From Alphaproteobacteria bacterium (GTDB lineage Bacteria > Pseudomonadota > Alphaproteobacteria > RF32 > CAG-239), in contig JAFUSA010000030.1 of NCBI GenBank assembly GCA_017480745.1, positions 1-50,275 of the forward strand: 50,275 nucleotides of DNA, written 5' to 3'. Shown one piece after another: positions 1-50,275 of the stretch; the first letter of the stretch is position 1, and every line of letters begins with the position of its first letter. A program made the position numbers and the translations under genes. The notes under the pieces are model-generated. The model was not told the origin of the DNA and did no database searches. It worked only from the letters and a program-made list of their open reading frames with translations.

Positions 1-164
1 AACATTTCTATCATACTTCTCCCGCTCTGTGGGCATCTGCTGGTTGTTTTTTCGCTTGTGTACCTCTTGTTGTACACGGCGCTCAAAAACAACGGCGCAT
101 CTACCTCACATATCGGAAGAAATGAACGTCCGGATTCATTTGTTTTTATTTCAAAGTTTCTCAT
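1..164 (-). CDS. Type IVb-like pilin, cassette A1 (N-terminus only, cut by window edge)
   Basis: This is the 5' end of a minus-strand pilin gene that runs off the left edge. It starts at the ATG at 164-162 behind the AAAGGAAG ribosome binding site used by all class A cassettes. The visible peptide begins MRNFEIKTNESGRS, continues through about 31 extra residues, and then reaches the family processing motif QSGRSMIEM. By analogy with type IV prepilins, cleavage would fall after the Gly, with Glu at +5. The extra residues (30-122) come from an in-frame palindromic repeat. The GRS motif occurs twice, before and after the insertion, so the insertion may have come with a small duplication or a recombination event. 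The rest of the gene cannot be seen. Its identity rests on similarity to the eight complete copies in the window. Confidence 0.8.
   Translation of the reverse strand, partial: MRNFEIKTNESGRSFLPICEVDAPLFLSAVYNKRYTSEKTTSRCPQSGRSMIEM
30..122 (-). repeat. In-frame palindromic repeat inside pilin leader peptide (A1)
   Basis: A 93-bp insertion (31 codons) lies between the first GRS and the functional QSGRSMIE motif. It contains the inverted repeat GTGTAC/GTACAC at 58-63 and 72-77. Its stretch 69-115 aligns with the 145-bp tandem repeat downstream of rpoA: TTGTACACG, then CG, an A-rich gap, GCGYATCTAYCTCAC, and ATCG. The part at 53-80 also resembles the other end of that repeat unit. The same repeat family is therefore present both in an intergenic region and in frame within a gene. 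Confidence 0.7.
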
Positions 165-406
165 AGTAAACTTCCTTTCATTTAATTAACTGTTTTTATA
201 CCAAAACAACCGCCCCAATGAGGCGGCTGGAAGTTAATCGCTATTTTAGCACAAATAGTGCAGATTATTCCTTTATATTCACCTGCCTTCCAGCCATAAA
301 GCCGGAAAAATGCGTCATTTACGACGGTGCTAAAAGAGGCGATTAAACCCCAGATGATTCTTACCTCATCTTAACAACATAATACCATAAAAAATTCAAA
401 AGTCAA
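165..406 (-). promoter_or_regulatory. Class A promoter and structured pilin leader RNA (A1)
   Basis: On the minus strand, TTGACT (406-401), a 16-bp spacer and TATTAT (384-379) form the promoter. The leader from about 373 to 165 shows the class A architecture. The outer long-range helix pairs GGCTGGAAG (295-287) with CTTCCAGCC (233-225), 9 bp with no mismatch. The copies at 4.8 and 10.6 kb have GGTCGGAAG with CTTCCGACC at this place, so two base pairs have changed on both sides. The helix encloses a GCAG/CTGC hairpin and a CTATTT/AAATAG hairpin. A CCGCC/GGCGG hairpin followed by a T-rich tract lies before the ribosome binding site. Confidence 0.75.
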
Positions 407-451
407 ATAAAAAAATTTTTAAAAATACGTTTATTTTGCCGCATTAAAAAA

Positions 452-469
452 TTATGCACATAATCCACA
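452..469 (+). promoter_or_regulatory. Two adjacent DnaA-box-like sites upstream of dnaB
   Basis: TTATGCACA (452-460) matches the DnaA box consensus TTATNCACA. The abutting TAATCCACA (461-469) differs from TTATCCACA by one base. Both lie about 80-95 bp upstream of the dnaB start in AT-rich DNA. They could mark DnaA control of dnaB, but two sites can also occur by chance in AT-rich sequence. Confidence 0.4.
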
Positions 470-547
470 AGCAAAAAAAATATTTTTTATCTATCGCGAT
501 GATTTTTATTTATAAAGAAGCAGGTTTATAAATTTTAAGGTTGGACT

Positions 548-2020
548 ATGGAAAAAATCGATTCTGCAAAATTGCCGCGCAATATTGAGGCCGAACAGGC
601 TCTGTTAGGTGCATTGTTGGCAAACAATAAAGCGTTTGAAAAAATATCAGATATGCTGAAACCGGCGTATTTTGCCGATGCTACTCATCAGAAAATTTTT
701 GCGGTTTTAACAAAACTCATAAATAAGAATCATACAGCTGATGTGATAACCTTAAAAGACTATTTTGAGCAGGAAGGAACTTTAAACCAAGTTGGCGGAT
801 TTTCCTATTTGCTTAAACTTGCCGATAGCGCTTCACCTTTAACCAATGTTGAGCATTATGCGCAATTTATTTATGATAAATACTTGCGCCGAGAGCTAAT
901 CAATACAGGTTATGAAATTGTTAACGGTGCTATGCAGGAAAATTTGGATGAAACCGCAGTTGATCAAATAAACACCGCAGAACGTGCACTCTATAATTTG
1001 GCCGAAAGCGGTGATACTCAGGGCGGATTTATCGATTTTTCCGAGGCTTTGACATCTTCTCTTGCCATTATTCAAAGTGCTTACCAAAAACAAGGTAAAA
1101 TATCAGGATTGCCGACCGGATTAAACCAGTTGGATTATAAAATCGGCGGCTTAAATAATTCGGAGTTATTGATTTTGGCAGGACGTCCGTCTATGGGTAA
1201 AACCGCACTTGCCACCAATATTGCTTATAATGTGGCCGAGTTTTTTGCCCACGATACCGAGACTCCGCCTGAAAATAAGGGAGTTGCTTTCTTTTCGCTG
1301 GAAATGTCATCGGAAGAGTTAGCCGCTCGCATTTTGGCAACTACAACTCAAACATCAAGCCAAAAAATGCGAGTAGGTGATTTAGACGAATCGGAATTTA
1401 CACGCATAGCTGCTGCCGTGCGCGAGTTGGAAAATATTCCGCTTTATATTGATGATACTCCCGGAGTTAGCATTAACGCCATTCGCAATCGTGCGCGTCG
1501 CTTAAAACGTAGTAAAGGTTTGGGACTGATTGTTATTGACTATATTCAACTAATTAGCGGAACCGGCGATAAAAAAAGCGAGGGTAACCGCGTGCAAGAA
1601 GTTTCGGAAATTTCGCGCGGATTAAAGATTTTGGCAAAGGAATTGAAAATTCCGGTTATCGCTTTATCACAACTCAATCGTAGTGTGGAATCTCGTGATG
1701 ATAAAATACCGCAAATGTCAGATTTGCGCGAATCCGGTTCTATTGAGCAAGATGCCGATATAGTTATGTTTGTATTTCGTGAACATTACTATATTCATCG
1801 AGCAGAACCTAAACATAAAGAGGGCGAATCCGACGATGCCTTTAACAAAAGACATGTTGAATGGGAGATTCGCGATCGTCAAACGGCAAATATCGCCGAG
1901 GTTATTGTTGGTAAAAATCGTCACGGTTCCATTGGTAATGTAAAACTTTATTGGAATGGCGAGTTTACGCAATTTGGTAATTTGGCGGAAGAAGATAAGC
2001 TACCGGAGCAGCATGGATAA
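548..2020 (+). CDS. dnaB: Replicative DNA helicase DnaB
   Basis: This is the hexameric replicative helicase that unwinds DNA ahead of the replisome using ATP. The 490 residues fit the family length. The N-terminal helical domain (about residues 10-115) begins with the typical PRNIEAEQALLGALL. A linker follows, then the RecA-like domain with Walker A GRPSMGKTA near residue 212, Walker B-like LIVIDYIQLI, and the SDLRESGSIEQDADIV and VGKNRHG motifs characteristic of DnaB. The ATG at 548 follows TTAAGGTTGG, a plausible ribosome binding site. The stop overlaps the next gene's start by 8 bases, so the two are probably cotranscribed. DnaA-box-like sites lie upstream. I see nothing unusual such as an intein. 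Confidence 0.97.
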   Translation: MEKIDSAKLPRNIEAEQALLGALLANNKAFEKISDMLKPAYFADATHQKIFAVLTKLINKNHTADVITLKDYFEQEGTLNQVGGFSYLLKLADSASPLTNVEHYAQFIYDKYLRRELINTGYEIVNGAMQENLDETAVDQINTAERALYNLAESGDTQGGFIDFSEALTSSLAIIQSAYQKQGKISGLPTGLNQLDYKIGGLNNSELLILAGRPSMGKTALATNIAYNVAEFFAHDTETPPENKGVAFFSLEMSSEELAARILATTTQTSSQKMRVGDLDESEFTRIAAAVRELENIPLYIDDTPGVSINAIRNRARRLKRSKGLGLIVIDYIQLISGTGDKKSEGNRVQEVSEISRGLKILAKELKIPVIALSQLNRSVESRDDKIPQMSDLRESGSIEQDADIVMFVFREHYYIHRAEPKHKEGESDDAFNKRHVEWEIRDRQTANIAEVIVGKNRHGSIGNVKLYWNGEFTQFGNLAEEDKLPEQHG

Positions 2021-2519
2021 TAAAAATATAACATTGGCAGAGGAGTTTAGCCCTCAACAGCGTGTTGACGAGTTCAAAAAGCTCAAACCGGAGTTTTGGA
2101 AACATAAAAAATTAGAAGATATGAGCCGAGCCGAATGGGAAGCTTTATGCGATGGTTGCGGCAAATGTTGTCTCAATAAATTAGAAATTAAAGGCAAGAT
2201 AAAATTTACTAATGTGCATTGTCGTTTTTTAGACTGCCAAAGTTGTTTGTGCAAGGTATATACGCACCGTTTTGATGTTATGCCCGATTGCCGTGATTTA
2301 GACTTGCCGACCATACGGGAGAATCCGCGTTGGCTGCCGAAAACATGCGCTTATTGGCTTTTAGATAACGGCTACGATTTGCCTGAATGGCATCCGTTGA
2401 TAAGTGGCAATGCCGAGAGTGTTAATCAAGCCGGTATGTCCGTAAAAAATCGTGAAACAGTCAGCGAAACAAAGGTTAGAGAATATGAAAATTACATTGT
2501 TGACTGGCAAGACCTTTGA
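2013..2519 (+). CDS. YcgN/UPF0260-family cysteine cluster protein
   Basis: This is a 168-residue protein of the YcgN/YkgJ-like zinc- or iron-chelating family, whose biochemical role is not established. The cysteine pattern is clear: CDGCGKCC near residue 48, then CRFLDCQSCLC and PDC further on, followed by W/P-rich segments (WLPKTCAYWLL, LPEWHPLISG) typical of this family. I chose the ATG at 2013, which overlaps the end of dnaB, because the family starts close to this point; an upstream in-frame ATG at 1956 would lie deep inside dnaB. The 3' end overlaps the next ORF by about 35 bases. Confidence 0.85.
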   Translation: MDNKNITLAEEFSPQQRVDEFKKLKPEFWKHKKLEDMSRAEWEALCDGCGKCCLNKLEIKGKIKFTNVHCRFLDCQSCLCKVYTHRFDVMPDCRDLDLPTIRENPRWLPKTCAYWLLDNGYDLPEWHPLISGNAESVNQAGMSVKNRETVSETKVREYENYIVDWQDL

Positions 2520-3195
2520 TATAAGTCAAGAAATAGGAATGGATATAAAAGTTGTTATATCGCGTTCCAGCCGCAAGTTGGTTTTGCGTATTGATAGCAA
2601 GGAGCGTATTCCGGTGTTGTCAGTGCCACGTTTTTGCAGTCGTAAACGAGCCATAAATTTTGTAAATGAAAATATGGGATGGTTACTTAAAACACTCAAC
2701 AAGTTGCCAGAGCAAAAAAAATTCAGCAACGGCGAAACAATTTCCCTCTTCGGCGAACAGGTAATTATTAAACATCAACCACAATTAAAAGGTGGCGTTT
2801 GGCTTGAAAATGGCGTGCTTAGTGTTTCCGGTGGTGTAGAATTTTTACATCGGCGGGTTAAAGATTATATTAAAAAGAGAGCGGCTGATGAATTTTATAT
2901 TTTATCGCGTGATTTAGCACAAAAAATCGGCTGTCATCTTAACGGGGTTTCCATTAAAGATACTAAATCACGTTGGGGAAGTTGCTCTTCTTTGCAACAT
3001 ATAAATTATAGCTGGCGAATTGCCTTGGCTCCGCGCTTTGTGATTAATTATCTGATGGCGCATGAAGTTGCACACTTAAAGTATGCCGATCATTCACACG
3101 CGTTTTGGAAATGTGTGGCGGAATTGGAGCCGAATTGGCGACAGGGTAATGATTGGCTTAAAAGTTATGGCAAAGATTTATACATTTATCCGTAA
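2485..3195 (+). CDS. YgjP-like metallopeptidase-domain protein
   Basis: This is a 236-residue protein of the YgjP/SprT-like zinc hydrolase family. The metal-site motif HEVAHLKYADHSHAFW is present near the C-terminus, in the HExxH-like arrangement with a downstream His. The upstream DTKSRWGSCSS and INYSWRIALAP segments are also family hallmarks. The start is uncertain. The ATG at 2485 follows AAAGG and overlaps the preceding gene. A second in-frame ATG lies at 2539, just before the conserved beta-rich N-terminal region. The gene is probably the last in a dnaB-led operon. The substrate is unknown. Confidence 0.85.
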   Translation: MKITLLTGKTFDISQEIGMDIKVVISRSSRKLVLRIDSKERIPVLSVPRFCSRKRAINFVNENMGWLLKTLNKLPEQKKFSNGETISLFGEQVIIKHQPQLKGGVWLENGVLSVSGGVEFLHRRVKDYIKKRAADEFYILSRDLAQKIGCHLNGVSIKDTKSRWGSCSSLQHINYSWRIALAPRFVINYLMAHEVAHLKYADHSHAFWKCVAELEPNWRQGNDWLKSYGKDLYIYP

Positions 3196-3339
3196 CAGTT
3201 TGTAACACTTTGTTATATTAAAATACGTGGCGGGTTAAAATGCTGTTAAAGCCAAAGATTGAGCGAAAAGGCATAGTTTATAAAACCGCAAAAGTTAATT
3301 AAACGTCAACAAACGAAAAAATAAATAAATAAAAAATGC

Positions 3340-3366
3340 TTGACTAATCCTTTTTATCGTTATACA
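3340..3366 (+). promoter_or_regulatory. Probable promoter of the outer-membrane protein gene
   Basis: CTTGAC/TTGACT at 3339-3345 is followed by TATACA at 3361-3366, with a 15-16 base spacer. It lies about 60 bp upstream of the ATG at 3427. The 230-bp intergenic stretch around it is AT-rich and holds no other gene that I can support. Confidence 0.5.
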
Positions 3367-3426
3367 GTGGCGCTGTTACAATACTAAAGTATATTGTTGT
3401 TCAACATGTAATAAAGGATAAAACAT

Positions 3427-4035
3427 ATGAAAAAATTTTTGTTATTAGCTGGTGTTGCTTGCTTATTCAGCGCTAATGCAGAAGCAGGTGTTAGCCAATA
3501 TGTGTCTGGTAAAGTTTCTTATGACTTCAATAAAGTAAAAGTTAAAGCCAGCAACGTTAATGATTCTGTTGCTCATGCTAAGTTAGATAAGAACTTGTTC
3601 GGTACTCACGTAGCTTACGGTGTTCGTGCCGGTTATGTTCGTGGCGAAGTTGAATTAAACAACTCTCGTGATATTAAAAGAAACTATGTTTCTGACGAAG
3701 GTTTGGATATTGAACATTTCAGATTGTATAAACATTCTGTAATGGCAAATGTTTATTTTGATTATTTGACCTGCACACCATGGACACCTTATGTTGGTGC
3801 CGGTTTGGGTACTTCTTACTTGAAAGCTGACTTTGGTGACGAAGCTAAATCTGTTTACAACTTGGCTTGGCAGGTTATGGCTGGTGTAGCATACGATGTT
3901 AACTCTCATTGGACATTGGATGCCGGCTATCGTTATGCTGATTTGGGTCGTGTTCGCAAAAACTTCGGTGACAGTGTTGCAAAAGTTTCTGCTCGTGATC
4001 ACGAAATTTTGTTCGGTGTTAGATACAACTTCTAA
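3427..4035 (+). CDS. Outer-membrane beta-barrel protein (OmpA/Omp25-like porin family)
   Basis: This 202-residue secreted protein has a signal peptide of about 20 residues ending SANAEA, with cleavage before GVSQ. The mature part shows alternating beta-strand patterns ending in YVGAGLG, LDAGYRYADLG and a C-terminal LFGVRYNF. The terminal Phe is the hallmark of Bam-inserted barrels. It resembles the small eight-stranded surface antigens common in Alphaproteobacteria. Codon use is biased and regular (many GTT, GCT and AAC codons), which suggests high expression. Its own promoter (about 3340) and terminator (about 4064) suggest a single-gene unit. Confidence 0.85.
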   Translation: MKKFLLLAGVACLFSANAEAGVSQYVSGKVSYDFNKVKVKASNVNDSVAHAKLDKNLFGTHVAYGVRAGYVRGEVELNNSRDIKRNYVSDEGLDIEHFRLYKHSVMANVYFDYLTCTPWTPYVGAGLGTSYLKADFGDEAKSVYNLAWQVMAGVAYDVNSHWTLDAGYRYADLGRVRKNFGDSVAKVSARDHEILFGVRYNF

Positions 4036-4061
4036 TTTTTCGAATAAATTTGCAAATTTGA

Positions 4062-4089
4062 AAGAGGCGCTAATCAGCGCCTCTTTTTG
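4062..4089. terminator. Bidirectional terminator between OM protein and pilin A2
   Basis: GAGGCGCT and AGCGCCTC form an 8-bp stem with a 4-base loop, followed by T5 on the plus strand and preceded by an A-rich stretch. It lies between two convergent genes and can serve both. Confidence 0.85.
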
Positions 4090-4104
4090 CTACATAAAGT
4101 TAAA

Positions 4105-4644
4105 TTACTTTTTAAAAATAAAATACCACTCACTAACTGTTCCATCGTTATCTTGTGTTTTGGTGCAAACGTCTACAGCATCATCTAATTTCATAGGAGG
4201 TTGATATACACAGTTATTGCAATTAAATTCGAAACGATTGACAGATACTGTTGACCAATCATATGTTGCCAATTCAATACAAGCTTCTACCGGAATGTTA
4301 TATAATTCAAATTCAAAGTCTGATTGTCCTTGTATATCCATCGTTCCTAAAGGTAAAGTGTAAGTATTGCCTTTTAATTTTTCAACATCCGGAACTAATT
4401 TAGCTTTTTTAATAGCAACATCTTGATCACTTAATTCTATATGCCCTAACTCATTTTTAAAAAATGTACGTATATTACCGGCAGTTATGGTAATTTCTTC
4501 AATCGTTTTATTGATTCTATACTTCATCATGGCTTTACTGTATCCGGCGATTCCGCCAACCGATAAAACTCCTATAATGGCAAGCACGCCTAACATTTCT
4601 ATCATTGAACGACCATTTTGATTTTTTATTTCAAAGTTTCTCAT
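4105..4644 (-). CDS. Type IVb-like pilin, cassette A2
   Basis: This is a 179-residue prepilin. The start is the ATG at 4644 (MRNFEIKNQNGRS), chosen because GGAAAGGAAG lies just upstream and all class A copies start here; an in-frame ATG 18 bases earlier would fall within that binding site. The leader peptide is short, without insertion. The predicted cleavage is NG^RSMIEML, followed by the family hydrophobic helix (GVLAIIGVLSVGGIAGY) and the YRINKTIEEI segment. The C-terminal domain keeps KKAKLVPD, VEACIELATYDWS and LDDAVDVC. The Cys pair is expected to bound the disulfide-linked D-region as in TcpA/PilS pilins. An extra FNCNNC motif is particular to this copy. No pilus assembly gene is nearby. 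Confidence 0.85.
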   Translation of the reverse strand: MRNFEIKNQNGRSMIEMLGVLAIIGVLSVGGIAGYSKAMMKYRINKTIEEITITAGNIRTFFKNELGHIELSDQDVAIKKAKLVPDVEKLKGNTYTLPLGTMDIQGQSDFEFELYNIPVEACIELATYDWSTVSVNRFEFNCNNCVYQPPMKLDDAVDVCTKTQDNDGTVSEWYFIFKK

Positions 4645-4889
4645 AGTAAACTTCCTTTCCAAATTGTTGTTATTACATTAAAAATAACCGCCCATTGAGG
4701 CGGTCGGAAGTTCAGAACTATTACAGATTAAATAGTGTGACATATTCGATATTACCTATTCAGCCACCTTCCGACCAAAGCCGGAAACATCTTTTATGTC
4801 TTATAGACAAACCTGTAAGAGGTTCTGACACCTCAGACGAATTTTACCTCATCTTGATTTTACTATATCACAAAAAAATCAAAAGTCAA
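4645..4889 (-). promoter_or_regulatory. Class A promoter and structured pilin leader RNA (A2)
   Basis: On the minus strand, TTGACT (4889-4884), a 16-base spacer and TATAGT (4867-4862) form the promoter. The outer helix pairs GGTCGGAAG (4776-4768) with CTTCCGACC (4710-4702). Inside are GTGGC/GTCAC and ACTATT/AATAGT hairpins. The end is a CCGCC/GGGCGG hairpin with a T-rich tract ahead of the ribosome binding site. The conserved AGATGAGGTAA and GAGG...CCTC elements occupy the 5' part. The -35 begins one base downstream of the stop codon of the neighbouring gene at 4891, so the cassette is tightly placed. Confidence 0.75.
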
Positions 4890-4890
4890 A

Positions 4891-5421
4891 TTATTTTTGT
4901 AAGGTAATATACTGTGGCGGAATAATGCCGCCTTTGACTACTATTAAATAATAGCGCACATAAGCAAAGCGCTTTCCGGTTGCATCATCGCATATATTCC
5001 AATCTATCGGAGTGTAGTCTATATCCTCTACATTATTTAATTTCAGCAAAAGTTCGTCAACATCGTTTTCGGTGTTTGGTGGCGATTGCTCCATAACCGA
5101 AGGACTGACGTAAACTGCTTCCAACAATTCGTCGTGTTTTAAGGCGTCTATATCTATGGCAAAACAGTCGCACTTGTCTGTAAAATGTTTTAGACACTTA
5201 CGATTATGTTCCGACCAACGAATCGGTTCGGTAAATCCGCGAATACCTCTACTGCGCCCGACAAAACAACTTTCCATCCATTTTATAATTTCAGCATGAG
5301 TGGTTTTGCCGCCGGAACGCTTATAGTAATAGCTTAAATCGGCTTGTCGGTTTTGCGCAAACGACATAATTCCACAAGCAAGAGCATTGTTATTTTTGTG
5401 TATGTAGTGATAAAGTTTCAT
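4891..5421 (-). CDS. Hypothetical protein (176 aa)
   Basis: I do not recognise this protein. It has a KLYHYIHKNNNALACGIMSF start and contains several Cys, His and Trp residues (CDCFAIDID, DWNICDD). There is no signal peptide or membrane segment. It lies 3 bp after the 292-residue unknown gene upstream on the same strand, so the two are probably translated from one transcript; no strong ribosome binding site of its own is visible. Its 3' end abuts the promoter of pilin cassette A2. Composition is like the neighbours. Confidence 0.75.
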   Translation of the reverse strand: MKLYHYIHKNNNALACGIMSFAQNRQADLSYYYKRSGGKTTHAEIIKWMESCFVGRSRGIRGFTEPIRWSEHNRKCLKHFTDKCDCFAIDIDALKHDELLEAVYVSPSVMEQSPPNTENDVDELLLKLNNVEDIDYTPIDWNICDDATGKRFAYVRYYLIVVKGGIIPPQYITLQK

Positions 5422-5424
5422 AAA

Positions 5425-6303
5425 TTATCGTATTTTATCGTTTCTTTTTAGCGATTCTTTTAAGAGTTGTTTCATTTCGCGAGCATAAGTTTTGTTATTG
5501 TTCTTCTGTTTATCATGGTGATTTCCGGCTCCGGCACGCATTTTAATTTCAGTCAACTTTGCAGTTTGTCCTGATTTTTTCAAAATAAGTTCAGCAGTTT
5601 GATTTTGTGTCATCTTCTGTTTTGAAATGTTTACAGTATCTTTTATATTCAGCTGATTTACTTGTCTATCGCCGGTAAGTTCTTTTACTTTGCGCACCCC
5701 TTTAACCACTTCACCTTCATAATGTTTTTTAATTTCGCCGGTAATGCCCATCTGTTTAGCTATGCTGTTTCCCAAAGCTTCGCGGCGTAGGCGACTCGGT
5801 TCATAAATGGCATCCTGCATTTCATTCATAAATTCCTGCATATTCATTTTGCGCAGATCTGCTTTACGCAACAATGTATCTGTTTGTTCCAAAGCATTAT
5901 GTTTGCCGGCAATTTGTTCTTGTCGGGTGATTTCAATATTATTTTGTTGCATAATATCTCGTCGTTCATTCGGATAAAGCGCGTTTAATAGTGAATTATC
6001 ACCGTTTGATGCTTCTTGCTGCATTTTTTCAAGTTGACGCAAGGAACGTACAACATCATCATCAACCAAGTCTTCGTCATCTTCTTCATATAGCTGACGC
6101 ACTTGTTTTTTCTTTTTATTAAGTTTGTCGGGTATGTTTGAGGAATTAAGTTTGTGCTTTTTGGCAACATATTTTTCGGCCTCAATGGCATCAATTCTCA
6201 AAGTAAGGCGTTCGTTATTGCCAAAGCCGTTGTCATCAGCATTTTTAGGAGAGTTGTTTTCTCCCGTTTTTTTCTTTTTATCATCCGTTTCGTCAGCTAC
6301 CAT
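5425..6303 (-). CDS. Hypothetical highly charged protein (292 aa)
   Basis: The function is not recognised. The protein is very hydrophilic and rich in Lys, Glu, Asp and Asn. It has a low-complexity acidic/basic N-terminus (DDKKKKTGENN), an EEDDEDLVDDD stretch near residue 78, and long segments likely to be helical or disordered. There is no signal peptide or membrane segment. The ATG at 6303 follows AGAGGATGTT. It probably forms an operon with the 176-residue gene that follows 3 bp later. The pairing of a charged scaffold-like protein with a small cysteine-containing partner may mean they work together, but that is inference. Confidence 0.75.
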   Translation of the reverse strand: MVADETDDKKKKTGENNSPKNADDNGFGNNERLTLRIDAIEAEKYVAKKHKLNSSNIPDKLNKKKKQVRQLYEEDDEDLVDDDVVRSLRQLEKMQQEASNGDNSLLNALYPNERRDIMQQNNIEITRQEQIAGKHNALEQTDTLLRKADLRKMNMQEFMNEMQDAIYEPSRLRREALGNSIAKQMGITGEIKKHYEGEVVKGVRKVKELTGDRQVNQLNIKDTVNISKQKMTQNQTAELILKKSGQTAKLTEIKMRAGAGNHHDKQKNNNKTYAREMKQLLKESLKRNDKIR

Positions 6304-6354
6304 AACATCCTCTCTTGCCGCACATTATATGCATAAATTTTATAAATATCAAGA

Positions 6355-8004
6355 CTATTTTACGGTATAGGTAATCATTATAGAGCCGTCATAAAAGATT
6401 TTTGCCGATACGGCAATGTTGGTATTATCATCACGCAAAAGATTAAATTTTCGGCTACCCATTATATTAGCCGTTATTTTTTTGCTGAAAATATTCCAGT
6501 CTTCAATATTCTTAAAAAATGGCTCCTGATATAATATTATTTGTTCCATTTTGGGTTCGTCTTGCATTTTGTTTTCATCCAAGCCCCATAATTTCAGATA
6601 TGCACTGTTATAAAATTTTAAGCGTTGATTGGCTCCGAAAATAACTACCGCGTCATTTAAGTTTTCTAAAATTCCTTGTTGAATAGATGTTAATTCATTA
6701 AGCCTGCGCATAGTCGCTAATCTGTCCGAAACATCTTCAAACGCAAATATAACTCCATTAGGATGCGGAGTGCGAAAACGGCGAATCGTCCGTCCGTCAG
6801 GCAGATATAAAAGATCTTCTTTTGTTTCTAAGAGCCCGTTGAAAACGCTTGTTTCTTCCTCCTTAAATACCTTAAAATCGGAAACCGGTGGTAATATCTT
6901 GCGTTCGCGTATATTTTCAATAAATTGCAAATAATCCGGCGCTTTATCCAAAAATTCATTTTCTAATTTCCATAAATCTTTGAATGCCGTGTTATAGAAA
7001 AATAATTTACCGTTAACATCAAAAATAGCAAATGCTGTTCCCAAAGAACTTAAAATCTCTAAGTGGTTGTTCTGATTGATTTTAAAGCTCCGTTTTAACT
7101 TTTCCAATTCTGTATTATCTTTTATGTAGCCGACGGAACCTATTTTATCTAACATATCTTCCACAAAATACGGGCTTTCATGAACCTCAAAATTATACAA
7201 ACGATTTTTATATACCATATTGAAAGCTTTTTTGTGGGCTCTTTTGCTTTTTTGCACTTCCGTAGCCACACGCTTGGCAACTTTTTCTCCTTTGTTGTTG
7301 GTTAACTCTAAATCTTTTTGCAAAACTTCCTGTTTGTTTGCGGCTCCGGTATATTCCACATATTTTTTATTAACGGCCAATAATTCCAAATTTTCATTAC
7401 GCAGCCAAATAGGATAATTGATTCCGTCTAACATATTTTCCAATAATTTATAATTATTTTGAATTTTTTGTTTATCGTCTTCCAACGACTGGATTTCTTT
7501 CGCTTGCTTGCTTATATCTCTAAACCAAATAACATCGCAATACAGATTATTATCTATGCCGTTTACTCTGTTTCCATATATACAAACAAACTGCTCCCCT
7601 CCTTTAACAGCAAAAATATCTTCAAAAGCTTTGCCTTCTTGTTGCAACAGATTAACATATTTTTTCAAAAGTCCGGAATCTGTTTTATAAAACGAATCGG
7701 CTACTTCTTCAAAAGATGAAGCGGTACCATTTTTTAAATTCAGCATAACCGAGAGTCGGCGAGAGCATCGTTCCAAAACATCTTTTTGCGGATCTTTAAC
7801 CTTCTGATCGGGATATACAAAGCAAAAGTAACCGTCTTTGGCAGAATAAAGCAGTTCGTTGCAACGTTCACGATCTCGTTTGATGAAATAAATTTTTTTC
7901 TTATGTTTGTATATACTTATCTGCATTACCACAATAATGGCAATCAGCGTCAATTCCACTAATACACTAAGTAATACGATATTTATCAACAGTTCATCAA
8001 TCAT
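6355..8004 (-). CDS. Membrane-anchored multi-PAS protein lacking a kinase domain
   Basis: This is a 549-residue protein with one N-terminal membrane segment (about residues 8-30) followed by several PAS-like sensory repeats. The clearest are near residues 190-300 (NYPIWLRNENLELLAVNKKYVEYTG), 320-430 (GTAFAIFDVNGKLFFYNTAF) and 445-549 (NDAVVIFGANQRLKFYNSAYLKLWG). In alphaproteobacterial relatives this arrangement usually leads into a HisKA/HATPase transmitter. Here the reading frame stops (GSIMITYTVK) right after the last PAS, and no transmitter sequence follows downstream, where the next gene begins within 55 bp. It may act by protein-protein sensing or be a truncated kinase. It is transcribed divergently from tsaB. 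Confidence 0.8.
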   Translation of the reverse strand: MIDELLINIVLLSVLVELTLIAIIVVMQISIYKHKKKIYFIKRDRERCNELLYSAKDGYFCFVYPDQKVKDPQKDVLERCSRRLSVMLNLKNGTASSFEEVADSFYKTDSGLLKKYVNLLQQEGKAFEDIFAVKGGEQFVCIYGNRVNGIDNNLYCDVIWFRDISKQAKEIQSLEDDKQKIQNNYKLLENMLDGINYPIWLRNENLELLAVNKKYVEYTGAANKQEVLQKDLELTNNKGEKVAKRVATEVQKSKRAHKKAFNMVYKNRLYNFEVHESPYFVEDMLDKIGSVGYIKDNTELEKLKRSFKINQNNHLEILSSLGTAFAIFDVNGKLFFYNTAFKDLWKLENEFLDKAPDYLQFIENIRERKILPPVSDFKVFKEEETSVFNGLLETKEDLLYLPDGRTIRRFRTPHPNGVIFAFEDVSDRLATMRRLNELTSIQQGILENLNDAVVIFGANQRLKFYNSAYLKLWGLDENKMQDEPKMEQIILYQEPFFKNIEDWNIFSKKITANIMGSRKFNLLRDDNTNIAVSAKIFYDGSIMITYTVK

Positions 8005-8118
8005 TCTATCAGTCTTTATAAAAAAATATTTGCGTTAGGCACTATTTTATATTATATAGCTAAATAAGCAATGTATTTTTTTAAATGATTGATAATTTTT
8101 TTTAAGGGTAATGGGATT

Positions 8119-8778
8119 ATGTATACGCTTGCTTTTGATACAACGGCAGAAAATTGCTCAGTGGCTTTATTAAATGAAACATACGTTGCGGCCAAATTTG
8201 TGCAAGAAATGGAATTTGGTCAGGCCGAAGTTTTGATCCCGCAAATTGAAAAAATGTTGCAACAAAAGGGATTGGAGTTTGCAAATATAAATCTTTTGGC
8301 TGTATGTATAGGTCCGGGGTCGTTTACTGGTGTGCGCTCCTCCATTGCTGCGGCAAGGGCTTTTGCACTGGCTAATCCGAACATGGCAATAACCGGTGTA
8401 TCGGCTTTTGAAGCATACGCGCATTCTTTGGATATGTCAGAGTTGAGCAGCTATAACGCGGTTATTATTGAAACAAAACGAGATGATTTTTATTTTCAGT
8501 TGTTTAATGGCAGGCTGGAAAAAATAACTGATGCCGGCGCTTGCACTTATGCACAGATTATGGAACAGCTGAAAGGAAAAAACGTGACCCTTATAGGCAA
8601 CGGAGTTGAGCGTTTTTTGGATAAGCCGAGCGGACTTATGTTGCACGCCATACGCATGGATAAAAATGTGCCGATAAGCGATTTAGCCGCTTGCGCCATT
8701 GCCAAATATCGGGCCGGAAAAATTAACTATCCTAAACCTTTATATTTAAGAGCGCCTGATGTTTGTGTAAAATCGTAA
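8119..8778 (+). CDS. tsaB: tRNA threonylcarbamoyladenosine biosynthesis protein TsaB
   Basis: TsaB is the partner of TsaD in forming t6A at position 37 of ANN-decoding tRNAs. The 219 residues match the family. Diagnostic motifs are LAFDTTAENCSVAL at the N-terminus and CIGPGSFTGVRSSIAAARAFA in the first third, part of the ASKHA fold. I chose the ATG at 8119 because the conserved beta-strand starts immediately there; the upstream in-frame ATG at 8089 would add a non-conserved extension. The next gene, ihfB, is 75 bp away and may be separately transcribed. Confidence 0.93.
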   Translation: MYTLAFDTTAENCSVALLNETYVAAKFVQEMEFGQAEVLIPQIEKMLQQKGLEFANINLLAVCIGPGSFTGVRSSIAAARAFALANPNMAITGVSAFEAYAHSLDMSELSSYNAVIIETKRDDFYFQLFNGRLEKITDAGACTYAQIMEQLKGKNVTLIGNGVERFLDKPSGLMLHAIRMDKNVPISDLAACAIAKYRAGKINYPKPLYLRAPDVCVKS

Positions 8779-8853
8779 AAATTATATGGATATATTGAGC
8801 ATAAGAGTGTATAAATACCTAAATTTAATGTTAATTTATTTTGTGAGGATAAA

Positions 8854-9138
8854 GTGACTAAATCTGAATTGATAGAAAAAATTGCCGAAAAAATGACCAA
8901 CTTGACTTTGAAAGATGTGGAAAAAATAGTGAATGTTTTTTTTGGCAGACTTACCGAAGCTTTGGCCGCCGGAGATAGAATAGAAATCCGCGGTTTCGGT
9001 GCATTTTCCGTTAGAAACAGAAAACCGCGTGAGGCAATTAACCCTAAAAATAAAACTAAAATTGAAGTGCCGAGCAGGAATACCGTGCATTTTAAAACCG
9101 GTAAAGAATTGTTTGCCCGCCTTAATGATAAGAATTAA
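8854..9138 (+). CDS. ihfB: Integration host factor beta subunit
   Basis: This 94-residue HU/IHF family DNA-bending protein begins MTKSELIEKIA and has the IEIRGFGAFSVRNRKPR segment and the PSRNTVHFKTGKEL C-terminus typical of IhfB. It would pair with IhfA (not in this window). The start codon is GTG at 8854, preceded by GAGGATAAA. The ihfB-lapA order with accD behind it is common in proteobacteria and supports IhfB over HU. Confidence 0.92.
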   Translation: MTKSELIEKIAEKMTNLTLKDVEKIVNVFFGRLTEALAAGDRIEIRGFGAFSVRNRKPREAINPKNKTKIEVPSRNTVHFKTGKELFARLNDKN

Positions 9139-9165
9139 TTGACACTGTCTTAAAAGGAGGAGTGT

Positions 9166-9579
9166 ATGAAGTTTATATATTATCTGATTGCTTTGCCGGT
9201 GTTGGCTGTTTTGGCTTGGGGAATTTATGTGGCTAAGCCGTTGGAAGACGGAATATCGTTTGCTCCTTATTTGGAAGATTGTGTTAATGCTAAGTTAGTA
9301 ATGGCTGTGTTGTTGCTGATAGGGTATACCTTAGGGCGTTTCAGCGCGTGGTTCTCTTATTCTCCGGTGCGAGGTGAGCTGCGTCGCCAGCGTAAGGCAA
9401 ACAGAACACTCAATCAGGAACAAATAAAGTTAAACAAAACGGTTGACGGCTTGAAGCAAGATATTGTCGGCTTGCAAGAAAAAGCCAAAAAAGATAAAGA
9501 AATTGAAGCGGCTAAAAAAGCCGAAAACAGCAAAGTAAGAGCTTTTTTCGGTAAATTTAAAAAGAAAAAGGCCGAATAG
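9166..9579 (+). CDS. LapA-domain (DUF1049) inner-membrane protein
   Basis: This 137-residue protein has two predicted membrane segments (about residues 3-22 and 43-62) followed by a basic coiled coil (residues about 72-137, rich in Lys, Glu and Gln) facing the cytoplasm. This matches the LapA/YciS layout, in which LapA works with LapB in controlling LPS synthesis through LpxC turnover. The gene sits 27 bp after ihfB with a strong AAGGAGG site and 15 bp before accD, so an ihfB-lapA-accD transcript is likely. The function is by family and context only. Confidence 0.75.
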   Translation: MKFIYYLIALPVLAVLAWGIYVAKPLEDGISFAPYLEDCVNAKLVMAVLLLIGYTLGRFSAWFSYSPVRGELRRQRKANRTLNQEQIKLNKTVDGLKQDIVGLQEKAKKDKEIEAAKKAENSKVRAFFGKFKKKKAE

Positions 9580-9594
9580 AAAGGGGAATATTTT

Positions 9595-10455
9595 ATGAAC
9601 TGGTTAACTGATATCGTTCGACCGAAAATCAAAAAGAATACGCCGAAAGAAATTGCTGATAATTTGTGGCAGAGATGTCCGGTGTGTAACCAGATGTTGT
9701 TTTCTAAGGAATTGAAAGAATCTCATTATGTTTGCACGGCTTGCGGGCACCACTTGCGCTTATATGTGGATAATCGTTTCAAATTGTTATTTGATAATGC
9801 TGAATATACATTGGTTGATTTGCCGCCGATTCAAGATGATCCGCTTAAATTTAAAGATATATTAAAATATAGCGACCGGTTAAAAGCCAACCGAAAGAAA
9901 ACCGGATTTAATGATGCAGTTCAGGTAGCACGCGGTAAAATTGGTGAAATAGACAGCGTTGTTGCGGCAATGGATTTTTCTTTTATGGGTGGTTCTATGG
10001 GGCTTGCAGTAGGAGAGGGAATTGTTACGGCCGCACATTTGGCTTTAACTTCTAAACAGCCATTGATAACCGTAACTGCGTCCGGTGGTGCACGCATGCA
10101 GGAAGGTATGCTCTCCCTGATGCAAATGGCGCGCACAACAGCGGCAGTGAATGAGCTGAAAGAAGCAGGTATACCGTTCGTTTCTATTTTAACAGATCCT
10201 ACAACCGGTGGTGTTTCTGCCTCATTTGCTATGTTGGGAGATGTTAATATTGCCGAAAAAGGGTGTTTAATCGGTTTTGCCGGTCCTCGTGTGATTGAGC
10301 AGACGATTCACGAAAAATTACCGGAAGGTTTTCAACGTGCAGAATATTTACTGGAACATGGTATGGTGGACATTGTGGTTGAACGCGATAAAATGAAGGA
10401 AGAATTGGTAAAAGTTCTTAAAGTTCTGACTGCGAATATTGTAGCAAAAAAATAA
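9595..10455 (+). CDS. accD: Acetyl-CoA carboxylase carboxyltransferase beta subunit
   Basis: AccD transfers the carboxyl group from biotin to acetyl-CoA to make malonyl-CoA, the first committed step of fatty-acid synthesis, in complex with AccA. The 286 residues fit. The N-terminal four-Cys zinc ribbon is visible (CPVCNQMLF ... CTACGHHLRL). The crotonase-fold segments SFMGGSMGLAVGEG, TVTASGGARMQEG and DPTTGGVSASFA follow, the latter two forming the oxyanion pocket. The start has GAAAGGGG upstream. A weak GCGCT hairpin follows before the pilin promoter at 10532. Confidence 0.96.
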   Translation: MNWLTDIVRPKIKKNTPKEIADNLWQRCPVCNQMLFSKELKESHYVCTACGHHLRLYVDNRFKLLFDNAEYTLVDLPPIQDDPLKFKDILKYSDRLKANRKKTGFNDAVQVARGKIGEIDSVVAAMDFSFMGGSMGLAVGEGIVTAAHLALTSKQPLITVTASGGARMQEGMLSLMQMARTTAAVNELKEAGIPFVSILTDPTTGGVSASFAMLGDVNIAEKGCLIGFAGPRVIEQTIHEKLPEGFQRAEYLLEHGMVDIVVERDKMKEELVKVLKVLTANIVAKK

Positions 10456-10531
10456 CGAAACAGTGTGTAAAATTAAGATGTCGGCGCTTTCTGATAGCGC
10501 TGATGGGTGTTTTATATTTTATAAAAAATAT

Positions 10532-10771
10532 TTGACTTTTAGATTTTTTGTGATAATATAAACACAAGATGAGGTAACTTGTCTGAGGTCCACAAGCCTC
10601 TTTCAAACTCGCTGTAAGAAGCGTTAAATTTCCGGCACTGGTCGGAAGGTTGCGGAATAATATGTATATGAATACGCAACACTGTTTGGTTTGAAATAGT
10701 TTGTGGCTTCCGACCGCCCTTATCGGGCGGTTGTTTTATGTAATAACAACAAAAATGAAAGGAAGTTTACT
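10532..10771 (+). promoter_or_regulatory. Class A promoter and structured pilin leader RNA (A3, reference copy)
   Basis: TTGACT (10532-10537), a 16-base spacer and TAATAT (10554-10559) form the promoter. Elements of the leader in order are: ACAAG/CTTGT hairpin; GAGG/CCTC hairpin; TTCCG (10630-10634), which can pair with CGGAA (10643-10647); and GGTCGGAAG (10640-10648), which can instead pair with CTTCCGACC (10707-10715). The second pairing encloses hairpins GTTGCG/CGCAAC (10649-10654, 10675-10680) and ACTGTTT/AAATAGT (10681-10687, 10694-10700). A terminator-like hairpin ACCGCCC/GGGCGGT (10713-10719, 10725-10731) with TTGTTTT after it shares bases 10713-10715 with the long-range helix. The alternatives are therefore partly exclusive, as in an attenuator. 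Confidence 0.78.
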
Positions 10772-11443
10772 ATGATAAACTTAGAGATAAAAAATCAAAA
10801 TGGACGCTCAATGATTGAGATGTTGGGCGTGCTTGCCATTATCGGCGTATTGTCTGTTGGCGGAATCGCTGGATATTCTAAGGCGATGATGAAGTATCGC
10901 ATCAACAAAACCATTGAACAAATCACTTTGATTGCCGGAAACGTGCGTGCCTTTTGGGGACCACAGAAGAATTATATCGGGGTGAAGTGTGAGAGTGTTA
11001 TTAATGGCACTTGCTCCGCCTCCGGTTGCTCTGGGCATTCCGGCGTTGATGCAAACGGAAGACCTACCTATGCGGCCAATGGCTGTCCGATAGTTAAAAA
11101 AGCCAAAATATTCCCTGATGAAATGATTACCGTAACTGATGGCAAGATTATGTCTATTACCAATCCTTTCGGTGGTGCGGTTTTGTTAAGTACAATAAGT
11201 AAAGCCAAAAGCGGTGATTATCAGGCGTTTGAAATAGATTATTACCAATTACCACAAGAAGCATGTATTGAGTTAGCAACTCATGATTGGAGCAATGCCG
11301 GAGCTTCTATAATCAATATCAATGTCTCCTATAGAAGCAAAACTCCTGTGGATTTAGAAATTGCCACGCAACATTGTAATGATAATGCTGAAATGTGGTT
11401 ATATTTTGATGTAGATGCCAACTCAGCTTATTGGACTGACTAA
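10772..11443 (+). CDS. Type IVb-like pilin, cassette A3
   Basis: This 223-residue prepilin starts at the ATG at 10772 behind AAAGGAAG; an upstream in-frame ATG at 10703 would lie inside the leader RNA. The uninterrupted leader peptide MINLEIKNQNG precedes RSMIEMLGVLAIIG. The long hydrophobic helix and YRINKTIEQITLIAGNVR follow. Between the helix and KKAKIFPDEM lies a Cys-rich loop with five Cys within about 40 residues (KCES, TCSASGCSG, NGCPI), shared in type with the B1 and B5 pilins. The C-terminal half has ITNPFGGAV, LPQEACIELATHDWS and a late Cys (TQHC). The protein would be held in the inner membrane, cleaved by a prepilin peptidase and polymerised. No assembly genes are in view. Confidence 0.87.
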   Translation: MINLEIKNQNGRSMIEMLGVLAIIGVLSVGGIAGYSKAMMKYRINKTIEQITLIAGNVRAFWGPQKNYIGVKCESVINGTCSASGCSGHSGVDANGRPTYAANGCPIVKKAKIFPDEMITVTDGKIMSITNPFGGAVLLSTISKAKSGDYQAFEIDYYQLPQEACIELATHDWSNAGASIININVSYRSKTPVDLEIATQHCNDNAEMWLYFDVDANSAYWTD

Positions 11444-11471
11444 TTAAGTGAATATTGGGAAATTAAATCCC

Positions 11472-11495
11472 GTCGGCGCCCTCACAAGCGCCGGC
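11472..11495. terminator. Hairpin between convergent pilin A3 and membrane protein gene
   Basis: GTCGGCGC and GCGCCGGC form an 8-bp GC-rich stem (one G-U) with an 8-base loop between two convergent genes. There is no good U tract, so it may be a weak or factor-aided terminator. Confidence 0.5.
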
Positions 11496-11519
11496 AGAAA
11501 TATAAAACGCATCTGATAT

Positions 11520-12221
11520 TTATGCTTCTTGGTTTTCTTTTAACACATTATCGATTCCGATATTCAGGGCAATCATAATTACCAAAGTCAATAAAATACT
11601 GATTCTTATCGGTGTGAATAATGTGAGTGATGAGATCACAACGTAGGCCAAGCTGTTAATCCGTAAAGTACGAGCAAAACCTATTTTGAACAACATTGCC
11701 ATTAGCCAGTGCATTACTATTGTGTATAACAAAATAGCACAAATTGAGAACACAAGCAATATACCGCAAGAAATGACAAAAATGTATCTTCCGGCGTTAG
11801 CGTTTAAAAATTGCAGGAAGTCATTTAATTTTTCTCTATCCAAAGTTCCGTCTCCCAATTCAGACAAACTACGGATCTCTGTTTTTAATTTTTGCACTCC
11901 GTAAATATATTTGCGGCTGACATATAAGCCTTGATTTTTCAGTGATGAGGCATCAAATTCATCAACACGGGTATCTAACACCACATCAAAAGCATCGGTT
12001 GCATTACCGTAAGAGCGTTTAATCACAGTGTCTTTCGGCTCAACAATTTCTCCGTTGGCAATGGTAATTGGCAAAAATGCTTCCATTTCTTTAGCTACAA
12101 CAGGGGAATACTGCACAATAGCATCAGACATGATCTGCGAAAAATATATTGAAGCGCAAATTACATAAACAAACACGGCTATTGCGCCGATAAATTTTTT
12201 ATTCAATAAAAAGTTTTTCAT
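11520..12221 (-). CDS. Inner-membrane protein, DUF1189-like topology
   Basis: This 233-residue protein starts at the ATG at 12221 behind GAAAGGATAATC; an ATG 39 bases further upstream lacks a binding site. It has one membrane segment near residues 10-30, a periplasmic domain of about 110 residues (VVAKEMEAFLPITIANGEI, VVLDTRVDEF, LYVSRKYIYGVQ), and three or four membrane segments in the C-terminal third. This layout resembles DUF1189-type proteins, whose function is unknown. It is the last gene of the pgm-cckA-hdaA transcript, 42 bp after hdaA. Confidence 0.7.
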   Translation of the reverse strand: MKNFLLNKKFIGAIAVFVYVICASIYFSQIMSDAIVQYSPVVAKEMEAFLPITIANGEIVEPKDTVIKRSYGNATDAFDVVLDTRVDEFDASSLKNQGLYVSRKYIYGVQKLKTEIRSLSELGDGTLDREKLNDFLQFLNANAGRYIFVISCGILLVFSICAILLYTIVMHWLMAMLFKIGFARTLRINSLAYVVISSLTLFTPIRISILLTLVIMIALNIGIDNVLKENQEA

Positions 12222-12263
12222 TTTGATTATCCTTTCAAGTTTTTTACCTATATAATACAAAAA

Positions 12264-13004
12264 TTACCATTCGTCAAATAAATCTGGTTCTTTATTCTTA
12301 TTATTTTTTAAATTTTCCATGGATTTTTTGACAACCTTGTAGTTTATGTTGCTTTTCCACGCCAAAGAAACTGCGTCAATTTCTTCAACCAACGACATAA
12401 TATATGCAAAAGAGCGTTCGGCATTATTGACTATATAATTCAAAATATCTTCACTGATGATAATTTGCCTGTCATTAAACAACTTTATTATTAGCATTTG
12501 CAACATAAAATCGTCAGGTTCATCAATTTTTACGCTCGGTAGCATATTCAAACGTGATTGCAAATCTTTTAATGCAAATTTCATTCGGCTTGGTGCGCTT
12601 TCGGCTGTCCATAGCATATAGCGGCCGCTGTTGTTATAAATATTAAACAGGTGAAACAGCGCTTCGTTATTGGCTTTCGGAGAAAGATTCTCAATTACAA
12701 TACACTGGTTTTCAGTGGCAATGGATGTAACATTACGCAAATTTATGCAATTTGCTTCTATGAGAGATATTTTGATAGGTTTTCCGATAGTTTGTTTTAT
12801 TTTTTCAACCCACAAATGTGCCAAATGCGATTTTCCGCAACCTTTCGAACCGTAAATTATTAACCCGGAACTTAGCCAATTTGGCCAACTATCAATCATT
12901 TTGAACGCATTTTCATTACATTGCGACACCATAAAATCTTCACGCCGCATATAATTTGCCACGTTAAATTCAAAAGGAATTTGACTGTTTTCAGTGTTTG
13001 TCAT
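12264..13004 (-). CDS. hdaA: DnaA-related replication regulator HdaA
   Basis: This 246-residue AAA+ protein is related to DnaA domain III but lacks the DnaA DNA-binding domain, matching Hda/HdaA. These proteins, with the DNA-bound sliding clamp, stimulate ATP hydrolysis by DnaA after initiation. The Walker A motif GSKGCGKSH is at residues 52-60. IVIENLSPKAN is the Walker B region, and PSRMKFALKDLQSRLNML contains the box VII-like arginine region. The N-terminus has QIPFEF, which fits a clamp-binding motif. The start overlaps the 3' end of cckA by 14 bases, implying translational coupling. Confidence 0.88.
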   Translation of the reverse strand: MTNTENSQIPFEFNVANYMRREDFMVSQCNENAFKMIDSWPNWLSSGLIIYGSKGCGKSHLAHLWVEKIKQTIGKPIKISLIEANCINLRNVTSIATENQCIVIENLSPKANNEALFHLFNIYNNSGRYMLWTAESAPSRMKFALKDLQSRLNMLPSVKIDEPDDFMLQMLIIKLFNDRQIIISEDILNYIVNNAERSFAYIMSLVEEIDAVSLAWKSNINYKVVKKSMENLKNNKNKEPDLFDEW

Positions 13005-15630
13005 TATTGGCCAAAACTTCCTTTACTTTGTTATGTAAATCAGCCAATCCGTATGGTTTGGCTATAAAATAAAAATCCTTAGAACCGGCTAATTCTTTAC
13101 GGGCAATTTCTTCGGAATATCCCGAAGCCAAAATTATGGCTGTATCAGGGCTTTTTTGGTGCACAATAGCGGCAAGCTCAGCTCCGTTCATTCCCGGCAT
13201 CATCATATCGGTAATTAACATATCAAAATGTTCTCCGCTTTCTATATGCTCCAAAGCATTTTCTGCCGAAACACACTCAACGACATCGTATCCCTTGCGT
13301 CTTAGACCTCGAGCCCCCACAGTGCGAACGGCATATTCATCTTCTACAAATAATATTTTAATTTCCCCCACATTGTCGGGTAAGTTGCGCTCACTATCAA
13401 ACTGTGAAATGTTCAAACCTAAAATGATTTTTTGTTCTTCCCCACTCAGTGGTATGGTTTGCAGAGCAGTTTTTCCGGATTTATCCAAAATAATATTTTC
13501 ATCTTGTTTTAGTTGTTTTTTTCTGGTTTCTTCCGAGTTATCAAACAGTGGCAAATAAATTTCAAAAGTTGTTCCAATACCTAATTCACTGTGAACTTTT
13601 ATAAAACCATCCATCTGGCGAACAATGCTGTATACCATAGCCAAACCCAATCCTGTGCCGGAGCCTACAACATTTTTCTTGGTGGAAAAGAACGGTTCGA
13701 ATATTCGCTCTATATTTTCTGGCGGAATACCACAACCAGTATCGCTTATGCTTATAACGGCAAAATCTCCCGGTTCAATGGTATCGGCTCCAAATTGATA
13801 TGGTATGCTCAGCCTTTCGGTACGATAAGACATCGTGAATGTTCCTGTGCCGTTCATGGCATCTTTGGCATTTATGGCCAAATTGAGTAAAACCTGTGAT
13901 AATTGCACCGTGTCAACACGAATATAGCTCAATTCGGAACCGTAATTTACCTGTAATTTGATTTTTTCTCCCAGCATACGGGCAATTAAATGTTCATTAT
14001 CGGTAAAGGCTTCGTTTACATCTATTAATTTCGGGTTGATAGGTTGCTTACGTGAGATGGTTAATAGCTGTCGAGCCACACCAACTGCACGGGTAACGTT
14101 GTTTTTTAATTGCACTAAATCCGAAAATGACGGATCACCTATTCCATGGCGGTGCAATAGTAAATCACAATAGCCTATTACCGCTGTCAGCAGATTATTA
14201 AAATCATGTGCAACCCCACCGGCTAACTGTCCGAATGCTTGCATTTTTTGTGCTTGTGCCACTTGCATTTCCAAACTATGGCGATTTGTTACGTCTGTCA
14301 AATAAATTATTATACCGGAAATCCCGTTGCCATAGGCGGTGTTATATAGTTTGAGCGGGTAAATGGCACCACTGATATTTTTTTCTGTTTCCGCAAATTT
14401 TATCACCGTTTCAAAATTAAAATTGCTTTGCTCTTCTGTTTGATATTTGATATATGCTTCTTTAAGCTTATCTTTTATTTCAGAAACAAAGAAATTATTG
14501 ATGTTTTGTCCTAAAATATCATCTCTTTTTTTCTCAAATATATTGGCAACGTAATTATTGATTTCTATGATACGTTGCTTTTTATCAGCAAAGATAATTC
14601 CTATCGGGGCAGTATCAAATAAGTTAGAAAAATAGTCGGTTAACTTGTTTACTTTTGCTTGTAATGTTTCGTTTGTCGGCAAGTTCCATATTACAACCCC
14701 GCGAGTTTTCAATTCATCGTTTTCGCGAATATTTTCTTGTCTGACAAGGGCACTCTGTGGACCATCGGCGGTTTTAAATATAATGTTATCGTTATATGTT
14801 CCTGTGTCGGAGTGCAACTGTTCCGGCTTATGCGCAATAAAATCATCAATATTGCGACCGATAGCATCGTTTTTATCCGTTTGTAGTTTTTCCGCAAGCA
14901 AATTATTTATGTATTCTATTTCCCCTTTGTTGTTACAAGTGTATAATCCGACAGGCAAATAATCCAAAAAATTATGCAATGAAGACATCTCATTTTTGAA
15001 AACATTATCCATATTTTTATAGGCAGTAATATTTTCAACTGTCCAAAATAGATATATTTCTTTGCGTACTTTTTGCAAAGAGTAACTATCTTCAAAAATA
15101 TCGGCTTTGTTCAGTGAAATTGGCCTTACACTCACTTTTAACCATTCCTCAGCCACAAAAACACTGTTTTGTTCGGGGTTTATGGAAAGTGTAACGGTGG
15201 TAGCTTGTAATTTATTAACCGCAGCGGATAGTTTTTGCAAATCCATTTTGTTATCAGGCGTATTGATAATATTTTTTTCCAAAAATTCCAAAACAGCTTC
15301 GCCCTTAAAATATTCGTTTGCTACTTTGTTGATTAAAATCGCTTCGCCTTTTGCATTGTCTACGCGATAATATTTGCTTTTATCGTTTAATATTTCACCG
15401 GCTAATGCACCGAACCCTATGGCGTTTTCACTTATTTTAAGAATGCGAATCGTTATCAGAATGCAAAAAATATTAAAAACAGCAGCCGAACATATTACAT
15501 AAAAAATGTATTGCGGATAAACAAATATGGCAAACAGGCTCAAAGACATAAACATAATCGCATAGGCCAGAAAAACCAAGTTCCTTTCCAACTGACGATC
15601 AGGACGACGTTTGTTTATATCTTTGAGCAT
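12991..15630 (-). CDS. cckA: Hybrid sensor histidine kinase CckA
   Basis: The order is: two N-terminal membrane segments (about residues 15-58), PAS-type domains (clear around 220-330 and 335-440), HisKA with phospho-acceptor His475 in GQLAGGVAHDFNNLL, HATPase_c with NAKDAM, DTGCGIPPENIERIFEPFFSTK and GTGLGLAMVY, and a C-terminal receiver with Asp808 in LITDMMMPGMNGAEL. This architecture and the HDFNNLLTAVIGYCDLLL motif are typical of alphaproteobacterial CckA, which works through ChpT to control CtrA. At 879 residues it is somewhat longer than many CckA proteins. It sits 22 bp after pgm and overlaps hdaA, coupling cell-cycle phosphorelay and replication control genes in one unit. Confidence 0.9.
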   Translation of the reverse strand: MLKDINKRRPDRQLERNLVFLAYAIMFMSLSLFAIFVYPQYIFYVICSAAVFNIFCILITIRILKISENAIGFGALAGEILNDKSKYYRVDNAKGEAILINKVANEYFKGEAVLEFLEKNIINTPDNKMDLQKLSAAVNKLQATTVTLSINPEQNSVFVAEEWLKVSVRPISLNKADIFEDSYSLQKVRKEIYLFWTVENITAYKNMDNVFKNEMSSLHNFLDYLPVGLYTCNNKGEIEYINNLLAEKLQTDKNDAIGRNIDDFIAHKPEQLHSDTGTYNDNIIFKTADGPQSALVRQENIRENDELKTRGVVIWNLPTNETLQAKVNKLTDYFSNLFDTAPIGIIFADKKQRIIEINNYVANIFEKKRDDILGQNINNFFVSEIKDKLKEAYIKYQTEEQSNFNFETVIKFAETEKNISGAIYPLKLYNTAYGNGISGIIIYLTDVTNRHSLEMQVAQAQKMQAFGQLAGGVAHDFNNLLTAVIGYCDLLLHRHGIGDPSFSDLVQLKNNVTRAVGVARQLLTISRKQPINPKLIDVNEAFTDNEHLIARMLGEKIKLQVNYGSELSYIRVDTVQLSQVLLNLAINAKDAMNGTGTFTMSYRTERLSIPYQFGADTIEPGDFAVISISDTGCGIPPENIERIFEPFFSTKKNVVGSGTGLGLAMVYSIVRQMDGFIKVHSELGIGTTFEIYLPLFDNSEETRKKQLKQDENIILDKSGKTALQTIPLSGEEQKIILGLNISQFDSERNLPDNVGEIKILFVEDEYAVRTVGARGLRRKGYDVVECVSAENALEHIESGEHFDMLITDMMMPGMNGAELAAIVHQKSPDTAIILASGYSEEIARKELAGSKDFYFIAKPYGLADLHNKVKEVLANNDKH

Positions 15631-15652
15631 TTTTCGGATAAATCCTTCAATA

Positions 15653-17272
15653 TTATGTTAATAAATCGGCTTTTGTTTTACCGGTGCGCTCTGTAATTTC
15701 TCCAATTTGACGGGAAACATCGGCCAAACTTTCTAACATCTGTTCCACATTTTCCGCAAATTTTTCCGTTTCATAACGTTCCAAATATACACGCAACGTT
15801 GCACCGCTCGATCCCGTGCCGGACAAACGGTAAACTATTCGAGATTTATCTGTAAAATAAATAATAAGTCCGTTTTTTGTAGAGCTTCCATCCACCGGAT
15901 CATTATAAACAAACGGCTTTGCTTCACTAACAGTGTAATTTCCGAAAGTTTTACCTTCGAGGCTTGGCAGACGATTTTCCAAATCTTTCATCAACAGATT
16001 TGCCACTTCGGCATCGGCAATTTCATAGTCGTTGCGCATATAATAACTACGTCCGTATTTTTGCCAATGTTCACGTGTAATTTCTTCAACTGACTTACCG
16101 GTTACCGCAATAATGTTCAGCCAAAATAAAACTGCCCAAATACCGTCCTTTTCGCGGATATGACTGGAACCTGTTCCAAAACTTTCTTCTCCGCAAAAAG
16201 TAATCCGCTTACTATCCATCAAATTGCAAAAATATTTCCAACCGGTCGGAACTTCATAATATCCGATATTTAAGGCTTGTGCCACACGTCCGACAGCAGT
16301 TGATGTTGCAGCCGATTTAGCCACGCCGTAAATACCGTTTTTATATGCCGGTATCAATTTATAATTATCGGTCAAAATGGCTAAACTGTCGCTCGGAGTA
16401 ACAAAGAATTTTTTGCCTAAAATCATATTGCGATCGCCGTCGCCGTCATTTGCTGCACCCATATCCGGAGCATCATCGGAATACATTAAATCTACCAAAC
16501 TTTTAGCATAAATCAAGTTCGGATCCGGGTGCAAACCACCAAAATCTTCCATCGGCACATAATTTCTTACGGTTCCTTTTGGCGCACCCAAAATTTCTTC
16601 AAAAATTTTTAAGGCGTAGGGACCTGTAACAGCATTCATTGCATCAAACACAAAACGGAAACCATTGGCGAATAATTTTTTAATTGCCGGAAAATCAAAT
16701 ATTTCCTCCATCATATTAATGTAATCATTTAAGGAATCTATTATTTCAATTTCCATTCCGGCCAAATTTTGTTTGCTTATTGTGCTCAAATCAACATCGG
16801 CAGTATCCAGCGTTTTATATTCAGAGATTTTTTTGCTGTTTTCATAGATTTTATCGCTTAAAGAAGTTGGGCATTGTCCGCCGGAAGCAATGGCATATTT
16901 TATACCGAAATCACCGTTTGGTCCTCCTGGATTATGCGATGCGGTTAAAACAAACCCGCCGTCAGCTTTGTTTTTCAAAAGCACACGCGAAGAAGTTGGG
17001 GTAGAAAGATAACCGTTTTGCCCAACAATTATTTTTTTCATTCCGTTTGCGGCGGACATTTTAAGTATTTTTTGTAAAGCTATTTTATTATAAAAACGAC
17101 CGTCGCCTCCCAAAATAAAGGTCTTGCCTTCTACACCGCCGATAGCATCAAAAATACTTTGCACAAAATTTTCCACGTAATTTTCCTGCATTGCTACCTT
17201 GGATTTTTTACGTAATCCGGCAGTTCCCATTTTTTGATCATCATAAGGCTTAGTTTGCACTATCTTTAACAT
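15653..17272 (-). CDS. pgm: Phosphoglucomutase (alpha-D-phosphohexomutase)
   Basis: It interconverts glucose 1-phosphate and glucose 6-phosphate, linking glycolysis to glycogen and sugar-nucleotide synthesis. The 539 residues fit the eukaryote-like/bacterial PGM1 type. The active-site phosphoserine loop TASHNPGG has Ser112. The metal loop is NDGDGDRNM, the sugar-binding loop is CGEESFGTGSSHIREKDG, and the phosphate-binding loop is RLSGTGSSGATLRVYLE. It is the first gene of the minus-strand operon leading into cckA. The ATG at 17272 is preceded by AACGGAGAAA. Confidence 0.95.
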   Translation of the reverse strand: MLKIVQTKPYDDQKMGTAGLRKKSKVAMQENYVENFVQSIFDAIGGVEGKTFILGGDGRFYNKIALQKILKMSAANGMKKIIVGQNGYLSTPTSSRVLLKNKADGGFVLTASHNPGGPNGDFGIKYAIASGGQCPTSLSDKIYENSKKISEYKTLDTADVDLSTISKQNLAGMEIEIIDSLNDYINMMEEIFDFPAIKKLFANGFRFVFDAMNAVTGPYALKIFEEILGAPKGTVRNYVPMEDFGGLHPDPNLIYAKSLVDLMYSDDAPDMGAANDGDGDRNMILGKKFFVTPSDSLAILTDNYKLIPAYKNGIYGVAKSAATSTAVGRVAQALNIGYYEVPTGWKYFCNLMDSKRITFCGEESFGTGSSHIREKDGIWAVLFWLNIIAVTGKSVEEITREHWQKYGRSYYMRNDYEIADAEVANLLMKDLENRLPSLEGKTFGNYTVSEAKPFVYNDPVDGSSTKNGLIIYFTDKSRIVYRLSGTGSSGATLRVYLERYETEKFAENVEQMLESLADVSRQIGEITERTGKTKADLLT

Positions 17273-17394
17273 TGTTTTTTCTCCGTTAAATAATTAAGCT
17301 ATGCCTTATGATAACCGCTCTTTTGAAATAATCAACCTTGTTGTTGTTTTTTACACTTTTATTTTAATTTTTTACGCATTTTACAAAAAAATGT

Positions 17395-17662
17395 TTGACA
17401 TTTATGATTTTCGTGATAGTATAGAAACAGAACTTCGGTTCGGAGCCTTTGCAAGCTCTTATACATGGTGGTGTATTCTATGTACATCATTATAAGGTGT
17501 GATGGTATCTCCGATTGGGTCGGGGAACGTGTGGTAGATGTTCAGGGCTTTTGCCTAAAAATTGCACGGATCATTTCCATGTATATGATTTGCAAATTCT
17601 CCCGACCGCTGTTTGCGGTCAGATTTTTTTTAATAAATAACTTTAACGTAGGAGATAAAATT
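17395..17662 (+). promoter_or_regulatory. Class B promoter and structured pilin leader RNA (B1)
   Basis: TTGACA (17395-17400), a 16-base spacer and TAGTAT (17417-17422) form the promoter. A UUCG tetraloop hairpin (GAAC/GTTC) starts the leader. CTCCGA (17509-17514) can pair with TCGGGG (17520-17525). The overlapping GGTCGGG (17518-17524) can instead pair with CCCGACC (17601-17607). The enclosed first hairpin pairs CGTGTGGT with ATTGCACG, largely through G-U pairs that match Watson-Crick pairs in other copies. The enclosed second hairpin is ATCAT/ATGAT. The leader ends with GACCGC/GCGGTC (17604-17609, 17615-17620) followed by a run of eight T, a convincing intrinsic-terminator shape placed before the AGGAGAT site. 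Confidence 0.78.
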
Positions 17663-18319
17663 ATGAGAAACTTAGAGGTAAAAAACGAAACAGGTCGTTC
17701 AATGATAGAGATGTTAGGTGTTCTTGCTATCATTGGTGTTTTGAGCGTGGGTGGTATTGCTGGATATAGCAAAGCTATGCTAAAATATCGCATAAATAGG
17801 ACTATTGAGCAAATTACGCAGATTTCTCAAAATGTTCGTACATTTTTTGCAACACAAGGTAATTACGATGGAGCTGAATGTATTTGCGTTGATTCGGCTG
17901 GCGGTCGATGTGGAACAGATACGTTAGATGATGATGGAGGTTGTCAGGTAATAAGAAAAGCAAAATTGGTACCAGATGATATGCTTACTATTGATAACGG
18001 TAAAATTAAAGCAATCAGTAATTCTTTTGGCGGATTAGTTTCATTGAAGCCGGATTTTTGGAGTGATGGAAGAAGTATATTTGAGATAGGATTGGAAAAA
18101 CTCCCACAAGAGGCATGTATAGAATTAGTAACAAAAGATTGGAGTCTTGTTTCATCTGGGTATCTTGCGTTACAGGTGCTTGAAGATAATGGTTCTCGCC
18201 GATGGGATTATGGTTATATGTCGGATGTGATTGGGCGAAACAATCGATCTGTCGTGTCATTAGATGAAGCCATAACTGTATGTGAAGATAATTCTAACTT
18301 ATATATGGTATTTGAATAG
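17663..18319 (+). CDS. Type IVb-like pilin, cassette B1
   Basis: This 218-residue prepilin starts at the ATG at 17663 after GTAGGAGATAAAATT. The leader peptide MRNLEVKNETG has no insertion. RSMIEMLGVLAIIG follows, then YRINRTIEQITQISQNVRTFF. A Cys-rich loop (AECICVDSAGGRC ... GGCQVI) precedes RKAKLVPDDM. The C-terminal part has ISNSFGGLV, LPQEACIELVTKDWS and DEAITVC. Synonymous codons in the N-terminal helix differ from the other copies, so this is an older or less homogenised family member. No clear terminator follows. Confidence 0.86.
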   Translation: MRNLEVKNETGRSMIEMLGVLAIIGVLSVGGIAGYSKAMLKYRINRTIEQITQISQNVRTFFATQGNYDGAECICVDSAGGRCGTDTLDDDGGCQVIRKAKLVPDDMLTIDNGKIKAISNSFGGLVSLKPDFWSDGRSIFEIGLEKLPQEACIELVTKDWSLVSSGYLALQVLEDNGSRRWDYGYMSDVIGRNNRSVVSLDEAITVCEDNSNLYMVFE

Positions 18320-18481
18320 CGGATATTTCACACAAGCGTTAGGATTGTTTGTGGTAAAGTTTATTGCAATATTACCATGTATATTTTTATTTTTCTCTGC
18401 TGTGAAAGTGCGCTAAATTCGGGCGTGCAGGGGAATATCCACAAAAATATCAAAAAAATGCAAAATTTTGCAAAAAAACTG

Positions 18482-18510
18482 TTGACACCGGAAAACTTCC
18501 TGCATATAAT
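18482..18510 (+). promoter_or_regulatory. Consensus sigma-70 promoter for rpsM-rpsK-rpoA
   Basis: TTGACA (18482-18487), a 17-base spacer and TATAAT (18505-18510) match the consensus fully. It lies about 70 bp before rpsM. It gives this ribosomal block its own strong promoter independent of any upstream spc-operon genes, which are absent here. Confidence 0.88.
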
Positions 18511-18580
18511 CCGCTTAATTTTGAAAAGTGGTGATCAACTTTTTGAATGTGTTAGTTAATTAAAATAATGGAGATTAAAT

Positions 18581-18949
18581 TTGGCTCGTATTGCTGGTGT
18601 AAACATTCCTACCGCCAAAAAGATTGAGGTTGCATTGACCTATATTTTTGGTATTGGCAGGAAATCTGCTCAAGATATTTGCGCTAAGTCGGGAATCGAT
18701 GCTAACCGTCGTGTTAGCGAGCTTTCTGACGAAGAAGTTATGAAAATTCGTGAAGTTATAGATAGTCAATACCTCGTTGAGGGTGAATTGCGTCGTGAAG
18801 TTGGCACAAACATCAAAAGATTGATGGATTTGGGTTGCTATCGCGGTTTAAGACATCGTAAAGGCTTGCCGGTTCGCGGTCAGAGCACTAAACAAAATGC
18901 TCGTACCCGTAAAGGTAAACGCAAGACTATTGCGAATAAGAAGAAGTAA
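18581..18949 (+). CDS. rpsM: 30S ribosomal protein S13
   Basis: S13 sits in the head of the small subunit and contacts the P-site tRNA and the B1 bridge. The 122 residues fit, with [25 protein letters not shown] at the start and GQRT-like [18 protein letters not shown] near the end. The start codon is TTG at 18581, preceded by GGAG with suitable spacing; the nearby ATG at 18568 is out of frame. Normally secY/adk precede and rplQ ends this block. Here a pilin cassette lies upstream. Confidence 0.96.
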
Positions 18950-18963
18950 TGAGGTAAGTGCAA

Positions 18964-19353
18964 ATGGTTAAAGCAACAAATACAAAAAAGAAAAAAGAAA
19001 AAAAGAATATTACTTCGGGAGTGGCTCATATAGAATCATCCTTTAACAATACCCGTATTACCATTACAGACGCTCAGGGAAATACTGTTTCTTGGGCAAC
19101 TGCCGGTGCTCAGGGCTTTAAGGGTTCCAGAAAATCTACTCCGTATGCTGCACAAGTAGCCGCTGAAGAAGCCGGTAAAAAAGCGCAGGAAAACGGTATG
19201 AAAACGTTGGAAGTTGAAGTTAAAGGTCCGGGTTCGGGTCGTGAATCCGCAATCAGGGCATTGCAGGTTATCGGCTTTACGATTACATCGATTCGCGATG
19301 TAACACCAATCCCGCACAACGGTTGCCGTCTGAGAAAAAGACGTCGCGTTTAA
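18964..19353 (+). CDS. rpsK: 30S ribosomal protein S11
   Basis: S11 forms part of the platform near the mRNA exit region. The start ATG at 18964 has GAGG nine bases upstream, so it is preferred to an in-frame GTG at 18958 that would be too close. The basic, Lys-rich N-terminus is followed by the conserved [32 protein letters not shown] and [12 protein letters not shown]. It lies 14 bp after rpsM. Confidence 0.96.
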
Positions 19354-19367
19354 TTTTTATTTGTGGC

Positions 19368-19390
19368 ACAGACCTTGTTTAGAGGTCTGT
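19368..19390 (+). other. Intercistronic hairpin between rpsK and rpoA
   Basis: ACAGACCT (19368-19375) and AGGTCTGT (19383-19390) make a perfect 8-bp stem with a 7-base loop. No U tract follows, so it is more likely an mRNA processing or stabilising element than a terminator. Confidence 0.5.
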
Positions 19391-19442
19391 CGCCGCGTTT
19401 TCAAATATATGCATATATCATTTCAAGAAAAGGACAAAACCC

Positions 19443-20453
19443 GTGATTCAAAAGAATTGGCAAGAACTTATTAAACCAAAAACACCTCTGGAAGTGTCCG
19501 AAGAGGGAACTCACAAAGCAAAAATCGTGGTTGATCCGTTGGAAAGAGGCTTCGGTCTTACCCTCGGCAATGCTTTGCGCAGAGTATTATTATCTTCTTT
19601 GCAAGGCGGAGCAGTTTCTGCTATTAAGATTGATGGCGTTTTGCACGAATTTTCGGTTATTCCGGGTGTTAGAGAGGATGTTACCGATATTGTGTTGAAC
19701 ATTAAGGAATTAGCCGTATCTGTTCACAGTGAACAAGCTAAAACAATGTATTTAAGGGCAGAAGGTCCGTGCACTGTTACTGCGGCGATGATTGAAACCG
19801 GTCATGATGTGGAAATTATTAATCCTGATCATGTTATCTGTACTTTGGATGCTGGCGCTAAAATCAATATGGAATTGATTGTTACCACCGGAAAGGGATA
19901 TGTTCCGGCGGCAAATATTACGCTTGAAGATGCTCCTATCGGCTTGATCGCAGTTGATGCAATTTACTCTCCGGTTAAAAAAGTTTCTTACAAAGTTGAG
20001 AATACTCGTGTAGGACAAATTACCGATTATGACAAACTGACTATGATTGTTGAAACAAACGGTGTTGTATCTCCGCGCGAGGCCGTTGCGTATGCTGCTC
20101 GTATTTTACAGGATCAGTTAAAACCGTTTATCAATTTTGATGAGCCTGAAAATGAGTTAGAGTCAATTCGTGATGAGTTGCCGTTTAACAGATGTTTGTT
20201 ACGTAAAGTTGACGAACTTGAACTTTCTGTTCGTTCGGCTAACTGCTTGAAGAATGATAACATCATCTACATAGGCGATTTGGTTCAAAGAACAGAAGCA
20301 GAGATGTTACGCACTCCAAACTTTGGTCGTAAATCTTTGAACGAAATTAAGGAAGTGTTGGCTAAGTTGGGTATTCACTTGGGTATGGATACTCCTGGTT
20401 GGCCGCCTGAGAATATTGAGGAGTTGGTTCGTCGTTCTGACGATCACTTCTAA
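19443..20453 (+). CDS. rpoA: DNA-directed RNA polymerase alpha subunit
   Basis: RpoA provides the dimer scaffold for polymerase assembly and, through its C-terminal domain, contacts activators and UP elements. The 336 residues are standard. The N-terminal domain has [20 protein letters not shown] and [11 protein letters not shown]. The C-terminal domain contains [13 protein letters not shown] and the helix-hairpin-helix ending in [23 protein letters not shown]. The start is GTG at 19443 after AAGGACAAAA. rplQ, which usually follows directly, is not there. Confidence 0.97.
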
Positions 20454-20480
20454 AAAAACGCGCCTGATGGCTTTCTACTT

Positions 20481-20531
20481 GCAACCTCTTTCTCTTATGT
20501 ACTGCTTTGTACACCGCAAGAAAGAGGTTGC
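20481..20531 (+). terminator. Long inverted repeat after rpoA, probable 3'-end hairpin
   Basis: GCAACCTCTTTCT (20481-20493) and AGAAAGAGGTTGC (20519-20531) form a perfect 13-bp stem around a 25-base loop, 28 bases after the rpoA stop. It overlaps the first unit of the 145-bp tandem repeat and lacks a U tract, so it may be part of a palindromic repeat rather than a classical terminator. Confidence 0.5.
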
Positions 20532-20774
20532 GGCGTATTAAGCGCATCATACACATTTTTAGGCGTTAACTAATCTTTGTACACGTCGAAAAAATCCTTC
20601 TGCGTATCTATCTCACTAATCGCGTTTTTTGTGGTTTGCTTATGTAATAGTTTGTACACCGCAAGAAAGAGGTTGCGGTGTATTAAGCGCATCATACGCA
20701 TTTTTAGGCGTTAACTAATCTTTGTACATGTCGAAAAGATCATTCTTCGTATCTATCTCACTAATCGCGTTTTT
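20494..20774. repeat. Tandem direct repeat, period 145 bp, two units
   Basis: The unit starting at 20494 recurs at 20639. Matching landmarks at a constant 145-bp offset are CTTATGTA (20494/20639), TTTGTACACCGCAAG (20506/20651) and CTCACTAATCGCG (about 20612/20757). The units are nearly identical with scattered substitutions. Part of the unit is related to the in-frame insertion in pilin A1 at 30-122. The 318 bp between rpoA and the next gene hold no supported ORF. Confidence 0.85.
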
Positions 20775-21162
20775 ATAATTTAAGCAGACGTTTTTTAGCA
20801 GCTTTAAACTCTTCTTCGCTTAACAAATCTTTTTGTTTCAATTCCGATAGTTTTATCAAGTTTTCAATATCGCTTTTAGGTAATGGAAGCAAGCGGCGCA
20901 AGCCCAAGCTATAAATAGCAAACACTATAATGTAAAAACCGAAAAAGGTAAAAAAATCTATCCATAAATCAAATCCAAAATAGTCAATAATAAAATATTC
21001 AAAAATGCAGGCCGATAAAAAAATGGTGGCATGTATAGGGTGCAATATCAAAAGTACTAAAACCCACAGAGCCAACATAAGCGTAACTGAAAGCATAGAT
21101 ATTGTTACGCCTAAAACACTACCACCGGCAGATACAAACGAAATAGATGATAAAATACCCAT
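20773..21162 (-). CDS. Small membrane protein with C-terminal SHOCT-type domain
   Basis: This 129-residue protein has about three hydrophobic segments (residues 1-20, 25-50 and 65-90). The C-terminal stretch IENLIKLSELKQKDLLSEEEFKAAKKRLL, over about 30 residues, matches the SHOCT pattern of a short helix ending in LL(S/T)EEEF. SHOCT domains are usually C-terminal oligomerisation or targeting tails; the function here is unknown. The start has AAGGAG at good spacing. The 3' end reaches the edge of the 145-bp repeat. Confidence 0.75.
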   Translation of the reverse strand: MGILSSISFVSAGGSVLGVTISMLSVTLMLALWVLVLLILHPIHATIFLSACIFEYFIIDYFGFDLWIDFFTFFGFYIIVFAIYSLGLRRLLPLPKSDIENLIKLSELKQKDLLSEEEFKAAKKRLLKL

Positions 21163-21220
21163 AAAATTTCTCCTTATTTAAGATTGATATACGAACAAAT
21201 TTAAAAAAGCAATAAAATAT

Positions 21221-21487
21221 TTGACTTTTGGATTTTTTGTGGTATTATAGAAACAGAACTTCGGTTCGGAGCTTTCAACAGCTCTTATTAAGCACGGTAT
21301 ATTTTTATATCGTTAGTTTGTGTGAAAATATCTCCAACATGGTTGGGGAGCCACTAATGGATGTTCAGGGCTGGTGTCTAAAGATTAGTGGAATCATTTT
21401 GCTTAATATGATTGTTGAACTCTCCCGACCGCTGTTTAGCGGTCAAATTTTTAATATGTTAACATCTATGATTTAGGAGACAAAGTT
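21221..21487 (+). promoter_or_regulatory. Class B promoter and structured pilin leader RNA (B2, reference copy)
   Basis: TTGACT (21221-21226), a 16-base spacer and TATTAT (21243-21248) form the promoter. Leader elements in order are: GAAC-UUCG-GUUC (21256-21267); GAGC/GCTC (21269-21272, 21281-21284); CTCCAAC (21332-21338) pairing with GTTGGGG (21342-21348), or alternatively GGTTGGGGAG (21341-21350) pairing with CTCTCCCGACC (21420-21430). Enclosed hairpins are CCACTAAT/ATTAGTGG (21351-21358, 21384-21391) and AATCAT/ATGATT (21392-21397, 21408-21413). The terminator-like GACCGCT/AGCGGTC (21427-21433, 21438-21444) plus T5 overlaps the long-range helix by four bases. The GGATGTTCAG and TCTAAAGATT stretches are the most conserved single-stranded parts of class B. 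Confidence 0.8.
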
Positions 21488-22174
21488 ATGAGAAATTTAG
21501 AAATAAAAAACGAAACAGGCCGTTCAATGATAGAGATGTTGGGCGTGCTTGCCATAATCGGCGTGTTATCTGTCGGTGGAATTGCCGGATACAGCAAAGC
21601 CATGATGAAATACCGCATTAACAAAACCATTGAGCAATTATCGCTTGTATCGCAAAATGTGCGCACATTTTATGCTGTGCAAAAGAACTATGCCGGTCTT
21701 GATGATCTTAATGCTGTTGGAAAAAAAATAATCAAAAAAGCCAAACTTGTGCCAGATGAAATGTGGGGAACTTGCAAAGTAGACGGTAAGGAAACTGAGT
21801 GTTTACAAAATGTCTGGGGGACTGACTTTTATACTTATTCATGGAATAAAATATACAATGATGAGAGTAAAGAACAAGAGAAAGATAAAGTTTTTGTTAT
21901 AGGCGTACATAATATTACTCAAGAAGCGTGTATGGAATTGGCTTCTGTGGATTGGAGTGCTGTTTCTTCCGGCATAAAGGCTTTTTATGTAGGACAGAGC
22001 AATTCAGGACCTATTGAAAGTACTGCTGTTGATGGAGATGGGGAAATAAACAATATCGGAGCCATCGCTAATTTGAATGGAGCAAACGTATCAATTCCAA
22101 TGCCTTTAAATATTGCCGCAGATGCATGCGGAAAATGCACAAATGATTGCGGATTTTATGCACTTTTTGAATAA
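21488..22174 (+). CDS. Type IVb-like pilin, cassette B2
   Basis: This 228-residue prepilin has an uninterrupted leader peptide MRNLEIKNETG, then RSMIEML and the family helix. YRINKTIEQLSLVSQNVRTFY and IIKKAKLVPDEMW follow. The variable region carries C-K-V-D-G-K-E-T-E-C and NVWGTDFYTY. The C-terminal part has ITQEACMELASVDWS and ADACGKCTNDCG, so the late Cys region is richer than usual. A 71-base stretch of its N-terminal coding region (21542-21612) is identical to the B3 pilin 4 kb away, in the opposite orientation. The ribosome binding site is TAGGAGACAAAGTT. Confidence 0.87.
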   Translation: MRNLEIKNETGRSMIEMLGVLAIIGVLSVGGIAGYSKAMMKYRINKTIEQLSLVSQNVRTFYAVQKNYAGLDDLNAVGKKIIKKAKLVPDEMWGTCKVDGKETECLQNVWGTDFYTYSWNKIYNDESKEQEKDKVFVIGVHNITQEACMELASVDWSAVSSGIKAFYVGQSNSGPIESTAVDGDGEINNIGAIANLNGANVSIPMPLNIAADACGKCTNDCGFYALFE

Positions 22175-22185
22175 AGAATATAACG

Positions 22186-22219
22186 AAAATCCGTCAGCAT
22201 ATAAAGCCGGCGGATTTTT
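22186..22219 (+). terminator. Terminator of pilin B2
   Basis: AAAATCCGTC (22186-22195) pairs with GGCGGATTTT (22209-22218) with one G-U pair. The U-rich 3' arm and the flanking A-rich arm make it usable from both directions, between convergent genes. Confidence 0.8.
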
Positions 22220-22227
22220 GTTGTAAC

Positions 22228-23043
22228 TTACTTATTTTCAGTGGCGAATTCATCTATTACTTTTTTTATGTAACAATCGATTACTCCACCTTCGGAATAG
22301 TCTGCCGGAGCAGCAATATTAGCGCGTTTGTCGCTCACGTATTGCAGAGCTTGTTCGTATGCACCACACTTGCCATGCTCATACACTACCACACAATGAC
22401 CGCCGGATCTTCTGATCATAGACATACAAGGCACATCGGAATCTCCATCGCCAAAATATATCATACGACTGAAAGGAACGGGACAGTCTTTTTCGGGCAT
22501 ACGCGCGTTAACTGTTCTATTGTCGGCAATATCCAAACAACCTTTTTTGATGCGGTAGAGATACTGCGTCTTCTCTGTATAATTGACAGTTCGCGCCGGC
22601 CAAATTGCCACACCATTGTCATCATACATATAAGCAGAGGCATATACCTTTTTGAAACAATCGGCGATTCCTGTTCCTGCCACAATTTCCTCCAATCCGG
22701 AAGAAATTAAATAGTGTGAAACAACAACATCGCGACTGAGAGCATATTCGTTGATGCGTTTGAACCAATCGCGCACACCATCGAACAATACCACCATTTT
22801 TCCACACTCAAACAAATACTCTTGTGTAACTTGTATATTGCGCTTTTTAGCTTCTTCAAGCATCAGACGCATATAGCGCAACACATTATCAGAGATTACT
22901 TTTTTGTTTAGTGCGGCCGACATATTCCAAAAATCATCGGCACTGATACCAAGGTTTTTAATAAAACCATACTCCTGCATGTTGCCAGCGGCAAGAGTTC
23001 CATCAAAGTCATAGCATAAAGCTAAATTAACTAACTTCTTCAT
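22228..23043 (-). CDS. HAD-superfamily phosphatase (phosphoserine phosphatase-like)
   Basis: This 271-residue hydrolase has the HAD motif I DFDGTLA near the N-terminus, motif II in SSG (HYLISSGLEEIV), and motif IV in FGDGDSDVPCM; the conserved Lys is likely within the ALNKK or CFKKVYAS region. The cap is helical (residues about 25-110). Substrate cannot be deduced, though the DGxxD motif IV pattern and size resemble PSP-like members. The ATG at 23043 is chosen over a GTG two codons upstream. A probable promoter lies in the AT-rich gap to tolB's terminator. Confidence 0.82.
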   Translation of the reverse strand: MKKLVNLALCYDFDGTLAAGNMQEYGFIKNLGISADDFWNMSAALNKKVISDNVLRYMRLMLEEAKKRNIQVTQEYLFECGKMVVLFDGVRDWFKRINEYALSRDVVVSHYLISSGLEEIVAGTGIADCFKKVYASAYMYDDNGVAIWPARTVNYTEKTQYLYRIKKGCLDIADNRTVNARMPEKDCPVPFSRMIYFGDGDSDVPCMSMIRRSGGHCVVVYEHGKCGAYEQALQYVSDKRANIAAPADYSEGGVIDCYIKKVIDEFATENK

Positions 23044-23127
23044 AATCACTTTTAACTAATATATTTTTATGCCGACAGGCTATCGCATATTTTGTCAAAA
23101 GTCAATAGATAAATCAAAATAATACAA

Positions 23128-23164
23128 TAAAAAACATCTCCACATATAACCATGCGAAGATGTT
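23128..23164 (-). terminator. Terminator of tolB
   Basis: On the minus strand AACATCT and AGATGTT form a 7-bp stem followed by TTTTTATT, 23 bases past the tolB stop. Confidence 0.75.
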
Positions 23165-23186
23165 TGATGAATACGCTATAAATAAC

Positions 23187-24506
23187 TTACAGCGGCAATA
23201 ATGGCGACCACGCCGGATCAGATGCCTCTGACGGAGTGATTATCCGACGCTCATTATATCCGGTTAAATCAATGGTATATAGGCGAACCGGACCGCCACG
23301 ATCTTGACGAAAATACATTAAAACACGACCGTTTGGTGACCAAACAGGACCTTCTACTAAATATCCGTCCGCCAAAATACGTTCACCGCTACCATCCGGC
23401 GCCATAACACCGATATAAAATGCTCCATTAGCCATTTTGGTAAAGGCAATATAGTCTCCGCGTGGCGACCATACAGGCGTTGCATAACGTCCTTTGCCAA
23501 AACTTATGCGCTCTACATTAGATCCGTCGGCATCCATAATATATAGTTGCTGATTACCGCCACGATCGGAATTGAAAACAATCTTGGAACCATCCGGCGA
23601 ATAACTTGGCGAAGTGGAAATTGCCGAACCGTAGGTTATTTGTTTAATGCTTTTGTTTCGTAGATTCATTTCATAAATGTTGGTAGCTCCTTTGTTGGCG
23701 TAACTCATTAAAACTTTTGAGCTATCCGGAGAAAATACCGGAGCAAATGTCATTCCCGGAAAATTACCCAAAACTTGACGACTGTTAGTGTTTAAGTCCA
23801 TTAAATATACACGCGGATTATTGCCGACATATTCCAAATAGGTAATTTTTTGCATATTTGGCGAAAAACGAGGGGTTAAAACTAAGTTTTTGCCGTCGGT
23901 AATGTATTTGTGGTTTTCACCGTCTTGATCCATAATCGCCAAACGTTTGGTGCGACGTGTAGAAGCTCCGCTTTCTGCCACATAAACAACACGAGTGTTG
24001 AAATAACCTTTATCACCGGTTAAACGCTCATATATAGCGTCGGCTACCACATGGGCGATTCGGCGCCAATTATCTTTGGTTGAAGTAAATGACTTTCCCA
24101 AAAGTTGTTTTTGTGAAACAACATCCCACAAACGGAAATCAACTTTTAATTTTTCGCCTTCCAATTCAGTAATTTTACTTTGCACCAAGGCTTGTGATTT
24201 AATGGCTTGCCAATCCACAAATTGCGGTTTTTGGTCAATAGAATGCAATGTTTCAATATAACTGCGCGGCGGAATAATTTTGAATAATCCGCTACGGTCT
24301 AAATCAGCGGTAATAACCTCATGAATTTTATCGCCGTAATCGCGCCCGATAATTTTAGTAAAAATATTCGAGTCGGAACCAATCATTTCCGGAACGGCTA
24401 TCGGCATAGGGTTGCGCGAGGCACCACTCACATTAATCTCCAATTCCGCGTGTGCCGGACTAACCCAAAACAGCATCAACGCGGCTAAAACATACTTTAA
24501 CTTCAT
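23187..24506 (-). CDS. tolB: Tol-Pal system periplasmic protein TolB
   Basis: TolB is the periplasmic beta-propeller protein that interacts with Pal and TolA during outer-membrane constriction. The 439 residues fit. A signal peptide of 20 residues ends SPAHA before ELEINVSG. The N-terminal alpha/beta domain (about 21-170) is followed by WD40-like propeller blades with repeated [31 protein letters not shown] and [13 protein letters not shown] motifs. The tolQRA and pal genes normally nearby are not in this window on either side, so the locus is split or tolB is isolated. Confidence 0.94.
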
Positions 24507-24644
24507 TAAAACACCTCAATTCTCGTTTATTTTGCCCATAGCATACAGTCGAATTTATGAATAGTAAAGTAAAAAAATATTTATAAACATAGATAAATTA
24601 TTGACTTTTTATACCAAAAGTATAATTTTTGCATAGAGGTAATT

Positions 24645-25121
24645 ATGGATATAAAAGAATTCAAGCGAAAAATCGCACCATATAAAGCAATTATGGGTTT
24701 TGATTATGGCTCTAAACGGCTGGGTATTGCTGTTTCGGATATTATGCACGGTATAGCAACGGCTTATAAAATATGGCAACGTTCCGAGTGGGCAAAAGAT
24801 GTGGCGGAAATTAAACGAATTGTAGCCGAAAAGGAAATAGGAGCGTTTATTTACGGTTTGCCGTTGCAAATGAACGGGCAGGAAGGCGATATTGCCAAAG
24901 AGGTTAGGGCGTTTGCCGAAAAATTAGCTCAGGAAATACCTTTGCCATATATGTTTTGGGATGAGCGATTGTCGTCATCGGCAATGGAACGTTTTTTGAT
25001 TAAGGAGGCGGATATGTCGCGTGCCAAACGTAAAAAAATTTTAGATGCGTCTGCCGCCGCTTATATTTTGCAAGGCGCGTTGGATGCCATGAATTATGGT
25101 GATAAAGGCGCCATAAATTAA
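24645..25121 (+). CDS. ruvX: Putative pre-16S rRNA nuclease / Holliday-junction resolvase-like RuvX (YqgF)
   Basis: This 158-residue RNase H-fold protein contains the family signatures IMGFDYGSKRLGIAVSD at the N-terminus, IYGLPLQMNGQEGD in the middle and WDERLSSSAME near the C-terminus, carrying the acidic catalytic residues. The ATG follows AGAGGTAATT. A TTGACT / TATAAT pair at 24601-24626 lies just upstream, but the spacing (14) is short for a promoter. The 3' end overlaps the convergent terminator palindrome. Confidence 0.92.
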   Translation: MDIKEFKRKIAPYKAIMGFDYGSKRLGIAVSDIMHGIATAYKIWQRSEWAKDVAEIKRIVAEKEIGAFIYGLPLQMNGQEGDIAKEVRAFAEKLAQEIPLPYMFWDERLSSSAMERFLIKEADMSRAKRKKILDASAAAYILQGALDAMNYGDKGAIN

Positions 25122-25136
25122 TATGGCGCCCGTTAA
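25107..25136. terminator. Convergent terminator between ruvX and pilin B3
   Basis: GGCGCCAT (25107-25114) and ATGGCGCC (25123-25130) form a perfect 8-bp stem. It overlaps the last codons of ruvX and lies 12 bases beyond the pilin B3 stop. The U tract is modest. Confidence 0.65.
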
Positions 25137-25141
25137 CTTTT

Positions 25142-25741
25142 CTATTTTACCTTAAAGTAAAATTCAACGTAAATATAATCAACACTGCATTTTGCAACTA
25201 CTTGATCTATGTCGGCGGGTGTCCATAAACCACTTCCTGCATCAGATCCGGAAACACCTACTTTATGAACATCAGCCGTTGTCCAATCGTGGCTTAAAAG
25301 TTCAATACACGCTTCCGGCGGAACGTCTGAAAACGTCAGATAAAAATCCGGCGCATCGTATTCTACACCCATTTGCCCGCCAAATGCATTAACCACGTTT
25401 GTTAAAACACCGTCGGTCAATACCATCATTTCATCAGGGATTAATTTTGCTTTTTGAACTATTTGGGCATAACCATTGGCCCAACCGCCAGCCCACTCAA
25501 TTTCCTTTTGACGACTGTAAAATGTGCGAAAGTTTCCGACAATTAGCGTGATTTGCTCAATGGTTTTGTTGATTTTATATTTCATCATGGCTTTGCTGTA
25601 TCCGGCAATTCCACCGACAGATAACACGCCGATTATGGCAAGCACGCCAAGCATCTCAATCATTGAGCGTCCGCTCTGCGCGTTTTTTGTTATTGCGAGC
25701 GCAGCGTGGCAATCTATATTTTTAATTTCTAATTTTTTCAT
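25142..25741 (-). CDS. Type IVb-like pilin, cassette B3
   Basis: This 199-residue prepilin starts at the ATG at 25741 after TTAGGAGATAAAATA. The leader peptide MKKLEIKN is extended by 13 residues from an in-frame palindromic repeat (25679-25717) before QSG^RSMIEML. The helix and YKINKTIEQITLIVGNFRTFY follow, then VQKAKLIPDEM, VVNAFGGQM and VPPEACIELLSHDWT, with a late Cys (QVVAKC). Its N-terminal coding region shares a 71-base identical tract (25578-25648) with pilin B2. The Cys-rich loop seen in A3/B1/B5 is absent. Confidence 0.86.
   Translation of the reverse strand: MKKLEIKNIDCHAALAITKNAQSGRSMIEMLGVLAIIGVLSVGGIAGYSKAMMKYKINKTIEQITLIVGNFRTFYSRQKEIEWAGGWANGYAQIVQKAKLIPDEMMVLTDGVLTNVVNAFGGQMGVEYDAPDFYLTFSDVPPEACIELLSHDWTTADVHKVGVSGSDAGSGLWTPADIDQVVAKCSVDYIYVEFYFKVK
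25679..25717 (-). repeat. In-frame palindromic repeat inside pilin leader peptide (B3)
   Basis: This 39-bp insertion (13 codons) sits just before the QSGRS codons. It contains ATTGC and GCAAT arms around a GC-rich centre (GAGCGCAGCGTG on the plus strand). The core resembles the widespread bacterial short repeat CATTGCGAGCGNAGCGTGG. Here it is read as IDCHAALAITKNA. Confidence 0.75.
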
Positions 25742-26004
25742 TATTTTATCTCCTAAATTCAGAGGTTAACACATTAAAAATTTGACCGCTAAACAGCGGT
25801 CGGGAGAGTTAGTAAATCATACCGTTTGAACTGATCTCTCTAATCTTTAAGCAAATGCTCTGAACATCCATCAGAGACTCCCCGACCCAATCGGAGATAC
25901 ATCAATATCAAATAATGGTGCTAAGCACCACAAACAGTAAGAGCTTACTAAGGCTCCGAACCGAAGTTCTGTTTACATACTACCATAAAAATAGCAAAAG
26001 TAAA
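25742..26004 (-). promoter_or_regulatory. Class B promoter and structured pilin leader RNA (B3)
   Basis: On the minus strand, TTTACT (26004-25999), a 16-base spacer and TAGTAT (25982-25977) form the promoter. The outer strand GGTCGGGGAG (25887-25878) pairs with CTCCCGACC (25806-25798). The same strand can pair with the CTCCGA just upstream. The first enclosed hairpin pairs TCTCTGAT with ATTAGAGA, while B2 has CCACTAAT with ATTAGTGG, a clear covariation. The leader ends with GACCGCT/AGCGGTC and T5 before AGGAGAT. Confidence 0.78.
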
Positions 26005-26086
26005 GCACTATTTGCAAAAATTTGCATGATACCTAAAAAAATTTTTTCAATATATGTTAAACAAGTGTGGAAATTTAAAAAAATAT

Positions 26087-26115
26087 TTGACAAAGGAAAT
26101 TTTTTGCCTTACATA
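26087..26115 (+). promoter_or_regulatory. Probable promoter of tRNA-Gln
   Basis: TTGACA (26087-26092) is followed after 17 bases by TACATA (26110-26115), 12 bases before the tRNA. Confidence 0.6.
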
Positions 26116-26126
26116 CTACGTGAATT

Positions 26127-26200
26127 TGCTTCATCGTCTAATGGTAGGACAGCGGATTCTGACTCCGTCAATCTTGGTTCGAGTCCAGGTGAAGCAGCCA
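26127..26200 (+). tRNA. tRNA-Gln (anticodon CTG)
   Basis: A complete cloverleaf can be drawn. The acceptor TGCTTCA pairs with TGAAGCA. The D arm contains GTCTAATGGTAGGAC. The anticodon stem GCGGA pairs with TCCGT around the loop TTCTGAC, placing CTG at positions 34-36. The T arm is CTTGG-TTCGAGT-CCAGG, the discriminator base is G, and the CCA end is encoded. The U1-A72 first pair is usual for tRNA-Gln. A promoter and terminator flank it, so it is a single-tRNA unit. Confidence 0.9.
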
Positions 26201-26207
26201 TAATTCC

Positions 26208-26236
26208 AAAAAGCCCTGATTTTTCGGGGCTTTTTT
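26208..26236 (+). terminator. Terminator of tRNA-Gln
   Basis: An AAAAGCCC...GGGGCTTTT hairpin (with an additional U-G pair) followed by a run of six T lies directly after the tRNA. The A-rich 5' arm also serves the convergent lipase gene. Confidence 0.85.
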
Positions 26237-26254
26237 ATGTTATCTGTGCAAAAG

Positions 26255-27100
26255 TTATCTTTGCAAAAATCGGCGTAATTTATCGAGACTGTTCAATGCG
26301 TCATGTCGCCCCAAATCATAAACTTCTTGGATAATGCTAAGATTTTTTTCCGCGTGTTTAATATTAATCAGTTTACTTGGGCGAATAACAAAAATTTGTC
26401 CGTTTTTTTGTTGTTTTTCAATTTCTGCCAACTGCTTGTTATACATAATATGTCGTGTTTTTATGGCTTGCACAAAACGCGGATACTTGTGATATATAAT
26501 ATCTGCCAGCCATGATAGTTTGTTTTTGCCTTTTTGATAGCCGGCGGCACGTGTTTGCACAACAACGCAACGTTCATAACCCATATTTTGGAAAGCTGTT
26601 AACGGAATGCTATCACAAATTCCGCCATCTAAATATTTTTTATCACCTATTTGGCTGATGCGTGAAACAAAAGGCATAGAAGCAGAAGCCCGCAGATAAG
26701 GCATTTTGTGTTGCAGTTCATCACAATAAATATATTCGGCTTGTCCGCTTTGCAAATTACTGCATGTTACATAAAATTTGGTTGGTGAGTTTTCAAAAGC
26801 CTGATGATCAAATGGAAAAAGCTTTTCCGGCAATTCATGATAGCAAAACTGTTCTCCCACCATATTTCCGGTAGTTATCAGAGAATATAGGCTCATATAC
26901 CGCTTGTCGTTGGCATATTTTAAGGTGTATGCAATACTGCGTCCCTTTTGTTTGGAAACATATGAGCAACCATGGATCGCGCCGGCGGAAACACCTATAA
27001 CACCGTCAAAAGTTATGTTGTTTTCATTAAACACATCTAAAACACCGGCGGTATATATGGCTCTATGTGCCCCGCCTTCAAGTATTAAACCTGTTTTCAT
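26255..27100 (-). CDS. Patatin-like phospholipase (RssA/YjjU type)
   Basis: This 281-residue serine hydrolase has the patatin catalytic pieces: oxyanion loop LILEGGAHRAIY (residues 5-16), nucleophile elbow GVSAG with Ser38, and the catalytic Asp in DGGICDSIPL. A conserved ASASMPFVSR segment lies in between. It is predicted to be cytoplasmic or membrane-associated, with no signal peptide. It overlaps the upstream YwqK-like gene by 4 bases (ATGA), so the two are translationally coupled. The substrate is unknown; lipid acyl hydrolase activity is by family. Confidence 0.88.
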   Translation of the reverse strand: MKTGLILEGGAHRAIYTAGVLDVFNENNITFDGVIGVSAGAIHGCSYVSKQKGRSIAYTLKYANDKRYMSLYSLITTGNMVGEQFCYHELPEKLFPFDHQAFENSPTKFYVTCSNLQSGQAEYIYCDELQHKMPYLRASASMPFVSRISQIGDKKYLDGGICDSIPLTAFQNMGYERCVVVQTRAAGYQKGKNKLSWLADIIYHKYPRFVQAIKTRHIMYNKQLAEIEKQQKNGQIFVIRPSKLINIKHAEKNLSIIQEVYDLGRHDALNSLDKLRRFLQR

Positions 27101-27636
27101 TCTACCCCGCAGGTAATGATAGTATTAAACGGATGTGCCGATATTTCGTTGGCGGTTAAGTTTTTTTTGTTTTTATCGTTAACACAATAGCCTTTTACAA
27201 GTGAGCCGTTTTTGTATGTAAAACGTCCCAACAAATTTCCTTTAAGGCTATATATTTCAAATCTTCCATCTAATAATCCGTCTTCATAGTCGGCTGAAAA
27301 TTTAATGGTGCGATTAGGATAATATATTTTACTCATACCGTTTTTAACACCTTGTTTATAGTAAGTGCGTTCTTCTTGTACGCCTTTCGGGGTGAAAAAA
27401 GTGCTCAATCCGTCGCGGTAACCGTTTTTATAATTTTCAATGCTTTTCGTTTTTTTGTTAGAATAAAAAGTGGTGTATTTGCCACTGAGGGGGATACCAT
27501 TTTCATCTGAACAATACATTTTTTCACTTTTTTCTTCGCATTTATATTCTTCTGCGGCATTTTTATCCTTTTTTGCTTCGGCGGTAAAAGCAAACATCAC
27601 ACACAACATCAACAAACATATTTTAAAACATCTCAT
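27097..27636 (-). CDS. Secreted YwqK-type MORN-variant repeat protein
   Basis: This 179-residue protein has a signal peptide of about 21 residues (MRCFKICLLMLCVMFAFTAEA). It then has repeated 20-23 residue units such as GKYTTFYSNKKTKSIENYKNG, YRDGLSTFFTPKGVQEERTYYKQG and LLDGRFEIYSLKGNLLGRFTYKNG, the pattern of YwqK / MORN-variant beta repeats. I chose the ATG at 27636 because GGAGG lies upstream and the signal peptide starts there. Members are often called antitoxin components, but no toxin partner is evident. The partner here is the lipase gene that it overlaps. Confidence 0.8.
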   Translation of the reverse strand: MRCFKICLLMLCVMFAFTAEAKKDKNAAEEYKCEEKSEKMYCSDENGIPLSGKYTTFYSNKKTKSIENYKNGYRDGLSTFFTPKGVQEERTYYKQGVKNGMSKIYYPNRTIKFSADYEDGLLDGRFEIYSLKGNLLGRFTYKNGSLVKGYCVNDKNKKNLTANEISAHPFNTIITCGVE

Positions 27637-27685
27637 CGCGTGCCTCCATACTCCATATACTATTTTATGTTTAATTTGCAAAATT

Positions 27686-28318
27686 TCAATATTTTATTTT
27701 TTTGTTTGATTGCCACCGGCTATAACGTATTATGCAGTTTAGCATTGCAACATAACAAATAAATTCGCAGGTTTCTTCCAATATTTCGTTATCAATGGAT
27801 TTAAATTCGGAAATAGACCCGATAAAAGCAGTTAGCAAAAGCGCAGTGATATCCCATACATAAAACGGAGCCATATTAAGATATTTAATAACCGGTTGCC
27901 ATAATTTATTTTTAATGAAATAAATACATAATGCCAGAATATATATGGCGCGGAACATATCAACCAAATAACCGTATTTGAACTTACCCCATTTGCAAAC
28001 CTCATCGGCCGGAAGATATTGCTCACAAAAATAACTACGCCCCATATTGGTTTCTCGTGTTATTAAAAACAACATAAAAAAGCCAACTACAACAAAGAGC
28101 TTGTGTTCGTTTTTAGATGTAAAAGCAATGATAGCTCCAATAAACAAAGTTAATAATTGCATATTTTCAACAATACCGTACTCTACAAACCATTGCGGAT
28201 CAGCAAAGCGAGTTAGTGAATACACGCTCAAAATAAGTATCCATTCGCAGACGGTAAGAACATTGGCATTATAATCAAATCTTTGTCTAAGGCTTTTCAC
28301 AAATTCAATAAATGGCAT
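27686..28318 (-). CDS. Polytopic membrane protein of unknown function (210 aa)
   Basis: The start at 28318 follows AAGGAGAAAGGTT. About five or six hydrophobic segments are visible (for example around residues 25-45, 52-70, 76-95, 130-150, 165-185 and 190-205). A conserved-looking acidic/arginine stretch LITRETNMGRSYFCEQYLP lies mid-protein between membrane spans, similar to small uncharacterised inner-membrane proteins. It is followed 50 bp later by the YwqK-like gene on the same strand. Confidence 0.75.
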   Translation of the reverse strand: MPFIEFVKSLRQRFDYNANVLTVCEWILILSVYSLTRFADPQWFVEYGIVENMQLLTLFIGAIIAFTSKNEHKLFVVVGFFMLFLITRETNMGRSYFCEQYLPADEVCKWGKFKYGYLVDMFRAIYILALCIYFIKNKLWQPVIKYLNMAPFYVWDITALLLTAFIGSISEFKSIDNEILEETCEFICYVAMLNCIIRYSRWQSNKKIKY

Positions 28319-28440
28319 AACCTTTCTCCTTAGCACGCATTTTAACGGAAAAAAAATTTTTGGTAATTACTTTTTTTATGCGATGTGCATAAATAAAAAG
28401 TTCTATTGTTTCGGGCATATTAAAGCATAAATATTGCGAT

Positions 28441-28656
28441 ATGAAAAAGTCAAAATATACAATGCAGGAAAAGTTAGATATTGCCGAAAGCGTAGTTACA
28501 ATAATTATGTTTATTATGGCAGTTTGGGGAAGTATAGTTTCTATTGAAGAAGGATTCTGGCATAAATTAAACCATGTAGTAACCCACTATCATCAAGAAG
28601 CCAGCAAAATTGAGCACGCCGCCCTAAATACCATTGATAAAACAGAAAAGAGATAA
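28441..28656 (+). CDS. Small single-pass membrane protein (71 aa)
   Basis: This short ORF has one hydrophobic segment (about residues 18-38, TIIMFIMAVWGSIVSI), a basic N-terminus and a His/Glu-rich C-terminal tail. No good ribosome binding site precedes the ATG at 28441, so it may be spurious. Its amphipathic composition and coding-like bias favour a real gene. The 3' end is followed by the convergent pilin A4. Confidence 0.5.
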   Translation: MKKSKYTMQEKLDIAESVVTIIMFIMAVWGSIVSIEEGFWHKLNHVVTHYHQEASKIEHAALNTIDKTEKR

Positions 28657-28695
28657 AAGGGCGGCGCTGAAAAGTTTAGAATGACTTTTGTTAAA

Positions 28696-29373
28696 CTATT
28701 CTAAACCCAAAGTATGTTTTGTAAGACCATCATTTAAATCAACATCAACATAAAAAGTTATTCCGTAGGCATGCATATTATCTATATCTTCACAATATGT
28801 TACGGCATCATCCAAGCTTATAGGAGGTAATAAATATTTTTGTTTCTGAGTACCAAGGTAGATCACATTAATATTAACAGAGCTCCAATCTTGGGTAACC
28901 AGCTCAATACAGGCTTCTGGAGATATAGGGGAATGATACAAAATTTGGAAAGATTTGTCAAATCCATTTGAAGATCCTACTTCTACCCCTGTTCCAAAGG
29001 CATTTACTAATGCTGTTTTATCCTCGTTCCACATTTCATCGGGCACAAGTTTGGCTTTTTTGATAACATTGGTTGATAAGTCGTCATAATTTTTTTGTGA
29101 GCTAAAAAATGTTCTGACATTACCTGCGATGAGGGTTATTTGTTCTATCGTTTTGTTGATGCGATATTTCATCATGGCTTTTGAATATCCGGCGATTCCG
29201 CCAACCGATAACACACCGATTATTGCAAGAACGCCCAACATCTCTATCATTGAACGTCCGCTTTGTGTGGTAGAGCCACACTTATTGTCATGCCTCGATT
29301 CCGCAGGAATCGTCAAGGCATCTTCCGCTTGATTAAAATTAATTTGAAGATTTTTTATCTCAAAGTTTCTCAT
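28696..29373 (-). CDS. Type IVb-like pilin, cassette A4
   Basis: This 225-residue prepilin starts at 29373 after AAAGGAAG. The leader peptide is extended to 39 residues by an in-frame repeat (28 codons, 29266-29349) before QSG^RSMIEML. The rest is standard: family helix, YRINKTIEQITLIAGNVRTFF, VIKKAKLVPDEM, VNAFGTGVEV, SPEACIELVTQDWS and DDAVTYC near the end. The unusually long leader would have to be accepted by the prepilin peptidase, or translation might begin downstream; I see no suitable internal start before the cleavage site. Confidence 0.86.
   Translation of the reverse strand: MRNFEIKNLQINFNQAEDALTIPAESRHDNKCGSTTQSGRSMIEMLGVLAIIGVLSVGGIAGYSKAMMKYRINKTIEQITLIAGNVRTFFSSQKNYDDLSTNVIKKAKLVPDEMWNEDKTALVNAFGTGVEVGSSNGFDKSFQILYHSPISPEACIELVTQDWSSVNINVIYLGTQKQKYLLPPISLDDAVTYCEDIDNMHAYGITFYVDVDLNDGLTKHTLGLE
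29266..29349 (-). repeat. In-frame palindromic repeat module inside pilin leader peptide (A4)
   Basis: This 84-bp insertion contains an imperfect palindrome at 29290-29321 (ATGCCT...AGGCAT with GATTCC/GGAATC inside). It also contains a perfect GTGTGG/CCACAC hairpin at 29265-29281. The module is nearly identical to part of the insertion in the class B pilin B5 at 42277-42360. It is read as LQINFNQAEDALTIPAESRH and further residues. Confidence 0.85.
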
Positions 29374-29619
29374 AGTAAACTTCCTTTCGTATGAATTGTT
29401 GAATTACATTAAAACAATACCGCCCGATAAAGGCGGCCGGAAGTTGAGAACTATTTTGCTTTAAACAGTGTTGCGTATTGACCTGAGTTTATTCCGCAAC
29501 CTTCCAGCCGTAATACTGGAAAATAACGCCCAAAGGAGGCGAAAGCAAAAGAGGTTCTCACACCCCAGACAAGTTACCTTATCTTGCTTTCACTATATCA
29601 CAAAAAAATCAAAAGTCAA
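29374..29619 (-). promoter_or_regulatory. Class A promoter and structured pilin leader RNA (A4)
   Basis: On the minus strand, TTGACT (29619-29614), a 16-base spacer and TATAGT (29597-29592) form the promoter. The outer helix GGCTGGAAG (29509-29501) with CTTCCGGCC (29443-29435) has one G-U pair. The competing upstream helix is TTCCAG (29521-29516) with CTGGAA (29507-29502), where other class A copies have TTCCG with CGGAA; the change is on both sides. Enclosed hairpins are GTTGCG/CGCAAC and ACTGTTT/AAATAGT-like. The end hairpin is CCGCC/GGGCGG with a T-rich tract. Confidence 0.76.
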
Positions 29620-29801
29620 ACATTTTTTAACCGATATCTTAATTACACGATAATCAATGTAGCGGAGATTATTTTGAGTAGGATATTGACCAAAATAATC
29701 GGCAAATACAAAAAGTTTTTGTTTATTAGTTGTTTTAACTCTTGCGCCAGCCAAATAAAAAAACTAAATAAGCCTCATGGACTGAAATTAAAGAGTGAAA
29801 A

Positions 29802-30932
29802 ATGGCTGATACGGAATATTACGATTTATTAGAAGTTAAAAAGGACGCAAGCGCAGAGGAAATTAAGCGCGCTTTTCGCAAACAGGCGATGAAATACCAT
29901 CCGGACCGTAATCCGGGAGATAAAGAGGCTGAACAAAAGTTTAAAGCTATTAACGAAGCCTATGAGGTTTTGAAAGACGAACAAAAACGCGCTGCATACG
30001 ATCATTACGGTAAGGCCGGATTAAATGGTATGGGCGGTGGAAACCCATTTGGTGGCGGATTTGATTTTTCAGGCGGTTTTGCCGATGTTTTCAGTGATAT
30101 TTTTTCTGAGTTTATGGGGGGCGGAGGAGCGCATAAAGCGTCATACACTCAGCGAGGCAGTGATTTGCGCTATAATTTGAATATATCGTTGGAGCAAGCT
30201 TTTAATGGCACAGAGGAAGAAATAGTGGTTCCGACTACCGTTATGTGTGAAACTTGTCACGGCCATGGCACTAAGGACGGCAAATTACCGGATGAATGCG
30301 CAATGTGTCATGGAACCGGTAAAGTGCGTCGCCAACAAGGTGGATTCTTTATGTTTGAAACAACGTGTCCTAATTGTCGCGGCAGTGGACGTATGGTGAA
30401 AGATCCGTGTCCTGACTGTTCCGGTTTAGGGCAAAAAAAGACAAACAAAAAGCTGCGTATAAAAATTAAAAAAGGCGTGGAAACAAACATGCGTATACGC
30501 ATTGCCGGTGAGGGAATGGCAGGTGTTCATGGCGGTGAAAACGGCGATTTGTATGTGGGTATTTTTGTGGAACCGCATAAACTATATGAACGCAACGGCG
30601 ATGATTTATATACATCTGTTCCGGTTTCGGTTGCTTGTGCTATTTTAGGCGGTAATGTTGAAATTCCGGGTATAGACGGGCGTAAGGTTACGGTTGAAAT
30701 TCCGGCAGGCACGCAAAATGACCAGTTAATAAAAGTAAAAGAAGAAGGAATGCATTTGTATGATTCCGATAAACGCGGTGATTTGTATGTGAATGTAAAA
30801 GTAATTATTCCGACAAAACTGAGCGATAAGCAAAAGGAACTTATGGAAGCTTTCCGTGCAGAGAGCAAAGATGATTCATGTCAGCCGGAAATTAAGGGTT
30901 TCTTCGATAAAATAAAAGATCTGTTCAACTAA
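29802..30932 (+). CDS. dnaJ: Chaperone protein DnaJ
   Basis: DnaJ is the type I Hsp40 cochaperone that delivers substrates to DnaK and stimulates its ATPase. The J domain has HPD at residues 33-35. The Gly/Phe-rich linker follows (GMGGGNPFGGGFDFSGGF). The zinc region contains four CxxCxGxG-like motifs (CETCHGHG, CAMCHGTG, CPNCRGSG, CPDCSGLG). The C-terminal substrate-binding domains are complete at 376 residues. dnaK is not adjacent on either side. Confidence 0.96.
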   Translation: MADTEYYDLLEVKKDASAEEIKRAFRKQAMKYHPDRNPGDKEAEQKFKAINEAYEVLKDEQKRAAYDHYGKAGLNGMGGGNPFGGGFDFSGGFADVFSDIFSEFMGGGGAHKASYTQRGSDLRYNLNISLEQAFNGTEEEIVVPTTVMCETCHGHGTKDGKLPDECAMCHGTGKVRRQQGGFFMFETTCPNCRGSGRMVKDPCPDCSGLGQKKTNKKLRIKIKKGVETNMRIRIAGEGMAGVHGGENGDLYVGIFVEPHKLYERNGDDLYTSVPVSVACAILGGNVEIPGIDGRKVTVEIPAGTQNDQLIKVKEEGMHLYDSDKRGDLYVNVKVIIPTKLSDKQKELMEAFRAESKDDSCQPEIKGFFDKIKDLFN

Positions 30933-30961
30933 AACTGTGTATAAAATTCAGCGATGGATTT

Positions 30962-31246
30962 TTAGGTTGGCCTTGCAAGGATAATAGCTTTAGTGTTTGG
31001 ATCTCTTAATATATGTTGATCTTGGTCGTTGCTATTTTCAACATTCCAAAATAAATGACAGTGCTCCGGAAACAGCTGTTGAATTATGTCGTAGTATTTT
31101 ATATCGGAAGAAATACAAACTGTCGGGTTGTTATTATACATTTTCACTCTTTTTGCAAGTTCATAAGTGTTTTCTTTTTCAACGTCTTTAAAATAAAATG
31201 AAGTAATGAAGACACGTTTGCCCTCTTTCTCCAAAAGATTCTCCAT
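30962..31246 (-). CDS. Hypothetical protein (94 aa)
   Basis: This small soluble protein is not recognised. It is read as MENLLEKEGKRVFITSFYF at the N-terminus and contains several aromatic and His residues. The ribosome binding site is poor. It is convergent with dnaJ, and its stop lies 30 bases beyond the dnaJ stop. Confidence 0.5.
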   Translation of the reverse strand: MENLLEKEGKRVFITSFYFKDVEKENTYELAKRVKMYNNNPTVCISSDIKYYDIIQQLFPEHCHLFWNVENSNDQDQHILRDPNTKAIILARPT

Positions 31247-31384
31247 GATCTGATGTATATATTAGAAAAGCATTCTTATCTCTTAACATATCTATAATTG
31301 AAGAAATAATAAAATCTGTATAAACATAAAAAATATTGACAAAAGACAAAAAGTAGGCTATCTTGAAAAAAACGGAGAAAAGCC

Positions 31385-32263
31385 ATGACGGAAATGCCTT
31401 TTGATTTAGATAAAGATTCGGTTGATTTTTTGGAGAGTAAACTTCATGCGAAAATAAATCCGCATATTGAAACGGAAAAAGATATGTATCGTAACATTTT
31501 TTATTTTAAGTGTTGCGCTTTGCAAGATGAAAATTTGGTCGGAGATGTTACGGAAAGCGGTTTTGCCGTTCGTGATTGCTTTTTTGATAAAGCAAAAGCT
31601 GATATTTTGTTTGAAAATGTTTATGCTCATGCCACTGAATTTAAGGACTTAACCGAAAAAGTTACCACGGCAACCGATCCGGCGCAAATGGAAAAGTTGA
31701 TGGCAGATTTTATGCAATATTCCGAATCCGGTATGGCTGCTCAGACAATGACACTAAACGAGTTTTTAACACCGCAACTGCATAACATAAATATGGAAGG
31801 TCGTGATGTTGGTAATGCACAAATTATGCAAACTGCCAGTATGCAACAGTTTTCAGGATATTTAAACGCCTTTCCCGATTTGGCAAAAGATATGAACGAG
31901 AAATATAGTGATATGGTTGTTAAGGCGTGTGCCGAGATTGCTCCGTTGTTGCCTAAGGATGCAGATAAGAAAGATTATTTGGAAATTACTGCTAAACATC
32001 CTAAGGAAGTATTGGCTTTGGCTGTTATGGCACAAACCTTGGCAGAAAATGGTCGTAAATCAATGAGTTCCATATCTTCTCCGCAAGATTTGGCGCAAAA
32101 ATGTCAACTTCCTAATATTATGGCTTTGGCTGATAAAATATCTTTTAATGATTTGTCCGGAAGTTTGAAAGACACATATGCAGCCGCTAAAAATAACGAC
32201 AAATTAAAAACAAGCGATAAAGTTTCTTATATGGCACGTGTCGCCGGTGAAAGAGAGTACTAA
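31385..32263 (+). CDS. Hypothetical protein (292 aa)
   Basis: I do not recognise this protein. It is soluble and largely helical by composition, rich in Ala, Met, Lys and Asp, with no signal peptide or membrane segment. A good promoter (TTGACA at 31336-31341, 17-base spacer, TATCTT at 31359-31364) lies just upstream. The ATG follows CGGAGAAAAGCC. Met is unusually frequent in the middle (DPAQMEKLMADFMQY, QIMQTASMQQFSGY). A 123-residue gene starts one base after its stop, so the two form a bicistronic unit. Confidence 0.78.
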   Translation: MTEMPFDLDKDSVDFLESKLHAKINPHIETEKDMYRNIFYFKCCALQDENLVGDVTESGFAVRDCFFDKAKADILFENVYAHATEFKDLTEKVTTATDPAQMEKLMADFMQYSESGMAAQTMTLNEFLTPQLHNINMEGRDVGNAQIMQTASMQQFSGYLNAFPDLAKDMNEKYSDMVVKACAEIAPLLPKDADKKDYLEITAKHPKEVLALAVMAQTLAENGRKSMSSISSPQDLAQKCQLPNIMALADKISFNDLSGSLKDTYAAAKNNDKLKTSDKVSYMARVAGEREY

Positions 32264-32264
32264 A

Positions 32265-32636
32265 ATGGAATATTCTCGTTTTGATGATGTTGTGTTGCTG
32301 TTGATTGAGCTGTGTAAACCGTTTAGTGACACGGAAATAGAAAATTTGATGGACGTAAAAATCGCTATGGCGAAAGATAAAGACTTTGAACTTGGTTACA
32401 CTACGGCGGTCAAAGGTTTGTATGTTAAAAATTTTAAAAAGTTGCAAGATAAAACATATAAAAAACAAGGTTTTGCCAAGATAAATCAGCAATTAACAAG
32501 CAAAGCCAAAGAAAAAATAAAAGAAGCAGTGCTTTTGCCACCTTATACAAAAACGGGCAACGAACCGAGTGATCCGTCAAAAGAAAAATTGCGTGCTAAA
32601 ATTTTGCGTATGTATGATAAACATAATCGTGCGTGA
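32265..32636 (+). CDS. Hypothetical protein (123 aa), partner of the preceding gene
   Basis: The start at 32265 lies one base after the stop of the 292-residue gene, so translation is probably coupled. The protein is basic and helical (KNFKKLQDKTYKKQGFAKINQQL, KEKLRAKILRMYDKHNRA) with no membrane segment. The function is unknown; the tight spacing suggests joint function with its neighbour. The promoter of pilin cassette A5 begins 23 bases after its stop. Confidence 0.7.
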   Translation: MEYSRFDDVVLLLIELCKPFSDTEIENLMDVKIAMAKDKDFELGYTTAVKGLYVKNFKKLQDKTYKKQGFAKINQQLTSKAKEKIKEAVLLPPYTKTGNEPSDPSKEKLRAKILRMYDKHNRA

Positions 32637-32659
32637 TTTATTTTTTTAGTAAAAAATAT

Positions 32660-32903
32660 TTGACATTTGGGTATTTTGTGATATGATAGACACAAGATAA
32701 GGTCACTTGTCTGGGGTCTGAAAACCTCTTTTACGCACGTCATTAAGACGTTAAAATATTTCCGGCATGGGTCGGAAGGTCACAGAATAGAACTATGGTT
32801 TAATATGCGACACTATTTTGCGTAAGATAGTTTTCAGCTTCCGGCCGCCTATATCGGGCGGTTGTTTTAATGTAATATCAACAAAAATGAAAGGAAGTTT
32901 ACT
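32660..32903 (+). promoter_or_regulatory. Class A promoter and structured pilin leader RNA (A5)
   Basis: TTGACA (32660-32665), a 16-base spacer and TATGAT (32682-32687) form the promoter. The outer helix pairs GGTCGGAAG (32770-32778) with CTTCCGGCC (32838-32846). The enclosed second hairpin is ACTATTT/AGATAGT. The 5' elements AGATAAGGTCACTTGTCT and GGGGT...ACCTC keep pairing ability despite sequence change relative to A3. The leader ends with a CCGCC/GGGCGG hairpin and TTGTTTT. Confidence 0.76.
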
Positions 32904-33572
32904 ATGATAAACCTAAAAATAAAAAATAATGATTCTCTCACCAACAAGTGGCGAGGGAATCAATCCGGCCGTTCAATGATTGAGATGTTAGGAGTTCTTG
33001 CTATAATTGGTGTTCTTTCCGTTGGCGGAATCGCCGGATACAGTAAAGCTATGACAAAGTACAGAGTCAATAAAACCATTGAACAAATAACACTCATTGC
33101 TGGTAATATAAGGACATTTTTCGCCAGTCAAGGAAATTATGCCGGATTAACTTTTGGCGATGATACAGGAATGGCAATAATAAAAAAAGCCAAACTGGTG
33201 CCAGATGAAATGTGGGATAGTGATAAAACATCGCCGCAAAATGTTTGGGGAAGTAATATAAGCATTGATCAAGATTGTAGAAATGAGACCGAGTGTGACA
33301 AAAATTTATATAGAGCTTTTTATTTTGAATATTATGGTATTCCTGAAGAAGCCTGTATTGAACTATTGAGTTATGATTGGTCAACAGTTGGAGTGACTTG
33401 CGTATATACTGATACTGATGCGAAATATGGTGAATCCGTAGCAAAGGTACCGCTGAGTTTACAGACTGCAATTGATTTTTGTGGTAATTTAGATCCAGAG
33501 AGTGGTTATGTGCGCTTTGTATTTGATGTTGACTTTGATTTTATAAGTGATGGTCTGCATATTTACGAATAA
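32904..33572 (+). CDS. Type IVb-like pilin, cassette A5
   Basis: This 222-residue prepilin starts at the ATG at 32904 behind AAAGGAAG. The leader peptide MINLKIKN is extended by 11 codons of palindromic repeat before QSG^RSMIEML. The family helix, YRVNKTIEQITLIAGNIRTFF and IIKKAKLVPDEMW follow. Then come NVWGSNISI, a CRNETEC pair in the variable region, IPEEACIELLSYDWS and TAIDFC. The C-terminus is acidic (VFDVDFDFISDG). Confidence 0.86.
   Translation: MINLKIKNNDSLTNKWRGNQSGRSMIEMLGVLAIIGVLSVGGIAGYSKAMTKYRVNKTIEQITLIAGNIRTFFASQGNYAGLTFGDDTGMAIIKKAKLVPDEMWDSDKTSPQNVWGSNISIDQDCRNETECDKNLYRAFYFEYYGIPEEACIELLSYDWSTVGVTCVYTDTDAKYGESVAKVPLSLQTAIDFCGNLDPESGYVRFVFDVDFDFISDGLHIYE
32928..32960 (+). 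repeat. In-frame palindromic repeat inside pilin leader peptide (A5)
   Basis: An 11-codon insertion. The palindrome at 32931-32961 pairs GATTCTCTCACCA with TGGCGAGGGAATC (13 bp with two non-Watson-Crick positions) around a 5-base loop. Its sequence differs from the repeats in A1, B3 and A4/B5, but its position in the gene is the same. Confidence 0.75.
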
Positions 33573-33614
33573 TTATATCTATTACTTGATTTAATATGCC
33601 TCGATTTTAAGTTA

Positions 33615-33640
33615 TTTTTCCGGCTTTTAAGCCAGAAAAA
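33615..33640. terminator. Terminator after pilin A5
   Basis: TTTTTC and GAAAAA flank a GGCTT/AAGCC core with one unpaired base on each side, forming an interrupted 11-bp stem, usable from both directions. Confidence 0.65.
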
Positions 33641-33746
33641 TTATATATTTTCTACTTTTATATACCCCAAAGTTGTATTGAAATCAGGAGTTTAGGATAT
33701 ATCTAAGGTTGCGAACATTTTTTAACATTTGATAAGGAGATTTAAT

Positions 33747-34328
33747 ATGACTTATGGAGTTCGCTATCCGACTTTGGCTTTTATTACAGGTGGAGCAGGG
33801 CAGGCTAATGACGGTATTCCGCCACAACCTTTTGAAACTTTTTGCTATGATTCCGCTTTAATGCAGGCCAAAATTGAAAACTTTAACGTTATTCCTTATA
33901 CTTCTGTGTTGCCGAAAGAAGTTTACGGCAATATTGTGCCGGTGGATAGGGTGGTAAACCAATTTAAACATGGAGCAGTTTTGGAAGTTATTATGGCGGG
34001 TAATGGTGCTTGTCATGACGAGCATAAAGCCATTGCCACCGGTGTCGGTATTTGTTGGGGTAAGGACAAAAACGGCGAGTTAATCGGCGGTTGGGCAGCG
34101 GAATATGTTGAATATTTTGATACCCATATTGATGATGATATAGCTCGCGGTCATGCCGAAATGTGGCTCAATAAATCATTGCAACACGAATTGGATATCC
34201 GCGGAGTAGAAAAACACAGCGAATTCCAGATGTGGCATAATTATTTGAATATTACAGATCATTTCGGTTATTGCTTAACTGCTTTGGGTTTCTTAAACTT
34301 TGAAACCGCAGAGCCGGCTAAGGCTTAA
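33747..34328 (+). CDS. aaxB: Pyruvoyl-dependent arginine decarboxylase AaxB
   Basis: It converts arginine to agmatine and CO2 using a pyruvoyl group made by self-cleavage. The 193 residues fit the chlamydial AaxB type. The N-terminal [11 protein letters not shown], the self-cleavage site PYTSVLP with Thr52-Ser53 in the position known for AaxB, the VLEVIMA segment, and GGWAAEY in the second half are visible. I chose the ATG at 33747 after AAGGAG. The next gene is a matching antiporter, which strongly supports arginine/agmatine exchange and acid tolerance or nitrogen scavenging. Confidence 0.88.
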
Positions 34329-34337
34329 ACATAAACA

Positions 34338-34369
34338 GGCGGTGTCTTTTCAGCGCCGCCTTCTTTTTT
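34338..34369 (+). terminator. Terminator-like hairpin between aaxB and aaxC
   Basis: GGCGG (34338-34342) and CCGCC (34356-34360) form a GC stem followed by TTCTTTTTT. It is in the 58-base gap between the two genes, so it could reduce aaxC expression relative to aaxB. Confidence 0.6.
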
Positions 34370-34386
34370 GAAGGAAAGGATTTTTA

Positions 34387-35874
34387 ATGTTACTCAAAAA
34401 AAATAAATCCGTGCAGCAAACAAACATCGCACAGCCTAAAATAAATAATGACGGTTTGGGCGTATGGGCACTGGCGGCAATCGTTGTCAGTTCTATGATT
34501 GGTGGCGGTATTTACAGTTTGCCGCAAAATATGGCCGCCGGCGCTTCGGCGGGAGCGGTTTTGTTGGCTTGGTTGATAACCGGTTTCGGCGTATATTTTA
34601 TTGCAAACACATTTCGTATTTTGGCTTCAGCTAAGCCTGATCTGAATACCGGTATTTATATGTATAGCCGCGAAGGGTTCGGACCATATATCGGTTTTAC
34701 TATCGGGTGGTCGTATTGGCTATGTCAAATTTGCGGAAATGTCGGTTATGCAGTTATTACCATGGATGCTCTCAACTATTTTTATCCGCCGTATTTTGCC
34801 GGCGGTAACAATTTACCATCCATTATTGGCGGTTCTTTGTTAATTTGGGGATTCAACTATTTGGTTTTACGCGGTATTAAACAAGCAACGGTTATTAACT
34901 TTATTGGCACAATAGCTAAAATTGTTCCGTTGATTTTGTTTATTTTGATTGTTGCGTTTATGATGCACTTTAAGCAGTTAGAGTTCGACTTTTGGGGACA
35001 TATCGGTAAAGCAGATTTAGGTAGCTTATCTACCCAGATAAAAAGCACGATGTTGGTAACCTTATGGGCATTTATCGGTATTGAAGGTGCAGTTGTAATG
35101 TCTAAACATGCAAAATCACCGAAAACAGTGGGTAGGGCTACATTTTTGGGCTTTGCCGGTTGTTTATTGATTTATGTTTTACTCTCGATTTTGCCGTATG
35201 GTGTTATGAGCCAAGCCGAGCTTTCTAAAATTGCCAATCCGTCAACTGCCGGTATTTTGGAACATTTAGTCGGTCGTTGGGGAGCTTGGTTAATGAATAT
35301 TGGTTTGCTTGTGTCTGTTTTAACCAGTTGGCTGGCTTGGACTATGGTAACAGCACAAATTCCACAGGCTGCGGCCGAAAACGGAACTTTTCCTAAATGT
35401 TTTGCCAAGGAAAATGAGCACCAGTCGCCGTCTGTTTCGTTATGGGTTACCAGTGCATTGATGCAAATGTTTATGTTGCTTGTTTATTTTTCCAATAACG
35501 CATGGAATACGATGCTCAGTATTACAGGGGTTATGGTGTTGCCGGCCTATTTTTCAAGCTGTGCTTATTTATGGAAAATATGCGAGGATCACGAATACCC
35601 GACAAACATCTACATTCGTCGTGCCGAAGCCTTAATTTCAGCAATTATCGGATGTATTTACTCCTTATGGCTGATATATGCTGCCGGATTGCAGTATTTA
35701 TTGTTGGCTGTAATATTTATGGTTATCGGTATTCCGGTATATATTATGGCTTGCCGGCAAAACAATCCGAACTCACCGGCATTTAGCGTGGGAGAACAAA
35801 TTGTAGCGTGGGTTTTGGTAGTTGTAGCCGTATTTGCCATCTACGCTTTCTCCCGCGGATTGATAAACGTGTAA
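34387..35874 (+). CDS. aaxC: Arginine/agmatine antiporter, AaxC-like (APC superfamily)
   Basis: This 495-residue transporter has about 12-13 membrane segments. The APC signature VVSSMIGGGIYSLPQNMAAGASAG lies in the first segment region. ATVINFIGTIAKIVPLILFILI and WAFIGIEGAVVMSKHAKSPKTVG follow in the middle. It resembles the AaxC/ArcD basic amino acid antiporters. Being next to aaxB makes arginine/agmatine exchange the best guess; arginine/ornithine exchange cannot be excluded. The ATG follows AAGGAAAGGA. Confidence 0.85.
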   Translation: MLLKKNKSVQQTNIAQPKINNDGLGVWALAAIVVSSMIGGGIYSLPQNMAAGASAGAVLLAWLITGFGVYFIANTFRILASAKPDLNTGIYMYSREGFGPYIGFTIGWSYWLCQICGNVGYAVITMDALNYFYPPYFAGGNNLPSIIGGSLLIWGFNYLVLRGIKQATVINFIGTIAKIVPLILFILIVAFMMHFKQLEFDFWGHIGKADLGSLSTQIKSTMLVTLWAFIGIEGAVVMSKHAKSPKTVGRATFLGFAGCLLIYVLLSILPYGVMSQAELSKIANPSTAGILEHLVGRWGAWLMNIGLLVSVLTSWLAWTMVTAQIPQAAAENGTFPKCFAKENEHQSPSVSLWVTSALMQMFMLLVYFSNNAWNTMLSITGVMVLPAYFSSCAYLWKICEDHEYPTNIYIRRAEALISAIIGCIYSLWLIYAAGLQYLLLAVIFMVIGIPVYIMACRQNNPNSPAFSVGEQIVAWVLVVVAVFAIYAFSRGLINV

Positions 35875-35884
35875 CTTAATTTAT

Positions 35885-35915
35885 TCCGCCGGCGTTTTTG
35901 CGTCGGCGGAGATTT
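35885..35915 (+). terminator. Terminator of aaxC
   Basis: TCCGCCGGCG (35885-35894) and CGTCGGCGGA (35901-35910) make a 10-bp stem with one G-U pair, followed by a T-containing stretch. It also faces the decayed pilin cassette B4. Confidence 0.75.
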
Positions 35916-35926
35916 TGATACAAATT

Positions 35927-36031
35927 CTAATTGTCAAAAACGGATTCCGGCCAAGCAATAGAACCGATTTGTATATCAAAATATAATGTAATACTTGTTG
36001 TTGTGTTGTTATTGCTGCAATATTTAACAGC
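35927..36031 (-). pseudogene. Pilin remnant, cassette B4 (only the last codons left)
   Basis: On the minus strand, the leader RNA and TAGGAGATAAAATA end at 36032. From 36031 the frame reads AVKYCSNNN, TTTSITLYFDIQI, GSIAWPESVFDN and stops at 35927. This matches pilin C-termini (DAVTYC in A4, LYFD in B5 and A3). No start codon exists in this frame; a stop lies a few codons upstream. The start, leader peptide, helix and most of the pilin have been deleted in one step, with the junction immediately after the ribosome binding site. Confidence 0.8.
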
Positions 36032-36290
36032 TTTATTTTATCTCCTAAAATTAAAGGTTAAATACTAAAAAACCGCCAAACGGCGGCAGGGGAGTTAACA
36101 AATCATATTTACTCAAACGATCCTTGCAATCTTTAAGCTGAAAGCTCTGAACATTCACTACAAGCTCCCCGACCCAATCGGAGACATTATCATATTTATT
36201 AACGATGCTAAGCACCGAAACGCTAAGAGCTTGTTAAGGCCCCGAACCGAAGTTCTGTTTTCATACTACCATAAAAAATGCAAAAGTCAA
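36032..36290 (-). promoter_or_regulatory. Class B promoter and structured leader RNA of the decayed cassette (B4)
   Basis: On the minus strand, TTGACT (36290-36285), a 16-base spacer and TAGTAT (36268-36263) form the promoter. GGTCGGGGAG (36174-36165) pairs with CTCCCCTGCC (36094-36085) with one mismatch and one wobble. The first enclosed hairpin pairs CTTGTAGT with ATTGCAAG. The second is ATCGT/ATGAT. The leader ends with CCGCC-GTTT-GGCGG and a run of six T. It looks intact although its gene is gone, so it may still be transcribed and terminate there. Confidence 0.76.
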
Positions 36291-36379
36291 ATACTTTTGT
36301 ATAAATTTTTATTCTTATTTCTGTATAACCTTTTTTTGCTTTGACAATTTGCTTATTTGTCTTTATATTGTGCAGATAA

Positions 36380-39391
<3,012 letters not shown>

Positions 39392-39408
<17 letters not shown>

Positions 39409-39661
39409 AGAAAAAAAAGAAATTGTCGCTAAATTCGGCGCCAATGAAAATGATACCGGTTGTCCGGAAGTTCAAATTGCTATTTGGACATATCGTATCA
39501 ATGCCTTGATTGAACACTTTAATGTTCATAAAAAGGACTTGCATTCACGTTTGGGTTTGATGAAAATGGTAAGCCGTCGTCGTCACTTGCTTGACCACTT
39601 GAAGAAAACCAGTGAAGAAAGATATCAGGCTATTATCAAAAAGTTAGATTTACGTAAGTAA
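39392..39661 (+). CDS. rpsO: 30S ribosomal protein S15
   Basis: S15 is a primary binder of the central domain of 16S rRNA. The 89 residues fit, with NDTGCPEVQIA, DLHSRLGLMKMVSRRRHLLDHL and the ending KKLDLRK. It starts inside the truB 3' end. The truB-rpsO-pnp order is conserved in proteobacteria. Confidence 0.96.
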
Positions 39662-39672
39662 TGATAACGAAA

Positions 39673-39722
39673 GGGGGAGCGTAGGTTGCGTATCCCCCTA
39701 AAAGTCCCGATGCCTGGTCGGG
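39673..39722 (+). other. Two intercistronic hairpins between rpsO and pnp
   Basis: GGGGGA (39673-39678) pairs with TCCCCC (39693-39698), and CCCGA (39706-39710) with TCGGG (39718-39722). In enterobacteria the pnp leader hairpin is an RNase III site used in autoregulation by PNPase. The position here is equivalent; the role is inferred. Confidence 0.6.
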
Positions 39723-39756
39723 TGAGGTTTAAAGATGTATAGAAAGGAAATATTTT

Positions 39757-41877
39757 ATGATAGATTTTAAAGTTTGCCGCAAGGAGATGGAATGGGGCGG
39801 CAGAAAGTTGGTTTTAGAAACGGGAAAGATTGCCAGACAGGCAACCGGAGCAGTTATTGCAACCTATGGTGAAACAGTAGTGGTTGCAACGGTTGTTGCC
39901 GCAAAAGAGGTTAAAGAGGATCAAGATTTTTTTCCACTAACAGTTAATTATCAGGAAAAATATTATGCCACCGGTAAGATTCCGGGCGGTTTTATAAAGA
40001 GAGAAAATAAACCTTCCGAGCGTGAAATTTTAATATCTCGTTTGATCGATCGTCCTATTCGTCCGTTATTTCCGGATGCTTTCAAAAATGAAGTGCAAGT
40101 AGTATGCACAGTTTTGTCACATGATAGAAAAAATGATTCTGATATTGTTTCAATGATAGCTACATCGGCAGCTTTGGCTATTTCCGGTATTCCGTTTATG
40201 GGACCTGTGGGCGCGGCAAAGGTTGGATATAAAAACGGCGAATATATTTTGAACCCAACTATTGAAGAGCAAGCATCTTCTGAGCTTGAGTTGACTGTTG
40301 CCGGAACACAAGAGGGTGTTTTAATGGTGGAATCTGAGGCTCAAGAGCTATCGGAAGAAGTTATGTTAGGTTCTGTAATGTTCGGTTTTGAAAAATTCCA
40401 GCCGGTTATTGCCTTAATTAAAGAAATGGCTGCCGAAGCCGGTAAAGAAAAATGGGAGAACCCGACATTCCCGCCGGAATATTATGCTTTGAGTGAAAAA
40501 ATAACCAAAGAATACGGAGAAAAATATAATCAGGCTTTTAGTATTATAAACAAACAGGAACGCAATGATCTTTTAGGTGCGTTGGCTGAGGAAATTAAAG
40601 CTGGCATTGATCCGGAAAATGAAGCAGAAAATGCTTGTGTTGCCGACGCTATTGAAAATGTTATGCACCACACAATGCGTGAAAAAGTATTGACAACCGG
40701 ACACCGTATTGATGGTCGAGACACAAAAACAGTTCGCCCAATTCAATGCGAAGTATCTGTCTTGCCGGAAGCACACGGTTCGGCAATATTTACTCGCGGA
40801 GAAACCCAGGCTTTGGTTGTTACAACTTTGGGAACACCTGAAGATGCACAAGTGGTTGACGGTATTTTGGATGAATATAAACAAGATTTTATGCTTTATT
40901 ATAACTTCCCTCCGTTTTCAGTTGGTGAGTGCGGTCGTTTAGGTTCTCCGGGGCGTCGTGAGATAGGTCATGGTAAATTGGCATGGCGTGCAATTCACCC
41001 GATGTTGCCGAAAGATAAAGATATCTTTCCGTATTCTTTGCGCGTGGTTTCTGATATTATGGAATCCAACGGTTCTTCATCTATGGCGACGGTTTGTGGC
41101 ACCTGCTTATCTTTGATGGATGCTGGTGTTCCAATGAAAAAGCCTGTTGCCGGTATTGCCATGGGATTAATAAAAGAAGATGATGGCCGTGTAGCAATAT
41201 TGACCGATATTTTAGGAGACGAAGACCATTTGGGTGATATGGACTTTAAGGTAGCCGGAACCAAAGATGGCGTAACGGCTTTACAGATGGATATAAAAAT
41301 TACTTCCATTACCAAAGAAATTATGCAAAATGCTTTGGCGCAAGCTCACGAAGGACGTATTCATATCTTGGGTGAGATGGCAAAAGCCATAGCCGAGCCT
41401 CGTGCACATGTTTCTCCGAAAGCGCCTAAGATCTTTACCATCCAAATTCCGGTAGATAAAATTCGTGATGTTATCGGTTCCGGCGGTAAAATTATTCGTG
41501 AAATAATTGAAAGAACAAATACAAAAATTGATATATCCGATGCAGGGTTGATTACAATTGCTGCTCCAAATGCTGAAAATTGTGAAAAAGCATTGAATAT
41601 TATCACCGATATTGTGGCTGAACCGGAAACAGGCAAGATTTATAAAGGAACTATTACCAAAATTATGGAATTTGGGGCATTTGTTCGTTTTATAGGTCAA
41701 ACAGAAGGTTTGGTTCACATTTCTGAAATCAAAGATGAGCGCATTGCTTCGGTTAGTGATTTCTATAAAGAGGGTGATACTATATGGGTTAAATGTTTGG
41801 GTACCGATAATCGAGGCAAAATCAAGTTATCGGCTAAACATATAAACCAAGAAACCGGAGAAGAAATTAAAAAATAG
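39757..41877 (+). CDS. pnp: Polyribonucleotide nucleotidyltransferase (PNPase)
   Basis: PNPase is a 3'-5' phosphorolytic exoribonuclease acting in mRNA decay. The 706 residues fit. Two RNase PH-like domains are seen (first with [30 protein letters not shown], second with [20 protein letters not shown] and [12 protein letters not shown]). A KH domain ([15 protein letters not shown]) and an S1 domain ([15 protein letters not shown]) follow. The ATG follows GAAAGGAAATATTTT. A strong terminator follows at 41892. Confidence 0.97.
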
Positions 41878-41891
41878 TTTTTTTCTTGTGT

Positions 41892-41930
41892 ATAATCGCC
41901 GACTCTGTAATGGAGCCGGCGATTATAATT
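41892..41930 (+). terminator. Terminator of pnp
   Basis: ATAATCGCCG (41892-41901) pairs with CGGCGATTAT (41917-41926), with an inner CTC/GAG extension and a 7-base loop. It lies 14 bases after the pnp stop and just before the class B promoter. Confidence 0.85.
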
Positions 41931-41944
41931 TTGCGAAAAAATAT

Positions 41945-42201
41945 TTGACTTTTTGATTTTTTATGATATAGTAAGAACAGAACTTCGGTTCAGGGCTTTC
42001 AACGGCTCTTACAAACTTCGATGCTTAGCATCGTTAAAAGATATAATGGTGTCTCCGACTTAGGTTGGGGAGCGCTCTGCGGATGTTCAGGACTATTGTC
42101 TAAAGGTTGAGCGAATCATTTAAGTTTGTATGATTGTTGAACTCCCCTGCCGCCGTTTGGCGGTCTTTTAGTTTTAAAACCTTAATTGTAGGAGATGAAT
42201 T
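41945..42201 (+). promoter_or_regulatory. Class B promoter and structured pilin leader RNA (B5)
   Basis: TTGACT (41945-41950), a 16-base spacer and TATAGT (41967-41972) form the promoter. A GAAC-UUCG-GUUC hairpin starts the leader. CTCCGAC can pair with GTTGGGG locally, or GGTTGGGGAG (42063-42072) with CTCCCCTGCC (42142-42151) at long range. Enclosed hairpins are CGCTC/GAGCG and AATCAT/ATGATT. It ends with CCGCC-GTTT-GGCGG and a T-rich tract before TAGGAGATGAATT. Confidence 0.77.
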
Positions 42202-42975
42202 ATGAAAAAATTAGAAATAAAAAATATAAAGAGTCATCCCTCGCAGAGCCTTGCAAAGGCGAATGCGTCAAGGGATCTTCAAATTAATTTTAATCAAGCG
42301 GAAGATGCCTTGACGATTCCTGCGGAATCGAGGCATGACTATAAGTGTGGTTTTGCCACGCAGTCCGGTCGCTCAATGATTGAGATGCTTGGTGTACTCG
42401 CCATAATCGGCGTTCTCTCTGTCGGTGGTATCGCCGGTTATTCAAAAGCAATGACTAAATATAGAATCAATAAAGCCATTGAGCAAATCACTTTAATTGC
42501 TGGCAATATTCGTTCTTTCTTTGCTCCGCAAGGAAATTATGAGGGATTGTTTTGTTCATGTGGAACTGCTTCCGGTATATGTACGGGACAAGCCGAAGCT
42601 GATGGCTGTCCGATAATTAAAAAAGCCAAACTTGTGCCCGATGAAATGCTAACAGTTAACAATAGTGGACAAATTACAGATATTACCAACTCATTTGGAT
42701 ATGGAATATATATGAATACATACGGATCTTCCGGATTTTCTATTGAGTTTAATATGGAACAAAGTGATGAAGTTTGTATTGAGTTACTTAGTAAAGATTG
42801 GAGTAATACAGGAGTGGCATCCGTAGGACTCGGGTATCCAACATCTGGAGAAAACTTAAACAAAACATCGGTTAATATAGACGATGCCGTTACTTCTTGT
42901 TCTACGGCAATTAGTGCGTGCAAAAACTATGGGGCAACGGGATGTCCTGCTTTAAGATTATATTTTGATAAGTAA
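42202..42975 (+). CDS. Type IVb-like pilin, cassette B5
   Basis: This is the longest pilin in the window, 257 residues, because of a 45-codon in-frame repeat insertion that makes the leader peptide 56 residues long before RSMIEML. The family helix and YRINKAIEQITLIAGNIRSFF follow. A Cys-rich loop (LFCSCGTASGICTGQAEADGC) precedes IIKKAKLVPDEM. ITNSFGYGI, DEVCIELLSKDWS and DDAVTSC plus two further Cys lie near the C-terminus. It starts after TAGGAGATGAATT. Confidence 0.86.
   Translation: MKKLEIKNIKSHPSQSLAKANASRDLQINFNQAEDALTIPAESRHDYKCGFATQSGRSMIEMLGVLAIIGVLSVGGIAGYSKAMTKYRINKAIEQITLIAGNIRSFFAPQGNYEGLFCSCGTASGICTGQAEADGCPIIKKAKLVPDEMLTVNNSGQITDITNSFGYGIYMNTYGSSGFSIEFNMEQSDEVCIELLSKDWSNTGVASVGLGYPTSGENLNKTSVNIDDAVTSCSTAISACKNYGATGCPALRLYFDK
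42226..42360 (+). repeat. Compound in-frame palindromic repeat inside pilin leader peptide (B5)
   Basis: This 135-bp insertion holds three inverted repeats in a row: ATCCCTCGC...GCGTCAAGGGAT (42236-42276, with GCCTT/AAGGC inside), ATGCCT...AGGCAT with GATTCC/GGAATC (42305-42336), and GTGTGG/CCACGC (42345-42361). The second and third, with the DNA between, match the insertion in pilin A4 almost base for base. The frame is kept throughout. Confidence 0.85.
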
Positions 42976-43094
42976 TATTTATTTTTTTGTTCGGCATAAT
43001 TTTATGCCCTATGCTATAAATTATGCTGGACAAGTTTTTATTTTTGCGCTAAGTTAACAACGTTGTGTAAAAATAATAAATATAAGGATATAAA

Positions 43095-45725
43095 ATGACT
43101 GTCAGTGTAAACGAAATTCGTAAGACGTTTTTAGATTTTTTTGCTAAAAATGATCATAAGATTATTCCGTCATCTTCTTTGGTGCCGGATAACGATCCGA
43201 CTTTAATGTTCACCAATTCAGGTATGGTGCAATTCAAAAACATTCTTGCCGGTAACGAAACTCGTGATTACACTCGAGCGGCGACGGCGCAAAAAAGCGT
43301 ACGAGCCGGTGGCAAACATAACGATTTGGATAGTGTCGGCTATGATGTGCGCCACCATACGTTTTTTGAAATGTTGGGCAATTTTTCGTTTGGAGATTAT
43401 TTCAAAGACTATGCCATTCCATACGCATGGGAGCTATTGACCAAAGATTTTTGTTTGCCGAAAGATAAATTGGTTGTTACCATTTATCATAATGATGATG
43501 AAGCTCATGATATTTGGAAAAAAGTTTCCGGCCTACCGGAGGATCGTATTATTCGCATTGCCACCAAAGATAATTTTTGGCAAATGGGGGATACGGGGCC
43601 GTGTGGTCCATGTTCGGAAATTTTTTATGACCACGGTCCGGAAGTATGGGGTGGTTTGCCGGGAACTCCTGAGGAAGATGGAGATAGATATATTGAAATT
43701 TGGAACTTGGTTTTTGATCAGTTTGAGGATTTGCCTGACGGTTCGCGAATTAACTTAAAACGACCGTCTATTGATACCGGTATGGGGTTGGAACGTATTG
43801 CTGCCATTTTGCAAGGTGTGCATTCTAACTTTGATACAGATACTTTTAAGCACTTAATTAAGGCAGTGGCAGATATTGCCAATACTGATCCAAACGGGCC
43901 ATTGCAAGCATCTCATAATGTGATAGCCGATCACTTGCGAGCCATTAGTTTTTTGATTGCTGATGGAGTTTTACCGTCTAACGAGGGCAGGGGATATGTT
44001 TTGCGCCGTATTATGCGCCGCGCTATGCGCCATGCCTATATTTTGGGTGTAAAAGAGCCGATGATTTATAAATTATTACCGGCTTTGCAACAAGAAATGG
44101 GCGAGGCGTATCCTGAATTATATGCACGCGAAGCCTTAATAAAAGAAACCATCGCTATTGAAGAAGAACGTTTTGGCCGCACTTTGGATAAGGGGTTGCG
44201 CTTGCTCAATGATGAAGTTGAAAAAATTCCGTCAGGCAGCAAGTTAAGCGGGGAAGTTGCGTTCAAATTATATGATACATACGGTTTTCCGTTAGATTTA
44301 ACCCAAGATGCACTAAAAGCAAAAAATATTGAAGTGGATGTTGCCGGTTTTGACACCTGTATGGAACAACAAAAAGCAGAAGCACGCAAAAACTGGGCCG
44401 GTTCCGGTGATGCCGGAGTTGAAAAAGTTTGGTATGCCGTGCAGGATAAAGTAGGAGCTACTGAATTTTTAGGTTATAATACATTAAAAGTTGATGGAGA
44501 AATCAAAGCTTTAGTGCAAAATAATAAAGAATTAGATGAAGTTACCTCCGGAAAGTTTGAGCTTGTTGCTAATCAAACACCTTTTTATGGCGAATGTGGT
44601 GGTCAAGTTGGTGATATCGGCACAATCAGCAACAAAAATTTTACAGCCAAAGTTGTTGATTGCACTCGCAAGCTTAACGATATTTTTGTGCATGTTTGCG
44701 AATTGCAAAGCGGAAGTGTAAAAGTTGGTGATTTTGCTAATTTTGCCGTAAACGCCGAAAATCGCGCTTGCATATGCGCAAATCACTCGGTAACACACTT
44801 GGCTCACAAAGCTTTAAAGCTTGTATTGGGAGATCATGTGGCGCAGAAAGGTTCTGCCGTTGAGGCTGGTCGTATGCGTTTTGATATTTCGCACCCGAAG
44901 CAAATTACCGCAGAGCAACTTCGCCAAGTTGAAGATATTGTTAACGCGCAAATTCGTAATGACTTGCCGGTTAATACGGTAATTATGAACAAAGACGAAG
45001 CTGTTAAAACAGGAGCCATGGCACTGTTTGATGAAAAATACGGTGAAGATGTGCGTGTGGTTACTATGGGGAATGAAAAAACACCTTTTTCGCGTGAATT
45101 ATGTGGCGGAACTCATGTTTGTTCTACCGGACACATCGGATATTTCCATATTTTGTCGGAATCAGCAGTGGCAGCCGGAGTTCGCCGTTTAGAGTGCGTA
45201 ACCGGTTGTGGTGCGGAAAGTTATGTTCGCAGTGTAGAAGATAAATTACACAACGCCGCAAACACTCTTAAAACAAATATCAATGACTTAGAGAGCAGAA
45301 TTACAGCTTTGTTGGAAGAGCGTAAAAAAATGGAAAACGAAATCTTTGCTTTGAAAAAAAGTTTGGCTTCCGGTCAGGCTTCTGCTCAAAACGAGGTTGA
45401 AATGGTTAACGGGATTAAGTTTGTCGGCAAAGTTGTGCCGGATGCTCACCCGAAGGAATTAAAAGCTTTTGTTGATGATATTATGCAGAAAATCGGCTCT
45501 GGTTTGGTGGTTTTGTGCTCGGATAAAGATGGTAAAGCCTCAGTTGTGGTTGGGGTGAGCAATGATTTGACCTCCAAATATAATGCCGTTGATTTGGTTC
45601 GCTCAGCAGCGCTTGTTCTTGGCGGTCAAGGTGGGGGCGGACGTCCGGATATGGCACAGGCAGGCGGTTCCGATGTTAGTAAAATCAATGATGCGATTGC
45701 CGGTATTAAGGCTCAAATAGTCTAA
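43095..45725 (+). CDS. alaS: Alanine--tRNA ligase
   Basis: AlaRS charges tRNA-Ala and edits Ser/Gly mischarging. The 876 residues fit. The class II catalytic core starts with IRKTFLDFFAKNDHKI and has LMFTNSGMVQFKN. The editing domain has the HxxxH motif in ANHSVTHLAHKAL and the Cys/His partner in ELCGGTHVCSTGHIG. The C-Ala domain with GGQGGGGRPDMAQAGG closes the protein. It is followed 18 bp later by the phosphoethanolamine transferase gene, probably cotranscribed. Confidence 0.97.
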   Translation: MTVSVNEIRKTFLDFFAKNDHKIIPSSSLVPDNDPTLMFTNSGMVQFKNILAGNETRDYTRAATAQKSVRAGGKHNDLDSVGYDVRHHTFFEMLGNFSFGDYFKDYAIPYAWELLTKDFCLPKDKLVVTIYHNDDEAHDIWKKVSGLPEDRIIRIATKDNFWQMGDTGPCGPCSEIFYDHGPEVWGGLPGTPEEDGDRYIEIWNLVFDQFEDLPDGSRINLKRPSIDTGMGLERIAAILQGVHSNFDTDTFKHLIKAVADIANTDPNGPLQASHNVIADHLRAISFLIADGVLPSNEGRGYVLRRIMRRAMRHAYILGVKEPMIYKLLPALQQEMGEAYPELYAREALIKETIAIEEERFGRTLDKGLRLLNDEVEKIPSGSKLSGEVAFKLYDTYGFPLDLTQDALKAKNIEVDVAGFDTCMEQQKAEARKNWAGSGDAGVEKVWYAVQDKVGATEFLGYNTLKVDGEIKALVQNNKELDEVTSGKFELVANQTPFYGECGGQVGDIGTISNKNFTAKVVDCTRKLNDIFVHVCELQSGSVKVGDFANFAVNAENRACICANHSVTHLAHKALKLVLGDHVAQKGSAVEAGRMRFDISHPKQITAEQLRQVEDIVNAQIRNDLPVNTVIMNKDEAVKTGAMALFDEKYGEDVRVVTMGNEKTPFSRELCGGTHVCSTGHIGYFHILSESAVAAGVRRLECVTGCGAESYVRSVEDKLHNAANTLKTNINDLESRITALLEERKKMENEIFALKKSLASGQASAQNEVEMVNGIKFVGKVVPDAHPKELKAFVDDIMQKIGSGLVVLCSDKDGKASVVVGVSNDLTSKYNAVDLVRSAALVLGGQGGGGRPDMAQAGGSDVSKINDAIAGIKAQIV

Positions 45726-45743
45726 CACTCGTGTAGAGCAAAA

Positions 45744-47324
45744 ATGACTAAGCTTTCCAACATTAAAATCAGTTCAGGATTATACAGCATAATTTTTATG
45801 CTGTATAATTTGCTGGCATTTAACAGTGTCTTTTTTGCAAAATTACACGCGGTAAACAATAGCTTGGCTTTCTCCATCGGTTCGTTTGCAGTGGTTTGGT
45901 CATTAGGGAGCTTAGCTTGTTTATTGCTGTTTTGGCGTTTCAGCACCAAACTTTTATCGGTTTTGTTTTTGTTAATCAACAGTAGCGTTTTTTATTTTGT
46001 TAAAACATATAATGTATCTGTTGATGAGGAAATGCTGATAAATGTTTTGCAGACAAATAGGGCAGAAGCGGCTGATTTACTTAATATAGAATGGGTAATA
46101 TACGTATTTATATTAGGGGTAATTCCCTCGGTATTTATAACTTTCATACACATAAGCCCGATAAAAATATGGCAACGCTTTGTTTCAGTATTGGCGTTTA
46201 TAGGAATTACGGCGGCGTTGGTTGTGCCAAACTTAGGGGAGGTTGCACCTTTTTTACGCAACAATAAGCCTTTGAAATATCAACTTATTCCGGTTAATTA
46301 CATCGGGGCAATAATTTCATACGTTAAGCATCACCGTAAAAAACCGGATTTTATTACCATAGGCAACGATGCTGAGTTTGTAAAATATTGGCAAAACGAA
46401 AAATATAATCTGATAATTTTTATTGTTGGAGAAACGGCGCGGGCGGCTAACTTTGGTTTTGACGGCTATGAACGTGATACCACCGAGCCGCTTAATCTAT
46501 ATCGTGCCAACATAGTGAATTATACTAACGCGTGGTCTTGTGGAACTTCCACAGCTGTTTCCGTGCCGTGTATGTTTTCTAAGGATTCGCGCAATAATTA
46601 TGATAACGGCAGTTTGGAATACACCGAAAATGTGTTGGATATTTTGCATAAAAACAGTTATGATGTTTTGTGGTTGGATAATAACAGTGACTGCAAAAGC
46701 ACGTGCGATAGGGTAGAGCAGATTATTTTTTGCGAAGAAAATCATGATAAGTGTAATGATTTTGTGATGTTTCCGGCTTTGGAGGAGCGTTTGCAAAAAA
46801 ACAGGCAGAATACGGCTATATTTTTACACCAAATAGGTAGTCACGGTCCCAAATATTATTTGCGGTATACTCCCGAATTTGCACGTTTTCAACCTGAATG
46901 CAAAACGGAAAAATTAAATGAATGTGATTTGACGGAAGTGCGGAACACATACGATAATACGATATTATTCACTTCGCACATTGTTGCGCAAACAATAGAA
47001 ACAGCAAAAAAATATGCGGATAAATACAACACGTTGGTGTTTTATGTGTCCGATCATGGTGAATCGTTGGGCGAACATGGATTTTATTTACATTCTGCGC
47101 CGTATGTTATAGCGCCTGACGAGCAGAAACACATTCCATTTTTAATATGGGCGTCAGACGAAACTTATAGCGTGCTTGGGATAGATAAAGAATGCCTGCA
47201 AAAAACTGCTTCTGCGATAATTTCACATGATAATATTTTCCACACATTGCTTGGTTTGAGCGGTATAAAAACGGCAGAATATACACCGGATATGGATTTA
47301 TTTTCCACCTGCCGCAAAAAATAA
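45744..47324 (+). CDS. Phosphoethanolamine transferase (EptA/MCR family)
   Basis: This 526-residue inner-membrane enzyme has about five N-terminal membrane segments (residues about 10-180) and a periplasmic alkaline-phosphatase/sulfatase-fold domain. The metal and catalytic pieces are visible: VGETARAANFGFDGYERDTTP-like start of the domain, the nucleophilic Thr region SCGTSTAVSVPCMFS, HQIGSHGPKYY and SDHGESLGEHGFYLHSAPY. The family transfers phosphoethanolamine from phosphatidylethanolamine to lipid A or core sugars and can lower polymyxin binding. Several Cys pairs in the domain (DCKSTCD, CEENHDKC, CKTEKLNEC) match the disulfides of EptA/MCR. The exact acceptor cannot be told. Confidence 0.9.
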   Translation: MTKLSNIKISSGLYSIIFMLYNLLAFNSVFFAKLHAVNNSLAFSIGSFAVVWSLGSLACLLLFWRFSTKLLSVLFLLINSSVFYFVKTYNVSVDEEMLINVLQTNRAEAADLLNIEWVIYVFILGVIPSVFITFIHISPIKIWQRFVSVLAFIGITAALVVPNLGEVAPFLRNNKPLKYQLIPVNYIGAIISYVKHHRKKPDFITIGNDAEFVKYWQNEKYNLIIFIVGETARAANFGFDGYERDTTEPLNLYRANIVNYTNAWSCGTSTAVSVPCMFSKDSRNNYDNGSLEYTENVLDILHKNSYDVLWLDNNSDCKSTCDRVEQIIFCEENHDKCNDFVMFPALEERLQKNRQNTAIFLHQIGSHGPKYYLRYTPEFARFQPECKTEKLNECDLTEVRNTYDNTILFTSHIVAQTIETAKKYADKYNTLVFYVSDHGESLGEHGFYLHSAPYVIAPDEQKHIPFLIWASDETYSVLGIDKECLQKTASAIISHDNIFHTLLGLSGIKTAEYTPDMDLFSTCRKK

Positions 47325-47376
47325 CACCTGTATGGTAAAATCAATTAAAAAGATGAATAAAAAGTAAATATTTTGC

Positions 47377-47507
47377 TTGACAATAGTAATATTGAATATA
47401 TATTCAAAGACAGGTGCCTCGCCGAGTTACCGTGAAAATGCGGTATATAAAGAAATTTTGGCGGAGGGGTAACTGTATTTGATTTAAACCCTTAAAAGGA
47501 GAAAACT
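47377..47507 (+). promoter_or_regulatory. Promoter and folded 5' leader of the giant secreted protein gene
   Basis: TTGACA (47377-47382), a 16-base spacer and TATATT (47399-47404) form the promoter. The leader holds CCTCGCC at about 47417-47423 that can pair with GGCGGAGG near 47460-47467, enclosing an ACCG/CGGT hairpin. AAGGAG precedes the ATG. The leader differs from the pilin leaders. Confidence 0.6.
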
Positions 47508-50275
47508 ATGAAATATTCAAAGTCGGCCTTAGGTTTATTAACAGCACAATATCGCAGTGTATTGAAAAAATGTTGGTTAATAAACGTAGGGCTTTTTGCG
47601 TTGGGTGCTGTAACAACAGCAAATACGGCGAATGCGGCTGATGTTGTTGCATCTATTGGCGATTTTTCATCGGTAACCGCAGGTACAACTGTAATAGGTA
47701 CTGTTAATTTAGATGCTTATTCAACAACAACTGAGATGCAAAGTTACGTAACAGGCTTAAATTATCAAAATGCCACACAAGTAGGTACATTGATTACAAA
47801 TAATGCAGCCGGCGCTACATATAACAACACAACATCAGGCTTGACCGCCAATACTATTCAAAAAGCTATTGATGAAGTAGCCGGTAATATCAATAGTAAA
47901 TCGTTGACAGTTAATACGTCAACAGGTGTTGCTACAATTACTGATGGTACAGTAACAGCTGATGTTTATACTAAAACTCAGAGTGATAGTATATTTGTTA
48001 ATAAAAATGCCAGTAACGTATTTAGCAATAGCAATACATTTACTGGTGCAGTTACGGCAACCAGTGGTTTGACTGTTTCCGGTGGAACTTTAACGGCAAC
48101 CACCTCTTCGTTGGGTACAGCTACCGTTGCATCTCTTACTTCCAATGGTAATATTTCCGGTACAACTGGTAATTTTTCAAGCACTTTAACGGCAGATTCA
48201 TTATCTGTTACCAATGGTGCTACTGTTGGCGGAAATTTAAGTGTTACCGGCAATCAAACTGTTGGCGGAACATTAACCACAACCGGTATGACCAATGCTA
48301 ATGGCGGTTTAACCACAAGCAATTTGGTATTGAACAGCAATCCTTTGACCGGTGCTGATACCGGAGCTTCTGCTATCACTTCGGGCAGTGCAAATACTGT
48401 TGCTACAACGGCTACTGTTTTGAAGAGTGCTGAATATGCTGATTATACCGGCACAAAAGTAACCGGTTCATCAGCAGCAACTTTGAAAGGTGCTTTGGAT
48501 GCGACCAACACACAGGTTAATACCAATACAACGGCTATAACCAATATCACTGATGGTACAACTTATACAACTGCAATGCAGAATAATGTTAAAGGCACTA
48601 TTAATGCCGCAGCCGGTACAGGTTTGACAGCAAGTGGTGGTGTTCTTTCCGTTAACACAGCAGCAGCGGTTGCCGATGGTAATACAAGTTATGTAACGTC
48701 TGATTTGTTGTATGATCAGGATTACCAAACAGCTTCAGACGTAACATCATCAATTAACAATGCGGCCGGTACAGGTTTGACAGCTACCGCCGGTGTTTTG
48801 AGTGTTAAGACAGCCACATCTGTTACCAATGGCGATACAAATTATGTAACATCAGATTTGTTATATGATCAGGGTTATCAAAATGCTACACAAGTAGGTA
48901 CAGCAATTGCTACTGCTGTAAGTAATGATGTTACCAATCATAAAGTTACTTTGTCTGGAGACGGTGGTACAACAACACAAGAAGTATATGATACTACTGG
49001 GACGGCAAATTATGTAACTGAAAATGCAGCAAATGCTACATATAGCAATACTTCATCAGGTTTGGCTGCTACAACTATTCAAGATGCTATTGATGAACTT
49101 GATACTAATGTAGATACTAATACAGCTAATATCGGTACTTTATCAGGCTTAACCACAACCGCTAATACCAACTTAGTTGCTGCTATTAATGAAGTTGATG
49201 CTAATGCCGATGCTGCTCAAACAGAAATAGACAACGCCGAAACTGCTCTTGGTGTGTTAACAGCAACAGGTACTTATGATAATACTGTTTTAAGCAGCAA
49301 TTTTTATAAGTCTGTTGGAACTCCGGCAACAACATTGGCTGGTTCATTGAATAACTTAGCTTTGAATTTGGCAAATGCTACCGGTAGCAGCATAACAGAT
49401 ACGGGAGCTGTTAATAATAATTATACTATATCCGGTATTGCTTATGGTACTCCGACAACCGCAACTTCTTTGGCACAAGCAATTGGTCAAATGAGCAATA
49501 ATATCGGAGCTGCAATTACAGGCACAACGCGTGCGGCAACTTCTATGAGCACAGTAGCCGGTAATTCGGTTAATGCCAATATTCAAGCTTTGGATACGGC
49601 TATTGGCGGTAATGCAACCGGAACTTATGTTTCATCGTCTGCTTCGGTTAATGCAAACATCAGCACTTTGGATAGCACAATCGGTTCTATGGCAGGATTT
49701 GCCTCCAATCATTATGCAACAAATACGTCAAGTGTGGCAGCTAATTTGAGCGCTTTGGATGGTCAAGTTTATAATAACACAACTAAAAACGGCACTCAAG
49801 ATACCGGTATCGGCAATGTTGCCAGTGCTTTGGGTGTAACCTATAATGCTTCAACCGGTGCAGTAGGCTCTACTGATTATAGTTCAAGCAACTATGTAAC
49901 AGATGGTACATCGGCTGTTGTTGCTATTGGTGCTTTGGATACTGCATTGAAAAATGTAGAAACCAATCAGGTTAAATTAGGTGCTGACAATGTGTTTACG
50001 GGCGAGAATACTTTCAAAAATACGAATGGTATTCACATCCAAACTACCGGCGGCGGTAATGATACACAATTGACAGCAACTGACAACGGTTTAACGGTTA
50101 ACAGAGCAGTTGAAGCTACAGGCTTTAAAATTAGCGGAAATGCAAACAATGTAACTTCTATTGATACAACTGGTGCGGCAGTTGCTGCAGCTGCGGCTAA
50201 TGCCAATGTAATGGCCACCGGTGCCACTGTTTATAATGGTGCTGAAAATGCTAAATTTACCGGCACATTAGTTAA
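47508..50275 (+). CDS. Giant Thr/Ala/Asn-rich secreted adhesin-like protein (runs off window)
   Basis: The reading frame is open from the ATG at 47508 to the window end, 922 codons, with no stop. The N-terminus is an extended signal-like region (MKYSKSALGLLTAQYRSVLK, then a hydrophobic stretch ending TANTANA before ADVV), about 44 residues. The rest is low in charged residues and very rich in Thr, Ala, Asn, Gly and Ser; I see no Cys after the signal region. Internal repeats include SGLTANTIQKAIDEV / SGLAATTIQDAIDEL, and VADGNTSYVTSDLLYDQDYQ / VTNGDTNYVTSDLLYDQGYQ, and AAGTGLTASGGVLSV / AAGTGLTATAGVLSV. Such patterns are typical of trimeric or fibre-like surface proteins (autotransporter passenger, phage-fibre-like). 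The membrane anchor, if present, lies beyond the window. Confidence 0.8.
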   Translation, partial: MKYSKSALGLLTAQYRSVLKKCWLINVGLFALGAVTTANTANAADVVASIGDFSSVTAGTTVIGTVNLDAYSTTTEMQSYVTGLNYQNATQVGTLITNNAAGATYNNTTSGLTANTIQKAIDEVAGNINSKSLTVNTSTGVATITDGTVTADVYTKTQSDSIFVNKNASNVFSNSNTFTGAVTATSGLTVSGGTLTATTSSLGTATVASLTSNGNISGTTGNFSSTLTADSLSVTNGATVGGNLSVTGNQTVGGTLTTTGMTNANGGLTTSNLVLNSNPLTGADTGASAITSGSANTVATTATVLKSAEYADYTGTKVTGSSAATLKGALDATNTQVNTNTTAITNITDGTTYTTAMQNNVKGTINAAAGTGLTASGGVLSVNTAAAVADGNTSYVTSDLLYDQDYQTASDVTSSINNAAGTGLTATAGVLSVKTATSVTNGDTNYVTSDLLYDQGYQNATQVGTAIATAVSNDVTNHKVTLSGDGGTTTQEVYDTTGTANYVTENAANATYSNTSSGLAATTIQDAIDELDTNVDTNTANIGTLSGLTTTANTNLVAAINEVDANADAAQTEIDNAETALGVLTATGTYDNTVLSSNFYKSVGTPATTLAGSLNNLALNLANATGSSITDTGAVNNNYTISGIAYGTPTTATSLAQAIGQMSNNIGAAITGTTRAATSMSTVAGNSVNANIQALDTAIGGNATGTYVSSSASVNANISTLDSTIGSMAGFASNHYATNTSSVAANLSALDGQVYNNTTKNGTQDTGIGNVASALGVTYNASTGAVGSTDYSSSNYVTDGTSAVVAIGALDTALKNVETNQVKLGADNVFTGENTFKNTNGIHIQTTGGGNDTQLTATDNGLTVNRAVEATGFKISGNANNVTSIDTTGAAVAAAAANANVMATGATVYNGAENAKFTGTLV

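What the first reader, a model, noticed from the sequence alone, without database searches (positions are those of the whole stretch)
21221..21487. A structured leader RNA shared by ten dispersed pilin cassettes, in two covarying classes
Ten promoter-plus-leader units (five class A, five class B) precede pilin genes. Within a class and between classes the primary sequence differs, but the same helices can be drawn. The first enclosed hairpin in class B is CCACTAAT/ATTAGTGG (B2), TCTCTGAT/ATTAGAGA (B3), CGTGTGGT/ATTGCACG (B1) and CTTGTAGT/ATTGCAAG (B4). The long-range helix in class A is GGTCGGAAG/CTTCCGACC (A2, A3) or GGCTGGAAG/CTTCCAGCC (A1). The inner stem around the conserved GATGTTCAG also covaries (GGGC/GCC, GAGC/GCTT, GGAC/GTCT). 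Paired changes of this kind are strong evidence of a functional RNA. I do not recognise the motif as a named riboswitch class.
Basis: partly seen in the sequence, partly recalled or inferred. Interest (0 to 1): 0.93.

Follow-up and report, generated by a model that had tools for sequence, protein, structure and literature searches.

The report
Pseudoknotted RNA switch before pilin genes
In a bacterium that is likely from animal guts, at least 184 places in one small genome, most of them just before pilin genes, encode the same predicted folded RNA of about 200 letters, which is likely related to a catalogued 'small RNA' and is predicted to decide whether the gene's message is finished or cut short.

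Summary
All ten leaders exist: eight precede intact pilin genes, one a pilin cut by the window edge, B4 none. The 1.6 Mb genome holds at least 184 leaders; 143 of 150 listed pilins have one. Both classes share one architecture, matched in 105 of 126 family genomes and 35 of 385 sampled across the class, also before other, mostly surface-type, genes. Most leaders examined end in an intrinsic terminator overlapping a conserved competing helix: predicted to be a transcription attenuator with unknown signal.

No Rfam family reaches its cut-off at a leader, but RF02221 (sRNA-Xcc1) matches the 3' half below cut-off in three class A leaders of this genome and six of 19 distant loci. In 23 of 30 RF02221 loci I found the missing 5' domain with both pseudoknots, and in 19 of 30 a second copy of those partners downstream. 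RF02221 is probably the 3' half of a cis-acting switch with two output types. My full-length model does not find RF02221 loci, so I call the leader a relative, not a member.

The parts
21221..21248 (+). B2 promoter-like site: TTGACT (21221-21226), 16 nt, TATTAT (21243-21248)
   Evidence: Read; a loose pattern of this kind lies before 42 of 43 class B and 18 of 18 class A leaders examined (no shuffle control was run in this AT-rich DNA).
21256..21267 (+). B2 5' hairpin P0, GAAC-UUCG-GUUC
   Evidence: helix 1, 100% paired.
21269..21284 (+). B2 hairpin P1 (GAGC/GCUC); its loop 21274-21280 (UUCAACA) is the 5' strand of pseudoknot PK1
   Evidence: helices 2 and 3 (PK1 99.0% paired, 5 of 7 pairs change on both sides).
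21287..21294 (+). B2 5' strand of pseudoknot PK2 (AUUAAGCA), different in all 43 copies compared
   Evidence: helix 4 (98.8% paired, 8 of 8 pairs change on both sides); 43 distinct strands in 43 leaders.
21295..21312 (+). B2 hairpin P3
   Evidence: helix 5, 96.3% paired.
21331..21349 (+). B2 hairpin P4 (UCUCCAAC/GUUGGGGA), competitor of P4'
   Evidence: helix 6 (98.5%).
21341..21430 (+). B2 long-range helix P4' (21341-21350 with 21420-21430), predicted antiterminator and closing helix of the core
   Evidence: helix 6, 98.3% paired but no doubly changed pair; class A counterpart 100% paired with two doubly changed pairs of nine.
21351..21391 (+). B2 P5/P5b domain with conserved GGAUGUUCAG...CUAAAG internal loop
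   Evidence: helices 7 and 8.
21393..21412 (+). B2 hairpin P6 (AUCAU/AUGAU); loop 21400-21407 is the 3' strand of PK2
   Evidence: helices 4 and 9.
21413..21419 (+). B2 3' strand of PK1 (UGUUGAA)
   Evidence: helix 3.
21427..21452 (+). B2 intrinsic terminator, GACCGCU/AGCGGUC plus U run; its 5' arm overlaps P4' by 4 nt
   Evidence: terminator in 35 of 43 B, 18 of 18 A; about 3% in shuffles; overlap.
21488..22174 (+). Pilin gene after B2, 228 aa
   Evidence: Pfam Bundlin PF05307, 25.2 bits, cut-off 22.3.
17442..17607 (+). B1 leader core
25798..25957 (-). B3 leader core (pilin 25142-25741, -)
36084..36243 (-). B4 leader core, orphan: no pilin frame follows
41992..42152 (+). B5 leader core (pilin 42202-42975)
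10579..10718 (+). A1 leader core
32707..32849 (+). A2 leader core (pilin 32904-33572)
222..357 (-). A3 leader core (pilin cut by the window start)
4699..4840 (-). A4 leader core (pilin ORF 4105-4662, -)
29432..29572 (-). A5 leader core (pilin 28696-29373, -)

Best explanation
The leader is a stretch of about 200 nucleotides with two covarying pseudoknots that most likely acts, as RNA and in cis, as a transcription attenuator of pilin and other surface genes, predicted to stop transcripts by default and to let them through when an unknown signal stabilises its folded core. Shown by sequence: the helices, both pseudoknots, the terminator and its overlap with helix P4'. Inferred: left alone, hairpin P4 holds the shared strand GGUYGGGGAG and the terminator forms (OFF). 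When the core (P5, P6, PK1, PK2) is stabilised, the same strand pairs instead with CUCYCCGACC (P4'), takes 3-4 nucleotides from the terminator arm, and polymerase reads into the gene (ON). What stabilises the core, a metabolite or a protein, is unknown. It is very probably a relative of sRNA-Xcc1 (RF02221), whose Rfam model covers only the 3' half. In RF02221 loci the downstream competitor appears to be a second copy of the two pseudoknot partners in front of the gene, so the same core would there control translation.
For: Covariation. Own-versus-swapped partner test: upstream complement of at least 6 nt for PK1 in B 43/43, A 17/18, family 29/29, class 18/20 (10-18% when swapped); for PK2 41/43, 17/18, 29/29, 17/20 (19-27% swapped). 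Terminator right behind P4': B 35/43, A 18/18, family 23/29, against about 3% in shuffles. The strand shared by P4 and P4' fits its own partners better than swapped ones on both sides, but the margin is small because the strand is conserved: mean run 8.12 against 7.23 and 8.48 against 7.44, permutation p 0.0003 each, 90 leaders. Folding without pseudoknots: terminator probability 0.83-1.00 in ten of ten window leaders, P4 at least 0.78 in nine, P4' 0.00 in ten. Position: 143 of 150 listed pilins have a leader 50-228 nt before the pilin match. Spread: 105/126 family genomes, 35/385 class genomes, own genome included in both. Link to RF02221; in phage Aaphi23 an RF02221-like match ends 46 nt before the anti-repressor gene ant.
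Against: No transcript, ligand or termination data exist here. Energy models ignore the pseudoknots and give P4' no weight even before the terminator is made, so the ON state needs an unproven stabiliser; A4 has P4 at only 0.05. Overlap of P4' with the terminator is only 3-4 nt in the ten window leaders. 8 of 43 B and 6 of 29 family leaders have no terminator by my rule. In class B no P4' pair is doubly changed. The link to RF02221 is not reciprocal: model R3 finds no leader in the 30 RF02221 loci, only one fragment at E 0.052; the three matches listed in this genome stay below the cut-off (10 of 94 candidates scored). 13 of the 19 class-level loci gave no RF02221 match at E 1. Chen et al. 2011 (title seen in reference lists, paper not held) call sRNA-Xcc1 trans-acting.
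Confidence: 0.68

Rival explanations
1. The leader is the binding site of a protein (an antitermination or RNA-binding regulator), not a ligand-sensing riboswitch; the switch is the same but the sensor is a protein.
For: Targets are regulators and surface genes rather than one metabolic pathway, which fits a dedicated protein. The two classes differ in their P5 loops, as if recognised differently.
Against: Matches to this RNA or to RF02221 occur in many families of Pseudomonadota and in phages, so a partner protein would have to be widespread. No partner gene was sought.
Confidence: 0.25
2. The element mainly makes a trans-acting small RNA: terminated leaders, or the 3' core as in sRNA-Xcc1, pair with other mRNAs through the P6 loop and the PK1 strand.
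For: PMC2996969 (passages read): sRNA-Xcc1 is seen as an RNA of about 100 nt on Northern blots and 88 nt by end mapping. RF02221 cores have a second complementary site downstream in 19 of 30 loci.
Against: Partners are cognate and local: swapped loci match in 2.4% (downstream) and 8.9% (upstream) of 583 combinations. The 43 class B leaders carry 43 different PK2 strands, which would give no shared target. In the window's genome no cognate downstream copy is found for class B (p 0.67 and 0.68). Targets elsewhere in the genome were not searched.
Confidence: 0.12
3. The RNA is a constitutive 5' element (message stability or a terminator-resistant leader, as in processive antitermination) with no regulatory switching.
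For: No signal is known. EAR or put-like RNAs (recalled) are also structured and lie at surface or phage operons.
Against: An intrinsic terminator overlapping a conserved competing helix is hard to explain without switching.
Confidence: 0.1
4. The covariation is an artefact of recent cassette duplication within one genome.
For: Many copies are paralogues; mean column identity of the 43 class B leaders is 71%.
Against: Phylogeny-aware test, and the same helices covary in 29 leaders from other genomes of the family.
Confidence: 0.01

Closest known systems
sRNA-Xcc1, Rfam RF02221
   Same: Same order of elements: long-range helix, P5, P6 hairpin, short segment, 3' strand of the long-range helix. 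In 23 of 30 RF02221 loci the upstream 5' domain has the hairpin whose loop pairs with the segment, followed by the strand that pairs with the P6 loop.
   Different: Window leaders do not reach the cut-off; the P5 internal loop differs (GGAUGUUCAG...CUAAAG in class B against AUACAA...GGGGAA in the RF02221 consensus); output is a terminator in the window and, in RF02221 loci, probably the translation start. Rfam types RF02221 as an sRNA gene of 87 positions.
Transcription-attenuating riboswitches (general kind)
   Same: Structured leader, competing hairpins and an intrinsic terminator before the gene.
   Different: No ligand known; no Rfam riboswitch at its cut-off in the window or at the leaders scanned.
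c-di-GMP or cGAMP riboswitches at pilus genes (recalled)
   Same: Structured leader RNAs controlling pili and surface genes.
   Different: No match to them in the Rfam scans; 4 of 33 family genomes lack a GGDEF match yet all four have leaders.
Phage anti-repressor leaders (Aaphi23 ant, Acinetobacter phage 4316 KilA-N gene)
   Same: An RF02221-like match lies just before the gene.
   Different: No feature is annotated under the match in those two records.

Membership tests
sRNA-Xcc1 (RF02221) | Score at or above the curated 53 bits | tested here: not met
   Window: no match at cut-off. Own genome best 34.7 bits, three matches, all at class A leaders (10 of 94 candidates scored). Distant relatives up to 46.3 bits.
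sRNA-Xcc1 (RF02221) | Consensus fold: long-range helix enclosing two hairpins | tested here: met
   for the leader; consensus.
sRNA-Xcc1 (RF02221) | AUACAA...GGGGAA internal loop | tested here: not met
   The conserved loop is GGAUGUUCAG/CUAAAG in class B and GAAUA/AAUA in class A; AUACAA is present in the R3-detected relatives L310, L318 and L322.
sRNA-Xcc1 (RF02221) | Profile of the full leader also finds RF02221 loci | tested here: not met
   R3 on 30 RF02221 loci: one fragment, E 0.052.
sRNA-Xcc1 (RF02221) | Trans action | not testable with these tools
   Needs experiments.
Riboswitch (kind) | Mutually exclusive terminator and antiterminator in the leader | tested here: met
   (sequence evidence only); the folding model gives the antiterminator no weight.
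Riboswitch (kind) | Direct ligand binding | not testable with these tools
   No ligand known.
Known Rfam riboswitch classes | Score at cut-off | tested here: not met
   window, cut-off; 18 loci, to E 5; 19 loci, to E 1.
c-di-GMP riboswitch regulon | Every genome with the RNA has a GGDEF domain | tested here: not met
   G003, G011, G017 and G030 have leaders but no GGDEF match at E 1e-5.

The most novel reading that the evidence does not exclude
RF02221 is not a small RNA family at all but the 3' half of an ancient, widespread double-pseudoknot switch with interchangeable outputs: a terminator in gut Alphaproteobacteria, a copy of its own 5' key around the ribosome-binding site in phage anti-repressor and other RF02221 genes. 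One gut lineage has amplified it to at least 184 copies in 1.6 Mb, with a private PK2 key in each copy compared, which would make it, to my knowledge, the largest switch regulon in a single genome and the master control of a repertoire of at least 150 pilins.
Probability: 0.45. Interest if true: 0.92.

Novelty: new variant of a known kind. Interest (0 to 1): 0.82.

Why it matters
It turns a catalogued 'small RNA' into a candidate cis-acting switch with a fuller structure, defined neighbours and two testable output types. It shows an extreme amplification: at least 184 leaders, about 2% of the genome if each is about 200 nt, most before pilins. It also gives a concrete target for a search: a signal that would be shared by surface genes of uncultured Alphaproteobacteria, phage anti-repressors and the integron-borne symE.

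Tried and rejected
Rejected: (1) c-di-GMP as obligatory ligand. (2) Phage-borne pilin cassettes: 67 pattern matches in viral contigs, none encodes a relative by tblastn. (3) A known Rfam class at cut-off. (4) Plain duplication artefact. (5) A downstream copy of the pseudoknot partners outside RF02221 loci: class B p 0.67 and 0.68 for PK1 and PK2; class A 0.027 and 0.90; family 0.018 and 0.006; class set 0.11 and 0.06. The copy is clear only in RF02221 loci; the family values are low but the differences small (5.69 against 5.31 and 6.14 against 5.71 nt).

Led nowhere or weak: the column called OFF is invalid because the constraint blocked more pairs than meant, and that script picked wrong P4' helices for B4 and B5; one search replaces it. 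The pattern for pilins was too strict; one search replaces it. One search, a first shuffle test of the downstream copy in RF02221 loci, gave only 9 of 30 loci with p below 0.05; the swap tests are stronger. Paper searches, listings seen only: gut Alphaproteobacteria and pilins; riboswitch, leader, pilin; pseudoknot, antirepressor; RF32 and CAG-239; I saw nothing on this element in the titles and abstract starts listed. One search gave one paper with three of its four terms and no antirepressor in it. The library is open-licence PMC only.

Counts and dropped rows: one search uses 88 of 94 R1 rows and 96 of 110 R2 rows. Of the 20 rows dropped, 16 overlap a kept leader of the other class; four I did not resolve (C29:182952, C4:28136, C7:31466, C12:6964). 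score only the best 150 candidates, so the counts are lower bounds. The sequence windows and rules were chosen by me.

Full report
WHAT IS THERE. The window is contig C20 of a 1,598,228-base genome in 34 contigs, 98.9% complete. The nearest named relatives by RpoA, L150-L159 at 82-87% identity, are uncultured Alphaproteobacteria or an uncultured proteobacterium; three of the ten titles name reindeer, yak rumen and roe deer cecum. I recall this group as order RF32 of GTDB, which no call confirmed. The ten leaders lie at the places listed under parts. Each class was aligned with copies from the rest of the genome.

STRUCTURE. Reading the class B alignment of 43 leaders gives ten helices: P0; P1 hairpin; P3; P4; P5; P5b; P6; the terminator; and two pseudoknots. 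PK1 joins the P1 loop to the segment just before the P4' 3' strand; PK2 joins the strand after P1 to the P6 loop. 98.4% of cells pair and 33 of 61 pairs change on both sides. PK2 is the most variable helix and the best supported: 8 of 8 pairs change on both sides, 98.8% paired. All 43 PK2 strands differ; PK1 has 22 versions. The alternative helix P4' is 98.3% paired in class B, without doubly changed pairs there; in class A it is 100% paired with two doubly changed pairs of nine. Class A has the same layout with a different P5 loop; its P3 is poorly aligned (66%). In 34 leaders, 29 of them from other genomes, 92.9% of cells pair; part of PK2 is misaligned there (37.8% in one block of four pairs, 100% in the block of three). 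My phylogeny-aware test (tree by FastTree, substitutions re-placed at random along it, G-test with APC; not R-scape itself) finds 16, 6 and 12 pairs at E below 0.05 in A5, A6 and A7, of which 15, 6 and 11 are in the structure. The one extra pair in A5 (columns 7 and 140) and in A7 (6 and 201) joins the base after the P1 5' arm to a base just before P6, C-G or U-A in 42 of 43 and 33 of 34 rows: a possible tertiary contact.

THE SWITCH. Behind P4' comes a GC hairpin with a U run: 35 of 43 B, 18 of 18 A, 23 of 29 family leaders, against about 3% in shuffles. Its 5' arm overlaps the P4' 3' strand by 3-4 nt in the ten window leaders. The strand GGUYGGGGAG can pair upstream (P4) or downstream (P4'); both partners match their own leader better than swapped ones, by a small margin because the strand is conserved. 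Folding without pseudoknots gives the terminator 0.83-1.00 in ten of ten window leaders, P4 at least 0.78 in nine (A4 0.05), and P4' 0.00 in ten. So OFF is the predicted default and ON needs stabilisation of the core. This step is inference.

HOW MANY AND WHERE. Models R1 (class B) and R2 (class A) give 94 and 110 matches in the genome; after dropping 20 rows, 16 of them overlaps with the other class, 88 and 96 remain. A pilin N-terminus finds 150 matches among 150 scored of 187 candidates; 143 of the 150 have a leader upstream, 50-228 nt before the match. Two of the seven others start at a contig end. Of the 41 leaders without a listed pilin I looked at 36: 20 precede a pilin frame that was not among the 150 (one of them short); others precede a glycosyltransferase gene (L249), small lipoprotein-like proteins (L007, L232) or unknown genes, and some have no clear gene. 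The pilin after B2 matches Pfam Bundlin above cut-off, and the genome has four T2SSE-type ATPase matches.

RELATIVES. R1 matches 105 of 126 family genomes, R3 35 of 385 class genomes in 28 of 277 genera, five of the 35 being of this family, own genome included, and 20 of 37 in a third, overlapping sample. In 29 family loci the genes behind the leader include lipoprotein-like, glycosyltransferase-like, autotransporter-like and BspA-like proteins, and pilins. Pfam confirms the BspA repeats for L131 and a glycosyltransferase for L249 of the own genome, and finds no family for the L007 lipoprotein-like protein; the other names are from reading the sequences. In the class set they include a helix-turn-helix protein (L306, Pfam) and lipoprotein-like proteins.

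LINK TO sRNA-Xcc1. Rfam at cut-off finds nothing at the leaders of the window. With relaxed limits RF02221 hits the 3' half of the leader in six of 19 class-level loci, best E 4.6e-5, weakly in the own-genome class A leader L059 (E 0.23), and in three class A leaders of this genome at E 1.6e-4 to 4.5e-4 (10 of 94 candidates scored). The alignments set RF02221's outer helix on P4' and its hairpins on P5 and P6. RF02221 itself was then sought in 398 genomes of the phylum: 58 match at E 0.001, 39 over cut-off, 0 of 14 control genomes. I examined the 30 loci returned. Upstream, complements of at least 6 nt to the PK1 strand exist in 28 of 30 and to the P6 loop in 26 of 30, against 29% and 18% when swapped; the full geometry, hairpin with PK1 in its loop and then PK2, in 23 of 30, against 8.9% of 583 swapped combinations. 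Downstream a second ordered copy of both partners is found in 19 of 30, against 2.4% swapped; by eye it surrounds a Shine-Dalgarno-like sequence before an ATG, for example in L331, L342, L343 and L354. Only 1 of 30 has a terminator by my rule. Proteins behind them include Bro-N, KilA-N, P22_AR_N and Rha domains (Pfam, one protein each). In phage Aaphi23 the match ends 46 nt before ant, in Acinetobacter phage 4316 37 nt before a KilA-N gene; in Smp131 it lies inside an annotated anti-repressor reading frame, which may be an over-long annotation and otherwise speaks against a leader there. Against the link: R3 does not find the RF02221 loci.

PAPERS. PMC2996969 (passages): sRNA-Xcc1 is 88 nt by end mapping, about 100 nt on blots. 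PMC12444791 (passages): the cassette with symE and sRNA-Xcc1 is the most widespread one in the Xanthomonas integrons studied (13 species), with sRNA-Xcc1 upstream of symE and both in the same direction. PMC12189769 (passages): seven homologues in a Xylella genome, five close together. PMC11701678 (one passage): RF02221 gained two covarying pairs in Rfam 15. None of these passages describes a 5' domain or a leader switch; I did not read the papers whole.

VERDICT. A real, strongly supported, widespread structured leader; probably a cis-acting attenuator; a relative of RF02221 that shows what that family probably is. The signal remains open.

Noticed in passing
window 42202-42360 and pilin N-termini in the loci held: 24 of 79 distinct pilin N-termini carry 50-59 residues before RSMIE, several with recurring segments (for example SGADAPTVLSAVYTDSTPAKNRQADVPQ); one has a 24-nt imperfect inverted repeat at 42266-42315, while 29255-29373 has none. 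It recalls in-frame palindromic inserts of Rickettsia (recalled, not tested).
   Followed up: partly
A5 columns 7 and 140; A7 columns 6 and 201: A lone long-range Watson-Crick pair (C-G or U-A) covaries in two alignments outside the drawn structure.
   Followed up: partly
RF02221 loci, upstream region (for example L336, L342): A hairpin after PK2 is followed by a U run (for example ...GCGGTATTTTTGTGCC), so a second terminator-like site may lie between 5' domain and core (by eye).
   Followed up: no
window 20494-20774: A 136-nt direct repeat, 93% identical, 145 nt apart, between rpoA and the next gene.
   Followed up: no
window 47802-49120: Repeats of 98 and 153 nt.
   Followed up: no
G000 contigs C1, C6, C25, C31: These contigs start within or close to a pilin cassette, so the repeats may break the assembly and the copy number may be higher.
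   Followed up: no
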